Positions 1-64,000 are shown, numbered from the stretch's first letter. The stretch: DNA of 64,000 bases from Halorubrum alkaliphilum (GCF_017873815.1 NZ_JAGGKQ010000009.1:1-64000), one strand, 5' to 3'. The notes: generated from the sequence alone by a model not told the origin. Numbers and translations: made by a program.

Positions 1-52
1 CATACGAAGAACTTCGTCGAGTCGTCAGCAATAATGAGGTTATCTCACGGGC

Positions 53-298
53 TCACGCTGTGCCGGCTGTCGAGACCTCGGGGTAAACACGTACGGTCAT
101 TCCAACGACCGGTACCGCTTCGTCCGCTCGCAGTGGGGAGATCGTCCGCTCCTCTATACACCGCGCTTGGAAGGGGAAAGACATCTGACGTTCGAGGTGG
201 TAGCACCAGCTAATAGCCATCTCGTGCGCATTATAGGCATCTGTGAGTACCTCTCTCCGAATGCGTTTGTTTCGCTCTTCATCCGTTTTCTCGGTCAT
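53..298 (-). CDS. CcbP-like small calcium-binding-type protein
   Basis: An 81-residue acidic protein. Residues 31-47 read WCYHLERQMSFPFQARC, followed by SPL and a VxVVGM-like stretch. That pattern (W, aromatic, LE, FPF, ARC) is what I associate with the CcbP-type calcium-binding family (Calci_bind_CcbP), first described in cyanobacteria and common as short haloarchaeal proteins. The ATG at 298 overlaps the stop of the upstream gene by 4 bp, so it is the last gene of a translationally coupled minus-strand chain. The family suggests Ca2+ binding or buffering; a role in this operon is unknown. Family assignment is from motif memory, not a search. Confidence 0.7.
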   Translation of the reverse strand: MTEKTDEERNKRIRREVLTDAYNAHEMAISWCYHLERQMSFPFQARCIEERTISPLRADEAVPVVGMTVRVYPEVSTAGTA

Positions 299-1074
299 GG
301 CCGCTTCTCCCGGACAATCGCGGCCGTATCAGTCGATGTAATCACGTCATCACGCTCAAGAACTTCATCAACCTCCGCAGGCTCGTAGACCTCTTTGACG
401 ATACAGTAGTAGTGCGACGGCGTGCCGAAATCATAGATCATGCTGAGTCTGTCGTCATCCCAGAGTGTCGCACGCTCGGCGACATCTGCAATCGTCATCT
501 CACTTGCTCTGGTGTACGACCGGTCGCCTGCTTTCTCGTACTGGTGGTCGGGAATCACGTTGAGACTGGAATCCAAGTATTCGTCTTCGAGCCCGTACAT
601 CCGGAGATGGAAATCATCGAGCGTACTGAACCGACACACGAGTCTATCCAGTTCCGCCATCGTTGTTTCCGGTCCGACGACGATATCGTACCACTCGTCT
701 CGTGCACGGCCTTTCTGCTTCCATCGGAGTCGATAGCCGACGGTTCCTATCCGCTCAGATATATTGTCGCCAGTTTGGTCCCGCTCGGTCCCGACAGCGC
801 CCCGAGTGTTCGACCAGCAATACGAGCAGATTTCGTCGGGCGCATCACCCTCGAAGCCATCTTTGTCGATATCGAGGCCGGCGAGAAACTCCGATACTGG
901 GACATGTTGTGGGCGCGGATGCCGGTTACCGCGGCTACACATCATCTCCCCAGGACCACCGATACCGAACGAGGAACGAGAGTTTCTCTCACCTTGATCA
1001 GCATCCATATCGATGATATGTACTACTGTTCCGGTTCCGATCTCGATCGCGAATCGGTCTGTTGGCTCGCTCAT
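295..1074 (-). CDS. Plasmid pRiA4b ORF3-like domain protein
   Basis: A 259-residue protein. The C-terminal half carries the features of the pRiA4b ORF3 family: YRLRWKQ near 115, a stretch around 150-170 with FHLRMYGLEDEYLDS, and LWDDDRLSMIYDFGTP followed by a HYYCIVKEV strand near 205-230. The N-terminal half has a Cys/His-rich patch (MCSRGNRH, then EICSYC) that could bind a metal. The function of the family is not established. In my general knowledge it tends to occur beside SWIM or SEC-C proteins on mobile or accessory DNA. The start ATG overlaps the previous stop by 4 bp (ATGA), indicating coupling with the upstream unknown gene. Confidence 0.7.
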   Translation of the reverse strand: MSEPTDRFAIEIGTGTVVHIIDMDADQGERNSRSSFGIGGPGEMMCSRGNRHPRPQHVPVSEFLAGLDIDKDGFEGDAPDEICSYCWSNTRGAVGTERDQTGDNISERIGTVGYRLRWKQKGRARDEWYDIVVGPETTMAELDRLVCRFSTLDDFHLRMYGLEDEYLDSSLNVIPDHQYEKAGDRSYTRASEMTIADVAERATLWDDDRLSMIYDFGTPSHYYCIVKEVYEPAEVDEVLERDDVITSTDTAAIVREKRP

Positions 1075-1712
1075 TGCTGATCACGGTACTGGATGTAGAT
1101 GCCATGGTCACGATACAGGTCGTGGAACGTGACGAACCGCTGCCGGGACACCGCTTTCCCCTCGTTCGGGTCTACTCGACGGTCGTACTCCTCAAGAAGG
1201 TTGATCTTCTCCTCGCTGGGGAACGGAAACGAGACGCCTGAGGTCGTCGTAACCTCGCCATAGCGAACGGGTCTGAAAAACAGTACGACCCCCGGCTCTG
1301 CGGTTCGGCTGAGATTGATATCTAACAGCGTGCGTTCTTCTCCGTCGTTCAGCAAGTCGGTTACCGTCAGACGGGGTCCTGACTCGCTGACGGATTCGAC
1401 CTCGAACAGCGAGGGGTCAGCGTCGATGGTGGATTCGAGAATGTCCCGTTCGGTTTCGTTCTCCCAGCGCTCCGCTTCGAGGTAGCGTTCCGCGGCGGTG
1501 GTCCCGTCTCGGCGGTAGTCGTACAGCGCGAACTCGAAGTGGGCCGGCATCTGGGACTCGAATTCGTAGGCTAGGTTCGGTCCGTCGAATTCGACGTCCA
1601 GTTCCGATGCGGTTTCTACGATCAACTCGCGGTCAGAGTACGCTTCGAGGATGTCGCTGTTCAGTTGTGTTCCGATCTCCCGATAGGTCTTGTATTGGTC
1701 TACGTCGCTCAT
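1071..1712 (-). CDS. Hypothetical acidic protein of the helicase/SWIM cluster
   Basis: A 213-residue protein if translation begins at the ATG at 1712 (MSDVDQYKTYREIG); an in-frame ATG at 1730 adds six residues. The open frame runs further back to 2327, but that part lies antisense-like inside the SWIM gene in another frame, has poor composition and is not credible coding. I see no named domain. The central region (LLNDGEERTLLDINLSRTAEPGVVLF, here paraphrased as a DLL...D..LSRT.EPG pattern) resembles the poorly characterised segment of some bacterial proteins that occur near SEC-C or pRiA4 ORF3 proteins. Its stop overlaps the start of the next gene by 4 bp. Function unknown. Confidence 0.65.
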   Translation of the reverse strand: MSDVDQYKTYREIGTQLNSDILEAYSDRELIVETASELDVEFDGPNLAYEFESQMPAHFEFALYDYRRDGTTAAERYLEAERWENETERDILESTIDADPSLFEVESVSESGPRLTVTDLLNDGEERTLLDINLSRTAEPGVVLFFRPVRYGEVTTTSGVSFPFPSEEKINLLEEYDRRVDPNEGKAVSRQRFVTFHDLYRDHGIYIQYRDQQ

Positions 1713-1770
1713 GACGAGACAGTATGGCATGCCGGTATCAAGGCTTTCGGGTGTCGAGAGTTCGACGGCG

Positions 1771-2571
1771 TTACGATTCGTATCGCTCCTCCAGATCGTC
1801 GAGTGCGCGCCAGAACTGCTCGTCGTTGATTCGAGGCTCCGTCGTCGCTCGCTTCTCCAGCACGCCAGCGTACGTGTCGAACTCCTTGGAAGTCGGATCG
1901 GTCGCCAAGATACAGTCGGCGTATCCGTTGAGTGCGGTCTGGATAGTCTTCGCGTAGTGGTTGTGAGCACCGTCGATCCAGTTGTACTTCTTGTCGATCT
2001 CTTCGAACACCGCTCGGTAGACGGTCGCAGCAGCCAGATACCGGTCGCGGTCACGGTACTGCTCGGCGATCTGGAAAAACCGGGAGAAATCGATGGCTTC
2101 GAACACGACCGGGTCAGCATGTTGCTCGAACAGTTGCGCGATTTCCTCTCGATACTCCTCGACCGATGCGTGGTCGTCGCCAAAGCGTGCGAGAAACTGC
2201 TCGCGCAACTCAGGGTGTTCGGCGAGAGCGTCACGGACGAATCCTCGCAGATCGTCGGCCGATACGTTGTCCAAAACTGGTCCGACGCGACCGCTCTCGT
2301 CTTGTGGCGGACCGGCGGCGATGTCAAGTAGTACCGCGACGACGTGCTTACAGTCGCCGCTCTCCTCGTACGGACAGGTACACTGTGTGTCGACGCTCCG
2401 TGGGCCGAACTCGATCGTCACGTCGTACAACTTCGATCCACTGACGCTCGCAGTCACAAGATCGTCGAATCGATCCAGTTGCTGAATGCGTCCCTCGTCA
2501 CGGTAGTTCACCCCGCGCTCGAACACCGCATCGGTGCTTCGATTCCGGACGGTATCCCTATCGACATTCAT
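1771..2571 (-). CDS. SWIM zinc-finger protein
   Basis: 266 residues from the ATG at 2571, chosen because it overlaps the helicase stop by 4 bp; the longer frame to 2748 lies entirely within the helicase gene. Residues about 68-80 are CTCPYEESGDCKH, a SWIM zinc finger (CxC, then CxH). Before it is a GVNYRDEGRI segment and VTIEFGPRS, typical of the region preceding SWIM fingers in SNF2-associated proteins. After the finger comes a long helical, acidic region with repeated aromatic residues, perhaps a protein-interaction scaffold. SWIM domains bind DNA or protein. Being translated straight after a DUF1998 helicase suggests it could be a partner or targeting subunit of that enzyme, which is inference. 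Confidence 0.85.
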   Translation of the reverse strand: MNVDRDTVRNRSTDAVFERGVNYRDEGRIQQLDRFDDLVTASVSGSKLYDVTIEFGPRSVDTQCTCPYEESGDCKHVVAVLLDIAAGPPQDESGRVGPVLDNVSADDLRGFVRDALAEHPELREQFLARFGDDHASVEEYREEIAQLFEQHADPVVFEAIDFSRFFQIAEQYRDRDRYLAAATVYRAVFEEIDKKYNWIDGAHNHYAKTIQTALNGYADCILATDPTSKEFDTYAGVLEKRATTEPRINDEQFWRALDDLEERYES

Positions 2572-4982
2572 GTACCATCTTCCGACGCGGTCGTAGAATT
2601 TGATTCTGGTGCCGAATCGGTAGTCTGCCGGCTCGGATCGGCCAGCGCCATTGTGATCGTCGCCGCGAGTTGCTTGTCGAGCGGTTCGTTCGCCCGGCCG
2701 CAGTGCGGTGACTGAATACATGCCGGACAACCGTTGGAACATCCACAATCAGCGAGCAGTTCCCACGTGTGCTGAAAGAGTTTCTCGACGTGTTCGTATC
2801 CGTTGCGGGCCAGTCCGACACCACCGCGGTAACTGTCGTAGATGAACAGCGCGCTCGTTTCGGTCTGTGGGTGTTCAGCTGTCGAGACACTCCCGACATC
2901 GCGCCGGTCACAGAGGATGACGAGTGGGAACGTGGCGACGAGCGCGTGCTGTACGGCGTGGAGACCACCCTCGAAAGATCCGGACATCGTCTGCATCAGG
3001 CGTTTGAGTCCCGGTGGAAGCGTCACGTACAGTGCACGGGTCGAGAGCGTCGTCTCGGGCAGGTCGAGGGACTCCTCGCTCAAGATCTTACCAGTTCTGT
3101 GGTCGCGCCGCTGGAAGCCGGTGACCCGTTTTCTCCGGGTCACGTCCGCGAAGTGAACAGTAACATCATCTCGCGTCGCTAGTGGTTTAGTATCGATATC
3201 TCTCCCGATCGTCATTGACTCCTCGTACTGGACGCGGGTCTGGTAGTCGCTGTCTGTTTCGGCGAGCCACGCCACGTCGCGGTCTAGATCGAGCGACTGG
3301 ACTTCGTAGTTCTGTCCCTGATGATGGTAGATAGCACCAGGATGTACGTCTCGCAGTGCCGCGTTGAGCGGCAACTCCCCGAGTTCGTCAGTAGTTCCCC
3401 CTCTAACCTGTAGGGTAACGGTGCGCTCTGTGATAGTTCGGAGCCCCTGTTCGTACGGGTTCACTGTCCGTCCGCTAGCGGTCCGTCGCCATTCGAGTCC
3501 CTGTGATGTCTGCCGTCGGGCCAGTTTGTCCTCGTCCGTGAGCGTACTGACGAGGTCGGGGAACGCCGGACCGAAATACGTCTCGTCGGTGGTTCGGAGC
3601 GGTTGTTCGATGGCCGCGGCATGCGTGTGTAGTCGCAAGAGGTGCGAGTTCGAAGGGTTGGCGACGGCACGTTCCGGCGTCTGATCGAACAGCTCCCGGG
3701 GATGCTTGATCACGTACTGGTCGAGTTGGTCTTCGCTTGCGATGAGTGCGACGAGGCTCGGGTCGGTCCCGCGACCGGCGCGACCCGCGCGCTGGAACGT
3801 CGCCATCTGTGTCCCGGGATACCCGTCTAACAGTACGGCGTCAAGGGCTCCGATATCGACGCCGAGTTCCAGCGCGCTCGTACTCCAGACACCAGCACAG
3901 TCACCGGAGTGTAGGGTAGTCTCGATCGTCCCCCGCCGGTCGTCACGCAGTCCCGCGTGGTACGCAGTCACGCTCTGGGCGATGTCAGCCTTCCCGCGCT
4001 CTGCGAGCGTGTCGCTGCTGATGGTGGCGTACCGCTCTGCCGTCTGCCTCGCGCGCGTGAACACTACTGTCTGATAGCCTCGCATCACGAGATCGACGAA
4101 CAGCCGCATGGTTTCGCCGTGGTGGGAGCGGCGCTGCCCCGCACCGACCGGTGAATCACTCTCGTCATATTCCGGTGGTTGCCAGAAGAGCCAGTGAGTG
4201 GGACCGGTTTCACTGGCCTCTTGATCGACAAGGACGAACGAGTCGGTTGATTGCCCGGTAATCGTCGCCGCGTGTTTCCGTGGGTTTCCAATCGTTGCAG
4301 AACAGCACACGAACTGCGGGTCGGTACCGAGACGGTCACAGATCCGCGACAGCCGGCGGCAGACGAGACCGACGTGACTGCCGAAGACACCGCGGTACTC
4401 ATGGACTTCGTCGACGACCACGAGGTCCAGTGACTCGAAGAACGCTCGCCAGATGTCGCTCGCGTGACTGAGCAGCCCACAGTGGAGCATATCCGGCGTC
4501 GTCAAGACGATGTCTGGGTCTTCGTCACGTGCCTGCTGACGCTCGTCTGAATCGAGGGAGCCTGTATACTGGCTCACAGAGATATCGTCGAACGGTACAG
4601 CGAACTCGGACAGCGTCGACTCCTGGTCGTTGATCAACGCGACCTGTGGACCGATATACAGCGTCCGTCCGTCGTGGTGGTGAGCACGCTCAATAGCGAG
4701 AATCGTGTACGCGAGGCTCTTCCCGCTCGCTGTCGGCGTCGCGAGTACGGCGTTCTGCCCGTCGCGAACCGCTTCGATTGCATCGGTCTGGTGTTCGTAG
4801 AGTTCGTCGATACCCCGGTCTATGAGGTAGTCCGCAAGTTGGGGCTCCATCTCACAGGACCGAGTAACGGGGCTGCGAGCGGGAATCTCCCGCTGGAACT
4901 GGATCTGATCGCGGTAATAATCGCGCTGCTGTACCCGCTCGATGAACTCGTTCACTTCCCCATTAATACTGCGTGCGCGCAT
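2568..4982 (-). CDS. DEAD/DEAH-box helicase with C-terminal DUF1998-type zinc site (MrfA-like)
   Basis: 804 residues. Near residue 14-35 is the YYRDQIQFQREIPARSP entry seen in MrfA/YprA-type helicases. Walker A is ATPTASGKS, motif II is DEVHEYRG and motif III is CSATIGNP. The second RecA domain includes HAGLRDDRRG, STSALELGVDIG and QRAGRAGRG. Near the C-terminus (about 746-762) is CGCSNGCPACIQSPHCG, the four-cysteine site of DUF1998/MZB. Bacillus MrfA works with the MrfB nuclease in mitomycin-lesion repair, and DISARM DrmA is a more distant relative; no MrfB-like nuclease gene is seen here. A GTG at 4955, 29 bp after a TATA-like box near 4984-4990, is an alternative start. Confidence 0.9.
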   Translation of the reverse strand: MRARSINGEVNEFIERVQQRDYYRDQIQFQREIPARSPVTRSCEMEPQLADYLIDRGIDELYEHQTDAIEAVRDGQNAVLATPTASGKSLAYTILAIERAHHHDGRTLYIGPQVALINDQESTLSEFAVPFDDISVSQYTGSLDSDERQQARDEDPDIVLTTPDMLHCGLLSHASDIWRAFFESLDLVVVDEVHEYRGVFGSHVGLVCRRLSRICDRLGTDPQFVCCSATIGNPRKHAATITGQSTDSFVLVDQEASETGPTHWLFWQPPEYDESDSPVGAGQRRSHHGETMRLFVDLVMRGYQTVVFTRARQTAERYATISSDTLAERGKADIAQSVTAYHAGLRDDRRGTIETTLHSGDCAGVWSTSALELGVDIGALDAVLLDGYPGTQMATFQRAGRAGRGTDPSLVALIASEDQLDQYVIKHPRELFDQTPERAVANPSNSHLLRLHTHAAAIEQPLRTTDETYFGPAFPDLVSTLTDEDKLARRQTSQGLEWRRTASGRTVNPYEQGLRTITERTVTLQVRGGTTDELGELPLNAALRDVHPGAIYHHQGQNYEVQSLDLDRDVAWLAETDSDYQTRVQYEESMTIGRDIDTKPLATRDDVTVHFADVTRRKRVTGFQRRDHRTGKILSEESLDLPETTLSTRALYVTLPPGLKRLMQTMSGSFEGGLHAVQHALVATFPLVILCDRRDVGSVSTAEHPQTETSALFIYDSYRGGVGLARNGYEHVEKLFQHTWELLADCGCSNGCPACIQSPHCGRANEPLDKQLAATITMALADPSRQTTDSAPESNSTTASEDGT

Positions 4983-5023
4983 ATAGAGATACGGTCCTCG
5001 ATTCGTCGCCCTCGGCGAGCGAA

Positions 5024-5036
5024 CTTCTTATCTAAC
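5024..5036 (+). promoter_or_regulatory. TATA-like box for the HhH gene
   Basis: CTTCTTATCTAAC lies centred about 27 bp before the GTG at 5055 and 36 bp before the ATG at 5064, favouring the GTG as a leaderless start. It sits in the roughly 70-bp divergent gap with the helicase gene. Confidence 0.45.
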
Positions 5037-5054
5037 TGTTCGGACAACAATCTG

Positions 5055-5747
5055 GTGAGCGCAATGGCTGCTCCGATTTCGCACGTAGACGAACTTGACC
5101 CGTTTCTCGCCCTGGATCTTCCCTCGGGATGGGTTCGTGGCCTTCTCGAACCGTTATCTGGGTCGTTCCGATCTGACGACCCGCTGGAGAGTGCGCTATT
5201 CAAGACACTCACAGGATCGAAACCTGACTCGGCACCAACATCGAACGCAGTCATCTTCACGTATCTCGCCGGCTACGACCCCAGTATCGACCGGCCGATG
5301 GACGGCGCGCGCCAGCTATCGATCAAGTACGTAGCCGAACGAGATGCGTTTGGAGTCAACGCAGCGTTCGACGAGGACCTGGCTGAGGCTGCTGTGGACG
5401 CTCGTGATTGGCTGGAACGTGCTATGCCACGGGTCGAACGTGAGATGGACCACCGCCGCCACTTCTGGATGGCGCTCTCGGATATCCACGGCCTCGGGCA
5501 GCAAGGAATCAGCAATTTGCACGAGGAATACGAGTCGTTGGATTCAGTCGCTGCGGCGACCGAAACCGAACTGATCGAGATTCCGTACGTTACTGCCGAC
5601 CTAGCGCCCGAGGTAGTGACCGCTGCCGAGCAGTTCGACGGGACAGTCCCGACGGCTCCCGGCGATCAGGCGGCTGACTGCGCCAACGATCCACTCGTCA
5701 TCGATATCAGTGATATACGTCCGTTCAGTGATCTCTTCGAGAACTGA
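5055..5747 (+). CDS. Helix-hairpin-helix protein divergent from the helicase
   Basis: 230 residues from a GTG at 5055 (227 from the ATG at 5064). The GTG is preferred because of promoter spacing. The C-terminal third contains LSDIHGLGQQGISNLHEEY followed by SLDSVAAATETELIEIPYV, a helix-hairpin-helix pair of the type that binds DNA backbone non-specifically. The N-terminal two thirds (DPFLALDLPSGWVRGLLEPL onward) has no domain I recognise, though spacing of DP, TYLAGYDPSIDR and conserved-looking acidic residues suggests a folded domain. It is divergent from the MrfA-like helicase across a short shared promoter region and is followed at 48 bp by another unknown gene, so it may belong to the same functional cluster. 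Confidence 0.7.
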   Translation: MSAMAAPISHVDELDPFLALDLPSGWVRGLLEPLSGSFRSDDPLESALFKTLTGSKPDSAPTSNAVIFTYLAGYDPSIDRPMDGARQLSIKYVAERDAFGVNAAFDEDLAEAAVDARDWLERAMPRVEREMDHRRHFWMALSDIHGLGQQGISNLHEEYESLDSVAAATETELIEIPYVTADLAPEVVTAAEQFDGTVPTAPGDQAADCANDPLVIDISDIRPFSDLFEN

Positions 5748-5795
5748 ACGCCGACGGTCTTGAACGTTTTCAGTCAAGCGGCCGTACCCGTTTCT

Positions 5796-6761
5796 ATGCC
5801 GTTCAGCGCCAGTTGGCACACGTTGCTCGAGGAACTTGACGAGTTGCCCGACGATGCCGAATTCATCACACCGCTCTCACACGATACGTTCCGCGTTACG
5901 GACGTACAGGAACACCGCGTCGTCGTTACGTTCGACGACACGGGAGAGCGTCGCCCGCTCAAGCGCGAGCAGTTCGAGACCCTCTACCGCCGAATCCGGG
6001 ACTCGAACGGTGTATTCGAAATCGACCGGCTCCCGCCCGATGCCCGCGCGTATCCGGCAGTACTGAGCCTACATCCGCGGTTCGAGATAGACGAAGAACA
6101 GGTCGTCGCCGTCGAAAAAGAGGATGGGACCGATACGCAACTTCTGAGTGACGAGTCAGCGTCTGCCGAAAACGACCGTGTCGAACCCGATGGGGTCGAT
6201 GTATACTCCGATGCGCTTCTTCTCATCGATGCGCTAGAACGGCAGGACATCTCTGACCTCACAGCATTGGAGACGGAGGCACTGGTGAACCTCTACACGC
6301 TTTGCTCGGACGTCCAGCGGAACGCGAACGACCTCCGTCAGGACATCGCCGACGTGTTACTCGATCGCCTCCACCACGATCAGCCAGTCCACGGGCAGTA
6401 CGGCTCGGTTCAGCGGACATCGCGTCGCAACCGCTCGTTGAAAGACGAAGAAGACGTACTGGCCACACTGGAAGACGCAGGGATCGACCGCGAGCGTGTC
6501 ACGAGCATCGACTCGAAGAAGGTAGACGAGGCACTGGAAGTGACGGGAATCTCGGAAACGGACGTCTACGAGGTCGACGAGAGCGAATACGTCCGGAAAG
6601 CGGAAGTAGACGAGGATGTCAAAGAATCGAGACTACAGGGATTGAAGGACCGGCTTGCGGCCAGTGGCGACCCGGAGTCCGACGAGCTCCGCCAAGAGAT
6701 TGTGGCCCTCGAAGAACGCATCGACGACCTCACTAGTTTCAGTACGGGAACACAAATGTAG
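5796..6761 (+). CDS. Hypothetical protein with charged C-terminal coiled-coil-like region
   Basis: 321 residues from the ATG at 5796 (an upstream TTG at 5760 is possible but adds poor sequence). The N-terminal 110 residues look like a compact beta-rich domain (FRVTDVQEHRVVVTFDDTGE, then LKREQFETLYRRI and LPPDARAYPAVLSLHP). The middle is helical and acidic. The C-terminal 60 residues are very charged with heptad-like spacing (LQGLKDRLAASGD, LRQEIVALEERIDDL), probably a coiled coil. There are no catalytic motifs I recognise. It lies 48 bp after the HhH gene in the same orientation, and an AT-rich stretch follows it, so it marks the right edge of the accessory block. Confidence 0.65.
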   Translation: MPFSASWHTLLEELDELPDDAEFITPLSHDTFRVTDVQEHRVVVTFDDTGERRPLKREQFETLYRRIRDSNGVFEIDRLPPDARAYPAVLSLHPRFEIDEEQVVAVEKEDGTDTQLLSDESASAENDRVEPDGVDVYSDALLLIDALERQDISDLTALETEALVNLYTLCSDVQRNANDLRQDIADVLLDRLHHDQPVHGQYGSVQRTSRRNRSLKDEEDVLATLEDAGIDRERVTSIDSKKVDEALEVTGISETDVYEVDESEYVRKAEVDEDVKESRLQGLKDRLAASGDPESDELRQEIVALEERIDDLTSFSTGTQM

Positions 6762-6968
6762 GGATAAGCGAGCATAGGATCTTGTAGAACGTCGTTTTAG
6801 GGGCTGAGATAGGTCTAATCTAAAATATTAACTTCGAGTTAGTAGTTCTAATATATAAAACACCGCCTATTAGCTGGCCCTTGGCTTTAATTACCGTTTC
6901 CGATCGCCTGAACGCGTTCCGAGCCGGATCGACGGCTGGAATCGACTGCGCACTACTCGTTAGTAACC
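6762..6968. other. AT-rich intergenic stretch at the accessory-block edge
   Basis: About 200 bp with markedly more A/T than the surroundings, including TCTAAAATATTAACTT and TTCTAATATATAAAAC, and no credible ORF. Several TATA-like words on both strands could be promoters. It separates the helicase cluster from GC-rich, conserved-looking genes, so I read it as a junction or regulatory spacer. Confidence 0.4.
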
Positions 6969-6976
6969 GTTATACG
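6969..6976 (+). promoter_or_regulatory. TATA-like box for the 6999 membrane-anchored protein
   Basis: GTTATACG is centred about 27 bp before the ATG at 6999, the usual distance for a leaderless haloarchaeal transcript. Confidence 0.5.
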
Positions 6977-6998
6977 GGGCCTGAACCACAGACGAACC

Positions 6999-7832
6999 AT
7001 GCAACGACGCGCTGTAGCCGTATACGTCGCGCTCTTCCTGCTCGTCGCGAGCGTAGCCGGTGTTCTCGTGGTGACGGGCGAGTCTCCGGAGGTCGCGTTC
7101 GATAACCCGGACCACGAGCTGTCCGAGGGTGACTCGTTCACGGTCGAGGGGGACGAATATACGCTCACCGCCATCACTGTTGAGGAGGACGACGAACTCG
7201 GGGAGATAATAACCGGTCAGATCGAGCGTGAACGGACGGCCGAACAGTCCGAGACGTGGGCGAACGGGTCGATCGTCGAGGTCGACGACCGCGAGTGGAA
7301 CGTTCGGATCGATGATGCGGACTCGTTCGCGCTCGTCGAGGAGCAGGACTTCGAGGCGCTCTTGGCGGAGGATCCGAATGCCGATAACGAAACGGTCGAC
7401 CGTGACGGCGAGGAGTTCGTCGTCGTCACCGATGAGGACGGTGACACGCGGCTCGTGAGCCCGGATGAGTACTTCCCTGCACCCGAGGAGCGCTCGTACG
7501 ACGTGGGTGACGAACTCGCGTACAACGACGTGACGGTCACCGTGGATTCGGTCACGTCCGACGAGGTCACTGTCGTCTGGATGGGTCCGGAGACGCTAAC
7601 GATAGGGGTCGAACAGGAATCCATGGTCACGATCGGTGATACCGAGTTCATGGCTCATTTCCCCGACGCCTCGACGCTCACGCTCTCGACCGACATCGAC
7701 AGTTACGACGCACAGATCGCTCAAATAGAGCAGTTCGATCAGTACGGTGATGGGCTGTGGCGCGTGGTGATAATCAGTGTGTTGTCCGCGATGGTCCTCG
7801 TCGGGATGGCGTTCATGCCGTCGCGCTACTGA
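6999..7832 (+). CDS. Membrane-anchored extracytoplasmic acidic protein, unknown function
   Basis: 277 residues. An N-terminal membrane segment (VYVALFLLVASVAGVLVV, about 8-25) is followed by a long acidic, beta-rich domain that presumably lies outside the cell. A second hydrophobic segment sits at the C-terminus (VVIISVLSAMVLVGMAF), leaving a few residues in the cytoplasm. The domain has repeated patterns of GDSFTVEGDEYTL and VGDELAYNDVTVTVDSV, suggesting two related beta modules. I recognise the general haloarchaeal design but no named family. The TATA-like box at 6969 supports the start. Confidence 0.7.
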   Translation: MQRRAVAVYVALFLLVASVAGVLVVTGESPEVAFDNPDHELSEGDSFTVEGDEYTLTAITVEEDDELGEIITGQIERERTAEQSETWANGSIVEVDDREWNVRIDDADSFALVEEQDFEALLAEDPNADNETVDRDGEEFVVVTDEDGDTRLVSPDEYFPAPEERSYDVGDELAYNDVTVTVDSVTSDEVTVVWMGPETLTIGVEQESMVTIGDTEFMAHFPDASTLTLSTDIDSYDAQIAQIEQFDQYGDGLWRVVIISVLSAMVLVGMAFMPSRY

Positions 7833-7889
7833 GCGGATAGCTTCGATTTCGATCGATACTCACTACCGTTCGCTGTCGTTATTGGTGGC

Positions 7890-8099
7890 ATGACCTCGAC
7901 CGTGGGGAGACTGCGCCAGTTGGCACCACACTGGGCGGTGATACTCGTCGTCCTGTTCGTGTCGTTTACGCTCATTGAGAGTATCGTTGGTCCGCTGGAG
8001 CTCTGGCAGTCGCTCATCGTCGTGGCGGTCATCGCGTTCGGGTATCCGACCGTCGTCCGATCGCTCGGAGTCGCGCCCGATGTCTGGACGGACGAGTAG
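7890..8099 (+). CDS. Small two-helix membrane protein
   Basis: 69 residues with two predicted membrane helices: WAVILVVLFVSFTLIESIV (about 14-32) and LWQSLIVVAVIAFGYPTVV (about 38-56), with a short basic N-terminus and an acidic C-terminus. High GC at third codon positions and the hydrophobic pattern make it likely to be real. There are no catalytic or binding motifs; function unknown. Confidence 0.6.
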   Translation: MTSTVGRLRQLAPHWAVILVVLFVSFTLIESIVGPLELWQSLIVVAVIAFGYPTVVRSLGVAPDVWTDE

Positions 8100-8154
8100 C
8101 CACCGGGATTCCGGCGGTCTACCGGTCCACGTATCAGAAGAAGGACCTTTCCGT

Positions 8155-8316
8155 CTACTCTCCGTCGGACTCGCCGACGTGATCGTCCCCTTCCGCACTG
8201 CGGCGTCCGGTTCCGAACGCGCCGACTCCGATGCCGAGAACGAATGAGATGACGGCTGAAACGGCGATCCATAGCGTTGCCGGGTGTTCGTGTCCGGCGT
8301 GAAGCAGGAACTCCAT
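8155..8316 (-). CDS. Small single-pass membrane protein
   Basis: 53 residues from the ATG at 8316. The N-terminus (MEFLLHAGHEHPATLW) is followed by one hydrophobic segment (IAVSAVISFVLGIGVGAFG) and a short acidic tail (EGDDHVGESDGE). A longer open frame continues upstream, but its composition is arginine-rich and looks non-coding. The His-rich start followed by a single helix is common in small haloarchaeal membrane proteins. Function unknown. Confidence 0.6.
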   Translation of the reverse strand: MEFLLHAGHEHPATLWIAVSAVISFVLGIGVGAFGTGRRSAEGDDHVGESDGE

Positions 8317-8402
8317 ACGCGTCCCGTATGGGCGCGCGAATAAACCCTGTTCGGTATGGCCGTTCCCGTCGTTCCGACGGGTCCGCGCTCTGGGGAGAGC
8401 CG

Positions 8403-8975
8403 TCACGATCCGTGACCGATCCGATCGCTCATCGCGTCGACGAGATCCGGTATTCGGCGTCTGAACGCGGTGTATAGGAGCGCAATGGCGAGCGCGCCGA
8501 TAACGACCGTACGGGCGGATCCGGAGAGAAGCAACGCGGGTGGTATCGCTGCGACAAGCGAGACGAGGAGATCGGATCCGGATCCGTCGTATCGAATCCA
8601 TCGTTTCGCCGGCTGCCAATCCCCGCGGACGTGGTCATACACGGCGTGGTCGGTGTTCCGTTCCCACGGGCGAAGCTCGTGACTTCCGCCGTAAACGTCC
8701 ATTCGACAGTGTACCGCGGCGGCGACGACGCCTGCCGCGATGCCGACGAGCGTTGACGTCGGGGAAACGACCGCGACGCCGGTAGCCGGGATCGCGGCCA
8801 CGGCGTAGCCGGTGGGAAAGTGGAGGGTCCGTCGATGGTGAGCGACGACGTCGAGGTCGGGGGCGATGCTGCCGACGACCGCGCCGGCGATGACCGCGGG
8901 GGCGACCCCGGGGACCGCGAGTGCGACGGGGGTCGCGAGCGACATCCCGACCAGCACGTGTGTCGGGAGCATCAT
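8403..8975 (-). CDS. YdjM/DUF457-like membrane-bound metal-dependent hydrolase
   Basis: 190 residues from the ATG at 8975, chosen because TTTATGA at 8999-9006 on this strand lies about 28 bp upstream; an ATG at 9002 would add nine residues. The N-terminus (MMLPTHVLVGMSLATP) and GAVVGSIAPDLDVVAHHRR carry the PTH and APDLD signatures of the YdjM/DUF457 inner-membrane family. Further on are VHCRMDVYGGSHELRPW and four to five hydrophobic segments. The metal-binding His/Asp residues are present, but the true substrate of the family is not established. It is divergent from the VOC gene at 9094. Confidence 0.75.
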   Translation of the reverse strand: MMLPTHVLVGMSLATPVALAVPGVAPAVIAGAVVGSIAPDLDVVAHHRRTLHFPTGYAVAAIPATGVAVVSPTSTLVGIAAGVVAAAVHCRMDVYGGSHELRPWERNTDHAVYDHVRGDWQPAKRWIRYDGSGSDLLVSLVAAIPPALLLSGSARTVVIGALAIALLYTAFRRRIPDLVDAMSDRIGHGS

Positions 8976-9063
8976 GGGCGTTCGAACGGGCTCGCGGATC
9001 ATAAACGACGCGCTCCGGGCCGATAACACGGATGTCAGCCGATCACCTCCCGGTCTCTCCCGG

Positions 9064-9070
9064 ATTTATC
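9064..9070 (+). promoter_or_regulatory. TATA-like box for the VOC/esterase pair
   Basis: ATTTATC is centred about 26 bp before the ATG at 9094, consistent with a leaderless bicistronic transcript covering the VOC and esterase genes. Confidence 0.55.
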
Positions 9071-9093
9071 CGGGTACGGTCCTATCTCTACGT

Positions 9094-9708
9094 ATGAGCA
9101 ACGAGGACGCGGCACCAGTGACGCCGGAGAAACCTGACGCACCGTTTCACACTACCGGAACCGACCACGTCACGGTTTGGGGAAGCAACGAGGAGGACAC
9201 CATCGCGTTCTATCGCGATCTGCTCGGGATGCCGCTCGTCCTTCGGCAGCCGAACTTGGACGACCCCTCACAGACGCACCTCTTCTTCGACACCGGCGAC
9301 GGCCGGATCCTGACGTTCTTCGTGAGCGACGATCGCCCGTCGGCACGCGGTCAGCGAGCCGGAACGGGGGCCGTCCACCACCTCTGTTTCAGCGTCGATC
9401 CCGACGAGTACGAGGACATCATGCGCGCGCTTGAGGACGCCGGCAAGGGGTACAACGTGTTCGACCGAGGGATATTCCACTCCATTTACACACAGGACAA
9501 CAACGGGCTCGTCATCGAACTCTCCTCGGACAAGTACGAGATTCCCGACGACCGCAAGGGCGAGGTGTTTGCGACCGCCCAGCGGCTCCGGGAGGAGGAC
9601 GGCGCGGACTTCGCACAGGATCGACACATGGAGGCAGCCTTGGAAGAGCTCGGGCTTCCGGTCAACAAGTACGACCTTCCCGACGCGGACTCGGGGGTCG
9701 GCGTATGA
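9094..9708 (+). CDS. VOC-family protein, ring-cleaving dioxygenase/glyoxalase type
   Basis: 204 residues. The fold signatures are GTDHVTVWGSNEEDTIAFYRD (shown in part: first-module His at HVTV), LLGMPLV, THLFFDTGDGRILTFF, GAVHHLCFSVD and SIYTQDNNGLVIELSSD. The His and Glu positions fit the metal site of vicinal-oxygen-chelate enzymes. The length is about one full two-module VOC unit. The next gene, an alpha/beta-hydrolase, starts within its stop codon (ATGA), so the two are coupled. In Bacillus an MhqO-type dioxygenase and MhqD-type carboxylesterase are linked to quinone/catechol stress, and the pairing here suggests a similar role. The substrate cannot be read from sequence. Confidence 0.8.
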   Translation: MSNEDAAPVTPEKPDAPFHTTGTDHVTVWGSNEEDTIAFYRDLLGMPLVLRQPNLDDPSQTHLFFDTGDGRILTFFVSDDRPSARGQRAGTGAVHHLCFSVDPDEYEDIMRALEDAGKGYNVFDRGIFHSIYTQDNNGLVIELSSDKYEIPDDRKGEVFATAQRLREEDGADFAQDRHMEAALEELGLPVNKYDLPDADSGVGV

Positions 9709-10376
9709 GCCGTCGAACCCCCCACAGCGGCGACGACCCGCACGGTGACCAGCCGCTCGTCACGGGCGGAGCAACGGTCGACGAGGCGGCAGCGGCGCTC
9801 GTCCTCGTCCACGGACGTGGCGCGACCGCCCGTAGCATCCTCGGGTTCGGCGAGGAGGTCGCCGGCGACGACGTCGCCCTGCTCGCCCCACAGGCTGCCG
9901 GGAACACCTGGTATCCGAACTCGTTTCTCTCGCCGGTCGCCGAGAACGAACCCGGCCGGAGCTCGGGGCTGGAGGCGGTCGGAAACGCGGTCGAAACGGC
10001 TGTTGACGCCGGAATCGACGCCGAAAGCGTCGCCGTGGCCGGGTTCTCACAGGGTGCGTGTCTCGCGAGTGAGTTCGTCGCTCGGACCCCCCGCCGATAC
10101 GGCGGGCTCGCCGCGCTGAGCGGCGGCGTGATCGGTGACAGCGTCGTCGTCGACGACTATGTCGGAGACGACGTCGACCCGCTCGCCGGGACCCCGGCGT
10201 TTCTCGGCTGTAGCGATGTCGATCCCCATATTCCGAAGGAGCGCGTCCACGAGACCGAAGCGGTGCTTGAGGCGCTCGGCGCTGCTGTCGAGACCCGACT
10301 CTACGAGGGGATGGGTCACGGGATCAACGAGGACGAGACGGAGTACGTGTCGGCGATGATCGCGGACTTGTCATAG
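9705..10376 (+). CDS. Phospholipase/carboxylesterase-family alpha/beta hydrolase
   Basis: 223 residues. ALVLVHGRGATARS forms the oxyanion loop, GFSQGA is the nucleophile elbow with the catalytic Ser, the TPAFLGCSDVDPHIP segment supplies the acid, and YEGMGHGIN holds the catalytic His. This is the phospholipase/carboxylesterase family (MhqD-like, YpfH-like). The ATG overlaps the stop of the VOC gene by 4 bp. It is probably a cytosolic esterase acting on small carboxyl esters or products of the neighbouring dioxygenase. The triad assignment is firm; the substrate is inference. Confidence 0.85.
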   Translation: MSRRTPHSGDDPHGDQPLVTGGATVDEAAAALVLVHGRGATARSILGFGEEVAGDDVALLAPQAAGNTWYPNSFLSPVAENEPGRSSGLEAVGNAVETAVDAGIDAESVAVAGFSQGACLASEFVARTPRRYGGLAALSGGVIGDSVVVDDYVGDDVDPLAGTPAFLGCSDVDPHIPKERVHETEAVLEALGAAVETRLYEGMGHGINEDETEYVSAMIADLS

Positions 10377-10399
10377 CGGCGTCCACAACGACGTTTCGC

Positions 10400-11149
10400 T
10401 CACGTGGCCGCGATAACGATCGATAGCCACAGGCTGACGACCGCTCCGCCGAACAGTAGCGCTCCGAGCGCTGCGATTGTCGCGGTGAGTCCCCCGGCTA
10501 CGACCGCTGCTGCCGCCGGCAGGACGACCGAAAGGAAGACGAGCAGTACCGACACCGTTCCAAGGTCCATCGGATCGATATCCTCCAGACGGGCGCGAAC
10601 CGCCGGCATGAACGACGGCGCGAATCGACTTGTCAGACGCACTGAGTCGGTTGCTGTCGCATCGGATGGCCCCCCGGTCTCCTCCGTTCGTGGCGCTCTT
10701 CCTCCCCACGTCTCGCGTCCGGTCACGATCCGCCAGCGACCGTTCTCGTGTCGTGCCCGGGCGAACTCCCCAGCAATGTGCTCCGCGGCCCCGGGCGCGT
10801 AGCCGAGGCGACGTACGAGACCGATGAAGTCGCTCTCCTCGTATCGACCGGGCGTTGGCCACCGATACCGATCGCGTTGCCTCGCTCCCGTCGGCAGACT
10901 GTACTCGACGCGAACGATGTCATCGTCGCGCTCCCAACTGAGCACCTGTACCGTTACACTCCCGTCGTCCGCAGCGTGCCGCCGCATCAGATACAGCTCC
11001 GTGGTGTCGCTAAGCGAATCGGGGTCTCGCTCGGGAAACGCGAGCGGCACCTCCGTTTCACGGGTTCTAGTCTCCTCATCTCGTTCGACGCTTCGGACCG
11101 GGGGTTGCTCACCGTCGTGTGTATCCACCCGGTCTCCGACGCCGACCAT
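10400..11149 (-). CDS. Unknown protein with C-terminal membrane hairpin (paralogue of 30343)
   Basis: 249 residues. The soluble N-terminal 150 residues include TVQVLSWERDDDIVRVEYSL, LPTGARQRDRYRW and DFIGLVRRLGYAPGAAEHIAG (quoted in pieces). The C-terminal 70 residues contain two hydrophobic segments (VSVLLVFLSVVLPAAAAVVAG and IAALGALLFGGAVVSLWL, in part). The same layout, TG.R then P, F..LV...GY.PG and a double membrane segment, recurs in the protein starting at 30343, so they look homologous. CTTATATC at 11171-11178 on this strand supports the start. Function unknown. Confidence 0.65.
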   Translation of the reverse strand: MVGVGDRVDTHDGEQPPVRSVERDEETRTRETEVPLAFPERDPDSLSDTTELYLMRRHAADDGSVTVQVLSWERDDDIVRVEYSLPTGARQRDRYRWPTPGRYEESDFIGLVRRLGYAPGAAEHIAGEFARARHENGRWRIVTGRETWGGRAPRTEETGGPSDATATDSVRLTSRFAPSFMPAVRARLEDIDPMDLGTVSVLLVFLSVVLPAAAAVVAGGLTATIAALGALLFGGAVVSLWLSIVIAAT

Positions 11150-11227
11150 GTTGGTAGGTAGTGCCTCAATGATATAAGTCCAACACCGACTGGCTGGGAT
11201 GCGTCTTCGTCCTGCGTCCCATTCGTC

Positions 11228-13267
11228 TCACGCCAGCCACTCGTCGGGCTTCGTATCGTAATCGACCTCCTCGGCGGCAATCCGCGCCTTGATATCCGGG
11301 TCGAGGTCGTGTTCCGTCACGTCGCCGCCGTCGTACTGGAGTCGGACGCCGACCTCCGTTCCGTCGGGCTCGCGGTCCCGACGCTGTGCGCGTTTGATTT
11401 CCTGTTCGGTGTACTCCGTACGGATCGTCGCTAGGTTAACTGGCCGACCCCACAGTTCGAACACGCGCTTGAGGGTAGCCTTCGCCTGCGCCTCGTCCAG
11501 CGCGACTCCGTTGTACTGATGACCGAGAAGCAGCTCGCCCCGGTTCTTGAAGTTGCCGTCGAGTACGGTGATCGTCGGCTTCCCGAAGTTGGTGAACTGG
11601 AGGAGCAGCTTCCGTTTTACGTCGTCCGCGTCGACGCTTCCGACACGGAACTCCTCGCCTGCGTGGCTGTACTCGTAGGTGAAGTAGTTCCGGTTCCGCA
11701 CGAACTCATCGGTGAGGAACTCGTCAATAAACGTGACATCGTTGTGGCTCTCGCGCACCTCGTACATCCGCTCCCATCCGGCGGTCCGGTCGACGGCTTC
11801 GAGCGCTGCCTCGACACTCGCGTACCGGTCAACGTCGAACATGTACCGTGCCTGCTCTGCTACCGTCGATCGCGACACGTTTCGGAGCGCGCTCCGGTGT
11901 TCCGGCCGTGAGAGCGCGTAGTGGCGCTCCGCGAGTCCCTCGTACGTGAGTAGTTTCCACGGGTACTGCTCGATGTCGGGAGCAGTCTCGGGGTCACCGT
12001 CGCGAGCGGACAGGGCCCGGTCGACCGTTTCGGCGTCGACTCGCGGGTCGCCTGCGGCGGCCAACTCGGCCAGTTCATCGAGGGTTGCTGGGCCCGCACC
12101 AGCGATCGCCGGATCTGGTTCCAGCGCCGTCAGCACCTCGTCGAGATCGATCTCGGAGTGGAAGTTCTTCGGTGTCACCCCCTCGACACGCAGCAGCTTG
12201 TCGATCACGTCGCGACGGGCCGCCTGAAGCTCAACGTGTGTCCACAGCTCGAAGCCGAGCTTGTACGGGTTGAGGCCGGGTGAGCCAAGCACCCGAGACA
12301 TGTGGTCGGCGTACGTGAGGAACTCGTCGGGGCCGGCGAACCCCTCGCCGCCCATCATCACGGATTCCCAGTACGTCGCCCATCCCTCGTTCATCACCTT
12401 CGTCACCTTCTGGCCCGCGAAGTAGTACGCCTCCTCGCGGATCGCGTCGATGACGGTTGTCTCCCACGGCTCACGGTCGACGGCCTTCCCCGTGTCCGGG
12501 TCGTATCGCTTCCCGTGGTCCCGCAGGAACGCGAGCACGTCCGGTCGCGGCTCCTCGGGCTCGACGCCGTCTTCCTGCGCTTCGAGCCATTCGTCGTCGA
12601 ACACGTCGCGTCTGACCGCATCTGAGAGGTCGAGCTCCTCGATCTGGGCTTCCAGCTCCGCCGCCGGTTTATCGAGGTCGTCGTCCCGTTCCGTCTTGGC
12701 CGGACCTCGGGCGGCGTCCACCGGGCTGTGTTGGTCGATCGTATCCTCTAGTGCGCTCACCGCGTCGATCAGCCGTTCGACCTCGTCGCGGTCGACATCG
12801 GCCCGTCGCCCGATCGCCGCCAACCGGTCGGCGTTCCGCTCAAGCCGTGCGGCCGCGTTTGGACCGTCCGCGCCGCGGTCGGCGTACAGTCCGAACCAGT
12901 CGTTGTTCGCGAAGAAATCGGCGTGTGCCTCGACGTGGGTGATGACAGCTTTCTGGTCGGCTTCGGTGTTCGACTCCTGTAAAAACGCGTGGCTTGGGTC
13001 ATCGTTGTTGACGATCTCGAACGCTTTTCCGAGTCCGTGCCGGTCCTTCTTCCGTTGCCGCTCGTAGTTCATCCCCCACCGCCAGTGCGGGTATCGACGC
13101 TGAAACCCGCCGTATGCGATGAGTTCGTTCATCTCGTCGTGGCCGACCACCCAGTATCGCACCGGGTACGGGTCGAGTCCGAGGCGTTCGGCGAGTGCCC
13201 TCGCCTCGGTGGCCGGCTCGTCGAGCGTTTCCGCCTCCCGTTTCGCTTCGAGTCTGTCGTCTCTCAT
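11228..13267 (-). CDS. SpoVR family protein
   Basis: 679 residues, longer than the roughly 500 of the bacterial proteins. Signatures include [21 protein letters not shown] in part, [48 protein letters not shown] in part, [10 protein letters not shown] and [13 protein letters not shown]. An extra charged insertion at about 150-230 explains the length. Named after a Bacillus spore cortex mutant, the family is widespread in non-sporulators, always close to PrkA and DUF444 genes, and its biochemical role is unclear. Here it is last in the operon, overlapping the DUF444 gene by 4 bp. Confidence 0.95.
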
Positions 13268-14592
13268 TCGTCGTTCCCCTCCGTATCGAGTATCTCGTAT
13301 ATCGCATCCGTCACGTCCTCCGGGCCGCCGACGCGGGCCACGGCCACGTTACCGCGATCTCCCAGCGCCTCCTCAATTTCGTCGGCGTGGCGGGCGTTCC
13401 GCGTCGTTCCCCCGGGCTGGGTCTCGACGTAGGCGTGGAGGTTCGCGTCGATCGACTCTATCCGTGGAATCACGTTCTGTTGGGTGTCGCTGCCGGCGTT
13501 CTCCGAGTCGCCGGCGGCGAACACGTACCGGTTCCACTCGCTGTACGGGTACTCTTCGAGAATCTCCTCGACGAGGTCGTACGCGCTGGAAATGCGGGTT
13601 CCGCCGCCGGACTGGATCCCGAAGAACTCCTCGCGGTCGACCTCCCAGGCCTCGGCGTCGTGAACGACGTATCGGAACTCGGCGGCGTCGTACTTCCCGG
13701 TGAGATACCAGTCCATCGGCGTGAACACCCGCTCGACGAGTTCGCGTTTCGTCTCTCGCATCGACCCAGACGCGTCGCGGACGTTCACGACAACAACGTT
13801 GCGCTCGCGTTTTTCGATGACCTCCGGATGGCGGAACCGTTCGTCTTCCCGACGGAACGGAACGCTGTCGAGGCCGTCCCGTCGAATGCGCTGGCTAACC
13901 GTCTCGCGCTCGACGTTCGCTTCGAGTTCTTCGAACGACTCCCAGCGATCGAGCGCCTCGACCGGGTCGCCGTGTTCGGCTGCTATCGTCGCTGCCGCGT
14001 CGGCGATCCACGCACGCGACACGGGAACACTCGACTCACGTGCCCACTCGAACACCGCATCAACCCCAGCACCGTCGACGAACAACCCTTCCTCGACGTA
14101 GGATCCATCGAAATCCGTCGCGAGGTGACGCTTCAGGCCGCGTTTGAAGAACTCGTCGACATCGAGCGACCCCTTCGGCCCGGCGCGAGCGGTGTCAGTG
14201 AAATCGCCTTCTGTCTCCTCGACGACGCGTTTCCCTTTTGGTTCGAGGTCGAGCCCGAGTTCCTCGTCGAGTTCGCGGGCGAACTCCTCGGGATCCATCT
14301 CGTAGTACTCGTGGTCACCGCCTTCCTCACCGGGCTCACCCTCGGCGTCGTCGTCACCCGGCTCCGGATCGACTGGCTGCCCCGGCTGTGGTTGGCCGCT
14401 CTCTCCCTGTCCGACGCCGCCCATCTCCCGGCGGTCGTACTCGAACGACGGTAGGTCGACCAGCTTGATCGGGATCCGAACTCGATCAGGGGCCGACCCG
14501 CCGAGGTCACCGTGACTGATGAACTCCGCGAGGTCCTCACGGCGGGCCTCGCCCACCTCGTGGAACCGTTCGCGGTCCTCCGGAAGTCCCAT
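13264..14592 (-). CDS. YeaH/YhbH family protein (DUF444) with VWA-like fold
   Basis: 442 residues. The N-terminus ([30 protein letters not shown]) and the basic [15 protein letters not shown] are followed by a Gly/Gln-rich acidic linker. The C-terminal half has [16 protein letters not shown], a MIDAS-like DxSGS, then [17 protein letters not shown] and [14 protein letters not shown], typical of DUF444. In bacteria it is co-transcribed with PrkA and SpoVR and induced by nutrient stress; this archaeal copy keeps the order. Its ATG shares one base with the stop of the upstream kinase gene and its stop overlaps spoVR by 4 bp, so the three are tightly coupled. Confidence 0.93.
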
Positions 14593-16940
14593 TAGCCGCC
14601 ACCCCCGTCGAGCGTCGTCGGTGATCCACGATACGTCTCATCGTCTGACTCACCGTCGTCGGACAGCGCGGCCCACTCCTCCCGAACGTCTCGCATCACG
14701 GCACGGCTCGTCAGCTCCGCGGACGCCCGGCTGTATCCGTCCTCGGTCAGTCGCTCGATGGTCGCCGATTTCACTCGCTCGGTTTCGGTGTTTGCCGGCG
14801 GGTCGGCCCACTCGGCCGGGTCGAGCTCCGGGAACCGTCGTTTCAGATCCGCAAGGTCGTTCGCCTCCAGCACCGCTTTCAGCTCGGGAATCTCGCCGAG
14901 GTCGACATCGTCGACGCTGAACTCGTCGCCGCGGTTCCGCCACGCGTATCTGGTGAGCGCGCGGATCACCTGCTCTCGTCGAAACTCGGCAACCGCCGGG
15001 GTCGGCTCGGTCCCTCGGTAGTCAGCGTCGTCGAACCGCCCGAGCGTCTCCGTCTCGAACACCTTCATCACGAGTGCGTCAGGGGCCTCCCCACCCCGAT
15101 CCGTCTCGACCGGCTCGTCCGCATCCCACGCGTACACGTGCTCGACGTACTCGGCGACCGTGTCCGCCGGCACGGTTTCGGCAGCCAGCGCGGCGTCGAC
15201 GACATCGGCTCGCTGAAGCTCCCGAAGTCGCTCGACGACGGGGGTGTACCGGCTCTCGAACTCGACGACCTCCGCGTGCGAGAACACCGGAGCGTCGGCC
15301 AGCCCGTCACGCATTCCCTCCAACACGTCCTCCGCGGTAACGACATCTTCAACGGCGAGTTCCGGGTGACTCCTGTCGCTCCCACTACTCAGCAGGTCGG
15401 CGATAACGTCTCGGGTGTAGGTGACTGGAATCCCGGTTCGCCCGTCGTTGTCGCCGAATTCGACATCGTCAGTCGTTAGTACCTCGTCGTTGCGCCGAAG
15501 CTCGCCGTCCTCGTACAGCCGTGCGGTCTCCACGAGGTCAAGCGAGGCCGGAAGATCGTCCGCCTCAAGCCGGCTTACGACCGCGTACAGCGCTGCTACA
15601 CCGATCGCGTGTGGTGCGAGTTCGCGGCGTCTCACGTTGCCGTCGTCATCACGTACAGTCGTCGTCAACGCCGCCCGTCCACCGTCGTGTTCGCTCGACT
15701 CACCACCTATCCCGCGCACGTTGTTCCGGTCGCCGATCTCCCGACGGAGGAGCGCAGCCTCGAGTCCGCGGTCGGTGAGGTACCGGAACTCGTGGCGCGT
15801 GAGCCGACGCTTGAGCGCTTTTAATGGGTCAGATCCCTCCTTCTCTGCGTGCCGATCGAGCTCGGCGTCGAGGTCCGGGTTTGACACGATGATGAGCTGC
15901 GTGTCGAGATCCATCCCGATCCCCTTGTCCAATTTGACCCGATTCTCGTCTGGCACGTTGAGGAGCCGTCGGAGGAGATCCGCGTGCTGGCTCGCGTCCT
16001 CGACGATCGTCGCGACGCCGTTCCCCTGTGAGAGGACGCCGTCGTAGCTGAACGCCTGCGGGTTCTTCCGACCCCGCGATTCGAGCTCACGCAACATTCC
16101 GCCCATCCACGACCCGACGAGCCGCTCTTTGGCAGTCCCGTCGTCCTCGGCGTGAAGCACACCGATCCCCTGCCCGACATCGACGACGTAGCTCGTCACA
16201 CGCAGGTGATCACGGTCGGTAACCGCAGAGAAGAGGTCGTGTCGTCCCTCCTCGCGGTACTTCGACTCCAGGTGGTCGTACGCCTCACGGCTGAACGGAT
16301 CGAGCTCGATATCCGCAGCGATCGGGTACGTCGCCTCCGCGGAGACCGCGTCGGCGATGGACTCTCGAACATCGGCCGGGAACACCGACAGCGGATGGCT
16401 CTGGACGGGGCTGCGGTACCACGCCGCGGCGTCGCCGCCGGTTCCGTACGACAGCGACCGCGCGGACTCGTTCGTCCCGGTGACGTTCCACTCCACGGTG
16501 TAGCGGCGACCGGGGGATGTCTTCGAGAACTCTCGGAGTCCGTTCACCAGACACCGCTTGAACTCGGACTTCCCGGTTGCGGTCGGTCCATCTATCCAGG
16601 TGATCTTTTCGGTGTTTCCGCGTCCCGCGGCCGCCGCTCGGAGGTCGTCGACGAACGCGTTCAACGCTGCGGTGTTGCCGAGCACGGCGTGTTCCCCGTC
16701 GTTGAACGGGTCGTCGAAGAACCGGTAGCGGTCGAGCTGTTCTCCCCGCTCGCTCACCGTGCGCGTTCCCTGCGACTCGATGGCTGCGAGGACGTATCGA
16801 GCGCCGGAGGCGGCGGCAGTCGGGTTCTCTAGGACGTGGTCGACGTACGCGTCGAGGCTCATCGGCGGATCGTACGCCTCCCTGAGCGTTTCGTCCGCCC
16901 GCCGACGGAACGTCTCTCCGCCCGGATCCTCGTCGTTCAT
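14592..16940 (-). CDS. PrkA-like serine protein kinase, second and more divergent copy
   Basis: 782 residues. The N-terminus has [20 protein letters not shown] and [12 protein letters not shown], then Walker A ([11 protein letters not shown]) and a PrkA AAA-type module with PSRWMGGML-like sequence. The C-terminal part carries the predicted kinase-like extension. It is longer and more divergent than the neighbour at 17057-19132 and has large inserts rich in Asp and Arg. An excellent Shine-Dalgarno sequence (16948-16957) lies 7 nt before the ATG, unusual in a genus that mostly uses leaderless starts and suited to an internal operon gene. PrkA proteins are AAA+ serine kinases; the substrate here is unknown. 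Confidence 0.9.
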
Positions 16941-17053
16941 TCGCCGGTCACCTCCTTTGCGCCGATCACCTCTCGAACCATGCCGGACGCCTGCCGTGTC
17001 GCGTCGATCACCTGCCGAACCTCGCCGGCTGCCCGTCGTCTCGTATCGCTCAT
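16937..17053 (-). CDS. 38-residue ORF between the two prkA genes
   Basis: ATG at 17053, TGA at 16937-16939. The stop overlaps the ATG of the downstream prkA by 4 bp and the start is 3 bp after the stop of the upstream prkA. Thus the ORF fits the operon with the spacing of a real gene. The peptide begins MSDTRRRAAGEVRQVIDATR and ends GAKEVTGE; it is basic at the start and helix-forming. The DNA includes three copies of AGGTGA(T/C)CG, the last being the Shine-Dalgarno of the next gene, so the repeats may be regulatory and the frame incidental. I cannot decide without conservation or ribosome data. Confidence 0.45.
   Translation of the reverse strand: MSDTRRRAAGEVRQVIDATRQASGMVREVIGAKEVTGE
16948..16957 (-). 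promoter_or_regulatory. Strong Shine-Dalgarno for the second prkA
   Basis: Read on the minus strand this is AAGGAGGTGA, fully complementary to the conserved 3' end of 16S rRNA, 7 nt from the ATG at 16940. It decides that start codon. Confidence 0.75.
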
Positions 17054-17056
17054 CGG

Positions 17057-19132
17057 TCAGTCACCGTCATCGGCCATCTCGGAGCGGGCGACCGCTGCGC
17101 CCGCGTATTCGAGCACCTCGGCGGCTCCGTCCTCGGAGTAGCCGCGCTCGACGAGCGCGTCGACCCACGCGCTCCGCTCCTCGTCGTCGAGGTCCGTCGC
17201 CGAGACCAGCGCGGAGAAGTTGATGTTGTGTTTCTTGTCTTCCCACAGTTTCCGCTCCAGCGCCCGTCGAAGCCGGTCGTTATCCTGCGGGTCGAAATCG
17301 CGTCCCTCACGCGCCCGTCTGGAGACCCAGTTGGACACCTCTTGACGGAAGTCGTCTTTCCGATCCGACGGCACGTCGAGTTGCTCTTCGACCGCACGGA
17401 GGAACGTCTCGTCGGGCTCGGTCTCTCGTCCCGTGAGTTCGTCGTCGACGGTTGCGTCGTCAATGTACGCCATCACGTGGTCCATGTACTTTTCTCCCTG
17501 TCGACGAAGCTCGTCGACATCGTACGCCAAGGCGTGTCTCACGTCCTCGATCGCGCGCTCGCGGTACTCCTCGCGCACTGTGTCGAGGAGTCGTTCGTAG
17601 CGGTTGAGATCCTCGGCCGCGATCGATCCGTGTCCGCCGAGGTTTGCCTCGAAGTGGTCGAAGACGGATAACGGCGAGAGATACGAGCGGTCACGGTGTG
17701 TCGCGTCCATGATCGCCTCCGCGATCTCGTCGCCGATGAATCGGGCGGAAACTCCGTCCATTCCCTCGCCGATATCGGCGGACTCGGCGGCGTCCTCCCG
17801 CAGCTTTCGGCGATCGATCTCCTCGTCTTCCAGCTCGCCGTTGTACACCTTCGCCTTCTCTAACAGGGTCACCGTCTCGTCGGTGGGCTCCTCCAGCCGG
17901 GTCAACACGCCGAAGAGCCCGGCCATGTTCAGGGTGTGTGGCTCGACGTCGACGTTCGGCACGTCCGCGTTGTCGAGCATCTTTCGGTAGATCTCCGCTT
18001 CGCTCTCGTACTCCAACACGTACGGATAATCGATCCGCTTGGTGCGGTCGTTGAACGCTTCCATCTTTTCGTCGCCGGTCTTCTCGCGGTACTCCGGCAT
18101 GTTTGTCCGGCCGACGATCACTTGGTCGATATCGATCCGCGGGTTGTTTTTCGGCTTGATCGTCGACTCCTGTGAGGCGTGGAGGAAGTCGTAGAGGAAC
18201 TCCCGCTGGAGCTTGAGCAGCTCCTCGCCGGAGAACAGTCCCCGGTTCGCGTTACAGAACGCGCCGGCGTAGTCGAACGCACGCGGGTCCGACTCGCCGT
18301 ACACCGCGAGCTTCGCGTAGTTCACGTCGCCGGTGAGCTCCGTTTCGTCCTGATTCTTCTTGTCTTTCGGCTCGAAGGTCTCGATACACTCTCGGCGGTT
18401 TTCGCTCGCGACGAGGCGGATCACTTCGACGTGGTTCTCCAACACCGCCTGAAGGTCGTCGTCGTAGTGGGCCAACAGCTCGTTTAGGTAGAACTCCGAG
18501 GCCGGGTCGGGATGTTGGTCGTTTCGGAGCGTGTAGGAGGCGTCGAGCCGCTCGTTGAGCTCGTCGATGACTCCCGCCCGCTGTTCTTTCGGAAGCAACA
18601 CCAGCGGATCCTGGTTCATCGGTGACCGAACCGTGTCGTCGCCGGGGTCTTGGTCGTCGATCACCGAACAGAGGTCGACCCACCGGAACGTGTACATCCG
18701 GCCGGCGTCCTCGCGGGTGTACGCCTCGAAGTAACGCCGAGTGAGCCAGTCGAAGTGCGATTTTCCGGAGCCGACAGGCCCCAAGAGGAGTTTGATCCGC
18801 TTTTCAGGTCCGAGTCCTCGTGCGCCGGATTTCACCTTATTAACGAACTCGTGGATCGCTTCGTGGATCTCGCGTCCGTAGAAGACGTTCGCTCCGTCGT
18901 GGAGCGGGTCATCGGCCGCGAGCGCGTATTCCACGACGCCCGCCTCTTCGTCGTAGCGGGTCCCGTAGTGGTCGAACATGTCGGCGACACGCTGGTGGGC
19001 GTTGCGGGCGATGGCAGGGTCGTCGTATAGCGTTTCGAGGTACCAGTCGAACGACCGGGACTCCCGGAGGTCGTCCGGCACGGACGTCCGGTACGCCTCG
19101 CTTATTCGTTCGAGAGTTTGTCTTTCTGACAT
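17057..19132 (-). CDS. PrkA family serine protein kinase
   Basis: 691 residues, the normal PrkA length. The N-terminus (TLERISEAYRTSVPDDL, SFDWYLETLYDDP, RNAHQRVADMFDHYGTR) is typical. Walker A is GPVGSGKSHF, followed by TFRWVDLC and EPKDKKNQDETELTGDVNYA (20-residue excerpt), FCNANRGLFSGEELLKL and NNPRIDIDQVIVGRTNMPEY. The C-terminal region has the kinase-like PrkA module ending in VSNWVSRRAREGRDFDP and an acidic tail. It is the first gene of the operon prkA-(38-aa ORF)-prkA-DUF444-spoVR. Family knowledge points to general stress signalling coupled to ATP; specific targets in archaea are unknown. Confidence 0.95.
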   Translation of the reverse strand: MSERQTLERISEAYRTSVPDDLRESRSFDWYLETLYDDPAIARNAHQRVADMFDHYGTRYDEEAGVVEYALAADDPLHDGANVFYGREIHEAIHEFVNKVKSGARGLGPEKRIKLLLGPVGSGKSHFDWLTRRYFEAYTREDAGRMYTFRWVDLCSVIDDQDPGDDTVRSPMNQDPLVLLPKEQRAGVIDELNERLDASYTLRNDQHPDPASEFYLNELLAHYDDDLQAVLENHVEVIRLVASENRRECIETFEPKDKKNQDETELTGDVNYAKLAVYGESDPRAFDYAGAFCNANRGLFSGEELLKLQREFLYDFLHASQESTIKPKNNPRIDIDQVIVGRTNMPEYREKTGDEKMEAFNDRTKRIDYPYVLEYESEAEIYRKMLDNADVPNVDVEPHTLNMAGLFGVLTRLEEPTDETVTLLEKAKVYNGELEDEEIDRRKLREDAAESADIGEGMDGVSARFIGDEIAEAIMDATHRDRSYLSPLSVFDHFEANLGGHGSIAAEDLNRYERLLDTVREEYRERAIEDVRHALAYDVDELRRQGEKYMDHVMAYIDDATVDDELTGRETEPDETFLRAVEEQLDVPSDRKDDFRQEVSNWVSRRAREGRDFDPQDNDRLRRALERKLWEDKKHNINFSALVSATDLDDEERSAWVDALVERGYSEDGAAEVLEYAGAAVARSEMADDGD

Positions 19133-19319
19133 GTGTTGACTTCTCGGAGACGGCGCCGACTGACCCGAACTGTCGGCCCAGGTCGCAACGGCGGGACAGA
19201 CGGTTCGAGTCGCGACGGACGCGTGGCTCGCCGACCCAACTCGTCGTTCTCGACGTCACGACTGACACGCCATCGGGACTGGCCACGCGGGTGACCGCCG
19301 TTTCGGCCCGTATCCGAGG

Positions 19320-19330
19320 CTATATATATG
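19320..19330 (+). promoter_or_regulatory. Strong TATA-like box in the prkA/DUF1028 gap
   Basis: CTATATATATG is centred 28 bp before the ATG of the 50-codon ORF at 19353. Being nearly symmetrical, it could also serve the prkA operon on the minus strand, which would give that transcript a leader of about 160 nt. Confidence 0.5.
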
Positions 19331-19352
19331 GTAGGGATTCACACGCATAAGG

Positions 19353-19505
19353 ATGTCGGGTGTTACCATTCAACTATCTCTGGCGTCCGCCCGCCTGAAC
19401 GCGATCACGTCGTCCGAGCGGTTCGAGTTCCTCACCGGTTTTTATATACTAGCCGTGAAATCGACACCAGAGTTCGTCTCGGTCATCCCAGCAGGCCCGG
19501 TGTAG
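19353..19505 (+). CDS. Candidate 50-residue leaderless small protein
   Basis: ATG at 19353, TAG at 19503-19505. The peptide begins MSGVTIQLSLASARLNAITS and ends FVSVIPAGPV, with a hydrophobic middle (FLTGFYILAV). The start is at the ideal leaderless distance from the TATA-like box at 19320. A second TATA-like word, TTTTTATATACT at 19439-19450, lies inside the ORF and could start a short transcript that ends near GGGTACCCTTTT (19555-19562). So the 455-bp gap between prkA and the DUF1028 gene holds either this small gene, a small RNA, or both. No homologue is known to me. Confidence 0.35.
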   Translation: MSGVTIQLSLASARLNAITSSERFEFLTGFYILAVKSTPEFVSVIPAGPV

Positions 19506-19588
19506 CTGCTTTGGTCGGTGTCCCTCACAAACCGGTACCGACACCGCTGTTGGGTACCCTTTTGCGGTCGGCCGACACACACTCTTTC

Positions 19589-20314
19589 GTGACGTTCAGC
19601 ATCTGTGTTCGTGAGCGGTACACCGACGACGAGGGAAACGATCAGGTCCGGTTCGGCGTGGCGGTCACCACCCGCCTGCCGGGCGTCGGAACGCTGTGTC
19701 CGTTCGCCTCGCCGGACGGGGCGATCGCGACGCAGTCGCTCGTCAACGTCGAACTCGGTCGGAAGGGGATCGCGTACCTCGGCGACGGTCTCGCGGTCGA
19801 GGACGCGCTCGACGCCCTCCTCAACGCCGATGAGGGGCGCGAGCAGCGACAGCTCCACGGCGTCGACGCTGAGGGAACGTTCGCGTTCTCCGGCGAGGCG
19901 TGTAACGACTGGTACGGCCACACGGTCGGCGAGAACTACACCGTCGCAGGCAACCTGCTGACCGGTGAAGACGTGATCGACGACGTCGCGGCCGCCTACG
20001 AGTCGACCGCCCACGCCGAGATCCCTCTCGCCGAGCGACTGATCGACGCGCTTGAGGCGGGCCACGAGGCGGGCGGCGACAAGCGCGAGGATCTCGTCGT
20101 CCAGTCGGCGGCGCTGAAGGTGACGACCACCGAGGACGGAGAGCTCTCGGACCCCTACTACAACGACCTTCGGGTCGACGCGACGGAGACGCCCGTCGCC
20201 GACCTCCGGGAGACGTTCGAGACGGCGAAACGCGGGTACGAAACGGTGCTGGAACGCTACTCTGACGACGAGGGTGGACCTGACGGGGCGGACGACGCCG
20301 ACGCGGCCGAGTGA
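19589..20314 (+). CDS. DUF1028 family (putative Ntn-hydrolase-fold) protein
   Basis: 241 residues from the GTG at 19589, giving the usual family start TFSICVRER. The open frame extends upstream to 19328 but that part has no family similarity. Signatures: FGVAVTTRLPGVGTLCPFA, GAIATQSLVNVELG, DEGREQRQLHGVDAEG, CNDWYGHTVGENYTVAGNLL (20-residue excerpt). DUF1028 proteins resemble Ntn-hydrolases and often sit near peptide or amide metabolism genes, but the activity is unproven. The last 58 bp overlap the convergent gene on the other strand. Confidence 0.88.
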   Translation: MTFSICVRERYTDDEGNDQVRFGVAVTTRLPGVGTLCPFASPDGAIATQSLVNVELGRKGIAYLGDGLAVEDALDALLNADEGREQRQLHGVDAEGTFAFSGEACNDWYGHTVGENYTVAGNLLTGEDVIDDVAAAYESTAHAEIPLAERLIDALEAGHEAGGDKREDLVVQSAALKVTTTEDGELSDPYYNDLRVDATETPVADLRETFETAKRGYETVLERYSDDEGGPDGADDADAAE

Positions 20315-21162
20315 CGACGGAGCCGAGCGAGCACGGGAAGGTGATCGGAGGGATACCGTCCGCGGTCGTCGCGGTCGGCGAGCGTCGCCGCGGCCTCTGA
20401 CTCGATGCCCGGAGAGACGAGGACGTGATCGATCCGCCGGTCATCGATCAGTCGCACGAAGTCCGTCACGCTCGTCGTCGGGCCGTGTCGAATCTCGGCA
20501 TCGGCGACGGCGTCCCGGAGGTCGGCCCGCCGTTCCGCGGAGTCTGTGTCCGGGACTGCTCCGGTCAGGATCCGGTGTGGCTCCGACCCCGGGGTGGTGT
20601 TGAGGTCGCCGACGAGCACAACATCTCTACTCGCGTCTCCGGGGTCCCCGCCCCCTGCCGCAAGTTGTGGTATCCGTTCGGCGAGCAACCGAGCCGACTC
20701 CCGGCGCGCTCGCGAACTCACGTGATCGAAGTGGGTGTTACCGATCAACAGCGGTTCGGTTCCGCGAGCGGCCGGCCCGTCGGGCGACTCTCGTGGCTCC
20801 ACCATCGCCCACGTCGCGATCCGCGGGTGGGCTGCGTCCCAGTCGGTTGAGGGATCGTTGGGTGTTTCCGAGAGCCAGAAAGTACCGTCGTCGACGACGC
20901 GCCACCGGTCGGTTCGAACGCCGATCGGACACCCCTCGCCGTCGCCGCCGGGCTCCCGGCCGCGACCGACGAAGGTGTACTCCGGAAGCCCCTCGCGCAG
21001 GTCAGCCCGTTGTGCGGGCAACGGCTCCTGAAACGCGACCACATCGGGACGATGGAACCGGACCAGACCGAGCACGCCGTCGCGGCGAGCATACCACGCG
21101 TCGTGATGATCGTTTCGATTGTCGTACCGAACGTTGTAGCTCAGCACCCGGATCCGGCTCAT
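20257..21162 (-). CDS. Endonuclease/exonuclease/phosphatase family protein
   Basis: 301 residues. Motifs of the EEP fold: VLSYNVRYDN, PDVVAFQEPLP (catalytic Glu), LLIGNTHFDHVSS, VLVGDLNTTPGS (Asp/Asn), RRIDHVLVS and YPSDHLPVLA (catalytic Asp-His). The fold covers DNase I-like nucleases, inositol phosphatases and sphingomyelinases; the short length and absence of extra domains do not distinguish among them. There is no signal peptide, so it is probably cytosolic. It is convergent with the DUF1028 gene, overlapping by 58 bp, an overlap made of a Ser/Ala-rich C-terminal tail that may be dispensable. Confidence 0.88.
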   Translation of the reverse strand: MSRIRVLSYNVRYDNRNDHHDAWYARRDGVLGLVRFHRPDVVAFQEPLPAQRADLREGLPEYTFVGRGREPGGDGEGCPIGVRTDRWRVVDDGTFWLSETPNDPSTDWDAAHPRIATWAMVEPRESPDGPAARGTEPLLIGNTHFDHVSSRARRESARLLAERIPQLAAGGGDPGDASRDVVLVGDLNTTPGSEPHRILTGAVPDTDSAERRADLRDAVADAEIRHGPTTSVTDFVRLIDDRRIDHVLVSPGIESEAAATLADRDDRGRYPSDHLPVLARLRRHSAASASSAPSGPPSSSE

Positions 21163-21230
21163 TATCGGTTCTCTCGCAGCCGACCCGATTAAAAGGCGCG
21201 ACCGAACCGCACCGTTGACGGACCTGCCGA

Positions 21231-22859
21231 TCAGGCCGTTTCCTCGGCGGCACCCGGCGCGTTCCGCTTGACGCTCGTGACGGCGTCGACCGCGGCCGAC
21301 CGCGAGGTGTACCCCTCGCCGGAGTCGGCGACGATGTTGCCGTTACGGTGGCGGAGCCGCCAGCGCCACTCGTCGCTGGCATCCTCGTATATCTCGAACG
21401 CCGCGCTTCCGGCGTCAAGCACGTGGGCGTCGGGACCGTACTCGCGGACGCGTTCGATCGCATCCTTCGCGCCGCTTTTCGAGGTGTACCCCTCACCGGA
21501 GTCGGCGATGATATTGCCGTTGCGGTGGCGGAGCCGCCAGCGGTACTCCCCGCCGTTGTCCTCGTACAGCTCGAACGTCGCGGGTGCGCTTCGCGTGTCG
21601 TCTCCGTCGCTCTCGTCGAGGTCCTCGACCGGCGCGTCGGCGACGTTTGACCGCACGCTGTCGAGCCCCTGCCGAGCCTTCGACCGGGAGGAGTAGCCCT
21701 CTCCGGAGTCACCGATGATGTTCCCGTTCTCGTGGATGAGCCGCCAGCGGTACTGGCCGCCCTTGTCGCGGAACAGCTCGAACGCGGCGGGGTCGACGCG
21801 GAGGTAGTCGGCGGCTGCGGCGTGTTCGCGGACTCGCCCGAGCGCCCGTTTTGCGTTAGATCTGGAGGCGTACCCCTCGCCGGAGTCGCCGATGATGTTC
21901 CCGTTGTCGTGACGGAGCCGCCAGCGGTGTTCACCCGCGTCGTCCTCAAACAGCTCGAACGTGGCCTCACTTTCGGCCGCGTCGTCTTCTGTGGGGATCG
22001 CCACGCCGGGCTCCGCCGCGTCCTCCGGTTCCGGTCCGTCGTCGACGGCGGCGGTCCCCGCCTCCTCGGGGGCCGTCTCGATCCGTAATAGTCCCGCGCC
22101 GAGCGCGTTTCGCCGGACGCTGTGAAGTCCCTGTTGGGCCTTTCCGCGACTGCTGTATCCCTGTCCGGAAGTAGCGATGACGTTGCCGTTGCGGTGGCGG
22201 AGCCGCCAGCGCGGCTTCCCGCCCGCGTCCTCGAATAGCTCGAACCGAGCCTTGCTCTCGCGGAGCGCGGCCGTCTCGGCGCGGGCGGCTGCTACCTCTG
22301 CGTCGAGGTCGTCCGCACGCTCCTCCGCGGCGGCCAGCTCCTCGCGGGTCGACTCCAGCTCCGCGCTCGTCGCGTCCCGCTCCGCGGCGGTCTCGCTCGT
22401 CTCCGATCGCATCCGCTCGTAGTCATCGTGTACCGGGTCCGAGAGCAATGGGACGACGGCACCTGCGAGCCCGACGAGCGCGAGTCCGACCGCGTACAAC
22501 GATATCACGCCGAGATCGCCGGATGCCGTGAGCCAGCCGCCGGGGAAGATGCTCACGAACCAGACGACGGCACCGAAACTCGCTATCGCGCCGAGATAGC
22601 CGAGAGTCGTCCCTGTTCGCCGAAGCGGGAACCGGATAACCGCTCCGAGCATGACGAACGGTGGTGCGAGCGCCGCAAGCGCGTAACCAATCCCGCGTGC
22701 GGTCGTTGCCGGCTCGGTGAGGAAGAACACCACGACCCCCACCAGCCCGACCAGCACACCGAACGCGAACAGCCAGTAGCCGTTCACCTCGTCGTTCGTC
22801 GTCGGCGTTCCGATACGCCGCTCGTACAATCCGCCCGAAGAATCGTCACTGTTTGCCAT
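21231..22859 (-). CDS. Membrane protein with coiled coil and five DUF1508 (YegP) repeats
   Basis: 542 residues from the ATG at 22859 (a GTG at 22880 is too close to the promoter). About 30-150 contain four hydrophobic segments (WLFAFGVLVGLVGVVVFFL and others). A coiled coil follows (SETAAERDATSAELESTREE in part). Then come five copies of the DUF1508/YegP/HVO_2922-type unit, each with FE(L/I)(F/Y)ED..G..RWRLRH.NGN(I/V)I..S(G/E)GY.S and a following helix. They lie roughly at residues 205, 300, 365, 430 and 490. Single or double copies are usual; the array on a membrane anchor is notable. Function unknown. Confidence 0.85.
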   Translation of the reverse strand: MANSDDSSGGLYERRIGTPTTNDEVNGYWLFAFGVLVGLVGVVVFFLTEPATTARGIGYALAALAPPFVMLGAVIRFPLRRTGTTLGYLGAIASFGAVVWFVSIFPGGWLTASGDLGVISLYAVGLALVGLAGAVVPLLSDPVHDDYERMRSETSETAAERDATSAELESTREELAAAEERADDLDAEVAAARAETAALRESKARFELFEDAGGKPRWRLRHRNGNVIATSGQGYSSRGKAQQGLHSVRRNALGAGLLRIETAPEEAGTAAVDDGPEPEDAAEPGVAIPTEDDAAESEATFELFEDDAGEHRWRLRHDNGNIIGDSGEGYASRSNAKRALGRVREHAAAADYLRVDPAAFELFRDKGGQYRWRLIHENGNIIGDSGEGYSSRSKARQGLDSVRSNVADAPVEDLDESDGDDTRSAPATFELYEDNGGEYRWRLRHRNGNIIADSGEGYTSKSGAKDAIERVREYGPDAHVLDAGSAAFEIYEDASDEWRWRLRHRNGNIVADSGEGYTSRSAAVDAVTSVKRNAPGAAEETA

Positions 22860-22883
22860 ACCCTCGTCGTCTTCGGCCACCGG

Positions 22884-22892
22884 CTTATATAT
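22884..22892 (-). promoter_or_regulatory. TATA-like box of the DUF1508-repeat gene
   Basis: ATATATAAG on the minus strand is centred about 29 bp before the ATG at 22859, fixing that start for a leaderless transcript. Confidence 0.6.
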
Positions 22893-22989
22893 GCGGGTGT
22901 ATCTCGTGGAGCCGCTCAGGTCAGCCGATCACACGCCGCCGAACTACCGCTACCCGATCGCTTACGGGATCTACGCGTCATCACGCGCT

Positions 22990-24174
22990 ATGTACGTACT
23001 CCAAGGCGGACGAGTCGCAGATGTCGATGGGACACGCGAGGCAGACGTTGCGGTCGCGGACGGCGAGATCGTCGCGGTCGGGAACGACACGGATCTTGCT
23101 GCCGCCGAAGCAGACGCAACCGACGCCGAACCGACCGAAATCGATGTGTCGGGAAACGTGGTCGCGCCCGGACTGATCGACGCACACGTCCACCTGATGA
23201 TGGACGGTCGCCCGGACGTCGCCACCGCGGTCTCCGACAGCGACTACACCGCGAGCTACCGGGCTGCGAGCAACCTCGAAGCCGCCGTCGAGGCCGGCGT
23301 CACGACCGTCCGCGACCTCGGGAGTCGGGGAACGCTCGCGCTCGACGCCGGCGAGGCGGTCGATGCGGGGGATCTCGACGGTCCGCGCGTCCTCGCGTGC
23401 GGGCGTAACGTGATAATGACCGGCGGCCACGGGAACTGGTTCGGCCGCGAGGCCGACGGGCCGGCCGAGGTCCGGAAGGCGGCCCGCGAGCAGCTGAAGG
23501 CGGGCGCGGACGTGCTCAAGTGTATGGCGACCGGCGGTGTGCTCACCGAGGGTGCGGTGACGGGCGCGCCCGAGCTGACGCCCGACGAGCTGGCGGCGTT
23601 CACCGACGCGGCCGCGCCGACCGGCACTCCGACGGCGGCCCACGCCCACGGCGAGGTCGGCATCAAAAACGCGGCCGAGGCGGGGATCACGAGCGTCGAA
23701 CACGGGACGTTCATGGACCGCGAGGCGGCCGAGATGATGGCTGACCGCGGCACCTACTGGGTGCCGACCGCGAGCGCGCTCCGCGGCATCGTCGAGAACG
23801 GGATCGAGGCCGGGATTCCGGCGGACGCGGTTGCGAAGGCCGAGGACGCCGCCGAACGCTTCGGCGACGCGTGGGAACACGCGCTCGATGCCGACGTACC
23901 GATCGCCATGGGGACCGACGCGGGAACGCCGTTCAACTCCTTCGAGGGGATCCCCCGAGAGCTCTCGTTGATGGTCGATCACGGCCTGTCGCCCGCGGAC
24001 GCGCTCGAAGCGGCCACCGTCAACGCGGCCGACCTCCTCGGACTCGACGACGTCGGGCGCGTTGCGGAGGGGTACCGCGCCGATCTGGTCGTTCTCGATG
24101 GCGACCCCAACTCGGACGCCGACGCGTGGCGCGATCCCGAGGCCGTGTTCGTCGACGGCGACCGAGTCGTCTGA
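22990..24174 (+). CDS. Amidohydrolase family protein, imidazolonepropionase/prolidase-like
   Basis: 394 residues from the ATG at 22990 (MYVLQGGRVADVDG); the upstream extension to 22891 is low quality. Metal-site motifs: VVAPGLIDAHVHLMMDG (HxH), VLKCMATGGV (carbamylated-Lys-type position), TAAHAHGEVGI (His), ITSVEHGTFMD (His) and PIAMGTDAGTPF (Asp). The C-terminus closes with the small beta domain (YRADLVVLDGDPNSD). This arrangement fits the group containing imidazolonepropionase-like and Xaa-Arg or prolidase-type dipeptidases. The substrate cannot be assigned. No other histidine-degradation genes are near. Confidence 0.88.
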   Translation: MYVLQGGRVADVDGTREADVAVADGEIVAVGNDTDLAAAEADATDAEPTEIDVSGNVVAPGLIDAHVHLMMDGRPDVATAVSDSDYTASYRAASNLEAAVEAGVTTVRDLGSRGTLALDAGEAVDAGDLDGPRVLACGRNVIMTGGHGNWFGREADGPAEVRKAAREQLKAGADVLKCMATGGVLTEGAVTGAPELTPDELAAFTDAAAPTGTPTAAHAHGEVGIKNAAEAGITSVEHGTFMDREAAEMMADRGTYWVPTASALRGIVENGIEAGIPADAVAKAEDAAERFGDAWEHALDADVPIAMGTDAGTPFNSFEGIPRELSLMVDHGLSPADALEAATVNAADLLGLDDVGRVAEGYRADLVVLDGDPNSDADAWRDPEAVFVDGDRVV

Positions 24175-24203
24175 GCGGGTCCCCCGTCCACTCTCTGTCT
24201 GAC

Positions 24204-25364
24204 TTATAATCGTTCCACGTCGATCACGTGGGCGTCGTCGGGGTGAAAGCCCACGGCGACAGTTCCCGTGAGGGGATCGCGCGTTCTGACCACTAACGGG
24301 GTCCCGTCCCAGTCGAGGTGGACACGGGTCGTCTCGCCGAGGAACTCCGCGCTCTCGACGGTCGCCCGGACCGCGTTCGAGGACCGGTCGATCTCCAGAT
24401 GCTCCGGACGGACGCAGAACGTCACTCGGTCGCCGGAGTCGGGGTTCGGTTCGTCGCCCCGGCCCGTACCGTCCGCCCCCGGTCCGGTGGCGACTCGAAG
24501 CGTTTCCCCGTCGATATCGACCGCGAGGACGTCATTACCGGTCGAGCCGGCGGCGTCCACCGCGGTTCCGGAAAAGACGTTGTTGTCGCCGACGAACTCG
24601 GCGACGAACCGGGAATCGGGTTCCCTGTACACCGTCCGCGGCGGCGCGACCTGGTCCGGTGTCCCGCCACGCATCACCGCGACCCGGTCGGAGATCGCCA
24701 GCGCCTCCTCCTGGTCGTGGGTAACGTAGACGGTGGTGATACCGAGCTCGCGCTGGATCGTCCGGATCTGGACGCGAAGCCGCTCGCGAAGCTGCGCGTC
24801 GAGCGCGCTCATCGGTTCGTCCAGAAGCAGGAGGTCGGGGCCGGGCGCGATCGCCCGCGCCATCGCCACTCGCTGTCGTTGCCCGCCCGAGAGGCTGTCC
24901 GGGTCGCGGTCGGCGGTTCCCGGGAGGTCAACGAGTTCGAGCAGCTCCGCGACGCGCTCCTCGCGGGTCACGCCGCCGGGCGGGTCCGCGAAGTTCAGCC
25001 CGTACGCGACGTTCTCGCCGACGGTCATGTGCGGGAACAGCGCGTAGTTCTGGAAGACGACGCCGACGTCGCGGTCCTCCGGCGGCAACCCCGAAACGTC
25101 GCGTCCGCCGAACCGGACCGTCCCCTCGGTCGCCGTCTCGAACCCGGCGATGAGCCGGAGCGTCGTCGTCTTTCCGCAGCCCGAGGGACCGACGAGCGTG
25201 AAGAACTCGCCCTCGCGGATCTCCAGGTTCACGTCCTCGACGGCGACCGCACCGTCGTAGCGTTTCGCCACGCCCGCAAGCTCGACCGCGACCGGCGCGT
25301 CCGGTCCGGGGGCGTGCGCTCGGTTCCGTGCCGTCGTCGATAGATCGTCTCCATTAGAGTCCAC
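24204..25364 (-). CDS. ABC transporter ATP-binding protein, thiamine/iron/spermidine type
   Basis: 386 residues. Walker A is GPSGCGKTTTL, the Q-loop VVFQNYALFPH, the signature LSGGQRQRVAMARA, Walker B DLLLLDEPMSALD, and the H-loop VYVTHDQEEAL. A C-terminal TOBE-like region of about 140 residues (TFCVRPEHLEIDRSS) makes it longer than bacterial ThiQ and more like PotA/FbpC. The start overlaps the permease gene by 11 bp. With the permease and binding protein it makes a complete importer. The thiamine label comes from the binding protein, so it is moderate. Confidence 0.92.
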   Translation of the reverse strand: MDSNGDDLSTTARNRAHAPGPDAPVAVELAGVAKRYDGAVAVEDVNLEIREGEFFTLVGPSGCGKTTTLRLIAGFETATEGTVRFGGRDVSGLPPEDRDVGVVFQNYALFPHMTVGENVAYGLNFADPPGGVTREERVAELLELVDLPGTADRDPDSLSGGQRQRVAMARAIAPGPDLLLLDEPMSALDAQLRERLRVQIRTIQRELGITTVYVTHDQEEALAISDRVAVMRGGTPDQVAPPRTVYREPDSRFVAEFVGDNNVFSGTAVDAAGSTGNDVLAVDIDGETLRVATGPGADGTGRGDEPNPDSGDRVTFCVRPEHLEIDRSSNAVRATVESAEFLGETTRVHLDWDGTPLVVRTRDPLTGTVAVGFHPDDAHVIDVERL

Positions 25365-27231
25365 TGTAATCCCCTCCGAGTCGCTCGATCACGACGAAAC
25401 TGATCGCGGTCACCACGAGCAGTACCACGCCCATCGCGGTCGCCGGTCCGAGCCGCCGACCGATGAATCGTTCGATGGCGATCGGCATCGTGTACGCGTC
25501 TGCCCCGGTCGCGAGCACGATCGTCGACGTAAACTCTCCCATCGAGATGGCGACCGCGAACGCCGCGCCCGCGACGACCCCCGGCCACACCAAGGGGAGC
25601 TCGATATCGCGGACGACACGCGAGCGCGACGCACCGAGCGCTCGCGCTGACTCGATCAGCGACCGATCGAGCGACTCCAGTCCCGGCGCGACCGTTCGGA
25701 CGACGAACGGGTAGCCCGACACCGCGTGTGCGGCGACGATCGCGGCCGATCCGGCGATCGCGATCCGCCACCCGCCGATCTCGACGCCGAACACCAGCCC
25801 CCGAAGCAACCCGAGTCCGACCAGAATACCCGAGACCGCGAACGGGGCCATCGCGAGCGTCCCAACGAGCTTCCGTCCGAGGTACTCGCGGGTGGTGACC
25901 ACCGCGATGACGACGCCCATCGGCAGCGCAACCAGCGCCGACGCCGCCGCGAAAACGAGCGAGTTCCGGATCGCCGGCCACGGTCGGACCTGAAACGCCG
26001 CCCCGGTCTCCTGTCGGTCAAGCAGGAACCGGTAGTGCTCCAGCGTCAAGGCCCCGTCCCCGCCGGTGACGCTCGCGAGGATCATCGAGGCGATCGGCGC
26101 GATGAACACGAACGACGCGACCACGGCGTAGACGCCGAGGCCGGCTCGCGGAAGCCACTCCCGTACCGTGTTCACCGGTGGAACGAGCGGCTTGCGCGGT
26201 AGCGGTCTGACGCCGCCGGACTGAACGGTGTGTTTCGCCTCGTATCGGAGGTACGCGAACAACACCGCAAGGGAGATGACGAGTTCGACCACGGCGAGCG
26301 CTGCTGCCTCCGCGTAGTTCAGGTCCCGGACGAGTCGGTAGATGAACACCTCGACGGTCGCGAGCTGGAATCCGCCGAGCGCCAACACGATGGGGAACGT
26401 CCCGAACGTGAACACGAACGTCAGCGCCGCCCCCATCAACACCGCGGGGTACACCTGGGGGGCGACCACGTCGTAAAAGGCCCGCAACGGACCCGCACCG
26501 AGGCTCCGGGCGGTCTCGATCGCGCTCGCGTCGACGGACTCCCACGCGGCAGTCGTCACTCGCGCGACGAGCGGTGCATTATAAAACGCGTGCGCGATCA
26601 GTATCGCCTCCAGCGTGAACATCAGCTCGACGGGCGGGAGCCCGAGCGCGCCGAGCACCGAGTTGAGGGTTCCGGTCCGCCCGAACGTGGCGACGAACCC
26701 GACCGCGACCATGATCGACGGCAACACGAACGGGAGAATGGTGAGCGACCGGAGCGTCCGGCGGCCGCGGAACTCGAAGCGGGCGAGCAGGTACGCGAGC
26801 GGGACGCCGAGCGCGACGCTGACGAGCGTCGACAGCGCCGCCTGATAGGCGGTGAAGCCGATGATCCCGATCCGTCTGTCCGGCCCGAGGAAGTCGCGGG
26901 CGACCGTCAGTGGGTTCTCGCCCGCGAACACCCGCGCAAGATCGCCGAAGTAGAACGGGTCGCGAAGCAACTCGACGAACACGCCGAGCGTGACGACGCC
27001 GTCGACGACGACCGACTCGACGAGGACCGTCGCGACCGGATAGTAGAAGACGACGAGCAACACGCCGAGCGTCCCGAGCGCGAGCGCCGCCAACACGCGT
27101 CGCTCCAGCCGGTCCCTGACACGCGCCGTGCGGCGCTGGCCGGAGGCGGCGGACGCCTCCGGATCGTCGTCACGGGTGTCGCCGGAGGTGTTGTCAGGGG
27201 TGCCGTCGTCGTCAACCGGATCGTCGCTCAC
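25354..27231 (-). CDS. ABC transporter permease, two fused membrane domains (ThiP-like)
   Basis: 625 residues with about 12 hydrophobic segments in two homologous halves, each with the binding-protein-dependent permease loop (first: ESVDASAIETARSLGAGPLR; second: ESLDRSLIESARALGASRSR). This doubled architecture fits ThiP and FbpB. It lies between the ATP-binding subunit (11-bp overlap) and the binding-protein gene (10-bp gap), transcribed with the binding protein first. It forms the transmembrane channel of the importer. A charged 35-residue N-terminal tail is Asp/Thr-rich, a typical haloarchaeal feature. Confidence 0.92.
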   Translation of the reverse strand: MSDDPVDDDGTPDNTSGDTRDDDPEASAASGQRRTARVRDRLERRVLAALALGTLGVLLVVFYYPVATVLVESVVVDGVVTLGVFVELLRDPFYFGDLARVFAGENPLTVARDFLGPDRRIGIIGFTAYQAALSTLVSVALGVPLAYLLARFEFRGRRTLRSLTILPFVLPSIMVAVGFVATFGRTGTLNSVLGALGLPPVELMFTLEAILIAHAFYNAPLVARVTTAAWESVDASAIETARSLGAGPLRAFYDVVAPQVYPAVLMGAALTFVFTFGTFPIVLALGGFQLATVEVFIYRLVRDLNYAEAAALAVVELVISLAVLFAYLRYEAKHTVQSGGVRPLPRKPLVPPVNTVREWLPRAGLGVYAVVASFVFIAPIASMILASVTGGDGALTLEHYRFLLDRQETGAAFQVRPWPAIRNSLVFAAASALVALPMGVVIAVVTTREYLGRKLVGTLAMAPFAVSGILVGLGLLRGLVFGVEIGGWRIAIAGSAAIVAAHAVSGYPFVVRTVAPGLESLDRSLIESARALGASRSRVVRDIELPLVWPGVVAGAAFAVAISMGEFTSTIVLATGADAYTMPIAIERFIGRRLGPATAMGVVLLVVTAISFVVIERLGGDYSGL

Positions 27232-27241
27232 GGATCCGAGC

Positions 27242-28393
27242 TCAGTTGCCCGCGAGTTGGCGCTCCCACTCGGAGACCCACCCTTCCATCGATCCCTGTA
27301 GCTCGTCGTAGTCGAACGTCACCGGAACGTCCGGTTCGTGGGCCAGCTCGTCGTAGTCCGCGGGCAGCTCCGCGGTCTCGGTTGCGGGGAACGAGACGTT
27401 GCGCTCGACGATCTCGCCTTGAACGTCCGGCTCCAGCATGAACGACATGAACTGCCGGGCGAGTTCGGGGTTCTCCGCGTCCTCGAACAGCGCCATCCCC
27501 GACGGCGTCGCGTACGCTTCGTCGTTCAAAAAGCGGATCTGGTGTTGGTCCAGATCCGCGCCGTCCTGACTCGCGAACACTTGGTCCGTGGAGTAGGAGA
27601 CGACCATCGGGGCCTCACCCTCCGACCAGGAGGTGTAGGCGGCGTCCCACGCGTCGGTCACGCGAACGTCGTTCTCTTGGAGGTCCGCCCAGAAGTCGAG
27701 GTAGTCGTACTCGCCCTCGTCGCCGAACCGATGGACCGTATGTAACACGAACCGGAGCCCGGTCGTCGAGCTCCCCGGGTTCTGTGCGATGAGGTCGCCG
27801 CGATGCTCCTCCTCCAGCAGTCCCTCGAATGTCTCCGGAGCCTCCGTCTCCGTGCTGTCGTACACGAGACTGACGTAGCCGGTGTCGTAGGGAACGGTAC
27901 GGCCGAACGGATCGAACCGCAACCCGTCGCGGATCTCCTCGTCGCCGTCGACCTCGAGATCGGAGACGAACAGGTCGCCGTCGTACGCCTCGTCGATCTG
28001 GACGAGGTCCTCGGTGTTCACGCCGACGTAGAGGTCCGCGTCCATCTGTGCCCCGGAGGCGGCACGCTCGACGTAGTAGTTCAGCTCGTTGTCCGGCGTT
28101 GCGTACTGGAGCTCGGCGTCGTACCGGCTCTCGAACTCGTCTTTCAGCCACTCACCCGGGCTGATAGAGGGCGCGTCGACGAACGACCCGAACGTCCCGA
28201 CGGTGAGGACGCGATCGTCGTCTCCGTCGCCGACGACTCCGTTTTCGTCACCGTTTCCGCTGCCCTCTCCGTTCGTGTCGTCCACCGGCTCGGCGCTACA
28301 CCCGGCGAGCCCGGTCACCCCGGCCGCGCCGCCGAGCGCGATGAACTCCCGTCGACTGTGCGTGCCGTCGTCCGCGTTCGACCCGTTTATCAT
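27242..28393 (-). CDS. Thiamine-type ABC transporter substrate-binding lipoprotein
   Basis: 383 residues from the ATG at 28393. A twin-arginine signal (SRREFIALGGAAGVTGLAGC) ends in a lipobox Cys, followed by an Asp/Gly/Asn-rich linker, so the protein is probably exported folded and lipid-anchored. The mature part resembles TbpA/ThiB: LTVGTFGSFVDAPSISPGEW, LNYYVERAASGAQMDADLYV (excerpts) and NPGSSTTGLRF. A promoter box at 28417-28424 and a repeated TACTTGG heptamer lie just upstream. thiD at 41399 is far away, so regulation in common is possible but unproven. Thiamine as ligand is family inference. Confidence 0.85.
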   Translation of the reverse strand: MINGSNADDGTHSRREFIALGGAAGVTGLAGCSAEPVDDTNGEGSGNGDENGVVGDGDDDRVLTVGTFGSFVDAPSISPGEWLKDEFESRYDAELQYATPDNELNYYVERAASGAQMDADLYVGVNTEDLVQIDEAYDGDLFVSDLEVDGDEEIRDGLRFDPFGRTVPYDTGYVSLVYDSTETEAPETFEGLLEEEHRGDLIAQNPGSSTTGLRFVLHTVHRFGDEGEYDYLDFWADLQENDVRVTDAWDAAYTSWSEGEAPMVVSYSTDQVFASQDGADLDQHQIRFLNDEAYATPSGMALFEDAENPELARQFMSFMLEPDVQGEIVERNVSFPATETAELPADYDELAHEPDVPVTFDYDELQGSMEGWVSEWERQLAGN

Positions 28394-28424
28394 TACTTGG
28401 TTGTTGTACTTGGTGGTTACATAA
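28394..28424 (-). promoter_or_regulatory. Promoter and candidate operator of the thiamine-type transporter
   Basis: The TATA-like TTATGTAA (28417-28424) lies 27 bp before the ATG at 28393. Between it and the start codon, plus-strand TACTTGG occurs twice (28394-28400 and 28407-28413), spaced 13 bp. That position over the transcription start suits a repressor operator. I see no TPP riboswitch motif here. Confidence 0.5.
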
Positions 28425-28446
28425 GGGATCCGTGTCGCGTCCGATA

Positions 28447-28472
28447 GTTCGTCCCGATCGATCGGGACGAAC
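28447..28472. promoter_or_regulatory. Perfect 26-bp palindrome between divergent promoters
   Basis: GTTCGTCCCGATC is followed directly by its exact reverse complement GATCGGGACGAAC. It lies 22 bp from the transporter TATA box and 10 bp before the TATA-like ATTTAC (28483-28488) of the lipoprotein gene. A dimeric regulator site or a cruciform is likely. Confidence 0.6.
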
Positions 28473-28511
28473 GACGATATCGATTTACGTCGTGGGGGCC
28501 TCACCGTCCGT

Positions 28512-29318
28512 ATGAACGACACTCGCTCGACGGATCTCACCAGACGCCGACTGCTCGCGGCGGGCGCGGCCGCCGGCGTCCTCGCGACGGCCGGCTGTCT
28601 GGGAACGCGCGACGGCGAGGTCCCCGAGCCGGTCGTCACTGACGACAGCATCGAGGAGGACTGGCGGCTGGTCGACACGTCCGACAGCGTCGCGTTCGAG
28701 GAGACGTTCGGCCCGGTCACGGTCCGTGCGCTCGAACGAACCGTCGTCCACGAGTACGTCGATATGGCTGAGGCGGTCGCCGAGGCGTTCGACGCGGACG
28801 GGTCGCCGGTGACCTTCTTCGCCGCACGCATCGACCTCTGCCCGGCACTCGATGGGCTACCCGGTGGCCTCGGCCGGGATCGCCTGATGGGCGAGGTTCG
28901 CGCGGCCGCCGAGGCGGCGTTCCGCGACCAGCTCCACGGGACCGGCGTCACCGACGTTGAGCGAGTTGATAGTGGTGAGACGACGGTCGACGGCGGCCAC
29001 ACGGCCACAACCAGCGAGTTCGCCGCCCGCTTCGGTATCAACTGGGAGGTCCCGCTTCTGGACGGATCGACGACGACGATCGACGACGTGGCGGAAATGA
29101 CCGCTCGACTCGCGGTCTGGCACGACGGTTCCGACGTGCTCATCTCCGGCGGCGCACATCCCGCCGAGCCGCTGAGCGACGTGGTCGACCGATCGATCGA
29201 CGCTCCCGTGGACGGAGAGGCGGTCCTCGAGGATCCGGTCGACGACTCCGACGTTCTCTCCGCGGATCCGGTGCTGTTCGCGGACGCGATCGACGCGCTC
29301 ATTCCCTCCGTCGAGTGA
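28512..29318 (+). CDS. Tat-exported lipoprotein (DUF6517-like)
   Basis: 268 residues. The N-terminus has a twin-arginine/lipobox signal (TRRRLLAAGAAAGVLATAGC). The mature domain begins with VVTDDSIEEDWRLVDTSDS and includes FGPVTVRALERTVVHEY, VTFFAARIDLCPALDGL and a C-terminal block ending LIPSVE. I believe this is the haloarchaeal DUF6517 family, known for lipobox proteins of this size, but that is from memory. ATTTAC at 28483-28488 gives the leaderless promoter. It is divergent from the ABC importer across the 26-bp palindrome, so co-regulation is possible. Function unknown. Confidence 0.7.
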   Translation: MNDTRSTDLTRRRLLAAGAAAGVLATAGCLGTRDGEVPEPVVTDDSIEEDWRLVDTSDSVAFEETFGPVTVRALERTVVHEYVDMAEAVAEAFDADGSPVTFFAARIDLCPALDGLPGGLGRDRLMGEVRAAAEAAFRDQLHGTGVTDVERVDSGETTVDGGHTATTSEFAARFGINWEVPLLDGSTTTIDDVAEMTARLAVWHDGSDVLISGGAHPAEPLSDVVDRSIDAPVDGEAVLEDPVDDSDVLSADPVLFADAIDALIPSVE

Positions 29319-29339
29319 GCTCGGACCGCAACCGACCGC

Positions 29340-29345
29340 TTTAAT
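29340..29345 (+). promoter_or_regulatory. TATA-like box of hisA
   Basis: TTTAAT is centred about 27 bp before the ATG at 29370. Confidence 0.5.
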
Positions 29346-29369
29346 CCGCGGCGCGTCCCCGAACGGATC

Positions 29370-30119
29370 ATGTCCGACTCACAGCGATTCTCGTCATTCG
29401 AGGTGATCCCGGCCGTCGACGTCCAGGACGGGTCGGTCGTCCAGCTCGTCGGCGGCGAGCGCGGCACGGGGAAACGGTACGGCGATCCGGTGGAGGCGGC
29501 CGCACGCTGGACTGACGCCGGCGCGCAAACCCTCCACCTCGTCGATCTCGATGGCGCGTTCGAGGGGGAACGCGCCAACGCCGCCGCCATCGAGGCGGTC
29601 GTCGAGGTGACCGACGACGACATCGACCTCCAACTCGGCGGCGGCATCCGGACCGCCGCCGACGCCCGCGGCCTCCTCGATGCCGGGATCGACCGCGTGA
29701 TCCTCGGTACTGCGGCCGTCGAGACCCCTGAGATAGTCGCCGATATCGATGAAACACATCCCGGTAGCGTCGTCGTCAGTCTCGACGCGAAGGACGGCGA
29801 AGTCGTCGTGAGCGGTTGGACCGAGGGGACGGGTCTCAAACCCGCCGAAGCGGCGGCGCGATACGAGACACTCGGCGCGGGCGCGATTCTCTTCACGAAC
29901 GTCGATGTCGAGGGGCAGCTACAGGGGATCGACCGAGAGGCGGTCGAAGCGGTCGTTGAATCGGTCGATATCCCGGTTATCGCTTCCGGCGGGGTGGCGA
30001 CGGTCGACGACGTGGTCGCGTTGAAACGGGCGGGCGCGGCCGCAGTCGTCGTCGGTACTGCGCTGTACGAGGGTAAATTCACACTCCGGGAGGCACAAGC
30101 CGCGGCGGACGAGAGCTAA
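29370..30119 (+). CDS. hisA: Phosphoribosylformimino-5-aminoimidazole carboxamide ribotide isomerase
   Basis: 249 residues, standard length. The TIM-barrel signatures are FEVIPAVDVQDGSVVQL (first catalytic Asp), LHLVDLDGAFEG, DIDLQLGGGIRTAADAR, RVILGTAAVETPEIV, VVVSLDAKDGEVVVSGWTEG (second Asp region), ILFTNVDVEGQL, PVIASGGVATVDDVVAL and AVVVGTALYEGKF. HisA catalyses the Amadori rearrangement of ProFAR in histidine biosynthesis. The gene is monocistronic here. hisB lies 3.3 kb away beyond unrelated genes, a scattered his arrangement common in haloarchaea. Confidence 0.96.
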   Translation: MSDSQRFSSFEVIPAVDVQDGSVVQLVGGERGTGKRYGDPVEAAARWTDAGAQTLHLVDLDGAFEGERANAAAIEAVVEVTDDDIDLQLGGGIRTAADARGLLDAGIDRVILGTAAVETPEIVADIDETHPGSVVVSLDAKDGEVVVSGWTEGTGLKPAEAAARYETLGAGAILFTNVDVEGQLQGIDREAVEAVVESVDIPVIASGGVATVDDVVALKRAGAAAVVVGTALYEGKFTLREAQAAADES

Positions 30120-30265
30120 TCCCCGCCGGTCACAAAGGGCGTGACAACGACCGCGAAGAGCGTGATGGAGACCGTCGAGCGCGACAGGAAGCACAACGGC
30201 TCAGCTATTCGTTAGGGTGACATTTAAGCGCTCTCGCGACGTGGTGTGTGTATAGTTACCGTCTC

Positions 30266-30346
30266 ATGACTGTCGTCATCGAAGCGGCGCGTCAGTGCCC
30301 CGCCGGAGTGGAGACCGGCGGTCTTACGGGAGGCACCGGCCGGTGA
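30266..30346 (+). CDS. Candidate 26-codon upstream ORF
   Basis: ATG at 30266, TGA at 30344-30346. The peptide starts MTVVIEAARQCPAG. Its stop codon overlaps the GTG start of the following gene (GTGA), the typical geometry for translational coupling. A TATA-like CATTTAAG (30221-30228) lies about 40 bp upstream. Arguments against: the length is small and no Shine-Dalgarno is obvious. The remainder of the gap after hisA holds no other credible gene. Confidence 0.25.
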   Translation: MTVVIEAARQCPAGVETGGLTGGTGR

Positions 30347-31056
30347 CCGTCGACGACGCTACCGAACGGCTCCTCCGCGCACACGAGTACACGAACGAGC
30401 GCGGATACGCGACCGCGGAAGTCGTCAGCGAACCGTACGTCGAGGCGGGACAGATCCAGGTTCCGATCGAGGTGTTGACGACCGGCGAGCGTCACACGAT
30501 GGCGTTCGACCCGCCGGACACGTGGTCCGACGAGTTCCCGATCGTTCGCCTCGTCGAGTCCGTTGGGTACGGACCCGGCGGGATCGCCGTGCTCGACGGC
30601 GAGCGGTTCCCCGTCGAACTCGCCTCCGGTACCCACGGTGACGACACCACTCCCAAACCGGTTTTCAATCCGGACGAAGCGCAACTATCGGCCCCTTCCG
30701 ACGCCGAGCGTCCACCGATTTCGCGAGCGTCCATCGGTCGCGGCGTAACCGATGCTGTCCGACTGGCCGGCCAATCGGCGCAGTATGCTCTCGCGCTCGT
30801 AACCTTCCTGTCGGTCGTCGCGATCGGCACGGTCGTCGCGGCGACAGCCACGTACGCGGTCGCGTTGGGCAGCGTGTTCGCGTTACGCGCACTGGTCATC
30901 GCCGGTGGATCCGGTCCGGTCGGCGTGTTGCTGCCGGTCCTCGCCGTACTCGTCGCGATCCGTGTCGTTGTCGCCCGCCAGATCCGATCACGACGGCCCG
31001 ACGAGACAGCGGGCGACCCACGCCGAACAGCCGCGTCACCCGACCGATACCGGTGA
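30343..31056 (+). CDS. Unknown protein with C-terminal membrane segments (paralogue of 10400)
   Basis: 237 residues from a GTG at 30343 (MTVDDATERLLRAHEYTNER); the upstream extension to 30295 is arginine-rich. The soluble domain has ATAEVVSEPYVEAGQIQVPI, LTTGERHTMAFDPPDTW and FPIVRLVESVGYGPGGIAVL. Two or three hydrophobic segments follow (YALALVTFLSVVAIGTVVAA, VLLPVLAVLVAIRVVVARQI). Domain order and the TG.R / F.LV...GY.PG pattern match the protein at 10400-11149. No named family comes to mind. It is convergent with the UspA gene, one base apart. Confidence 0.65.
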   Translation: MTVDDATERLLRAHEYTNERGYATAEVVSEPYVEAGQIQVPIEVLTTGERHTMAFDPPDTWSDEFPIVRLVESVGYGPGGIAVLDGERFPVELASGTHGDDTTPKPVFNPDEAQLSAPSDAERPPISRASIGRGVTDAVRLAGQSAQYALALVTFLSVVAIGTVVAATATYAVALGSVFALRALVIAGGSGPVGVLLPVLAVLVAIRVVVARQIRSRRPDETAGDPRRTAASPDRYR

Positions 31057-31057
31057 G

Positions 31058-31861
31058 TCAGTTTGCCTCATCGCCGTCTTCCGACCGCTCCCGTTGAACA
31101 ACGAGTACCGGGCCGAGAAACCGCTCAGAGACCTGTTTGGACGGCATTCCAAAGACGAACGTCGTCACCGACGGATCGGTTTCTCCCATCACCACGGCGT
31201 CGTGTTCCTCGCCGACACGGGCGATCGCGTCGATCGGTGTCTCCGTCTGTTCGATCCGAGTCGCGACCGCCTCCGGTCTCATCCCGCGTTCGACGAGATC
31301 CGTCCGTACCCCGTTCAACAGCGTCTCTGCGTCCCCTTCGTTCTCCTCCGGACCAAGGATGTGGTACAGCGTCACTCCAACGTCGGTTCCGGCGAACAGC
31401 CCGGCGATCAGCTGCGTGGTGCGCTCGACGCCGACGGTCCCCCTGACGGCGACGAGCACGGACTCGGGATCGTCGATACTGTTCGGGACGAGGACGGCCA
31501 AACAGTCGTGTTCGTAGATAATACGATTGATCGTTGCCTGCTCTTCGTGGGTGAACACGAGCCGGGTCTCGACTGCTGCCCCCGCCGCGGTGAGTCGTTC
31601 AGCGAACTCGCCGAGTTTTTTCATCGCGGTCTCGCCGAACTGCTCGCGCGCCTGTTCGGTCGCAGTTTGTTCGGGAATCACGTGGTAGCCGAGCAGGATC
31701 ACGCGCGCGTTCGCGAGGAGTTCGCTGGTGCCGTCCGGCATCGACTCTCCTTCAAGCACTTCGAGCGGGACAAGCACCGTCGGTCGCTCCGCGTCCTCGC
31801 CCTGCCGTCCGTCGTCAGTTCCGGACTGTTCGTCGGCCGTCGGTGTCTGTGTGTTCGTCAT
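31058..31861 (-). CDS. UspA-domain protein coupled to an amino acid permease
   Basis: 267 residues from the ATG at 31861, one base after the permease stop. There are two UspA-like halves: PTVLVPLEVLEGES and ARVILLGYHVIPEQTATEQA lead the first, VGVTLYHILGPEENEGDAET the second. The last part has DAVVMGETDPSVTTFVFGMP followed by SERFLGPVLVVQRE, the nucleotide-binding style terminal motif, though the classical G2xG9xGS/T is altered. UspA domains fused or coupled to cationic amino acid/APC permeases are common in haloarchaea and are thought to adjust transport to stress or energy state. Cytosolic. Confidence 0.85.
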   Translation of the reverse strand: MTNTQTPTADEQSGTDDGRQGEDAERPTVLVPLEVLEGESMPDGTSELLANARVILLGYHVIPEQTATEQAREQFGETAMKKLGEFAERLTAAGAAVETRLVFTHEEQATINRIIYEHDCLAVLVPNSIDDPESVLVAVRGTVGVERTTQLIAGLFAGTDVGVTLYHILGPEENEGDAETLLNGVRTDLVERGMRPEAVATRIEQTETPIDAIARVGEEHDAVVMGETDPSVTTFVFGMPSKQVSERFLGPVLVVQRERSEDGDEAN

Positions 31862-31862
31862 C

Positions 31863-33257
31863 TTAGAAGTCACCCTTGAGTTCGACATCGGTCGCGTAGT
31901 AGCGGTACCACCCGTATGCGGCGGCCATCACGATGATCCCAACCCCGATAGACGCCGGCTGCATGAACGCGATGAGTCCGAAACTCGCGACTGCGCCGAC
32001 GCCGGCGACCGCGAATCCCGCCGGACACTCGAAGGAGGGGGTGTACCACTCGGGGTTCTCGCGACGCAACTGGATCAACGCGACGCAGATCAGGCCGTAC
32101 AAGACGAGATGGAGGAACGACGCCACCTCGGCGAGCAGCTCCACCTGCCCGGTCGCCGTGAGCACGACGATCGGACCGCCCGCGAGGCCCAGCGCCACGT
32201 GCGGGGTGCCGTACTTCAGGTTAATTTGGCTCGCCGCCTTCGGGATGATCTCGTCGCTACTCACCGCGTACACCGCCCGCGAGGCGCTCAGGATCGAGGC
32301 GTTCGCGCTGGAGAACGTCGCCAACAGCCCGGCGATGACGATGGCGAGCGCGCCCGGGAACCCGACGAACTCGCGGGCGACCTCGACCATCGCGGTCTCG
32401 CCGAACTCGCCGAGGCGAGCGCTCCCGAACGCGCTCGTCGCGACGAAGATGGTGACGACGTAGAACACGCCGACGATGATCACGGAACTGACCATCGCCA
32501 GCGGGAGGTTCCGTGACGGATCCTTGATGTCGCCCGCGACGGTCGCGATCTGTGCGAACCCGAGATAGGAGGTGAACACGAGCGCCGCGGTCTGGAGAAC
32601 CGGCAGGACGCCACCGGGCGGGAAGAACCGCTCCGGCGTCGACTCGGCACCGAACACGCCGAGCGCGTCCAGACTCCCGTACGAGAGGAACAGCGTGAGA
32701 ATGGCCAGCAACACGATCACGATCGCGTTCTGGAGCGAGGCAGTGTTTTCCGTTCCGAACAGGCTGAGCACCGTGAGCCCGATCCCGAACGCCACGCCCA
32801 GCGGCACTGCGGGGCTGATCGGCAGCGCGATCCCCGCCTCCGTGAACACCTGCCCGGCGTAGCTGCCGAGCCCGACCAGATAGAACGCGGACGCGAACAC
32901 CAGACCCAACCAGAGCCCGAGGCCGACGATCGCCCCCGGACCGGTGCCGAGCCCCCGTGAGATGAAGAAGTACCCGCCGCCGCTCCGGGGCATCGCGGTA
33001 GCGAGTTCGGAGGCCGGCAGCGCGACGAGCAGCGCGATGACGGCCCCGATCGCGAACGAGAGCGCCGCCGCGGGGCCGGCGTTCTCGGCCGCGAGCCCGG
33101 GGAACACGAAGATCCCCGCGCCGATCATCGTCCCGATACCTATCGCGAGGCCCCCGACTAGCCCGATCGTCCGTTCGAGCTCCCCCTCGTCCGGATCGAC
33201 ATCGTGTTCTACCGGTGGCTCCGGGGCGCCCTCGGGACCGGCGTCGTCGGTTGCCAT
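31863..33257 (-). CDS. APC family amino acid permease
   Basis: 464 residues from the ATG at 33257. The acidic N-terminal tail (about 35 residues) is followed by [20 protein letters not shown] (the GXG-containing TM1 of APC transporters), [20 protein letters not shown] and about 12 hydrophobic segments in total. [20 protein letters not shown] (TM6-7 loop) also fits the superfamily. The substrate, probably an amino acid or a polyamine-like cation, cannot be determined. It is first in a two-gene unit with the UspA gene. The promoter (33277-33285) lies about 24 bp upstream. Confidence 0.9.
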
Positions 33258-33276
33258 GGTCCCCTTCCGTCGGCGG

Positions 33277-33285
33277 ATAAAAATA
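33277..33285 (-). promoter_or_regulatory. TATA-like box of the permease-UspA unit
   Basis: TATTTTTAT on the minus strand lies about 24 bp before the ATG at 33257. Confidence 0.55.
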
Positions 33286-33400
33286 GCCACCGGCGGTCGG
33301 GAAGCGACCCGGCCCCGCTCCCGAAGCGGCCCTATCGTCACCCGCCCGGGGCGTGCTGGTCGCCCGCAACGGCCTTAAGAGTCGCCCGCAACGAACCGGT

Positions 33401-33997
33401 ATGAGCGACCACGACCGGACGGCCGCGGTCTCGCGGGAGACGTCGGAGACGACGATCGATCTCACGCTCGATATCGACGGCGACGGCGACAGCGAGATCG
33501 ACACCGGGGTCGGCTTTTACGACCACATGTTGGCGTCGTTCGCGAAACACGGCCTCTTCGATCTCACCGTCCGCTGTGACGGCGACACCCACATCGATGA
33601 CCACCACACCGTCGAGGACGTCGCCATCTGTCTCGGCGAGGCGTTCGACGAGGCGCTCGGCGACAAACGCGGCATCCGGCGGTACGCCGACCGCCGCGTC
33701 CCGCTCGACGAGGCGGTCGCGAGCGTCGTCGTCGATGTCGCGGGACGCCCGCACTACGAGTTCTCCGGCCAGTTCTCTCAGGAGTCGGTCGGGGAGTTCA
33801 CGAGCGTCATGGCGGACCACTTCGCGCTCTCGCTGGCGATGAACGCCGACCTCACCCTTCACGCGACGATCGAACGCGGCGACAACGCCCACCACGAGGT
33901 CGAGGCTCTATTTAAATCGCTAGCGCGAGCGCTCGACGACGCGACGCGGCTCGACGACCGCCGGAGCGACACGCCGAGCACGAAGGGATCCTTATAA
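33401..33997 (+). CDS. hisB: Imidazoleglycerol-phosphate dehydratase
   Basis: 198 residues, standard for the monofunctional enzyme. Signatures: [68 protein letters not shown] and [20 protein letters not shown]. The paired His-rich motifs bind the two Mn ions. It dehydrates imidazoleglycerol phosphate in histidine synthesis. CTTAAGA at 33374-33380 lies about 25 bp before the ATG, so it is probably leaderless and monocistronic. The upstream open frame from 33353 is an artefact of extension. Confidence 0.96.
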
Positions 33998-34107
33998 CGG
34001 AGACTCGGGTGTCGCCGACGAGGGGTATTCAGTCACGTCGCGTCCGAGACGACCGAAACGAGGATCGGAATTCAAATACCCGAATCGATAGAACGTGACG
34101 TATCCAG

Positions 34108-34323
34108 ATGACAGACGATCCCGACCGCAACCACGTCCCTAGTCGATCGGTCGTCGTTCAGGAGGACACCCATCAGAACGAGATCCCGGAGAACATCGAC
34201 TCGGAGCTGTATTCTACGGATAGCCCGACCAACTCGTTCCACGAGTTCACTATCGAGCGAGGTGACGACCTCGTCGAAGCACTCCGTGAAAACGGCTACA
34301 CCGTTAATTTCAGGGACCGCTAA
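34108..34323 (+). CDS. Small acidic hypothetical protein
   Basis: 71 residues beginning MTDDPDRNHVPSRSVVVQED and ending NGYTVNFRDR, with FHEFTIERGDDLVEALRENG before the end. The composition is acidic and codon use is ordinary, with slightly lower GC than the neighbours. TTCAAATACC (34071-34080) may be the promoter. No family recognised. It is the last gene before the mobile-element remnant, so it could be accessory. Confidence 0.55.
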   Translation: MTDDPDRNHVPSRSVVVQEDTHQNEIPENIDSELYSTDSPTNSFHEFTIERGDDLVEALRENGYTVNFRDR

Positions 34324-34435
34324 CACACGGTCATACGTCCTTGTGATTCCCGAACCGGCACGCCACCGCGGACAGTCGTTTCGGCGGCGGTTTGCCGTCG
34401 CTTCGCGTCGTCGCGACATCAAGAATTGACATCCT
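34324..34435. other. Intergenic spacer before the IS605-like remnant
   Basis: I see no credible gene in this stretch or, apart from the element below, up to 34966. It includes a GC-rich tract (GGCGGCGGTTTGCCGTCGCT) and runs directly into the terminal hairpin at 34436. Confidence 0.4.
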
Positions 34436-34916
34436 CCTCCGCCTGAAGGCGGAGGAATCCCGAGCGGTGGGAGTTTCAGGTTTGCAACCACGGACGCCGC
34501 CACTTCACGGGAGTCCCCATCTAACCCAGCCATCGTGACGGTGGCTGTCTGGCCATGCCAACTGGCCGTTACTCCTATCCTCGGTGTCGTTGACTTTCAA
34601 CTGTTGTTTTTGCCAGTGGGAAGTCGCTGGCACGTCGCCGGACTCGGAGGTATCGCCGGGCTTGCTCAGGCCGACGGGCACAGCGACGAACCCTTCGAGG
34701 ATTCGTGTTCACCGCGTCGGCGTTTCGGATATTGTCTCATTGAGTGGCGGCGAGGCCGCCTCCGAAGGTCGTTCGAAATCCGCTCCGTTCCGACCTGACC
34801 TTACCCTTTTATACCGGGTCTTTGAACTTCAAACTACGTATTGGAAACTCGAACTGAGGCGTCGAACGTGGGTTGATTCTAAGTTGTCGGATTCATCCTG
34901 CGGCTCAAGCCGCAGG
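34436..34916 (-). mobile_element. IS200/IS605-like remnant or non-autonomous derivative
   Basis: Two hairpins bound about 440 bp without an intact ORF. On the minus strand the distal one (34436-34455) is CCTCCGCC-TTCA-GGCGGAGG followed by AGGATGTCAA; the proximal one (34897-34916) is CCTGCGGC-TTGA-GCCGCAGG. Such stem-loops with a TTCA-type loop are typical ends of haloarchaeal IS200/IS605 elements, the right end also being the guide-RNA scaffold region of TnpB. The interior contains several frames broken by stops and may include a decayed tnpB end. Non-autonomous palindrome-associated derivatives (PATEs) are known in archaea. Boundaries are approximate. Confidence 0.5.
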
Positions 34917-34966
34917 TATTCTCCTTGATTTCGTATAAAAACGCGTACCGTTCGGTTGCGCCCGTC

Positions 34967-35644
34967 TCAGATCTCGGCGGCTTCGCCGTCGATCCGGTCC
35001 GTGTCGTCGTCGGCATCGCTGCCGGCGTCGGAGTCGACACTACCGCCGTCGGCGAGTTCGTCGCCGTCGCCGTCGGCGAGTCCCTCCAGTGCGGACAGGG
35101 CGGCGGCCCTGTACGTCTCGGGGTCGAGATCGTACTCCTCGCGGGCCATGCGGGCGTACTCGTTGCCCTCGTCGTCGAAGGCGGCGACCCGTTCGAGCGT
35201 GCGCTCGGCGGTCTCGGCGACCCAGCGGTCGCGGACCGCGGCGTCGACCTCCGTGATCGATTCGGGTCGGACGGAGACGCGGATCGTCCCGTCGTCGGTC
35301 TCGTACGTCCGGGGCTTGCCCACGACCGCGACGTACGAGGGTGCCTCCAGTTCCCGGAGCTCCGAGGCGGCCTCGGGCTGGTACTGGCCGGCGTAGGTGA
35401 AGAACGTCCCAGTGGGGTCGACGATACGGCCCCGCCAGTACTCGCTGTCCTCGCCGACGTCCTCCGTCTCGGTGAGGGTACCGACGAAGAAGACGCGGTT
35501 TGCGGACTCGCCCGTCGGCAACAGCGCATAGACCGGTGCTCGGTCGTCATCGGACTCCTTGAACGTGTAGCCGGCGTCGTTGAACTCGCTTGCGAACGCG
35601 CGCCGGGCGACCTCTCTCGTGGGGGTTGACTGGCTCTCGCTCAT
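34967..35644 (-). CDS. rpap3: RPA-associated protein
   Basis: 225 residues. REVARRAFASEFNDAGYTFK opens the protein; the OB-like core holds RVFFVGTLTETEDVGE, EYWRGRIVDPTGTFFTYAGQ and YVAVVGKPRTYETDDGTIRV. The C-terminal 45 residues are an acidic Asp/Gly/Ser tail. This is the COG3390 protein co-encoded with RPA1 or RPA3 in haloarchaea; in Haloferax volcanii RPAP3 works specifically with RPA3 in DNA repair. It begins one base after the rpa3 stop, so the two are coupled. It probably forms a complex with RPA3 at single-stranded DNA. Confidence 0.9.
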   Translation of the reverse strand: MSESQSTPTREVARRAFASEFNDAGYTFKESDDDRAPVYALLPTGESANRVFFVGTLTETEDVGEDSEYWRGRIVDPTGTFFTYAGQYQPEAASELRELEAPSYVAVVGKPRTYETDDGTIRVSVRPESITEVDAAVRDRWVAETAERTLERVAAFDDEGNEYARMAREEYDLDPETYRAAALSALEGLADGDGDELADGGSVDSDAGSDADDDTDRIDGEAAEI

Positions 35645-35645
35645 C

Positions 35646-36572
35646 TCAGATCGACCTCGCTTTGATCAGCGCGCTCTCGACGTCCACTGCCCCGGGCACC
35701 TCCATCTCGTCCACGAGGACGTACCGACCGAACGTCGGTCCGGTCACGCGGTAGTAGCGCCCGAGGACGTCCTCGGCCATCTCCTCGGCGACGACGGTCG
35801 TGTCGAGCGCGTCCATCGCCATGTCCTTGGCTTCTTCGAGACCCATCCCGGTGAGATCCTCCGTGGCCTCGCGGTCGAAGATGACCTCGGTGACGGTCTC
35901 GCCGTCGTCGAGGACGGCCTTGATCCGGAGGTCGAACTCGCCCTCGACCTGGCCGTGCTCGGAACACCGCCCGTTCTGGAGGACCCGGGTACAGTCCTCC
36001 TCGGGACAGCGCTTTATCAGTCCGGAGCCGGACTGGATGTCGACGAGCGCGCCTTCGACGGTGTCGGCGTTGTCGCCGACCTCTATCTCCTCGTCGATCG
36101 CCGTGATCCCCGTCGTTCGGTTGAGTTTCACCGAGTAGGAGCCCTCGTACTCGTCGGTGACGACGTTCGTGAGCTCGTACGCCTGCCCCTCCTCCAGCTC
36201 GGGGAGGTCGGAGGTCTCGAAGGCGACGAACTTGATCGTCCCCGACTCGTCGCCGAGCAGGCCGACCTGTGCGATCGAGTCGCTGCGCGGCTCCCACAGG
36301 TCGACGAGCTCCACGCGCAGGTCGACCCACTGCTCGTCCTCGTCGATGTCGTTCACCTGGACGCGCTCGCTGCCGCCGCGGCCGAGTTCGTCGCGTTCCA
36401 TTCCCGCGTCGTCGAGGTAGCTGTTGGTGACGCTCCGTCGTGCCTCATCGAGGGGGACGCGGTACTCGTTGACGAGGTTCTCCAGCCGCTCTTCGATCTC
36501 GTCGGGACCCACGTCGAGGTGGTCCGAGAACTGTTCCGCGATCGCTTCCGCTTCCTGTCGCAGTTCGCTCAT
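35646..36572 (-). CDS. rpa3: Replication protein A, RPA3 type
   Basis: 308 residues, the size of haloarchaeal RPA3 rather than RPA1. Residues 1-70 form a helical region; the OB-fold follows (EQWVDLRVELVDLWEPRSDS, IAQVGLLGDESGTIKFVAFE). A zinc-finger-like motif CPEEDCTRVLQNGRCSEHG lies near 190. A second OB-like region runs to the end (GRYYRVTGPTFGRYVLVDEM). It binds single-stranded DNA in replication and repair. The promoter GTTTTAATAC on the minus strand (36631-36640) gives a leader of about 35 nt. Operon rpa3-rpap3; the usual third phosphoesterase gene is not present here. Confidence 0.93.
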   Translation of the reverse strand: MSELRQEAEAIAEQFSDHLDVGPDEIEERLENLVNEYRVPLDEARRSVTNSYLDDAGMERDELGRGGSERVQVNDIDEDEQWVDLRVELVDLWEPRSDSIAQVGLLGDESGTIKFVAFETSDLPELEEGQAYELTNVVTDEYEGSYSVKLNRTTGITAIDEEIEVGDNADTVEGALVDIQSGSGLIKRCPEEDCTRVLQNGRCSEHGQVEGEFDLRIKAVLDDGETVTEVIFDREATEDLTGMGLEEAKDMAMDALDTTVVAEEMAEDVLGRYYRVTGPTFGRYVLVDEMEVPGAVDVESALIKARSI

Positions 36573-36790
36573 GGGTATCTCGCCTCCGGTCGTGTTTCAG
36601 TGGGAGGCGTACGCCGATTGGTTCCTCATGGTATTAAAACGCCCGTGACCGTAGCGGAAGTGGAACATCGAACGCGGTTCACGGCGGGTCTCCGGCCGCC
36701 TCAGTCGGGTTTCCGCGGTCCGCCCTACGGATTTCGCCGGGGCCGGGGGAGAGCGTCTGACGCGCGTCAGCCACGCGCGGGCGCCGTTTC

Positions 36791-36854
36791 AAGTGGAACT
36801 CTCCCACGCGACACGTCAACACAAGTGGAACTCTCCCACGCGACACGTCAACAC
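36791..36854. repeat. Perfect tandem duplication of a 32-bp unit
   Basis: The unit AAGTGGAACTCTCCCACGCG-ACACGTCAACAC occurs twice in direct succession (36791-36822, 36823-36854) without mismatch. It contains the short inverted repeat GTGG...CCAC. It lies in the 450-bp gap between rpa3 and the 37024 gene, in which I see no gene. Confidence 0.85.
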
Positions 36855-37023
36855 GCGTCGACGCTGGTGTCCGCCGAGAGCGCGTCGCGGACGGCCACGG
36901 TGGATCCCGTATAACCGTCTCACGCCGCCACCGTCGGCGACGGAACGACCGTTCGTCTCTCGGCGGGGCCGACCATTCGTCTCTCGCCAACGGACCTATG
37001 GTCGACGCGGCCGAACGTGGGGT

Positions 37024-37326
37024 ATGGACGACCGACTCGAACGTGTCATCCGCCAGCAACTCCGGAAGGCCGGCCGCCAGTTCGAGGAGGCAAAGCGGGC
37101 GTACGCCGAGGGGCGCGGTGACCCCGAGGGGCGGAACCCCGGACCGGAGTTGTACGATCTCCCCACCGACGACGACGGCCGTGCCCGGATCGTCTGCCGG
37201 CGACACGCGGAGAAACGGTCCGTGACGGTCGACGCGGAGGGACGACCCGTATGCTTCGAGTCGGGACACCCGGACTGCGAGGGCTGTACCGAGGACGTCC
37301 GAGACGGCTACGTGGAGACGTGGTGA
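37024..37326 (+). CDS. Small Cys/His protein (possibly DUF7091)
   Basis: 100 residues from the ATG at 37024. The helical N-terminus (MDDRLERVIRQQLRKAGRQF) is basic. The C-terminal half has IVCRRHAEKRSV, then VCFESGHPDCEGCTED, giving five Cys/His-type ligands (CxxH, C, H, CxxC) that could hold a zinc ion. I associate this layout with the uncharacterised haloarchaeal family DUF7091, without certainty. The long open frame upstream from 36793 reads through the 32-bp repeats and is not coding. Function unknown. Confidence 0.7.
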   Translation: MDDRLERVIRQQLRKAGRQFEEAKRAYAEGRGDPEGRNPGPELYDLPTDDDGRARIVCRRHAEKRSVTVDAEGRPVCFESGHPDCEGCTEDVRDGYVETW

Positions 37327-37370
37327 CTCCCTGAAACCGGACCGGAAACGATCGTGGCTCCCGCAAGCGG

Positions 37371-37376
37371 TTTTAC
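37371..37376 (+). promoter_or_regulatory. TATA-like box for the 37400 membrane protein
   Basis: TTTTAC is centred about 27 bp before the ATG at 37400. Confidence 0.45.
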
Positions 37377-37399
37377 CTCGGAGCGCATGACGGCGGGGT

Positions 37400-38581
37400 A
37401 TGGATCGGAAGACGATCGCGATCGCGCTTCTCGTCACCGTTGCCCTCGGGCTCATCGTGTCGGGATTCATCGGTGGAACTGCCGACGAGCCGGCGGCGGA
37501 GGTCCCCGAGGAGTCGCTGATCGCGGTCGAGGGTGATCACGAACTCTGGCCGTACACGAGCCGGACCGAGTCCGTTGACGGTCGAACCCTCGCGATCAAC
37601 GTCGTGTTCCACGATGACGGGGACGCGGTCCGTGACGCGCTCGAAGCGGGAGATGACACCGCGTGGGAGGAGACCGACGAGGAGGAGACGGACGCGGACC
37701 CGGATCTGGTCCGTGAGATCGTCGTCCGCGAGTGGGACGACGCACACGGCTCCACCCGGTACTCGTACTTCGACGGGCCCGACGGCGGTCAGTGGGTCGA
37801 CGAGTCCTTCGAACTCCACGACGGCGAGTACCTCGGTTCCAGAGATCACGTCCGCGCGTACGAGTCGCCCGACAGCGCATACACCGCCGTACAGGTACAC
37901 GAGGAGTACTACGACTGGTTCCGGCTGCGTCACACGGTACCGGGGATCAACGACCCCGCGGTCAGGCTGGAGGACGAGTTCATCGAGAGCGACCTCGCGA
38001 CCGACGTTCGCCGGGAGTATCGCGGCATCGACGGCGGGTTAAGCGACGGATGGATATCGGTCATCGAGCTGGCGCTACTGCTCCCTCTCGCCGGCGCGCT
38101 CCTCCGCCGCCGGACTCGCGACGCGGTCGTCGAAACCGCCGGCCGCTTCCGACAGGAGGGGAGTCGTCACGCCGAGGCCGCGGTGCTCGGCACGGCACTC
38201 GCGGCGGTGTTCGTCGCGGTACGGACCGCGGGGGTCGCGCTGGAGGTCGCGTACCCCGCCATCGCGCCGAAGCTGATCGCCGCGCCGCTGTATCTCGTCA
38301 TCGCCGTCGGACTCCCGCTGCTCGTGTTCATCGGGGCGGATCGTTGTGATCCCACCGCGGCGTTCCTCGGGGTCGTACTCGGGCTCGGTGCGGGGTTCGT
38401 GCTCGACTTCGCGGCGCTCGGCGTCGCCGTCCCGGCGGACTTGGTCGTCCACCGGGTGGCGATCCTCGCCGCACTCGGGCTGGTTGCGGTCGGTCGCGCC
38501 GCGAAGGATCGTCCGATCCTCGTCGCCGGCGTGCTCGCTTGGGCGGTCGGGCTGGCGCTTCCCCTCGCCGACGTTATCTGA
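37400..38581 (+). CDS. Haloarchaeal membrane protein with extracytoplasmic domain
   Basis: 393 residues. An N-terminal signal anchor (IAIALLVTVALGLIVSGFIG) is followed by about 190 acidic residues with no recognised fold (GDHELWPYTSRTESVDGRTL, SYFDGPDGGQWVDESFELHD). The C-terminal half has about six hydrophobic segments (VIELALLLPLAGALL, AAVLGTALAAVFVAVRTAG, LYLVIAVGLPLLVFIG, and others). The design suggests a sensor- or permease-like membrane protein, but there are no catalytic motifs. It has its own promoter and is followed by an independent solute-binding protein gene. Confidence 0.7.
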   Translation: MDRKTIAIALLVTVALGLIVSGFIGGTADEPAAEVPEESLIAVEGDHELWPYTSRTESVDGRTLAINVVFHDDGDAVRDALEAGDDTAWEETDEEETDADPDLVREIVVREWDDAHGSTRYSYFDGPDGGQWVDESFELHDGEYLGSRDHVRAYESPDSAYTAVQVHEEYYDWFRLRHTVPGINDPAVRLEDEFIESDLATDVRREYRGIDGGLSDGWISVIELALLLPLAGALLRRRTRDAVVETAGRFRQEGSRHAEAAVLGTALAAVFVAVRTAGVALEVAYPAIAPKLIAAPLYLVIAVGLPLLVFIGADRCDPTAAFLGVVLGLGAGFVLDFAALGVAVPADLVVHRVAILAALGLVAVGRAAKDRPILVAGVLAWAVGLALPLADVI

Positions 38582-38639
38582 TCGGATCGGCACACGTCCG
38601 GATTTCCTCCCGGAGCGCACCGTTTTTTACCACAGAACT

Positions 38640-38645
38640 GATATA
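38640..38645 (+). promoter_or_regulatory. TATA-like box for the SBP/PAP2 pair
   Basis: GATATA lies about 29 bp before the ATG at 38672, which fixes that start against the overlapping out-of-frame ATG at 38665. Confidence 0.45.
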
Positions 38646-38671
38646 GTTCCGGCGACGAGTCAGCATGAACA

Positions 38672-40555
38672 ATGGCGGAAGGGATACGCCGGCGCGAGGC
38701 GTTGGCAGGGATCGGTGTCGCTGCCGCGAGCGCCGGCTGTATCGGTCGCGTCCGCAACATCGTGGGACGAGACCGGTCCTCACAACTGGTACTGGAGATA
38801 CTCGTCCTCCCCACCGACTCGGACCCCGTGGGGATCCGGATCGCAAGGTCGCTCTCGGAACACCTGAACGCCGTCGGGATCGGGACGCGTATCGAGACGG
38901 TTGCCACTACCGAGATCCGGCGTGAAACGCTGATAAACCACGATTTCGACCTCTACGTCGGCCAGTACAAGGAGGCCGAGCCGTTCGATCCGGACGCGCT
39001 GTACGGACTGTTACACTCGCGGTTCACCGCCGAAGCCGGCTGGCAGAACCCCTTCGGACTCACCGAAGTCGCGGTCGACGACCTCCTTGAGGAACAGCGA
39101 ACGGTCCCCAACGAGGACCGCGGCGAGTCCGTCGCCGAACTCCAGCGACGGGTCTGTGATCTACAGCCGTTCACCGTCGTTGCCTTTCCGGACGCGCTCA
39201 GTGCGGTCCGAACCGAGACGTTCACCGGGTGGGACACGGAGCGTCCGGTCTCGCTCGGCGGGCTCCTCTCCTTGGAGCAGGCGGACTCGGAGGAGTCCGA
39301 CGACCCGCCGACCCTTCAGCTCGCGACGACCGACGAACGGATCACCACCAATTGGAACCCCATTGCGGCGGAACACCGCCGACACGGAACGTTCACGTCG
39401 CTTCTGTACGACCGTCTGGCCGAGACCCACGGTGACGAGGTCGTCCCGTGGCTCGCCCGGGACTGGGAGCGGGTCGACGAGGAGACGTTCCGGGTCACGC
39501 TCCGTGACTCGACGTGGCACGACGGAACGCCGATAACCGCGTCCGATGTCGCGTTCACCTACGCGTTCCTCCGAGACACGTCGATGGGGGGGACCGAAAC
39601 CGCCGTCCCGGCACCGCAGTTCCGCGGCCGCAGCGCGACGGTCGTCGACTCGACGGTCGTCGACGACGTAACGGTCGACCTATCGATCGAGAACGTGAAC
39701 CGGGCGGTCGCCGAGCGTGCGCTCCAGATCCCCGTCCTTCCCGAGCACGTGTGGAGCGAGCTGACGGACCCGGCGACGGTCGCCGGGTTCGAGTTCGACG
39801 AGGGAACGACGGAGGCACTGGTGTCGAACAACGAGGACCCCGTGGGGAGCGGACCGATGCGGTTCGTCGACTCGACGGCCGAGGCGTCCGTCTCCTTCGA
39901 GCGGAACCCCGACCACTTCCTCGTTCGTGGGGACGAACCGCACGCGACGGCGGTCGAGACGGAGGCGGAGACATCCGACGGGGACGGCGGATCCGATTCG
40001 ATCGAGGACTCGGGCGGATCGTCGCCGAATCCTACCGAGGGGATCCCGGACGTGTATCACGGGAAACCGGTGTTCGACCGTCTGGAGATCGAGGTCGTCG
40101 GGTCCGACGTCGCCGCAGTCCAGTTGGTCGGGGACGGCTTCGCGGACGGTACCGCATCGAAACTCGGTCCGGACGCGGTCCCTCGGATCGGTCGCGAAGC
40201 GGACGCTACCCTCATTTCGGGTCCATCTGCCGCGTTCTATCACGTGGGATACAACACTCGACAGGCACCGCTCTCGAACTTCCAGTTCCGCCAGATACTC
40301 GCCTCGCTGGTGGACAAGGCGACGCTCGTCGACGACGCGTTTACCGGATACGCTCGCCCGGCGGCCTCCGTACTGAACGCGTCGCCGGAGTGGGTCCCGG
40401 ACGATCTGACGTGGACGGACGGTCATGACCCCGTCCATCCGTTTTACCGTGGGGACGGCGAGGACGGTGGGCTCGACACCGAGCGCGTCCGACAAGCGCT
40501 TCGGGACGCGGGGTACTGGTTCAACGAACGCGGCGAACTGGTAACTCGAAGCTGA
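38672..40555 (+). CDS. Family-5 ABC solute-binding lipoprotein, apparently circularly permuted
   Basis: 627 residues. The signal RRREALAGIGVAAASAGC ends in a lipobox Cys. Residues about 35-190 (LEILVLPTDSDPVGIRIARS, FDLYVGQYKEAEPFDPDALY) look like the part that normally ends a peptide-binding SBP_bac_5 protein. Residues about 210 onward (DERITTNWNPIAAE, LARDWERVDEETFRVTLRDS, WHDGTPITASDVAFTYAFLR) are the usual N-terminal lobe. The protein ends with FRQILASLVDKATLVDDAFT and VRQALRDAGYW, normally central. So the segment order is rotated. No permease genes are adjacent, so it may serve a distant transporter or act as a sensor. Confidence 0.8.
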   Translation: MAEGIRRREALAGIGVAAASAGCIGRVRNIVGRDRSSQLVLEILVLPTDSDPVGIRIARSLSEHLNAVGIGTRIETVATTEIRRETLINHDFDLYVGQYKEAEPFDPDALYGLLHSRFTAEAGWQNPFGLTEVAVDDLLEEQRTVPNEDRGESVAELQRRVCDLQPFTVVAFPDALSAVRTETFTGWDTERPVSLGGLLSLEQADSEESDDPPTLQLATTDERITTNWNPIAAEHRRHGTFTSLLYDRLAETHGDEVVPWLARDWERVDEETFRVTLRDSTWHDGTPITASDVAFTYAFLRDTSMGGTETAVPAPQFRGRSATVVDSTVVDDVTVDLSIENVNRAVAERALQIPVLPEHVWSELTDPATVAGFEFDEGTTEALVSNNEDPVGSGPMRFVDSTAEASVSFERNPDHFLVRGDEPHATAVETEAETSDGDGGSDSIEDSGGSSPNPTEGIPDVYHGKPVFDRLEIEVVGSDVAAVQLVGDGFADGTASKLGPDAVPRIGREADATLISGPSAAFYHVGYNTRQAPLSNFQFRQILASLVDKATLVDDAFTGYARPAASVLNASPEWVPDDLTWTDGHDPVHPFYRGDGEDGGLDTERVRQALRDAGYWFNERGELVTRS

Positions 40556-41376
40556 TGGACCCGCTCGTCTCGGTTGCGCTCCGTCTTCTCGTTTGGGTGT
40601 TCGCAATGCTGCTCGTCGCGGGCGTCGCCATCATCGGCCCCCGGCAGCTCTACGATGTCCCGAAGGACCTGATTCGACATCTTCGGGACGCCCGGTCTTA
40701 CGTCGCCGCGCTGCTACTCGTACTCGTCGCCAGTGCCGTCGGTCGAGGGCCGCTCCAGTCCGTCTCCGAGCTCGTTGGACTCCAGTTGACCGGGTTCATC
40801 TACGCGGTCGAAGGCGAGTTCGTCGCGTGGCTTCAGACCTTCGCAGTCCCGGAGCTGACGCTGTACTTCTCGTGGGTGTACGTGTACGGCTACGTGTTCC
40901 TGCTCGCGTTTCCGTTCCTCGCGTACGCGGCGCTTCCGTCGTCGACGATGCTGAAGCGGCTCATACTCGCGTACACGCTCAACTACGCGATCGGACTCCT
41001 CGTCTACACGCTCGTGTTCGCTCACGGCCCCCGAAACGTGATGCCGGAACTCGTGACCTCGCTTCTGTACACGTTCGACCCGCACATCCAGTCCCTCACG
41101 GGAGAAGTCAACGAACCCACGAACGTCTTTCCGTCGCTCCACACGTCGCTGTCGGTGACGGCCGCCGTCTTCGCCGTCCTTACCCGTGACCGGTATCGCG
41201 CTTGGACGCCGATCGCAGGGGTGTTGGCGGCGTCGGTCGTCGTGTCGACGATGTACCTCGGCATCCATTGGCTGCTCGACGTGATCGGCGGGATCGTCCT
41301 CGCGTTCGGCTGCGTCTATCTGTCGTATCGCGTCGTCGACGCGGACGGAGAGTCGGACGACCGACATCGCTTATAA
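40555..41376 (+). CDS. PAP2-superfamily phosphatase (membrane)
   Basis: 273 residues with about six hydrophobic segments. The active-site motifs are [15 protein letters not shown] (C2, PSLH variant of PSGH) and [17 protein letters not shown] (C3, SxxxxxxHxxxD). This places it in the inositolphosphotransferase/PAP2_3 branch rather than the undecaprenyl-PP phosphatase group. It probably acts on a lipid phosphate or a polar head-group transfer at the membrane. Its ATG shares one base with the stop of the solute-binding protein gene (TGATG), suggesting coupling, although the functional link is unclear. Confidence 0.85.
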
Positions 41377-41378
41377 TG
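41370..41378 (+). promoter_or_regulatory. TATA-like box of thiD
   Basis: CTTATAATG is centred about 26 bp before the ATG at 41399; it overlaps the end of the PAP2 gene. Confidence 0.6.
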
Positions 41379-41398
41379 ATCGGCGAACATCACCGGGT

Positions 41399-42259
41399 AT
41401 GTCACGCCGATACGATCCGGTGACGCCCCCCGTCGCCGTAACCGTCGCCGGCAGCGATAGCGGCGGCGGCGCAGGGATCCAGGCCGACCTGAAGACCATG
41501 ACGACCCACGGCGTTTTCGGCACCTCGGTCGTCACGGCGACGACCGCCCAGAACAGCCGCGGCGTCCACGACGTTCACCCGATCCCGCCCGACCACGTCG
41601 CGAACCAGTACGACGCGGTCGTCGACGACTACCCCGTCGGCGCGGTCAAAACCGGGATGCTTGCGACCGCGGAGACCGTCGAAACGGTCACCGGTCGACT
41701 CGCAGAGTTCGACGGGCCGGTCGTCGTCGACCCGGTACTGGTGGCCGCGACCGGGGACCGCCTGCTCCCGCCCGCGGCGGAGGCTGCCTACGACGACCTG
41801 ATCGCCGAGGCAACGCTCGTCACGCCGAACGCTGACGAAGCGGCGGTGCTCGTCGACGGCCCGGTCGAAACTCCGGCGGACGCGGCGGCCGCCGGCCGGG
41901 AACTGGTCGCCCGTGGAGCCTCGGCCGCGCTCGTCAAGGGCGGCCATCTCGACGCGGGCAACGTGGGGGAAGTCAACGATGCGGGCGACGCCGACGACGT
42001 GGTCGACACCCTCGTGATCGCCGGTGACGACGGGGCGGAACCGACCGTTCATCGGCTGAGAAACCCCCGCGTCGACACCGACGCGACCCACGGCTCCGGC
42101 TGTAGCCTCTCCAGCGCGATCGTCGCCAGACTCGCACACGGCGAACCCCTCGGGGAGGCAGTCGCGGCTGCGGTCGACGACATGGGTGAGGCGATCCGAC
42201 GCGGGTACGACGTCGGATCGGGCCCCGGTGCGGTGAACCCTACGACGATGGACACGTGA
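41399..42259 (+). CDS. thiD: Hydroxymethylpyrimidine/phosphomethylpyrimidine kinase
   Basis: 286 residues, a single-domain ThiD (no ThiN fusion). Signatures: [91 protein letters not shown] and the anion-hole/catalytic [20 protein letters not shown]. It phosphorylates HMP and HMP-P in thiamine biosynthesis or salvage. The thiamine-type importer at 24-28 kb is elsewhere in the window, so salvage plus synthesis is likely in this organism. Confidence 0.95.
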
Positions 42260-42323
42260 CTGCTGCGACCTCGCCCGCCAGTCGACCCGCAGGGTTTTAG
42301 CCGCCGACGGCGGGAGTACGGGT

Positions 42324-45071
42324 ATGGCTACGGGGATCGTCGGGGAGTTCCTCGATCTCAAGGCGGAGACCGACGCGGACCTGCTCGCGATGCAGTGTGG
42401 CGACTTCTACGAGTTCTTCGCCGAGGACGCCGAGACCGTCGCCGACGAGCTCGATCTCAAGGTCTCGAAGAAGTCCTCGCACGGGTCGTCGTATCCGATG
42501 GCGGGCGTCCCGCTCTCGGAGCTGACGCCGTACCTGAAGTCGCTCGTCGAGCGCGGCTACCGCGTCGCCGTCGCCGACCAGTACGAGACCGACGACGGCG
42601 GCCACGCGCGGGAGGTGACCCGCGTCGTCACGCCCGGAACGCTCCTAGAGACGAGCGACGACGACGCCAGATATCTGGCGACGGTCGTTCGCGACGATGA
42701 TGACGGGGGAGGCGGCGCCCTCGGCTTCGACGGCCCCTACGGCGTCGCGTTCGCGGACGTCACTACAGGCCGGTTCCTCGTCACGGATATCGCCGACGGG
42801 AGCGACCTCCGGGCCGAGTTGTACCGGTTCGATCCCGCCGAAATACTCCCCGGTCCGGCGCTCCGCAACGACGACGACTTTCTAGCGACCGTCCGCGACG
42901 ACCTCTCCGGGTCCGTCTCCGTCTTCGACGCGGAGGCGTTCGCCCCCGGCCGGGCGGCTCACGCGGTCCGCGAGCGGTTCGGCAGCGAGACGGCAGACAG
43001 CGTCGGACTCGACTCCGAGCTGGCGACGCGGGCCGCGGGTGCTGCGCTCTCGTACGTCGACGAGACGGGCGCGGGCGTGCTCGCGTCGATGACGCGGCTC
43101 ACCGCCTACGAGAACACCGATCACGTCGACGTCGACGCGACGACCCAGCGGAACCTCGAACTCACGGAGACGATGCGCGGCGACACCGAGGGATCGCTGT
43201 TCGAGACGATCGATCACACCGTCACCGCCGCAGGCGGGCGACTCCTCCGCGAGTGGCTCACGCGCCCTCGACGCGACCGCGACGCGCTCGACCGCCGGCT
43301 CGACTCGGTCGAGGCGCTCGCCGGTGCGACGCTCGCGCGCGACCGACTCCGGGAGGTGCTGGGTGACGCGTACGACCTCGAACGGCTCGCCGCGCGAGCG
43401 ACGAGCGGGAGCGCGGGCGCACACGAACTCCTCTCCGTGCGGGACACGCTCGCGTTGCTGCCGGCGCTCGCCGATGCGATCGACGGGACGCCGCTCGCGG
43501 ACTCGCCGGTCGCGACGGCGCTTAGAGATGTCGACCGCGAGCGCGCTCGCGACCGCTACGACGAGCTCGCGGAGGCGCTCGCCGAGGACCCGCCGAAGAC
43601 GAAGACACAGGGCGGGCTGTTACAAAAGGGGTACGACGACGAGCTCGACGAGCTGATCTCCCGCCACGAGGAGGTGACCGAGTGGCTCGACGGGCTCGCC
43701 GACCGCGAGAAGCGGCGACACGGGCTCAGCCACGTCACCGTCGACCGCAACAAGACGGACGGCTACTACATCCAAGTCGGCAAGTCGGTCGCGGACGGGG
43801 TGCCCGAACACTACCGCGAGATCAAGACGCTGAAGAACTCGAAGCGGTTCGTCACTGACGAGTTGGAAGAGCGTGAGCGCGAAGTCATGCGGTTGGAGGA
43901 GGCTCGCGGCGAGCTGGAGTACGAGCTATTCGAGGCGCTCCGCGAGCGCGTCGCCGCGGACGCCGAGTTACTACAGGACGCCGGCAGAGCGCTCGCCGAG
44001 ATCGACGCGCTCGCCTCGCTGGCGACCCACGCCGCCGGTAACGACTGGACACGTCCGGAGCTGACGGACGAGCGCCGGCTCTCCGTCGACGCCGGGCGGC
44101 ATCCGGTCGTCGAGCGGACGACCGACTTCGTCCCGAACGACCTCGAACTCGACGCGGAGCGCGGCTTCCTGATCGTCACTGGCCCGAACATGAGCGGGAA
44201 GTCGACGTACATGCGGCAGGCAGCGCTAATCCAGCTGCTCGCGCAGGCCGGCTCGTTCGTCCCGGCGCGGGCGGCCACGGTCGGACTCGCCGACGGCATC
44301 TACACCCGGGTCGGGGCGCTCGACGAGCTGGCGCAGGGTCGGTCGACGTTCATGGTGGAGATGCAGGAGCTGTCGAACATCCTCCACTCGGCGACTGAGG
44401 ATTCCTTGGTCATCCTCGACGAGGTCGGCCGCGGCACCGCCACCTACGACGGCATCTCCATCGCGTGGGCCGCGACCGAGTACCTCCACAACGAGGTGCG
44501 CGCGCGGACGCTGTTTGCGACCCACTACCACGAGTTGACGACGCTGGCGGACCACCTCCCGCGGGTCGCGAACGTCCACGTCGCCGTCGACGAGCGCGAC
44601 GACGAGGTGACGTTCCTCCGAACGGTGCGCGAGGGCCCGACGAACCGCTCATACGGCGTCCACGTCGCGGATCTGGCGGGGGTCCCCGAGCCGGTCGTGG
44701 GGCGGGCGGACGAGGTGCTTGACCGGCTTCGCGAGGAGAAGGCAATCGAAGCGAAGGGGTCGGGTGGCGGAGGCGACGGTGGGACCACGCAGGCCGTCTT
44801 CGACCTCTCATCAGGGTCGTTCGAGAGCGGACGCGACGATCCCGACGGCACCGTATCAGACAGCGGAACCGGACGCCCGGCGCGAAACGGCGACCGCAAC
44901 GCGGAGGAGTCGCGTGCGGCCGCCGACGGAGCGCCCTCGGCGCGCTCGGAGGCCGCCCTCGACCCAACGGCTCGCGAGGTGATCGAGGCGGTGAACGATG
45001 TCGACCTCGCGGAGACGACCCCGGTCGACCTGCTCGCGCGTGTCCGAGAGTGGCAGGAGCAGTTGGAGTAG
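42324..45071 (+). CDS. mutS: DNA mismatch repair protein MutS
   Basis: 915 residues. The N-terminal mismatch-sensing domain carries MQCGDFYEFF, the Phe-x-Glu region (about 26-35) of MutS1. The ATPase has Walker A TGPNMSGKSTYMRQA at about 619-633, LVILDEVGRGTATYDGISIA (Walker B and following) and THYHELTTLA. A C-terminal Asp/Ser/Gly/Glu-rich extension of about 90 residues precedes the terminal helix-turn-helix dimerisation part (PTAREVIEAVNDVDLAETTP). GTTTTAGCC (42294-42302) is a suitable promoter. No mutL is adjacent. It recognises base mismatches. Confidence 0.96.
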   Translation: MATGIVGEFLDLKAETDADLLAMQCGDFYEFFAEDAETVADELDLKVSKKSSHGSSYPMAGVPLSELTPYLKSLVERGYRVAVADQYETDDGGHAREVTRVVTPGTLLETSDDDARYLATVVRDDDDGGGGALGFDGPYGVAFADVTTGRFLVTDIADGSDLRAELYRFDPAEILPGPALRNDDDFLATVRDDLSGSVSVFDAEAFAPGRAAHAVRERFGSETADSVGLDSELATRAAGAALSYVDETGAGVLASMTRLTAYENTDHVDVDATTQRNLELTETMRGDTEGSLFETIDHTVTAAGGRLLREWLTRPRRDRDALDRRLDSVEALAGATLARDRLREVLGDAYDLERLAARATSGSAGAHELLSVRDTLALLPALADAIDGTPLADSPVATALRDVDRERARDRYDELAEALAEDPPKTKTQGGLLQKGYDDELDELISRHEEVTEWLDGLADREKRRHGLSHVTVDRNKTDGYYIQVGKSVADGVPEHYREIKTLKNSKRFVTDELEEREREVMRLEEARGELEYELFEALRERVAADAELLQDAGRALAEIDALASLATHAAGNDWTRPELTDERRLSVDAGRHPVVERTTDFVPNDLELDAERGFLIVTGPNMSGKSTYMRQAALIQLLAQAGSFVPARAATVGLADGIYTRVGALDELAQGRSTFMVEMQELSNILHSATEDSLVILDEVGRGTATYDGISIAWAATEYLHNEVRARTLFATHYHELTTLADHLPRVANVHVAVDERDDEVTFLRTVREGPTNRSYGVHVADLAGVPEPVVGRADEVLDRLREEKAIEAKGSGGGGDGGTTQAVFDLSSGSFESGRDDPDGTVSDSGTGRPARNGDRNAEESRAAADGAPSARSEAALDPTAREVIEAVNDVDLAETTPVDLLARVREWQEQLE

Positions 45072-45134
45072 CGCCGGGCCGGATCGGTCGTGTCTGACGT
45101 AAGAACTAATGTGTGACCTCACCGTGTGTGTGTC

Positions 45135-45488
45135 ATGGGAATCATGACGAAGATCCTCGGCGGGGGCGGTAACCGGTCCGTCGATGATTACGTCGAACTC
45201 GATATGGACGACTTCGCCGACGCGAGCGCGGAGACGGGAATGCAGGTACACATCGCAGAGATCGGCGACCAGAGCGACGTCATCCCGATCAAAGACGCCG
45301 TCTACGACGGCGATTTCGTCATCGCCGACATCACGCGTCACTCCACCTCGGATCGCACGGTCGAACACATCATCGACGAGCTGCGTCAGGTGGCCGAGGA
45401 GGTCGACGGCGACATCGTCCAGAAGGGCGACGACCAGATCGTCTTAACTCCGACCGGCGTAACCGTCTCGCGGCAGAAACTCTCCTAG
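45135..45488 (+). CDS. sepF: Archaeal SepF, FtsZ membrane anchor
   Basis: 117 residues from the ATG at 45135. The N-terminal MGIMTKILGGGG is the amphipathic membrane-targeting helix, followed by VDDYVELDMDDFADASAETG and the SepF core (VHIAEIGDQSDVIPIKDAVY, DFVIADITRHS, RTVEHIIDELRQVAEEVDGD, QIVLTPTGVTVSR). In Haloferax volcanii and methanogens SepF links FtsZ (FtsZ2 in Haloferax) to the membrane at division. An upstream ATG/GTG at 45126 would spoil the helix. Single-gene unit. Confidence 0.93.
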   Translation: MGIMTKILGGGGNRSVDDYVELDMDDFADASAETGMQVHIAEIGDQSDVIPIKDAVYDGDFVIADITRHSTSDRTVEHIIDELRQVAEEVDGDIVQKGDDQIVLTPTGVTVSRQKLS

Positions 45489-45584
45489 TCGCACTCGACG
45501 ATCAACGCTCGACGGCGGACGACCCCGAAACGGTCGGATCGAGGGCTGAAACGGGTCGATGTCGTCTTCTCGGCCGAACCGTGT

Positions 45585-45592
45585 CATATATG
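45585..45592 (+). promoter_or_regulatory. TATA-like box of azf
   Basis: CATATATG lies centred about 30 bp before the ATG at 45619. Confidence 0.5.
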
Positions 45593-45618
45593 CCCTCCTC
45601 ACGCCCACGTTAGGGTGA

Positions 45619-46461
45619 ATGGACGAGCCGGTCCTCCTCACTGGCGCGGGCGGGCGGGTCGGTCAGGCTATCCTGAACGGTATCGGTGAGACGTACGACT
45701 GGCGGCTGCTCGACCGCGAGCCGTTGCCGGCCGCGAAAGTCCCAAACGGGGTGCCCGAGGCGGACCGTTACGTCGCCGACATCACCGACGAACACGCCGT
45801 CCGCGACGCGATGCGGGGCGTCGGCTCCGTGATCCACCTCGCCGGCGACCCGCGGAAGACCGCGCCGTGGGAGTCCGTGCTCCGGAACAACATCGACGGC
45901 ACGCAGGTCGTGATGCGTGTCGCCGCCGAGGAGGGAGTCGACAGGTTCGCGTTCGCATCCTCGAACCACGCCGTCGGCGGCTACGAGACCGAGGATCGGA
46001 CGCCGGACCTCTATCGGACCGACGACGACTACCGGCTCGACGGAACCGAGATCCCCCGCCCCGGCAACCTCTACGGCGTCTCGAAGGCGACCGGCGAGGC
46101 GCTCGGGCGGCTCTACCACGACGAACACGAGATGTCCGTCGTCTGCGTCCGGATCGGCAATCTCACCAAGGATCACCCGCCCCGCGAGTACGAGCGCGGG
46201 CAGGCGATGTGGCTCTCACACGGTGATTGTGCCCATCTGTTCGACCGGTGTCTGCGGGCCGACTACGGCTTCGAGATCGTCTACGGGATCTCGAACAACG
46301 ACCGACGCTACTACTCGATCGAGCGTGCTCGGGAAGTCCTCGGCTACGACCCGCAGGACAACTCCGCCGACTACACCTTCGAGGGCGAGCCGCGAGCCGA
46401 AACCGAGTCGGGAGCCGAAACCGAGCCGAGAGTCGAGGACCCGCCGACCGACGAGTCGTAG
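45619..46461 (+). CDS. azf: NAD-dependent glucose-6-phosphate dehydrogenase (Azf type), extended SDR
   Basis: 280 residues. The Rossmann motif is LLTGAGGRVGQAIL; further on are ADITDEHAVRDAMRGVGSVI, HLAGDPRKTAPWESVLRNNI, FAFASSNHAVGGYE and the catalytic YGVSKATGEAL (YxxxK). The extended SDR family includes Azf of Haloferax volcanii (HVO_0511), an unusual NAD+-dependent G6P dehydrogenase of the oxidative pentose phosphate pathway, and the sequence and nearby rpa/histone/deacetylase genes resemble that locus. Uronate dehydrogenases are the main alternative. An acidic C-terminal tail of about 30 residues is extra. Confidence 0.82.
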   Translation: MDEPVLLTGAGGRVGQAILNGIGETYDWRLLDREPLPAAKVPNGVPEADRYVADITDEHAVRDAMRGVGSVIHLAGDPRKTAPWESVLRNNIDGTQVVMRVAAEEGVDRFAFASSNHAVGGYETEDRTPDLYRTDDDYRLDGTEIPRPGNLYGVSKATGEALGRLYHDEHEMSVVCVRIGNLTKDHPPREYERGQAMWLSHGDCAHLFDRCLRADYGFEIVYGISNNDRRYYSIERAREVLGYDPQDNSADYTFEGEPRAETESGAETEPRVEDPPTDES

Positions 46462-46491
46462 CGCCACCAGTCCTCTCTTGTACACTCCATT

Positions 46492-47205
46492 TCACTCGAA
46501 CAGATCGTCGACATCCCGGCGTTTCCGCTCCGCACGTTCGACCCGATCGGCGAGTCTCGCGGCGATCTGCGGACGAGAATCCGGGTGCTGGAGAAAGCTA
46601 AACAAGAGCTCCGCGATCGTCGACCGGCCAGTTCCGTACTCCTCACGTGCGAGATCGGCCGCGGCCGACACGACCCCCTTCTCACCCGACGTGACCGTCT
46701 CGGCCACGACCGGTGCGGCGACCGTCGTCGCCGCCAGATCCAGATCGGCGAAGCCGACGACCCTCTCGTCGATCCGGATATCCGGCCGCCCTCGTCGCTC
46801 GACGGTTTCCGGGTCGGCCGCGAGCCGTCGGCACCATTCGCGGACAGGGTCGAGCGCGAGACCCCGGTACTGCGGTTCGATCGGCGTCAGATAGTCGACC
46901 GCGTTCTCCGCACAGCCGACCGCACCGGCCCAGTTCCGGTCGGTCGCGTGATGGGTCGCCGCCGCGGTCGCGATCAGTCCGTGGAGGAGTCGCTCGTCGT
47001 CTCCGTACTCACCGGCGTCGACGGCACCGTTCGCGTCGAGCGGGAGCCACGCGGCCTCCCACGGGTCGTGGGCGGCGAGGACGAACCCCTCGTTGAACAG
47101 AGCCGAGCCCGCATGGAGCGCCACGGCGACATCGGTGGGCGCTCCGAGTGCCTCCCGGTTCTCGGAAAGGTCGTAGTCGCCGCGATCGTCGTCGTTATCC
47201 GGCAT
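46492..47205 (-). CDS. DUF309-like protein
   Basis: 237 residues from the ATG at 47205. The first half has ALHAGSALFNEGFVLAAHDP, WEAAWL, RLLHGLIATAAATHHATDRN and WAGAVGCAENAVDYL, the helical signature of DUF309 (a heart of HxxWE and LQGLIQ-like patterns). The second half is a helical extension ending ERKRRDVDDLFE. DUF309 proteins are small helical proteins of unknown function. Promoter TTATGTA on the minus strand (47228-47234) lies about 26 bp upstream. It is convergent with azf, 30 bp apart. Confidence 0.8.
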   Translation of the reverse strand: MPDNDDDRGDYDLSENREALGAPTDVAVALHAGSALFNEGFVLAAHDPWEAAWLPLDANGAVDAGEYGDDERLLHGLIATAAATHHATDRNWAGAVGCAENAVDYLTPIEPQYRGLALDPVREWCRRLAADPETVERRGRPDIRIDERVVGFADLDLAATTVAAPVVAETVTSGEKGVVSAAADLAREEYGTGRSTIAELLFSFLQHPDSRPQIAARLADRVERAERKRRDVDDLFE

Positions 47206-47302
47206 GTCGTTCCGTCGATGACGGCGATACATAAGCGGTGAGGACCGCGGCGCTCGAACCCGAACGGACGAGACCGTCGAAGGGTCGATGCGTCAGCGGT
47301 GG

Positions 47303-47587
47303 CTATCGGGACGGTCCGCCCGTCTCTATCGGCTGTGCTTCGTGGATCCCGACGATCCCGGTGAGATCCGCGATCTCCGCGTCCGGTGTGAGCCGGATCG
47401 ATGCCTCGGCCTCCACGGTGAGGTCGTTGAGGCGGGGTTGGAGTCCGACGACGTCGATGTCGAGGATCTCGATGTCGTCGTGGCGCGCGAGTCTGGATCG
47501 GACGCCGGCGTGGAGATCGCCCGCGGCGTCGCGGGGGATTTCAAGCCGGAGCGTGACGTCGGTCGCGCGGCAGTGTGTTGCTGCCAT
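47303..47587 (-). CDS. Small acidic protein starting at the tRNA-like relic
   Basis: 94 residues from the ATG at 47587. GC at third codon positions is very high and the sequence is regular (DVTLRLEIPRDAAGDLHAGV, then IEILDIDVVGLQPRLNDLTV, EAEASIRLTPD), so it is probably a real gene with a beta-alpha-beta small domain. No family recognised. Its ATG is 3 bp downstream of a tRNA-like sequence, and no TATA-like box is evident 25-30 bp upstream, since the tRNA-like element sits there. Transcription may begin farther upstream. Confidence 0.6.
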   Translation of the reverse strand: MAATHCRATDVTLRLEIPRDAAGDLHAGVRSRLARHDDIEILDIDVVGLQPRLNDLTVEAEASIRLTPDAEIADLTGIVGIHEAQPIETGGPSR

Positions 47588-47590
47588 ACG

Positions 47591-47646
47591 GGCCCGGGAG
47601 GGAGTCGATTCCTCACCCGAGGCTCTGCCGCTTGAGCTACCGGGCC
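47591..47646 (-). pseudogene. tRNA-like relic lacking an anticodon arm
   Basis: Read on the minus strand: 7-bp acceptor halves GGCCCGG and CCGGGCC pair perfectly, TA at 8-9, and a D arm GCTC-AAGCGGCA-GAGC. Only about 7 nt then separate the D arm from a degenerate T arm (GAGGA-ATCGACT-CCCTC). A normal anticodon arm of 17 nt and the variable loop are missing. An alternative small hairpin CCTC-GGGT-GAGG can form instead. It is therefore a tRNA pseudogene or tRNA-like structured leader. Confidence 0.6.
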
Positions 47647-47717
47647 TGTGACGGACTCGGGGGAGAGAAAGGCGTGACCGCTCCGACGGGCGACCCTTCC
47701 GCCCCCACGTCCGGGGG

Positions 47718-47825
47718 TTACGCGTTGAGGGTGTCGGAGCGATCGACGACCGGCTCGAGCACCCGATCCCCGAGGTTCCGCCAACGAGCGAGCGTCGGGG
47801 TGGGGATGGAGTTCGGGTCGGTCAT
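47718..47825 (-). CDS. Possible 35-residue ORF upstream of the tRNA-like relic
   Basis: ATG at 47825, TAA at 47718-47720. The peptide starts MTDPNSIPTPTLARWRNLGD and ends SDTLNA. The reading frame is GC-rich at third positions. No TATA box at the usual distance is visible; a TTAAG word near 47885 is about 60 bp away. A hairpin lies just upstream. Low confidence that it is translated. Confidence 0.25.
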   Translation of the reverse strand: MTDPNSIPTPTLARWRNLGDRVLEPVVDRSDTLNA

Positions 47826-47835
47826 CGGTCGGTGT

Positions 47836-47854
47836 CCGGCGGGTGTCCCGCCGG
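47836..47854. terminator. GC-rich 8-bp stem-loop
   Basis: CCGGCGGG-TGT-CCCGCCGG is a perfect stem with a 3-nt loop. There is no T tract, so a role as terminator is a guess; it may be a structural or protein-binding site. The 463-bp region between 47588 and 48049 otherwise holds only the elements listed here. Confidence 0.3.
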
Positions 47855-48049
47855 GACGTGTTCTACGACATTCGTGTATCCGACTTAATCATTCCCCGGT
47901 TATGCGTGACAATGTCATGGGCCGGTCGTCGCGGTCGTCATCGCGTCGCTCGACCCGGTCCGGTCAGTAGGTTTATGAAGCTCTCGCCGACAGATACCGT
48001 CGATGACGCGCCCTCCACTGACCACCGACGGGATTCGCAACGAGGAACG

Positions 48050-48874
48050 ATGCCGCTAGGCGGACTCCTCCTCGCGGCGATAGTCGCGGCGTTCGGGCTC
48101 CTCCTCATCCGACGGGCTCGGAACACTCGCCATCGAGCACGGACCGCGACCGAGCTCGCGACACACGCCGAGCGGCTCGACGACGACGGGGTCGGGACAA
48201 CGGTCCGCGGACCGGTCTCGGTGACGGCCCCGGGGCTTCCCGACCGGACGCCGCCCGCGCAGGCAGACACGACCGACGGCGACCCGGCGCTGTGGGCGTG
48301 GCGCGTCCGCGAGAAGCGATCGAAGAACCGGGGCGGATCGACGTGGCGTACCACGGAGAGCGGGCTGGCGGCCGGAGCGTTCTCGATCGCACAGGACTGG
48401 AACGAGGTCCACGTGGACGCCGACGCGCTCACGGACGAGGGGACCGGCCTCCTGCGAAGCGAGTCGGACCCGTTCGAGGCATCGAACCTGTATCTCGGGG
48501 ACCCGGCGTTCGACGTTCGGCTCGGCGATCTCGACCCGATCAACGCCCGCCTCGAACGGTGGGGACTGATCGGCGAGGACGGGATCTTGAGCGGCTTCGA
48601 GGTCACTCTTAGTAGCGGCCGGCGGACGATGACGCCGGACCGCTACCAGGCGACCGTCGTCCGCGACGGCGACGAACTGCTCGTGCGCGGCGAGCTCGAC
48701 GAGACGGGGGACGACCTGGTGCTCCGCGGAACCGAGGACGTCCCGATGCTCGCCGCCGTCGGCGACCTCGAGGAGCGTGCCGATCGGCTCCACCGGGTAG
48801 CACGCCGAACCGCGATCACCGGGATCGCGATCGTCGGGTTCGCGGTCCTGCTTGGCGGACTCACCGTTCTGTAG
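48050..48874 (+). CDS. Membrane protein with GIDE-like domain
   Basis: 274 residues from the ATG at 48050 (MPLGGLLLAAIVAAFGLLLI); in-frame ATG at 47975 would add 25 residues. One N-terminal and one C-terminal helix (ITGIAIVGFAVLLGGLTVL) flank a domain with ALWAWRVREKRSKNRGGSTW, FSIAQDWNEVHVDADAL and VTLSSGRRTMTPDRYQATVV. This resembles the GIDE domain of the MUL1/MAPL family of membrane proteins. The TATA-like TTTATGAAG at 47972-47980 could give a transcript starting near 48001, which would begin with a different short ORF (48003-48059). Function unknown in archaea. Confidence 0.65.
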   Translation: MPLGGLLLAAIVAAFGLLLIRRARNTRHRARTATELATHAERLDDDGVGTTVRGPVSVTAPGLPDRTPPAQADTTDGDPALWAWRVREKRSKNRGGSTWRTTESGLAAGAFSIAQDWNEVHVDADALTDEGTGLLRSESDPFEASNLYLGDPAFDVRLGDLDPINARLERWGLIGEDGILSGFEVTLSSGRRTMTPDRYQATVVRDGDELLVRGELDETGDDLVLRGTEDVPMLAAVGDLEERADRLHRVARRTAITGIAIVGFAVLLGGLTVL

Positions 48875-48937
48875 TCGATCGTTCGAGATCGCCGACGGCG
48901 ACGAGATCGTGTTTAAAAGCTGTGAGCGGCGGCGACG

Positions 48938-49095
48938 ATCGTTTATAAGTGAGCGAAGCCGTGGCGTCACCGCCAGCGACAGGGCGAGAGCGGAGCTCTC
49001 GCTAGCAACCGGCGGCAAAGCCGCCGGTGACGAGGCTGGGGCGGCGTGAGGTGCGGTGCGGTTGCGGTCGGGCGGGCTTTGGAGGTGCTCACCGT
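48938..49095. repeat. Hairpin-rich intergenic segment, possible dispersed repeat
   Basis: After a TATA-like GTTTATAAG (48938-48946) come two perfect stem-loops: GCGAGAGC-GGA-GCTCTCGC (48984-49002) and ACCGGCGGC-AAA-GCCGCCGGT (49008-49028), followed by GAGGCTGGGGCGGCGTGAGG and a GGTGCGGTGCGGTTGCGG tract. I recall very similar sequence recurring between genes in Halorubrum-type genomes, but cannot confirm this here. No gene is visible from 48875 to 49290. Confidence 0.4.
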
Positions 49096-49290
49096 CGTTC
49101 CACACTCAGCTACTTATAAACGAACGACCAGCGTCGTGAACGCGTCACCACGGCGTTGATCACTTATACGCTCATGTGTAGATGATTGTTGATGGTCTGC
49201 CTTCTTGCGGTTTGACGGATTTGTCTTCGGTTCAAGAATCATCTCATAAACCGATCTTCGTGGGGTTTAGCACTCACTTCGAGTTCGACT

Positions 49291-49300
49291 GAGCTGTATC
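49291..49300. repeat. Target-site duplication, left copy
   Basis: GAGCTGTATC is identical to the right copy at 50955-50964. The pair directly abuts the inverted repeats of the IS element. Confidence 0.85.
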
Positions 49301-50954
49301 CATCTGTTGTAGTTTAGCGGCGCGTCAAGGCGGTGTTTATGCGGATAGTTGAGCGAGACGGTGTTGAGTCGAATCGCTGATGAAGCGTGATCGGGGAACT
49401 GAACGGATGTTCTTCTGTCTCGGATGATGAGATCTGTGGCACTCTCTGAAGGCGGCGCACTCACTCCGGTGAGTGCGTCGCCGATCCAGAGCTGTCGCTA
49501 CTACTTACGTCTGGGCTGACCGCCTTGTCAGGCGAGTTTCTACCAGAACTCGCCTGACTCAACCTGCTCACGTAATCTTGGTCGATGTGGATTTGGATCC
49601 CGTGACGACCACAACAGCAATTCGTCGAGATTTGGCAGTTCATACCCGAGATCCAGCATCAGGTACAGCTGGACCAAGTGTGCGTGACGTTCGAGCGCGT
49701 GAGAACACCGACGACGTGGGAGACGCGTCGACGACGCGGTCGCGTCGTCGTCGCTCCCCTGCCGCTTTGCGTCTAATTTGCGGAGTTCATCCACAATAAC
49801 GCGGCTCATCAGCAGCGAGAGCGCCGCTACGATGATCAGCGCTTCGATGATGTAGGGATCCGTCGTATTGATCTCATCAAGACCGAAGCGCGATTTGAGT
49901 TCCTTGAACAGCAGCTCAATCTCCCAGCGCGCCCGATAGAGCTGTGCGATATCGGGCGCGTGGTAGTTGTCTCTGGCAAGATTCGTTAGGTAGAGATGGT
50001 ACTCATTGCTGTCCTCGTTGAGCACACCGACAAGTCGGAACGTTCGGGTCGTGCTGACGCCCGACCCTCGCTTGCGGTCGAATGAGAGGGTGATCCGAGC
50101 GTCGATCTCCTGTCGCTGCAGGTCGTCGAGGACGTCCTGCAGCGACTCGCCTTCGAGTGGAATACTGTTTCCCCGCCATGTGCGAAGCTCTTCGACGATC
50201 TCGAAGTTCGCATCATCTTTGACACGTGAGACGAACCAGCCGTCGTTTTGGTCGATACGGTCGAACAACCAGAAGTCGTAGAAGCCGAGATCGAGTAAGA
50301 CGAGTGCGCCAGCTACCCACTCGCCGGTGGGTAGCTGGCTCCGTTCCTGCGTTTTGGCGTCAGTCGTTTGAAAACGCGTAGGAAGTCCGGTTGAGAGTGA
50401 TTCTGTGAGGTGGAGCTTCACGCCAGCTTGATCTTCGCCAGTCGCTGCGTAGACGTCTGTAGCGTCTTGGTAGAGTGAGACGATAGAGGCGTCAACAATA
50501 AGGACGTCTCGAAAGCGTTCGAGACGTCCGCTGAGGTCGGTTTGTCCCGGTTCGAGATTCTCGATGGCGTCATCGAGAATCTCTCGCAGGAGTGCAACGA
50601 ACGCGGGTGAAAACCAGCCGTGGAAGGTTGGATAAGCAAGTTCGTCACAGTCAGCCATTTCGACGAAGCGTTCGAGAAATGTCTGAATAGAGCGATCCGA
50701 TCCAGCAGCGAAACCCAGTGAGAGGGTGTAGAACAACGCAACAGTGTCGAACTTGCGCTCTCGTTGGACGAGATTCGTTGCGCGAGCGCGCTCGCGCAAC
50801 TCATCAGAGGGAAACGCTCTTTTGATCCGGTCGACAATCACTGAATCCGGTGGTTGGTAACTCACAGTAGCCACCGGGTTTCTCTGACAGGTAGTCCCAA
50901 CGATATTCAGATCAGGAGACTGCGCTGGCGTGAGGCGTTAAACTACAACGGATG
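49301..50954 (-). mobile_element. IS4-family insertion sequence, ISH8-like group
   Basis: About 1654 bp bounded by imperfect terminal inverted repeats: left CATCTGTTGTAGTTTAGCGG, right (minus strand) CATCCGTTGTAGTTTAACGC, each continued by a less conserved run. Flanks are identical 10-bp GAGCTGTATC copies. One transposase gene on the minus strand, 239 bp of non-coding sequence behind it and 80 bp before it. The element is longer than the roughly 1.4 kb I recall for ISH8 itself, so it is probably another member of the group. Intact ORF, matched IRs and target duplication suggest recent, possibly still active insertion. Confidence 0.85.
49540..50874 (-). CDS. IS4-family transposase (ISH8-like)
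   Basis: 444 residues, intact. DDE-type motifs: the first Asp in RDVLIVDASIVSLYQDATD, the second in LVLLDLGFYDFWLFDRI, and the YREK-like region YRARWEIELLFKELKSRFGL with the third acidic residue. N-terminal FDTVALFYTLSLGFAAGSDR and CDELAYPTFHGWF are typical of the ISH8 subgroup. It catalyses cut-and-paste transposition of its own element. Codon use is somewhat less GC-rich than in neighbours, consistent with mobile origin. Confidence 0.95.
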   Translation of the reverse strand: MATVSYQPPDSVIVDRIKRAFPSDELRERARATNLVQRERKFDTVALFYTLSLGFAAGSDRSIQTFLERFVEMADCDELAYPTFHGWFSPAFVALLREILDDAIENLEPGQTDLSGRLERFRDVLIVDASIVSLYQDATDVYAATGEDQAGVKLHLTESLSTGLPTRFQTTDAKTQERSQLPTGEWVAGALVLLDLGFYDFWLFDRIDQNDGWFVSRVKDDANFEIVEELRTWRGNSIPLEGESLQDVLDDLQRQEIDARITLSFDRKRGSGVSTTRTFRLVGVLNEDSNEYHLYLTNLARDNYHAPDIAQLYRARWEIELLFKELKSRFGLDEINTTDPYIIEALIIVAALSLLMSRVIVDELRKLDAKRQGSDDDATASSTRLPRRRCSHALERHAHLVQLYLMLDLGYELPNLDELLLWSSRDPNPHRPRLREQVESGEFW

Positions 50955-50964
50955 GAGCTGTATC
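50955..50964. repeat. Target-site duplication, right copy
   Basis: GAGCTGTATC, identical to 49291-49300. Confidence 0.85.
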
Positions 50965-51080
50965 AACAATCTCCTACAGAAGAGCGCACTTATAAATTGA
51001 CGCCAGCAACAGCGCTCGATCGCTTATAAACAACCCCACTCCGTATCGCAACGGGATTTCTTTTAAATGAATACGGGCGC
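50965..51080. other. Intergenic sequence right of the IS element
   Basis: No gene seen. It holds two TATA-like words (ACTTATAAATTG near 50990, GCTTATAAACAA near 51021), similar to ACTTATAAACGA left of the element, so the IS split a region of repeated promoter-like words. Confidence 0.35.
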
Positions 51081-51130
51081 GCGACTCGCGACGCTCGTCG
51101 TTTGGTGTGTCCGAAAACGTCCTGACGGAG
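51081..51130. repeat. Distal copy of a 49-bp repeat ending in the tRNA-Arg 3' sequence
   Basis: From CGACTCGCGACGCTCGTCGT through TGTGTCCGAAAACGTCCTGA to CGGAG, the sequence matches 51323-51371 with a single mismatch (TTTGG versus TTTGA). The last bases are the complement of the 3' end of tRNA-Arg. Confidence 0.75.
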
Positions 51131-51215
51131 TCCCACGCGAGCGAAGCGAGCGTGGGGCACGTCAGGGCATGAACGCCGCGGCTGTCGAACGAAGTGAGAC
51201 AGCCGCGAAGTGAGC

Positions 51216-51301
51216 GTCCTGACGGAGATTTGAACTCGAAAAGACGATCCGGTCGCTCACTGCGTTCGCTCCCGGCTGCGACTTTTTTGCTCAAATCTCC
51301 G
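51216..51301. repeat. tRNA-Arg T-arm copy plus its inverted copy
   Basis: GTCCTGACGGAGATTTGAAC at 51217-51236 duplicates the acceptor/T-arm part of tRNA-Arg. Within it CGGAGATTTGA (51223-51233) pairs with TCAAATCTCCG (51291-51301) across 57 nt. Hairpins GGCTGTC...GACAGCC (51180s-51190s) lie beside it. See the matching element at 55541. Confidence 0.75.
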
Positions 51302-51322
51302 CGGAGTTTTCGGACACACGCA

Positions 51323-51371
51323 CGACTCGCGACGCTCGTCGTTTGATGTGTCCGAAAACGTCCTGACGGAG
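51323..51371. repeat. Proximal copy of the 49-bp repeat
   Basis: Matches 51082-51130 with one mismatch and runs into the 3' end of tRNA-Arg (to 51371). Confidence 0.75.
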
Positions 51372-51431
51372 ATTTGAACTCCGGTCCCTGGCTCCGCAAG
51401 CCAAGAGGATAGTCCACTACCCTACCAGGAC
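51360..51431 (-). tRNA. tRNA-Arg (anticodon GCG)
   Basis: 72 nt. Acceptor halves GTCCTGG and TCAGGAC pair (one G-T). Anticodon stem-loop TTGGC-TTGCGGA-GCCAG gives anticodon GCG, reading CGC/CGU. T arm CGGAG-TTCAAAT-CTCCG. No CCA encoded and no intron. A TATA-like CTTAAGTAT on the minus strand (51453-51461) lies at promoter distance. Confidence 0.93.
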
Positions 51432-51563
51432 TCATCTACGTGTATCTCGGAGATACTTAAGACGGTTACGGTCCGGCGGCTCCGTGTTCGGGGCTCGCAT
51501 GGGGTCGATCCCCCTCTACGACGACCGGCCGGAACGACGGGTGTCGGCTCGTGTCACTCCTAT

Positions 51564-51572
51564 CTTATATAC
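51564..51572 (+). promoter_or_regulatory. TATA-like box of the 51594 lipoprotein
   Basis: CTTATATAC is centred about 26 bp before the ATG at 51594. Confidence 0.6.
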
Positions 51573-51593
51573 TCTTGACCCGTCATCGACCGT

Positions 51594-52145
51594 ATGTATA
51601 GGCGCGCCGTCCTCGCCACGACCGCAGCCGTCGCCGTCGCGTCGGTCGCCGGCTGTGTCGCCGACGCCGATCCGATCGACGACACGGACTCGGACGATAC
51701 GGGCTCGGACGACACGGGCTCGGACGGGGACGGGTCGAACGACGGAGCAGACGGTGGATCGAGCGTTGACGCCGCGAGCGACCCGGATATCACGAACGTC
51801 GAGGTTTCTGCGGCCGATCCGGGGGCAACGGGAGCAGCGGGCGAGGCGTCGATCGAGTTCGTGACTGATGGAGTTCACGTCGAGGGGACGGTTCTCGGCG
51901 AAACCGGCTGTCACGGCGTCGAACTGGCGAGCACGGCGACGACCGACGAGGGTGCGCTCCGAGTCGTCGTCGCCGCAGTCGACGACGCGGGCTCCACCGA
52001 GATGTGTACGCAGGCGCTGACCGACATCGGCTACGAGGTGGACGCCGAGTTCGCGGAGGGTCTCCCGGAGTCCGTGACGGTCGTCCACGACGACGCGGAC
52101 GGCCGTGAAGTCGTCGCCACCGACTCGTCCGACACCGACGAGTGA
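51594..52145 (+). CDS. Secreted lipoprotein with Asp/Ser/Gly-rich linker
   Basis: 183 residues. The signal MYRRAVLATTAAVAVASVAGC ends in a lipobox Cys (quoted to the Cys; 21 residues counting it would be MYRR through GC). A low-complexity linker with repeated TDSDD/TGSDD units follows, then a small domain (SIEFVTDGVHVEGTVLGETG, CHGVELASTATTDEGALRVV, MCTQALTDIGYEVDAEF). Two Cys residues (in TGCHG and EMCTQ) may form a disulfide. Anchored outside the membrane. No named family; function unknown. Confidence 0.8.
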   Translation: MYRRAVLATTAAVAVASVAGCVADADPIDDTDSDDTGSDDTGSDGDGSNDGADGGSSVDAASDPDITNVEVSAADPGATGAAGEASIEFVTDGVHVEGTVLGETGCHGVELASTATTDEGALRVVVAAVDDAGSTEMCTQALTDIGYEVDAEFAEGLPESVTVVHDDADGREVVATDSSDTDE

Positions 52146-52165
52146 CCCGGGCCCGGCGCGAACGC

Positions 52166-52174
52166 TTTTATATT
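52166..52174 (+). promoter_or_regulatory. TATA-like box for the ORF upstream of rpa
   Basis: TTTTATATT is centred 26 bp before the ATG at 52196, a standard leaderless arrangement, although no conserved gene starts there. Confidence 0.5.
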
Positions 52175-52195
52175 GAACCGGTCCCACTGAGCGGT

Positions 52196-52345
52196 ATGCC
52201 GAGGGAATCAACGGAGCCTCTACCGGGAGAACCACCGAGGTCGCCGCCGGCCGACCCCCCGACTGCTGACGGCGTGAAAACGGCGCAAGGACAACGCTTA
52301 TCCGCGAAGTCGACCACCCACGAGGTACGCGTATGGGAGCTATAG
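52196..52345 (+). CDS. 49-codon upstream ORF overlapping the rpa start
   Basis: ATG at 52196, TAG at 52343-52345. The peptide is Pro-rich at first (MPRESTEPLPGEPPRSPPAD) and ends EVRVWEL. It overlaps the first 13 bases of the rpa gene in another frame. A good promoter box lies at leaderless distance. Another TATA-like CTTATC (52297-52302) could serve rpa directly with a few leader bases. So the ORF may be a translated leader that tunes rpa expression, or chance. Confidence 0.35.
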   Translation: MPRESTEPLPGEPPRSPPADPPTADGVKTAQGQRLSAKSTTHEVRVWEL

Positions 52346-53823
52346 AGGACGTTTACGAGGACCTCGATACCGACGTCGAGTTCGAGGAGTTCGCGGCGGC
52401 AGTCGAGGACAAAGTCGAGCAGATGGGCGGGCTCGCCGACGAGGAGACCGCGGCGATGCTCATCGCCCACGAACTGCGCGACGAGGAGGCGGACACCATC
52501 GCCGATATCGAGCCCGGGATGAACGACGTGAAGTTCATGGGGAAGGTCACCTCCATCGGCGACGTCCGCACGTTCGAGCGCGACGACGAGGACGGCGAGG
52601 GACGGGTGTGTAACGTCGACGTCGCGGACGCGTCCGGCTCCGTTCGGGTCGCCCTCTGGGACGAGATGGCCGTCGGTGCCGCGGAAGAACTCGAAGTCGG
52701 CGACGTCATCCGGGTCATGGGACGCCCCAAAGAGGGGTACAGCGGACTGGAAGTGAGCGCGAACAAGGTCGAGACGGACGACGACGCCGAGATCGACGTT
52801 CAAGTGCTTGACACCTATCGCGTGGAGGACCTCTCGCTGGGCGCGTCCGATGTCGATCTGGTCGGCAAGGTGCTCGATACGGACTCCGTCCGCACGTTCG
52901 ACCGCGATGACGGCTCGGAGGGGCAGGTGTCGAACCTCACGGTCGGCGACGAGACCGGCCGCGTCCGCGTCACGATGTGGGACGAGAAGGCCGAGCTCGC
53001 CGAGGAGTTCGCGGCCGGCGAGGTCGTCGAGGTCGGCGACGGCTACGTCCGCGAGCGCGACGGCGACCTCGAGTTGCACGTCGGCGACCGCGGAACGCTG
53101 GAGCGCGTCGACGAGGACGTCGAATACGTCCCGGAAACAACCGACATCGGCGATCTGGAGATCGACCGGACGGTCGATATCACGGGCGGCGTCATCGAGA
53201 CGGACCCGATACGCACCTTCGATCGCGACGACGGCTCCGAGGGACAGGTGCGAAACGTCCGGATCAAGGACGACACCGGGGAGATCCGAGTCGCCTTGTG
53301 GGGCGACAAGGCGGACACGGAGATAGAGCTGGCCGACCGCGTCGTCTTCACTGACGTCGAGATACAGGACGGCTGGCAGGACGACCTCGAGGCCTCGGCC
53401 AACTGGCGATCGACGGTCTCCGTGCTGGACGCCGAATCCGCCGGAAACGGCGGGGCGTCCGACGGCTCGACTGGCGGCCCCGGGAGCGGATCGAGCGCCG
53501 GAGGGAGCTCCGATGAAAGCGGACTTGGAGCGTTCTCCGACGGGACCGGTTCGGAAACCGGTTCCGACACGGGTTCCGGAAGCAGCAGTGTGGACGCCGG
53601 CGAGGCGGGAGCCGGGCCCGCGGCGGCCGTGACGGCCGACTCTGCGGCCACCGAAGACATCGAGTTCACCGGGACGGTCGTTCAGACCGGCGATCCGGTC
53701 GTGCTGGACGACGGACAGCGAACGAAGAGCGTCGAGACCGACGAAAGCCTCCGGCTCGGGGAGGAAGTGACGGTTCGCGGAGCGGAGCGAGACGGAGCGA
53801 TCCACGCCGACGACGTGTTCTAG
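52333..53823 (+). CDS. rpa2: Single-stranded DNA-binding RPA protein, multi-OB (RPA2 type)
   Basis: 496 residues. Three OB-folds share the repeated VRTF(D/E)RDDGSEGQV.N motif: about 62-150 (FMGKVTSIGDVRTFERDDED), 170-260 (LVGKVLDTDSVRTFDRDDGS) and 275-365 (ITGGVIETDPIRTFDRDDGS). A Gly/Ser/Ala-rich flexible linker (about 375-445) leads to a short C-terminal OB-like piece (VVQTGDPVVLDDGQRTKSVE). The lone gene arrangement next to histone and deacetylase genes resembles Haloferax HVO_0519, the essential RPA2. It coats single-stranded DNA in replication and repair. Confidence 0.92.
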   Translation: MGAIEDVYEDLDTDVEFEEFAAAVEDKVEQMGGLADEETAAMLIAHELRDEEADTIADIEPGMNDVKFMGKVTSIGDVRTFERDDEDGEGRVCNVDVADASGSVRVALWDEMAVGAAEELEVGDVIRVMGRPKEGYSGLEVSANKVETDDDAEIDVQVLDTYRVEDLSLGASDVDLVGKVLDTDSVRTFDRDDGSEGQVSNLTVGDETGRVRVTMWDEKAELAEEFAAGEVVEVGDGYVRERDGDLELHVGDRGTLERVDEDVEYVPETTDIGDLEIDRTVDITGGVIETDPIRTFDRDDGSEGQVRNVRIKDDTGEIRVALWGDKADTEIELADRVVFTDVEIQDGWQDDLEASANWRSTVSVLDAESAGNGGASDGSTGGPGSGSSAGGSSDESGLGAFSDGTGSETGSDTGSGSSSVDAGEAGAGPAAAVTADSAATEDIEFTGTVVQTGDPVVLDDGQRTKSVETDESLRLGEEVTVRGAERDGAIHADDVF

Positions 53824-53959
53824 CCATCCCGCCCTCGCTGCCTTCCCCACTCACGGTCCACGAGTCCGTAGGGCAAAACCCGCGGTTTGCTCGGCCAAAC
53901 GAGCCGTTGAGCCGCCACGAGGCCGTCGTTTCTCCCCGCAAACGTCGGTAACGGAAAGC

Positions 53960-53966
53960 GTTATAC
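53960..53966 (+). promoter_or_regulatory. TATA-like box of the histone gene
   Basis: GTTATAC is centred 27 bp before the ATG at 53990. Confidence 0.6.
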
Positions 53967-53989
53967 GGTGGACGAACGCGTCTGTGTGT

Positions 53990-54421
53990 ATGAGCGTCGA
54001 GTTGCCGTTCGCGCCCGTCGACCAGATCATCCGGCGGAACGCCGAGGAGCTCCGCGTCAGCGCTGACGCCGCCGAGGAGCTGGCCCGACGGATCCAGTCA
54101 CACGGCGCGGAACTGGCGATCGATGCGGCCGAACGCGCGACCGAAGACGGTCGAAAGACGCTGATGGCCTCGGATTTCGGCGTCGGACAGGTGATCCCCC
54201 GTGAGGAGCTGTCCCTTCCCGTCGCCCCAATCGACCGGATCGCGCGGCTCCGCATCGACGACCGGTATCGAGTCGGCGTCGACGCGCGGATCGCGTTGGC
54301 CGACGTCCTCGAGGACTACGCCGACAACGTGGCGAGCGCCGCCGCGACGCTCGCGCGGCATGCGGATCGACGGACGGTACAGGCCGAGGACATCGAGACG
54401 TACTTCGCGTTGTTCGAGTAG
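53990..54421 (+). CDS. hstA: Doublet archaeal histone
   Basis: 143 residues from the ATG at 53990 (a GTG at 53984 is less likely). Two histone folds in tandem: ELPFAPVDQIIRRNAEELRV with the helix RIQSHGAELAIDAAERAT and the RKTLMASDF strand, then LPVAPIDRIARLRIDDRYRV with NVASAAATLARHADRRTVQA and EDIETYF. Haloarchaea encode such end-to-end fused histones. They bind DNA weakly in high salt and act more like regulators than packaging proteins in Halobacterium. The deacetylase gene begins immediately at the next base after the stop. Confidence 0.95.
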   Translation: MSVELPFAPVDQIIRRNAEELRVSADAAEELARRIQSHGAELAIDAAERATEDGRKTLMASDFGVGQVIPREELSLPVAPIDRIARLRIDDRYRVGVDARIALADVLEDYADNVASAAATLARHADRRTVQAEDIETYFALFE

Positions 54422-55432
54422 ATGCGCTTCGGCTACAGCGAACGGTGTCTCGCCCACGACACGGGCGAGCGCCATCCGGAGAACCCGGACCGCCTCCGAG
54501 CGATCCGTCGCGGACTCGCAAAGCGGCACGGCGTCGAGTACACCGATGCCTCGCCCGCCGAACGTGACGCCGTAACCGCCGTTCACGACGAGGGATACGT
54601 CGACGAGCTCGAGTCGTTCTGTGCGGACGGCGGCGGCAACTGGGATCCCGACACCGTCGCCGGAGAGAAGACGTGGGACGCTGCGCTGGCGTCCGCGGGG
54701 CTCGCACAGTGGGCAGCTGAAGTCGCACTCGACGGGGAGAACGGCCGCCGGACCCCGTTCGCGATCGGGCGGCCGCCAGGACATCACGCCGTCCCCGACG
54801 ACGCGATGGGGTTCTGTTTCTTCAACAACGCGGCCGTCGCGGCACAGTCCGTGATCGATGACGAGCTCGCCGACCGAGTGGCGATCTTCGACTGGGACGT
54901 CCACCACGGGAACGGGACGCAGGACGTCTTTTATGACCGTGGTGACGTGTTCTACGCGTCGATCCACGAGGACGGCCTGTATCCGGACACCGGGGACCTG
55001 AGCGAGACCGGTCACGGCGAGGGTGAGGGAACGACGGCGAACCTTCCGCTTGCGGCCGGTGCCGGTGACGCGGACTACCTCCATGCGGTCGACGAGGCGA
55101 TAGCGCCCGCGATCGAACGGTTCGATCCGGACCTACTCATCGTCTCTGCGGGGTTTGACGCGCACCGACACGACCCAATCTCGCGGATGCGCGTCTCATC
55201 TGAGGGATATGCGTTGTTGACCGATCGGCTCCGCGACGCCGTCGACCGGCTTGACGCGGCGGCCGCGTACGTTCTTGAGGGCGGATACGGTCTCGATACG
55301 CTTGCCGAGGGCGTGTCGATGGTCCACGAGACGTACGACGGTCGCTCCCCGGTGAGCCTCGACGAGGACGAACGTCCTGATCCCCAGACGGAACAGTTGG
55401 TGTCCGAGCTGCGAGCTGCGCTCGATCTCTGA
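54422..55432 (+). CDS. Histone deacetylase-family (class II-like) protein
   Basis: 336 residues. RFGYSERCLAHDTGERHPEN opens the protein; then GRPPGHHAVPDDAMGFCFFN (tandem catalytic His), VAIFDWDVHHGNGTQDVFYD (zinc-binding Asp/His), VFYASIHEDGLYPDTGDLSE and LLIVSAGFDAHRHDP (zinc Asp), VYVLEGGYGLDTL. This is the arginase/deacetylase fold with all zinc and catalytic residues intact. Position directly after the histone gene (stop TAG then ATG) suggests one transcript. Haloferax has a homologue (HVO_0522, HdaI). Actual substrates could be other acetylated proteins or polyamines. Confidence 0.94.
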   Translation: MRFGYSERCLAHDTGERHPENPDRLRAIRRGLAKRHGVEYTDASPAERDAVTAVHDEGYVDELESFCADGGGNWDPDTVAGEKTWDAALASAGLAQWAAEVALDGENGRRTPFAIGRPPGHHAVPDDAMGFCFFNNAAVAAQSVIDDELADRVAIFDWDVHHGNGTQDVFYDRGDVFYASIHEDGLYPDTGDLSETGHGEGEGTTANLPLAAGAGDADYLHAVDEAIAPAIERFDPDLLIVSAGFDAHRHDPISRMRVSSEGYALLTDRLRDAVDRLDAAAAYVLEGGYGLDTLAEGVSMVHETYDGRSPVSLDEDERPDPQTEQLVSELRAALDL

Positions 55433-55480
55433 ACGACGGAACCCGGGTCGAGTATCAGTCACACGGAATCAAGGAGGAAG

Positions 55481-55500
55481 CCCACGGCTTCAGTCGTGGG
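55481..55500 (+). repeat. IS200/IS605-type terminal hairpin, orphan
   Basis: CCCACGGC-TTCA-GTCGTGGG is an 8-bp stem (one G-T) with TTCA loop, flanked by GGAAG and TAACTGACG, the usual right end of haloarchaeal TnpB elements. No tnpB is next to it, so it is a solo end or remnant. The 250-bp gap from 55433 to 55682 otherwise contains only the tRNA debris below. Confidence 0.5.
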
Positions 55501-55540
55501 TAACTGACGATGCTCACTGCTACCGTTGATCGGAACGAAA

Positions 55541-55610
55541 CGCCCGGAGCGGGATTTGAACCTCGGTCGTTTCGTTCGCTCCGCTCACTTCACTCCCTGG
55601 TTCAAATCCC
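55541..55610. repeat. tRNA-Asp 3' fragment plus inverted T-arm copy
   Basis: CGCCCGGAGCGGGATTTGAA followed by CC (55541-55562) repeats the 3' end of the tRNA-Asp genes. GGGATTTGAACC (55551-55562) then has a perfect inverted copy GGTTCAAATCCC at 55599-55610. The 36-nt loop (TCGTTTCGTTCGCTCC...) resembles that of the tRNA-Arg element. Confidence 0.8.
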
Positions 55611-55682
55611 TTTATCTGCGTTCGTCGACGCCGGACTCGCTCGTCGCTGCCGCTCCTCGCTTGTAGTCGGCGTCGACAGAAG

Positions 55683-55755
55683 CGCCCGGAGCGGGATTTG
55701 AACCCGCGTCACGACCGTGACAGGGTCATATGATGGGCCACTACACCATCCGGGC
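55683..55755 (-). tRNA. tRNA-Asp (anticodon GTC), downstream copy
   Basis: 73 nt with discriminator. GCCCGGA/TCCGGGC acceptor, anticodon stem-loop TGACC-CTGTCAC-GGTCG (GTC), T arm GCGGG-TTCAAAT-CCCGC. Identical to the copy at 55787. No CCA encoded. Confidence 0.94.
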
Positions 55756-55786
55756 AAACATTGGCGACGGTTCCCGAAAACGGGAA

Positions 55787-55859
55787 CGCCCGGAGCGGGA
55801 TTTGAACCCGCGTCACGACCGTGACAGGGTCATATGATGGGCCACTACACCATCCGGGC
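55787..55859 (-). tRNA. tRNA-Asp (anticodon GTC), upstream copy
   Basis: 73 nt, identical to 55683-55755. Promoter-like CCTTATTT on the minus strand (55890-55897) lies about 34 bp upstream. The 31-bp spacer contains GTTCCCG-AAAA-CGGGAAC (55770-55787), a perfect hairpin abutting the 3' end of this tRNA. Confidence 0.94.
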
Positions 55860-56016
55860 ACGTCGCATCAGTTCGTACCCCTGTCTGGCAAATAAGGCTT
55901 GTCATCGCCGACGAGGATGGGGAGCCGTGACAATGGATAGGCGGTACGTTTTTGTGTGTCACTCCCGACCGTGCGAACAAGGGACGTTCGGTCGCCGTGA
56001 GCCGCGCACGGCGTGT

Positions 56017-56033
56017 ACTTAACAAGTCTTATC
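56017..56033 (+). promoter_or_regulatory. Promoter region of the RNA polymerase operon
   Basis: ACTTAACA (56018-56025) and CTTATCC (56028-56034) are TATA-like words about 65-75 bp before the rpoH start, implying a leader of about 40 nt. The preceding 150 bp from tRNA-Asp contain no gene I trust. Confidence 0.4.
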
Positions 56034-56094
56034 CGAGTGGAACGAGTAACAGCCTGTAGTATCTCGTGATAGCTTCTCCCCACCACCAGCACCC

Positions 56095-56325
56095 ATGGTA
56101 GACGTAAGCCAACACGAACTCGTCCCGGACCACGTTCTGATCGACGACCTGGAAGCGATCGATGCGGTCCTCGACGAGTACGACGTGACAAAGACGAACC
56201 TGCCCAAGATCAAACGCACCGATCCCGCGACCCCGGACGACGCCGAAGTCGGGGACGTGGTGAAGATCATCCGAAACTCCCGCACGACCGATCAAGCGGT
56301 CGTGTACCGACTAGTCGTCTCATGA
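56095..56325 (+). CDS. rpoH: DNA-directed RNA polymerase subunit H
   Basis: 76 residues, the archaeal Rpb5 C-terminal equivalent. Signatures [55 protein letters not shown]. First gene of the RNA polymerase operon; its stop overlaps the rpoB'' start by 4 bp (ATGA). It binds the jaw of RpoA''. All subunits of this operon act in the cytoplasm in one enzyme. Confidence 0.97.
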
Positions 56326-57887
56326 ACAGACAAGACCGACGCGCCGTGTCACGCGAGTATTTCTCCGATGAACGGCTCGCCGAACACCACTTCCGATCGT
56401 TCAACAACTTCCTCGACCGCGGCATGCAGGAGGTCGTCGACGAGAAGGAGACCATCGAGACCGACATCGGCGATAAGGAGGGTCAAGAGCCCGTTTACGT
56501 CGAACTCGGCGACGTTCGGATGGTCACTCCCCGCGTCCGAGAGGCCGACGGTTCCGAAGAACTACTGTACCCGCAGGAGGCCCGCCTGCGCAACATCACC
56601 TACTCGGCGCCCGTGTTCATGGAGATGTCCATCGTGCGCGGCGGCGAGGACGAGCCGGAGACCGTCGTCGACACGACCGAAACGAAGGTCGGCCGAATGC
56701 CGATCATGGTCGGATCGAACAAGTGTAACATGGCTGACTTCTCCGACGAGGAGCTGATCGACATCGGCGAGGACCCAGTCGATCCGGGCGGCTACTTCAT
56801 CGTCAACGGCTCCGAGCGCGTCTTGATGACCTCGGAGGACCTCGCGCCGAACAAGATCCTCGCGGAGTACGACTCGAAGTACGGCGACGAGATCCAAGTC
56901 GCGAAGACGTTCAGCCAGCGTCGTGGGTACCGCGCCTTGGTGCTGTGTGAGCGCAACCGCGAGGGGCTGCTCGAAGTGTCGTTCCCGTCCGTCTCGGGTT
57001 CGATCGACTTCGTGACGCTCGTTCGTGCGCTTGGGCTCGAATCCGACGAGGAGATCGTTCATCGGGTCTCGGACGACCCCGAGATCGTGAAGTTCATGCT
57101 GGAGAACCTGGAGGAGGCATCGGTTCAGACGACCGAGGGAGCCATCGAAACCCTCGGCGAGCGTGTCGCCTCCGGTCAGGGGAAGAACTACCAGCTCAAG
57201 CGGGCGAACTACGTCATCGACCGCTACCTCCTGCCGCACCTCCACGAGGAGGGCGTCGAGGAGGAAGACGTTCGGATCAACAAGGCGTACTACCTCTGTC
57301 GGATGGCCGAGGCGTGTTTCGAACTCGCCTTGGAACGCCGCGAGGCCGACGACAAGGATCACTACGCGAACAAGCGTCTGAAGGTCTCCGGCGACCTGAT
57401 GCGTGACCTGTTCCGGACCGCGCTCAACAAGCTGGCACGCGACGTGAAATACCAGCTCGAACGGGCCAACATGCGGAACCGGGACCTCACGGTCAACACG
57501 GTCGTTCGCTCGGACGTGCTAACGGAGCGGCTCGAACATCCGATCGCAACGGGCAACTGGGTGGGCGGCCGCTCGGGCGTCTCCCAGCTGGTCGATCGGA
57601 CGGACTACATGGGCGTTCTCTCGCACCTACGTCGCCTGCGCTCGCCGCTGTCGCGCTCGCAGCCGCACTTCGAGGCGCGGGATCTTCACGCGACCCAGTG
57701 GGGTCGCATCTGCCCCTCCGAGACGCCGGAGGGACCGAACTGTGGGCTCGTAAAGAACTTCGCGCAGTCGATGGAGCTGTCACAGACCATCGAGGACGAA
57801 CAGGGACTGAAACGAGAACTGGCGTCGATGGGTGTCGAGGGGATCCCCGGCATCGAGGGCGTCGAACGACAGACGGCGGACGACTAA
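56322..57887 (+). CDS. rpoB2: DNA-directed RNA polymerase subunit B''
   Basis: 521 residues, the N-terminal half of the second-largest subunit, split as in haloarchaea and methanogens. It holds the protrusion and lobe: [27 protein letters not shown]-like [36 protein letters not shown]. It ends in the fork region: [40 protein letters not shown] and [20 protein letters not shown]. It finishes just before the start of B'. Confidence 0.97.
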
Positions 57888-57888
57888 T

Positions 57889-59718
57889 ATGGCACAAGCA
57901 GAACGCGAAGCGAAGGTGTACGTCAACGGAAGTCTCGTCGGGACCCACCCGGACCCGCACGGACTTGCCGACCAGATACGCGAAGCGCGCCGACGGGGCG
58001 ACGTGAGCGACATGGTGAACGTCTCGGTAAAGGAGCGAACCCAGGAGGTCATCGTCAACGCGGACGCTGGACGCGCACGACGGCCGCTCATCGTCGTCGA
58101 GAACGGCGAACCGCTCCTCGGTGACGAGGAGGTCGCCGCTCTCAACGACGGCGACGTCGAGTTCAATGACCTCGTCGATCGCGGCTACGTCGAATTCATC
58201 GACGCCGAGGAGGAGGAGGACATCCTTGTTGCCGTCGACGAGGAGGACGTGACCGAGGACCACACACACCTCGAGATCGATCCGCAGCTCGTCTTCGGTA
58301 TCGGTGCGGGGATGATTCCGTACCCCGAGCACAACGCGAGTCCCCGTATTACCATGGGCGCGGGGATGATGAAGCAGTCGCTCGGACTGCCGTCGGCTAA
58401 CTACCGGATCCGGCCGGACACGCGTCAACACCTGCTACACTACCCGCAGCTGGCGATGGTGAAAACGCAGACATCCGACCAGATCAGCTTCGACAAACGC
58501 CCGGCGGCACAGAACTTCGTCGTGGCCGTGATGAGCTACGAGGGGTTCAACATCGAGGACGCGCTGGTGATGAACCAGGGTTCCGTCGACCGCGCGCTCA
58601 CCCGATCGCACTTCTTCCGGACGTACGAGGGCGAGGAGCGTCGATATCCCGGCGGTCAGGAGGACCGCTTCGAGATCCCCGAACAGGACGTTCGGGGCGC
58701 GCGCGGCGAGGACGCGTACACCCATCTCGACGAGGACGGCCTCGTCAACCCCGAGACGAAGGTAGACGAGTCTTCGGTCCTGCTCGGCAAGACCAGCCCG
58801 CCGCGCTTCTTGGAGGAGCCGGACGACATGGGCGGTCTCTCCCCGCAGAAACGACGGGAGACATCGGTAACGATGCGTTCGGGCGAATCCGGCGTCGTCG
58901 ACACCGTGACGCTGATGGAGGGCGAGGACGGCTCGAAGCTGTCGAAGGTGAAGGTACGAGACCAGCGCGTTCCGGAACTGGGCGACAAGTTCGCGTCCCG
59001 ACACGGGCAGAAGGGCGTCGTCGGCCACCTCGCGCCACAGGAGGACATGCCGTTCACGGAGGAGGGGGTCGTCCCCGACCTCGTGATGAATCCGCACGCG
59101 TTGCCGTCTCGGATGACGGTCGGCCACGTGCTGGAGATGCTCGGCGGGAAGGTTGGCTCCCTGCGCGGATCGCGGGTCGACGGGACGCCGTTCCAGGGTG
59201 AAGACGAGGAGGAGCTCCGTGGCGGGTTAGAAGAGCACGGGTTCAAATCATCCGGCAAGGAGGTCATGTACTCCGGCGTCACCGGCGAGAAGATCGACGC
59301 GGAGATCTTCGTCGGGACGATCTTCTATCACAAGCTGTACCACATGGTGTCGAACAAGCTCCACGCTCGCTCGCGCGGGCCGGTACAGGTGCTCACGCGC
59401 CAGCCGACCGAGGGGCGCGCCCGCGAGGGTGGTCTCCGTGTCGGGGAGATGGAGCGCGACACGATCATCGGCCACGGCGCGTCGATGGTGCTCAACGAGC
59501 GGCTGCTGGAGTCCTCGGACGCCGAGACGGTTCACGTCTCCGCGGAGACCGGACTCGTCGCGGTCGAGGACCGCGAGCAGCGCCGCGTGTACGACCCGGT
59601 CACGGGTGACGAGGACGACATCCACGAGCTGGAAGTGAGCTACGCGTTCAAGCTGCTGCTCGACGAGATGATCGCTCTCGGCATCCGACCGAAACTCGAA
59701 CTGGAGGACGCGATTTAA
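57889..59718 (+). CDS. rpoB1: DNA-directed RNA polymerase subunit B'
   Basis: 609 residues from the ATG at 57889, one base after the B'' stop (the frame upstream to 57832 overlaps B'' and is not used). It carries the hybrid-binding and wall regions: [48 protein letters not shown], and [20 protein letters not shown] (the catalytic Lys/Gly loop). The end has the clamp-anchoring [21 protein letters not shown]' and B'' together form the B subunit. Confidence 0.97.
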
Positions 59719-62652
59719 ATGTCAATGCAAACACCGAAGGTGCTCGGCGGGATCGACTTCGGCCTCATGGACCCGGAGACGTACCGGGACATGTCGGCCA
59801 CGAAGGTGATCACGGCGGACACGTACGACGACGACGGCTACCCGATCGACATGGGGCTGATGGACCCGCGGCTCGGCGTCATCGACCCCGGTCTGGAGTG
59901 TCGAACCTGCGGCTCCCACTCCGGCTCCTGTAACGGCCACTTCGGCCACATCGAGCTGGCCGCACCCGTCATCCACGTCGGGTTCACGAAACTCATCCGT
60001 CGCCTCCTTCGCTCGACGTGTCGTGAGTGTGGGAAGCTCGCTCTGGACGAGGCCCAGCGCGACGAGTTCCGTGACCGACTGGAGCGAGCCGAGGAGCTCG
60101 GCGAGGACCCCCACGACGTGCTGAAGGCGGCGGTTCGGCAGGCCCGGAAGGCGTCGACGTGCCCGCACTGCGGCGAGCCGCAGGCGGACATCAAACACGA
60201 GAAGCCGACGACCTACTACGAGGTTCAGGACGTGCTCTCGGGCGACTACTCCGAGCACATCGCGGCCGCGATGCAGCCCGACGAGGAGGAAGACGACCCC
60301 GGAACCTCGCCGCAGGAGCTCGCCGAGAAGACGGATATTGCCCTCGACCGGATCAACGAGATCATGGCCGGGGAGTTCCGTCCGCGCAAAGAGGATCGTC
60401 GCGCCATCGAGACGGCGCTCGACATCGACCTCACCGAGGAGGACATGAACAAGCTGATGCCCTCGGACGTCCGTGACTGGTTCGAGGATATCCCGGACGA
60501 GGACCTCGAAGTGCTGGGCATCGATGCCGAACACTCCCGTCCCGAATGGATGATCCTGACGGTACTTCCGGTGCCGCCGGTCACGACACGACCGTCGATC
60601 ACGCTGGACAACGGTCAGCGGTCCGAGGACGACCTCACTCACAAGCTGGTCGACATCATCCGGATCAACCAGCGGTTCATGGAGAACCGTGAGGCGGGTG
60701 CGCCCCAGCTCATCATCGAGGACCTCTGGGAGCTGTTACAGTATCACGTCACCACCTTCGTCGACAACGAGATCAGCGGGACGCCCCCGGCGCGACACCG
60801 GTCCGGTCGCCCGCTCAAAACCCTCAGCCAGCGGCTGAAGGGGAAGGAGGGTCGCTTCCGCGGGTCGCTTTCGGGCAAGCGCGTCAACTTCTCCGCCCGG
60901 ACCGTCATCTCCCCCGACCCGACGCTCTCACTCAACGAGGTCGGCGTTCCCGACCGCGTCGCCAAGGAGATGACCCAGACGCTCAACGTCACCGAGCGCA
61001 ACGTCGACGATGCGCGCCAGTACGTCCGGAACGGGCCGGAGGCCCACCCGGGCGCGAACTACGTGCGCCGTCCCGACGGTCGCCGACTGAAGGTGACTGA
61101 AAAGAACTGCGAGGAGCTCTCGGAGAAAGTCGAGGCCGGCTGGGAAGTGAACCGGCACCTCGTCGACGGCGACATCGTGATCTTCAACCGACAGCCGTCG
61201 CTCCACCGGATGTCGATCATGGCGCACGAGGTCGTCGTGATGCCGTACAAGACGTTCCGGCTCAACACCGTCGTCTGTCCCCCGTACAACGCCGACTTCG
61301 ACGGCGACGAGATGAACATGCACGCGCTCCAGAACGAGGAGGCGCGCGCAGAGGCGCGCGTCCTCATGCGCGTTCAAGAGCAGATCCTGAGCCCCCGTTT
61401 CGGCGGGAACATCATCGGCGCGATTCAGGACCACATCTCCGGGACCTACCTGCTGACCCACTCGAACCCCGAGTTCACGGAGACACAGGCGCTCGACCTC
61501 CTGCGGGCGACCCGCGTCGACGAGCTGCCCGAGGCGGACGGGGTCGACGACGAAGGGCGCGAGTACTGGACCGGCCAGACGTTGTTCTCGGAGCTACTGC
61601 CGGACGATCTGTCGTTGGAGTTCACCTCTTCGACGGGGGACGCAGTGGTGATCGAGAACGGCCAGCTAATCGAGGGGACCATCGACGAGGACGCGGTCGG
61701 TGCGTTCGGCGGCGAAGTCGTCGACACCCTCACCAAGGAGTACGGCGAGACGCGTGCGCGCGTCTTCATCAATGAGATCGCGTCGCTGGCGATGCGCGCG
61801 ATCATGCACTTCGGGTTCTCGATCGGGATCGACGACGAGTCGATCCCGCCGGAGGCCGAACAGCAGGTCGACGAGGCGATCGGCTCGGCGTACGACCGCG
61901 TCAACGAGCTGATCGAGACGTATCGGGCCGGCGAGCTGGAGTCGCTGCCGGGCCGCAGCGTTGACGAGACGCTGGAGATGAAGATCATGCAGACGCTCGG
62001 GAAGGCCCGTGACTCCGCGGGTGAGATCGCCGACCAGCACTTCGGCGACGACAACCCGGCGGTCGTGATGGCTCGATCCGGCGCGCGTGGGTCGATGCTG
62101 AACCTGACCCAGATGGCCGGCTCCGTCGGCCAGCAGGCGGTTCGTGGCGAGCGCATCAACCGCGGCTACGAAGACCGGACGCTCGCCCACTACAAGCCGG
62201 ACGACCTCTCGGCGGAGGCACACGGCTTCGTAGAGAACTCCTATCGCGGCGGTCTCACCCCCGAGGAGTTCTTCTTCCACGCGATGGGCGGCCGCGAGGG
62301 GCTGGTCGATACGGCGGTCCGGACCTCCAAGTCCGGCTACCTCCAGCGCCGACTCATCAACGCGCTCTCCGAGCTCGAAGCACAGTACGACGGCACGGTC
62401 CGGGATACGTCCGGCCGCATCGTCCAGTTCGAATTCGGCGAGGACGGTACCTCGCCGATCAAGGTGTCCTCCGGTGAGGGTGACGGCATCGACGTCGACG
62501 GAATCGCCGACCGCGTCATGGGCGCGGAGTTCGACTCCGACGCGGAGAAGGAGCGGTTCCTCGGCGAGCGCTCGCGCCCGACGAACCTCTCGGAGCACTC
62601 GGGTCCGGGACTGAACAAGGCGGACGAGCTGGGGGTGGAATCCGATGACTGA
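59719..62652 (+). CDS. rpoA1: DNA-directed RNA polymerase subunit A'
   Basis: 977 residues. N-terminal zinc site [17 protein letters not shown] (about 59-75), second Cys cluster CRECG...CPHCGEPQ, clamp, and the active-site loop [12 protein letters not shown] (524-535) that binds the catalytic Mg. The bridge-helix region and funnel follow ([40 protein letters not shown]). It begins one base after the B' stop and overlaps the A'' gene by 8 bp. The longer than usual middle includes an acidic insertion near 190-260 ([14 protein letters not shown]). Confidence 0.97.
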
Positions 62653-63859
62653 GTACGAACACGTTACCGACGACATGGAGGCCGTGGTGGAGTCGACGGA
62701 ACTCCCCTCCCGGCTGAAGACGGAAGTGTACGAGACGCTGGAGGCGAAAGCCGATGCTCACGGCGGAATCACGATCGAGCAGGCGACGGACATCGCGACC
62801 GGCGTCGAGAACCGATACATGGAGACCCGCGTCGACCCGCTAGAGCCCGTGGGGACGGTCTCGGCGCAGTCGATCGGTGAGCCGGGAACGCAGATGACGA
62901 TGAACACCTTCCACTACGCTGGTGTTGCAGAAATCGACGTCACGCAGGGGCTGCCACGACTCATCGAACTCGTGGACGCCCGGAAGACGCCCGACACGCC
63001 GATGATGACGGTTCACCTCGAGGGCGAGTACGCGACGGACCGCGAGAAGGCCCACGAGGTCGTCTGGTCGATCGAGTCGACGCGGATCCTCGCGTTGGGG
63101 GACGTCTCGACGAACGTCGCGGACATGCTCGTTCGGATCGACCTCAACGACGACACGCTGTTGGAGCGGTGGCCGACCCACTCCGACGCGACGGCGGTCG
63201 CCGAGATCATCGCGGAGACGATCGAGGACGCGCTCGGCGTCGACACGCGACAGGCGGGCACCGTCATCGAGTTCGGCCCAAACGAACCGAGCTACCGCGA
63301 GCTGCTCCAGCTCGTCGAGCGGCTCCGAGAGATCGTCTTCAAGGGGATCGAGGAAGTCGAACGCGTCGTCATTCGGAAGGAAGAGCTCGAGGAGGGCGAG
63401 GAGTTCGTCCTCTACACCGAGGGCTCTGCCTTCGGGGACGCCCTCGAGATCGAGGGCGTCGACGCCTCGCGCACGACGTGTAACAACATCCACGAGATCT
63501 ACCGCAACCTCGGTGTCGAGGCGGCCCGCGAGACGATCATCGACGAGACGAAGAACACGCTCGAAGAGCAGGGGCTCGACGACGTGAACGTCCGGCACCT
63601 CATGCTCGTGGCGGACATCATGACGAACAACGGTGAGATCGACTCGATCGGTCGACACGGCATCTCCGGCTCGAAGGACTCCGTGCTCGCCCGGGCGGCC
63701 TTCGAGGTGACGGTGAACCACCTGCTCGACGCCGCGGTTCACGGCGAGTACGACGAACTCGACGGCGTCATCGAGAACGTCATCGCCGGCAAGCCGATCT
63801 CGATCGGAACCGGCGACGTCGACCTCCGCATGGGGTCACGCGTCGTGAGCGACGACTGA
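62645..63859 (+). CDS. rpoA2: DNA-directed RNA polymerase subunit A''
   Basis: 404 residues. It continues the largest subunit with the trigger-loop and cleft regions: [50 protein letters not shown]; and ends [60 protein letters not shown]. It starts 8 bp inside A' (overlap) and its stop is shared with the next gene's ATG by one base. RpoH docks on it. Confidence 0.97.
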
Positions 63860-64000
63860 TGCGCGTTGAGCTCTCCGACCAAGCGCGGCAGTACATCGGT
63901 CGGTTCGACGAGCTCACCGGCGTCGCGCCGAAGGACTGTCTGGTCGAGGAGGACCGGCTCGTCTTCCTCGTGCCGGCCGGCGAGATGGCGGCCGCGATCG
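63859..64000 (+). CDS. nusA: NusA-like KH-domain transcription factor, partial (runs off the window)
   Basis: 47 residues are visible ([20 protein letters not shown], then VAPKDCLVEEDRLVFLVPAG), the start of the archaeal NusA family protein that follows rpoA2 in haloarchaeal and methanogen operons before the ribosomal protein S12 gene. The ATG overlaps the rpoA2 stop (TGATG). Identity rests on this short segment and position. Confidence 0.85.
   Translation, partial: MRVELSDQARQYIGRFDELTGVAPKDCLVEEDRLVFLVPAGEMAAAI

Follow-up and report, generated by a model that had tools for sequence, protein, structure and literature searches.

Structure of the tRNA-Arg and tRNA-Asp loci

The window, a 64,000-nucleotide stretch of contig C9 in a 3.1-Mb haloarchaeal genome whose closest relatives found were Halorubrum species, encodes tRNA-Arg(gcg) and two complete tandem copies of tRNA-Asp(gtc) (Table 1). 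Downstream of tRNA-Arg and of the proximal tRNA-Asp, the sequence, its repeats, and its folds confirmed both a direct and an inverted copy of the T arm, as the original prediction had described. In tRNA sense, the order at both loci is as follows: mature tRNA end, a hairpin (A), a partial inverted copy of the cognate tRNA (T'), a second hairpin (B), and a direct copy (T) spanning nt 54, the first T-loop base, to nt 73, the mature 3' end. Because T repeats nt 54-73, the tRNA itself is left intact. Each copy was said to match its own neighbour, and does: the Arg copy is exact over 23 nt and reaches 144 nt past the tRNA end, while the Asp copy extends over 26 nt at 96% identity and scores 19/19 in the 19-nt measure of the tRNA's own 3' end used below. 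At both Arg and Asp the inverted copy lacks some of its acceptor portion; at Arg its best fit among dissimilar tRNAs is to Arg, bar one tie. The loop sequence claimed to be common to both loci, CGTTCGCTC, is present in each (51263 and 55573) and occurs at just two more places on the same strand of the window.

Table 1. Features of the tRNA-Arg and tRNA-Asp loci, in window positions
Feature	Position	Strand	Basis
tRNA-Arg(gcg); repeated segment T at nt 54-73 (51359-51378)	51359-51431	-	ARAGORN, Rfam
Arg unit 1, A hairpin, TTTTCGGACACA ... TGTGTCCGAAAA	51306-51358	-	Inverted repeat, RNA fold
Arg unit 1, T', inverted T-arm ctcaaatctccg, sense CGGAGATTTGAG	51290-51301	-	Sequence; pairs with direct copy in fold
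Arg unit 1, B hairpin, B3-like, AAGTCGCAGCCGG ... CCGGATCGTCTT, loop GAGCGAACGCAGTGAGCGA	51238-51289	-	Compared with Arg B3 units of other genera
Arg unit 1, T, direct copy of tRNA 3' end, 23/23 nt	51215-51237	-	Direct repeat
Arg unit 2, short 'class II' unit	51118-51214	-	Repeats; homologous units at Arg in other genera
Arg unit 2, first hairpin, loop TCACTTCGTTC	within 51118-51214	-	
Arg unit 2, inverted acceptor end CCTGACG	51160-51166	-	
Arg unit 2, hairpin CCCACGC..GCGTGGG	51131-51159	-	
Arg unit 2, short direct copy CTCCGTCAGGACG	51118-51130	-	
A region, second copy of its first part, 3' of the last T at Arg	51078-51117	-	Direct repeat, 96%
tRNA-Asp(gtc), proximal copy; nt 54-73 are the repeated segment T	55682-55755	-	ARAGORN, Rfam
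tRNA-Asp(gtc), second complete tandem copy, upstream	55786-55860	-	
Asp unit, A hairpin, GTCGACGCCG ... CGGCGTCGAC	55611-55681	-	Fold; A hairpins at Asp of related genomes
Asp unit, T', inverted T-arm ggttcaaatccc, sense GGGATTTGAACC	55599-55610	-	12/12 complementary to T
Asp unit, B hairpin, type B1, AGGGAGTGAAGTGAGCGGAGCGAACGAAACGACCGA	55563-55598	-	Same type at Met, Pro, Gln, and Asp of locus L039
Asp unit, T, direct copy of tRNA-Asp 3' end, 26 nt	55537-55562	-	96% identity

The Arg locus is a two-unit array with a third, shorter copy of the tRNA end at 51118-51130. The second unit repeats and inverts the acceptor end alone, and its GAGCGAA-type loop points the other way. A 53-bp direct repeat at this locus consists of the second A-region copy plus the short direct copy. 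Compared with dinucleotide shuffles, the folds gave z = -7.7 for the Arg stretch and -5.3 for the Asp stretch. The only above-threshold matches in an Rfam search were tRNAs, and assignment of the units to a known RNA family was rejected on that basis.

Association of the units with their own tRNA

Rfam matched 57 tRNAs genome-wide; exclusion of a dense, probably proviral tRNA array on contig C13 left 43 chromosomal tRNAs. Loci were read piecewise, own-genome copies were sought at tRNA loci, and a downstream unit was scored where at least 17 of 19 nt of the tRNA's own 3' end (nt 54-73) recurred within 400 nt. By this measure 16 of the 43 tRNAs carried a direct copy downstream, against about 0.05 expected when clearly different tRNAs were swapped, and none of the 43 carried one upstream. 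At the loci of related genomes the corresponding counts were 32/92 downstream (1.7 expected) and 0/92 upstream. Units thus stand on at least one third of the genome's tRNAs, an association beyond chance. The proposed scan of tRNA genes in this and related genomes therefore showed the arrangement to be widespread, and the prospect that no other haloarchaeal tRNA locus would carry it beyond chance was not borne out, since units were found across Halobacteria.

The fit of the inverted copy was scored by local alignment. In 23 of 54 cases no dissimilar tRNA was matched as well as the adjacent one, where about 1 such case was expected; the median rank was 1.7%. An ungapped match to the full inverted T arm (at least 12/17) found 16 tRNAs where 7 were expected, and was set aside as a poor test because the inverted copy has deletions. 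Most units followed the A - T' - B - T order of the two loci above, and most were 93-178 bp long. Tandem units occurred at Lys(ttt), Val(tac), Gly(gcc), and Gln(ttg), and a recognisable T' was missing at some unit-bearing tRNAs, for example Val(tac) and Val(cac).

Hairpin cores shared across Halobacteria

Several types of B hairpin were common to unrelated tRNAs and to genomes across the class Halobacteria. The B2 core is CAGTCGCGCGCAGCGA...CACGTCTG and the B3 core GACGAGTCGCAGCCCGG...CGTCTCGGCG; B1, as at Asp, and B4 are further, looser types. The exact B2 pattern was present in 51 of 145 sampled Halobacteria genomes, representing 26 of 58 genera. The reversed-pattern control gave 0 matches in the same 145 genomes, the control for the B3 pattern likewise gave zero, and B2 had no match in 205 sampled non-halobacterial genomes of the phylum. 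A B3 pattern allowing one mismatch and dispensing with the partner arm was rejected, as it returned false positives in coding sequence (L139, L141, L147, L148, and others).

Pooled B2 and B3 places, part of which were obtained via tRNA or neighbour-gene queries, lay at most 600 nt downstream of a same-strand tRNA in 143 of 153 cases (B2, 87/93; B3, 56/60), and none lay upstream. In B2 subsets from the pattern search alone, the counts were 28/30 and 41/44. Nearly all remaining places fell within partial-tRNA arrays. B2 adjoined 24 isoacceptors and B3 17, and the cognate acceptor end was present at 81 B2 and 48 B3 places.

Judged by these cores, the units are a shared element family, widespread in the class. 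The suggestion that the pattern had arisen twice independently in the window must accordingly be given up: the hairpin interiors of the two loci are homologous. The same cores bear on the idea that replication errors, with repeated switches of template among tRNA repeats and short palindromes, left local direct-inverted-direct copies with no mobile element involved. An inverted triplication has the order T - A - T' - B - T, the arms are always local, and the A arm at Arg also copies tRNA flank. Such errors, however, predict local, mutually unlike A and B junctions, whereas the B2 and B3 cores are identical across archaeal families and the A hairpin at tRNA-Tyr differs from the local flank. We regard this origin as very improbable.

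Unit alleles, an off-target copy, and the joining point

Among 30 genomes of one genus, some had tRNA-[A-T'-B3-T]-trailer at tRNA-Tyr and others tRNA-trailer; in the empty alleles a similar trailer, CTTYCTYTCC.GTCG, lay directly 3' of the tRNA. Among the loci examined, just one B2/B3 copy lay clearly apart from any tRNA sequence. This B3 copy, in genome G035, is antisense and splits the stop-start overlap of nuoB/nuoC, where it is flanked by a 10-bp direct repeat (CGTACTCATG, twice). This site is single and without insertion in eight related genomes (junctions L237 and L239-L244, with fewer bases for the rest). Simple site-specific recombination alone would not explain the 10-bp repeat. The inner arm of this copy, TGTGAGTA, matches its target and a B3 variant found at a tRNA about equally well; it was dropped as proof of copying, because GAGTA precedes the B3 core at a tRNA also (L140). 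The presence and absence of alleles in close relatives and the one off-target insertion support mobility, as read from the sequences. Together with the spread across the class, they uphold the earlier proposal of a tRNA-derived palindromic class or small mobile unit. As for the further idea that the unit captures tRNA ends, the arms are indeed cognate, and capture would be one possible route to that match.

In BLAST searches with tRNA-Tyr, extra copies nearly always started at nt 53-54 and stopped at the tRNA end. In several genomes a pseudo-half tRNA-Tyr (nt 27-53) was cut by hairpins exactly at 53^54, beyond which it went on as GTTCAATTC. The apparent joining point is therefore the first T-loop base. 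A provirus-like element of about 21 kb at tRNA-Tyr was considered as a helper and rejected, as its attachment core begins at nt 59, not 54.

That same provirus bears on whether the units are remnants, themselves immobile, of the attachment-site ends of larger proviruses or plasmids that integrate at tRNAs. Direct repeats of the tRNA 3' end typify such elements (PMC7921747, PMC3119063, PMC3718332), and larger elements do adjoin units at tRNA-Val in one locus (L169) and at tRNA-Tyr in three genomes. The attachment core of the provirus at tRNA-Tyr differs from that of the units, however, and varied remnants would not be expected to look so compact and recurrent, with hairpins conserved and identical copies in tandem. 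Neither the B2 nor the B3 core matched viral contigs and a B2 unit matched no phage, on which grounds a viral origin was rejected. The two copies on megaplasmids themselves follow a tRNA (tRNA-Val and an apparent intron-containing tRNA-Glu). Decay from larger elements thus seems unlikely.

Pairing in the B stem

At three variable pairs of the B stem in 115 hairpins, 340 combinations were Watson-Crick, 1 was G-T, and 4 were others. One alignment had compensatory changes at six pairs and the other at eight, for example C-G to T-A with both sides changed. A T.T mismatch was constant, with an additional C.A in B2; this constancy is partly by construction, as the search patterns include those bases, and units found free of any pattern show them too. 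Paired stem changes are also what a function in RNA could produce, with the units as transcribed tRNA trailers that selection maintains and whose hairpins serve processing, termination, or regulation. The position, always downstream and in tRNA sense, and the very stable predicted folds are in keeping with such a role. If selection acted on RNA pairing, however, G-U intermediates should be commoner, and their near absence from the stem therefore favours pairing in DNA. Most tRNAs, moreover, have no unit, units are gained or lost within one genus, and the nuoB/nuoC copy is antisense. A role in RNA is quite unlikely in our estimation; the best reading of the stem sequences is that the structure-conserved hairpin would act as DNA rather than RNA.

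Matching of the arms and apparent exchange between tRNAs

The arms are cognate nearly everywhere, although the B cores are common to different tRNAs. Similarity of the B2 spacer, in comparisons that all involve small numbers, was 0.81 when genomes of one family were compared at the same tRNA, 0.62 between different tRNAs of one genome, and, across families, 0.45 for the same tRNA as against 0.49 for unrelated pairs. Lineages therefore appear to keep to one tRNA on the time scale of a family and to swap tRNAs over longer times. The distal T had often changed. In 36 of 40 raw cases of this kind T' still fitted the tRNA, although a substantial share of the cases are artefacts from parsing where T starts; T' fitted T better in 1. 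Such a pattern would follow from matching of T' at the time of insertion and later drift of T. A changed distal T would also argue against continuing correction through the hairpin, with T'-T pairing apparently not maintained post-insertion.

Comparison with known systems

The closest match in anatomy is the attC site of integrons, and the units may work like one. An attC site forms an imperfect palindrome: outer boxes enclose an unpaired spacer and an inner stem with mismatches, and the terminal structure varies in length (PMC2727003). The units share these palindrome features, have an apparent joining point beside GTT (here G^TTC), and form arrays behind a fixed site; the folded-strand feature is likewise present, in that the consensus forms a fold whose pairs change together and whose terminal loops vary. 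In alignments, however, the unit ends, GTTCRAAT and ATTYGAAC, are one base longer than the R boxes GTTRRRY / RYYYAAC. Unlike integron cassettes, the units contain no gene; they sit behind a tRNA gene as their fixed site, and each of them repeats its 3' end. Because the outer box differs and the likeness is one of DNA anatomy, we did not file the units as attC sites.

Haloarchaeal proviruses and integrative elements that enter tRNA genes resemble the units in that the inserted DNA lies between direct repeats of the tRNA 3' end (PMC7921747), which restore the gene. Those elements are kilobases long and carry an XerC/D-type integrase; the units are gene-less, with an inverted tRNA copy between two hairpins, and encode no integrase because most, at 93-178 bp, are too short. 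Casposons are likewise archaeal and insert at a tRNA 3' end, but have terminal inverted repeats, cas1, and a target duplication of 14-15 bp, whereas the repeats that flank the units measure about 20 bp at tRNA genes and 10 bp in the nuoB/nuoC case; the units examined showed no terminal inverted repeats. The casposase is nevertheless a second candidate for the enzyme, by analogy, because that of A. boonei recognises TCAAATC, which is the T loop (PMC6614799). MITEs have terminal inverted repeats related to those of an autonomous transposon; no autonomous relative was noticed incidentally among the B2/B3 loci.

Haloquadratum has short non-coding mobile repeats with palindromes, the PATEs and SMRs (PMC3119063). 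PATEs, by contrast with the units, resemble IS605-type ends and lack a target duplication, SMR-A insert into PATEs, and both were described with no link to tRNA ends. IS200/IS605-type elements, which have hairpins near both ends and short guide sequences, make no direct repeats, where the units have them on both sides; hairpins and a guide-like T' are present in the units. A guide mechanism of this type is the third candidate, as T' beside hairpin B holds what would be the guide position.

In the rtT repeats of the E. coli tyrT operon, tandem units lie behind a tRNA gene, each with the tRNA 3' end. To our knowledge these belong to one enterobacterial locus, and we know of no inverted tRNA copy in them and no hairpin core shared with other tRNAs. 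The annotation of Haloferax gibbonsii lists partial tRNAs beside full copies, with the unit itself undescribed (PMC7921747). No description of the units was found in open-access full text, so that the family is apparently undescribed so far and its novelty provisional.

Proposed mechanism and significance

Taken together, the sequence comparisons suggest that the units are probably non-coding miniature mobile elements of Halobacteria that reside at tRNA 3' ends and target the T loop. The proposed order of events is as follows: an enzyme acting in trans would move the unit into the T loop at the joining point G53^T54, and insertion would leave nt 54-73 on either side of the unit. Since this restores the tRNA end, the insertion would be tolerated. 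Single-stranded DNA is the probable substrate, folded as a T'-B-T hairpin whose duplex would reproduce the tRNA's own T-arm/acceptor, much as the folded attC hairpin reproduces a double-stranded core site. Arms could become cognate in one of three ways: the unit may choose complementary targets, copy the tRNA as it inserts, or be homogenised slowly. More tentatively, and by analogy, we raise the possibility of a gene-less integron-like system, in which T loops would be the attachment sites, folded single-stranded hairpins would be captured serially behind tRNA genes by an unnamed archaeal recombinase, and the arms would be re-matched for each new tRNA.

These units would add a new kind of tRNA-end element, class-wide, on the most conserved part of the tRNA gene. 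They would also explain many of the tRNA fragments in haloarchaeal annotation. Haloferax and Halorubrum would provide a tractable system for the acquisition of target-matched arms and for hairpin-dependent recombination in archaea.

Possible mobile elements beside the hairpin units

Two reading frames near hairpin units (A hairpin, inverted T-arm, B hairpin and direct T copy, downstream of a tRNA gene) resemble genes of mobile elements (table below). The first, ~200 bp past the end of the two-unit array downstream of tRNA-Arg(gcg), reads like an IS4-type (DDE) transposase. The second belongs to a larger island at locus L169, where no tRNA was found within 1.5 kb of the tRNA-Val unit; it is as if the island had used as its attachment site the same tRNA end as this neighbouring unit. 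Related provirus-like elements of ~21 kb each occupy tRNA-Tyr (L360-L365; genomes G194, G011 and G187), with an attachment core that begins at TTCGGGGAGGGCGGA (nt 59), upstream of the hairpin units.

Features resembling mobile-element genes near hairpin units
Feature	Position	Strand	Remark
ORF, 444 aa	window 49540-50874	-	sequence resembles IS4-type (DDE) transposase
Tyrosine-integrase-like gene of larger island	L169 ~800-1340	-	adjoins tRNA-Val unit

tRNA gene arrangements and altered T copies

In H. alkaliphilum (G000), at least 15 densely packed tRNA genes of many isotypes, several of them low-scoring, lie on contig C13 (L117 and L030; ~31452-35545). No hairpin units were found in this cluster, which resembles the tRNA arrays of viruses or proviruses. 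Two tandem copies of tRNA-Asp(gtc), separated by a 30-nt spacer, occupy window positions 55682-55860; four consecutive copies are present in Halorubrum sp. SD626R (L038). On contig C35 of G000 (L196), tRNA-Ala(ggc) is followed 1.8 kb downstream by a unit (position 1913) that combines the B2 type of B hairpin with a tRNA-Ala end; this region is likely the rRNA operon.

In several genera, distal T copies at tRNA-Lys, those farther from the tRNA, have an altered T loop in common, TTCATAATCG in place of TTCAAATCG (L262, L270, L272, L274, L275 and L252); changes of similar kind, TTCACAATC, were observed for tRNA-Phe and tRNA-Thr.
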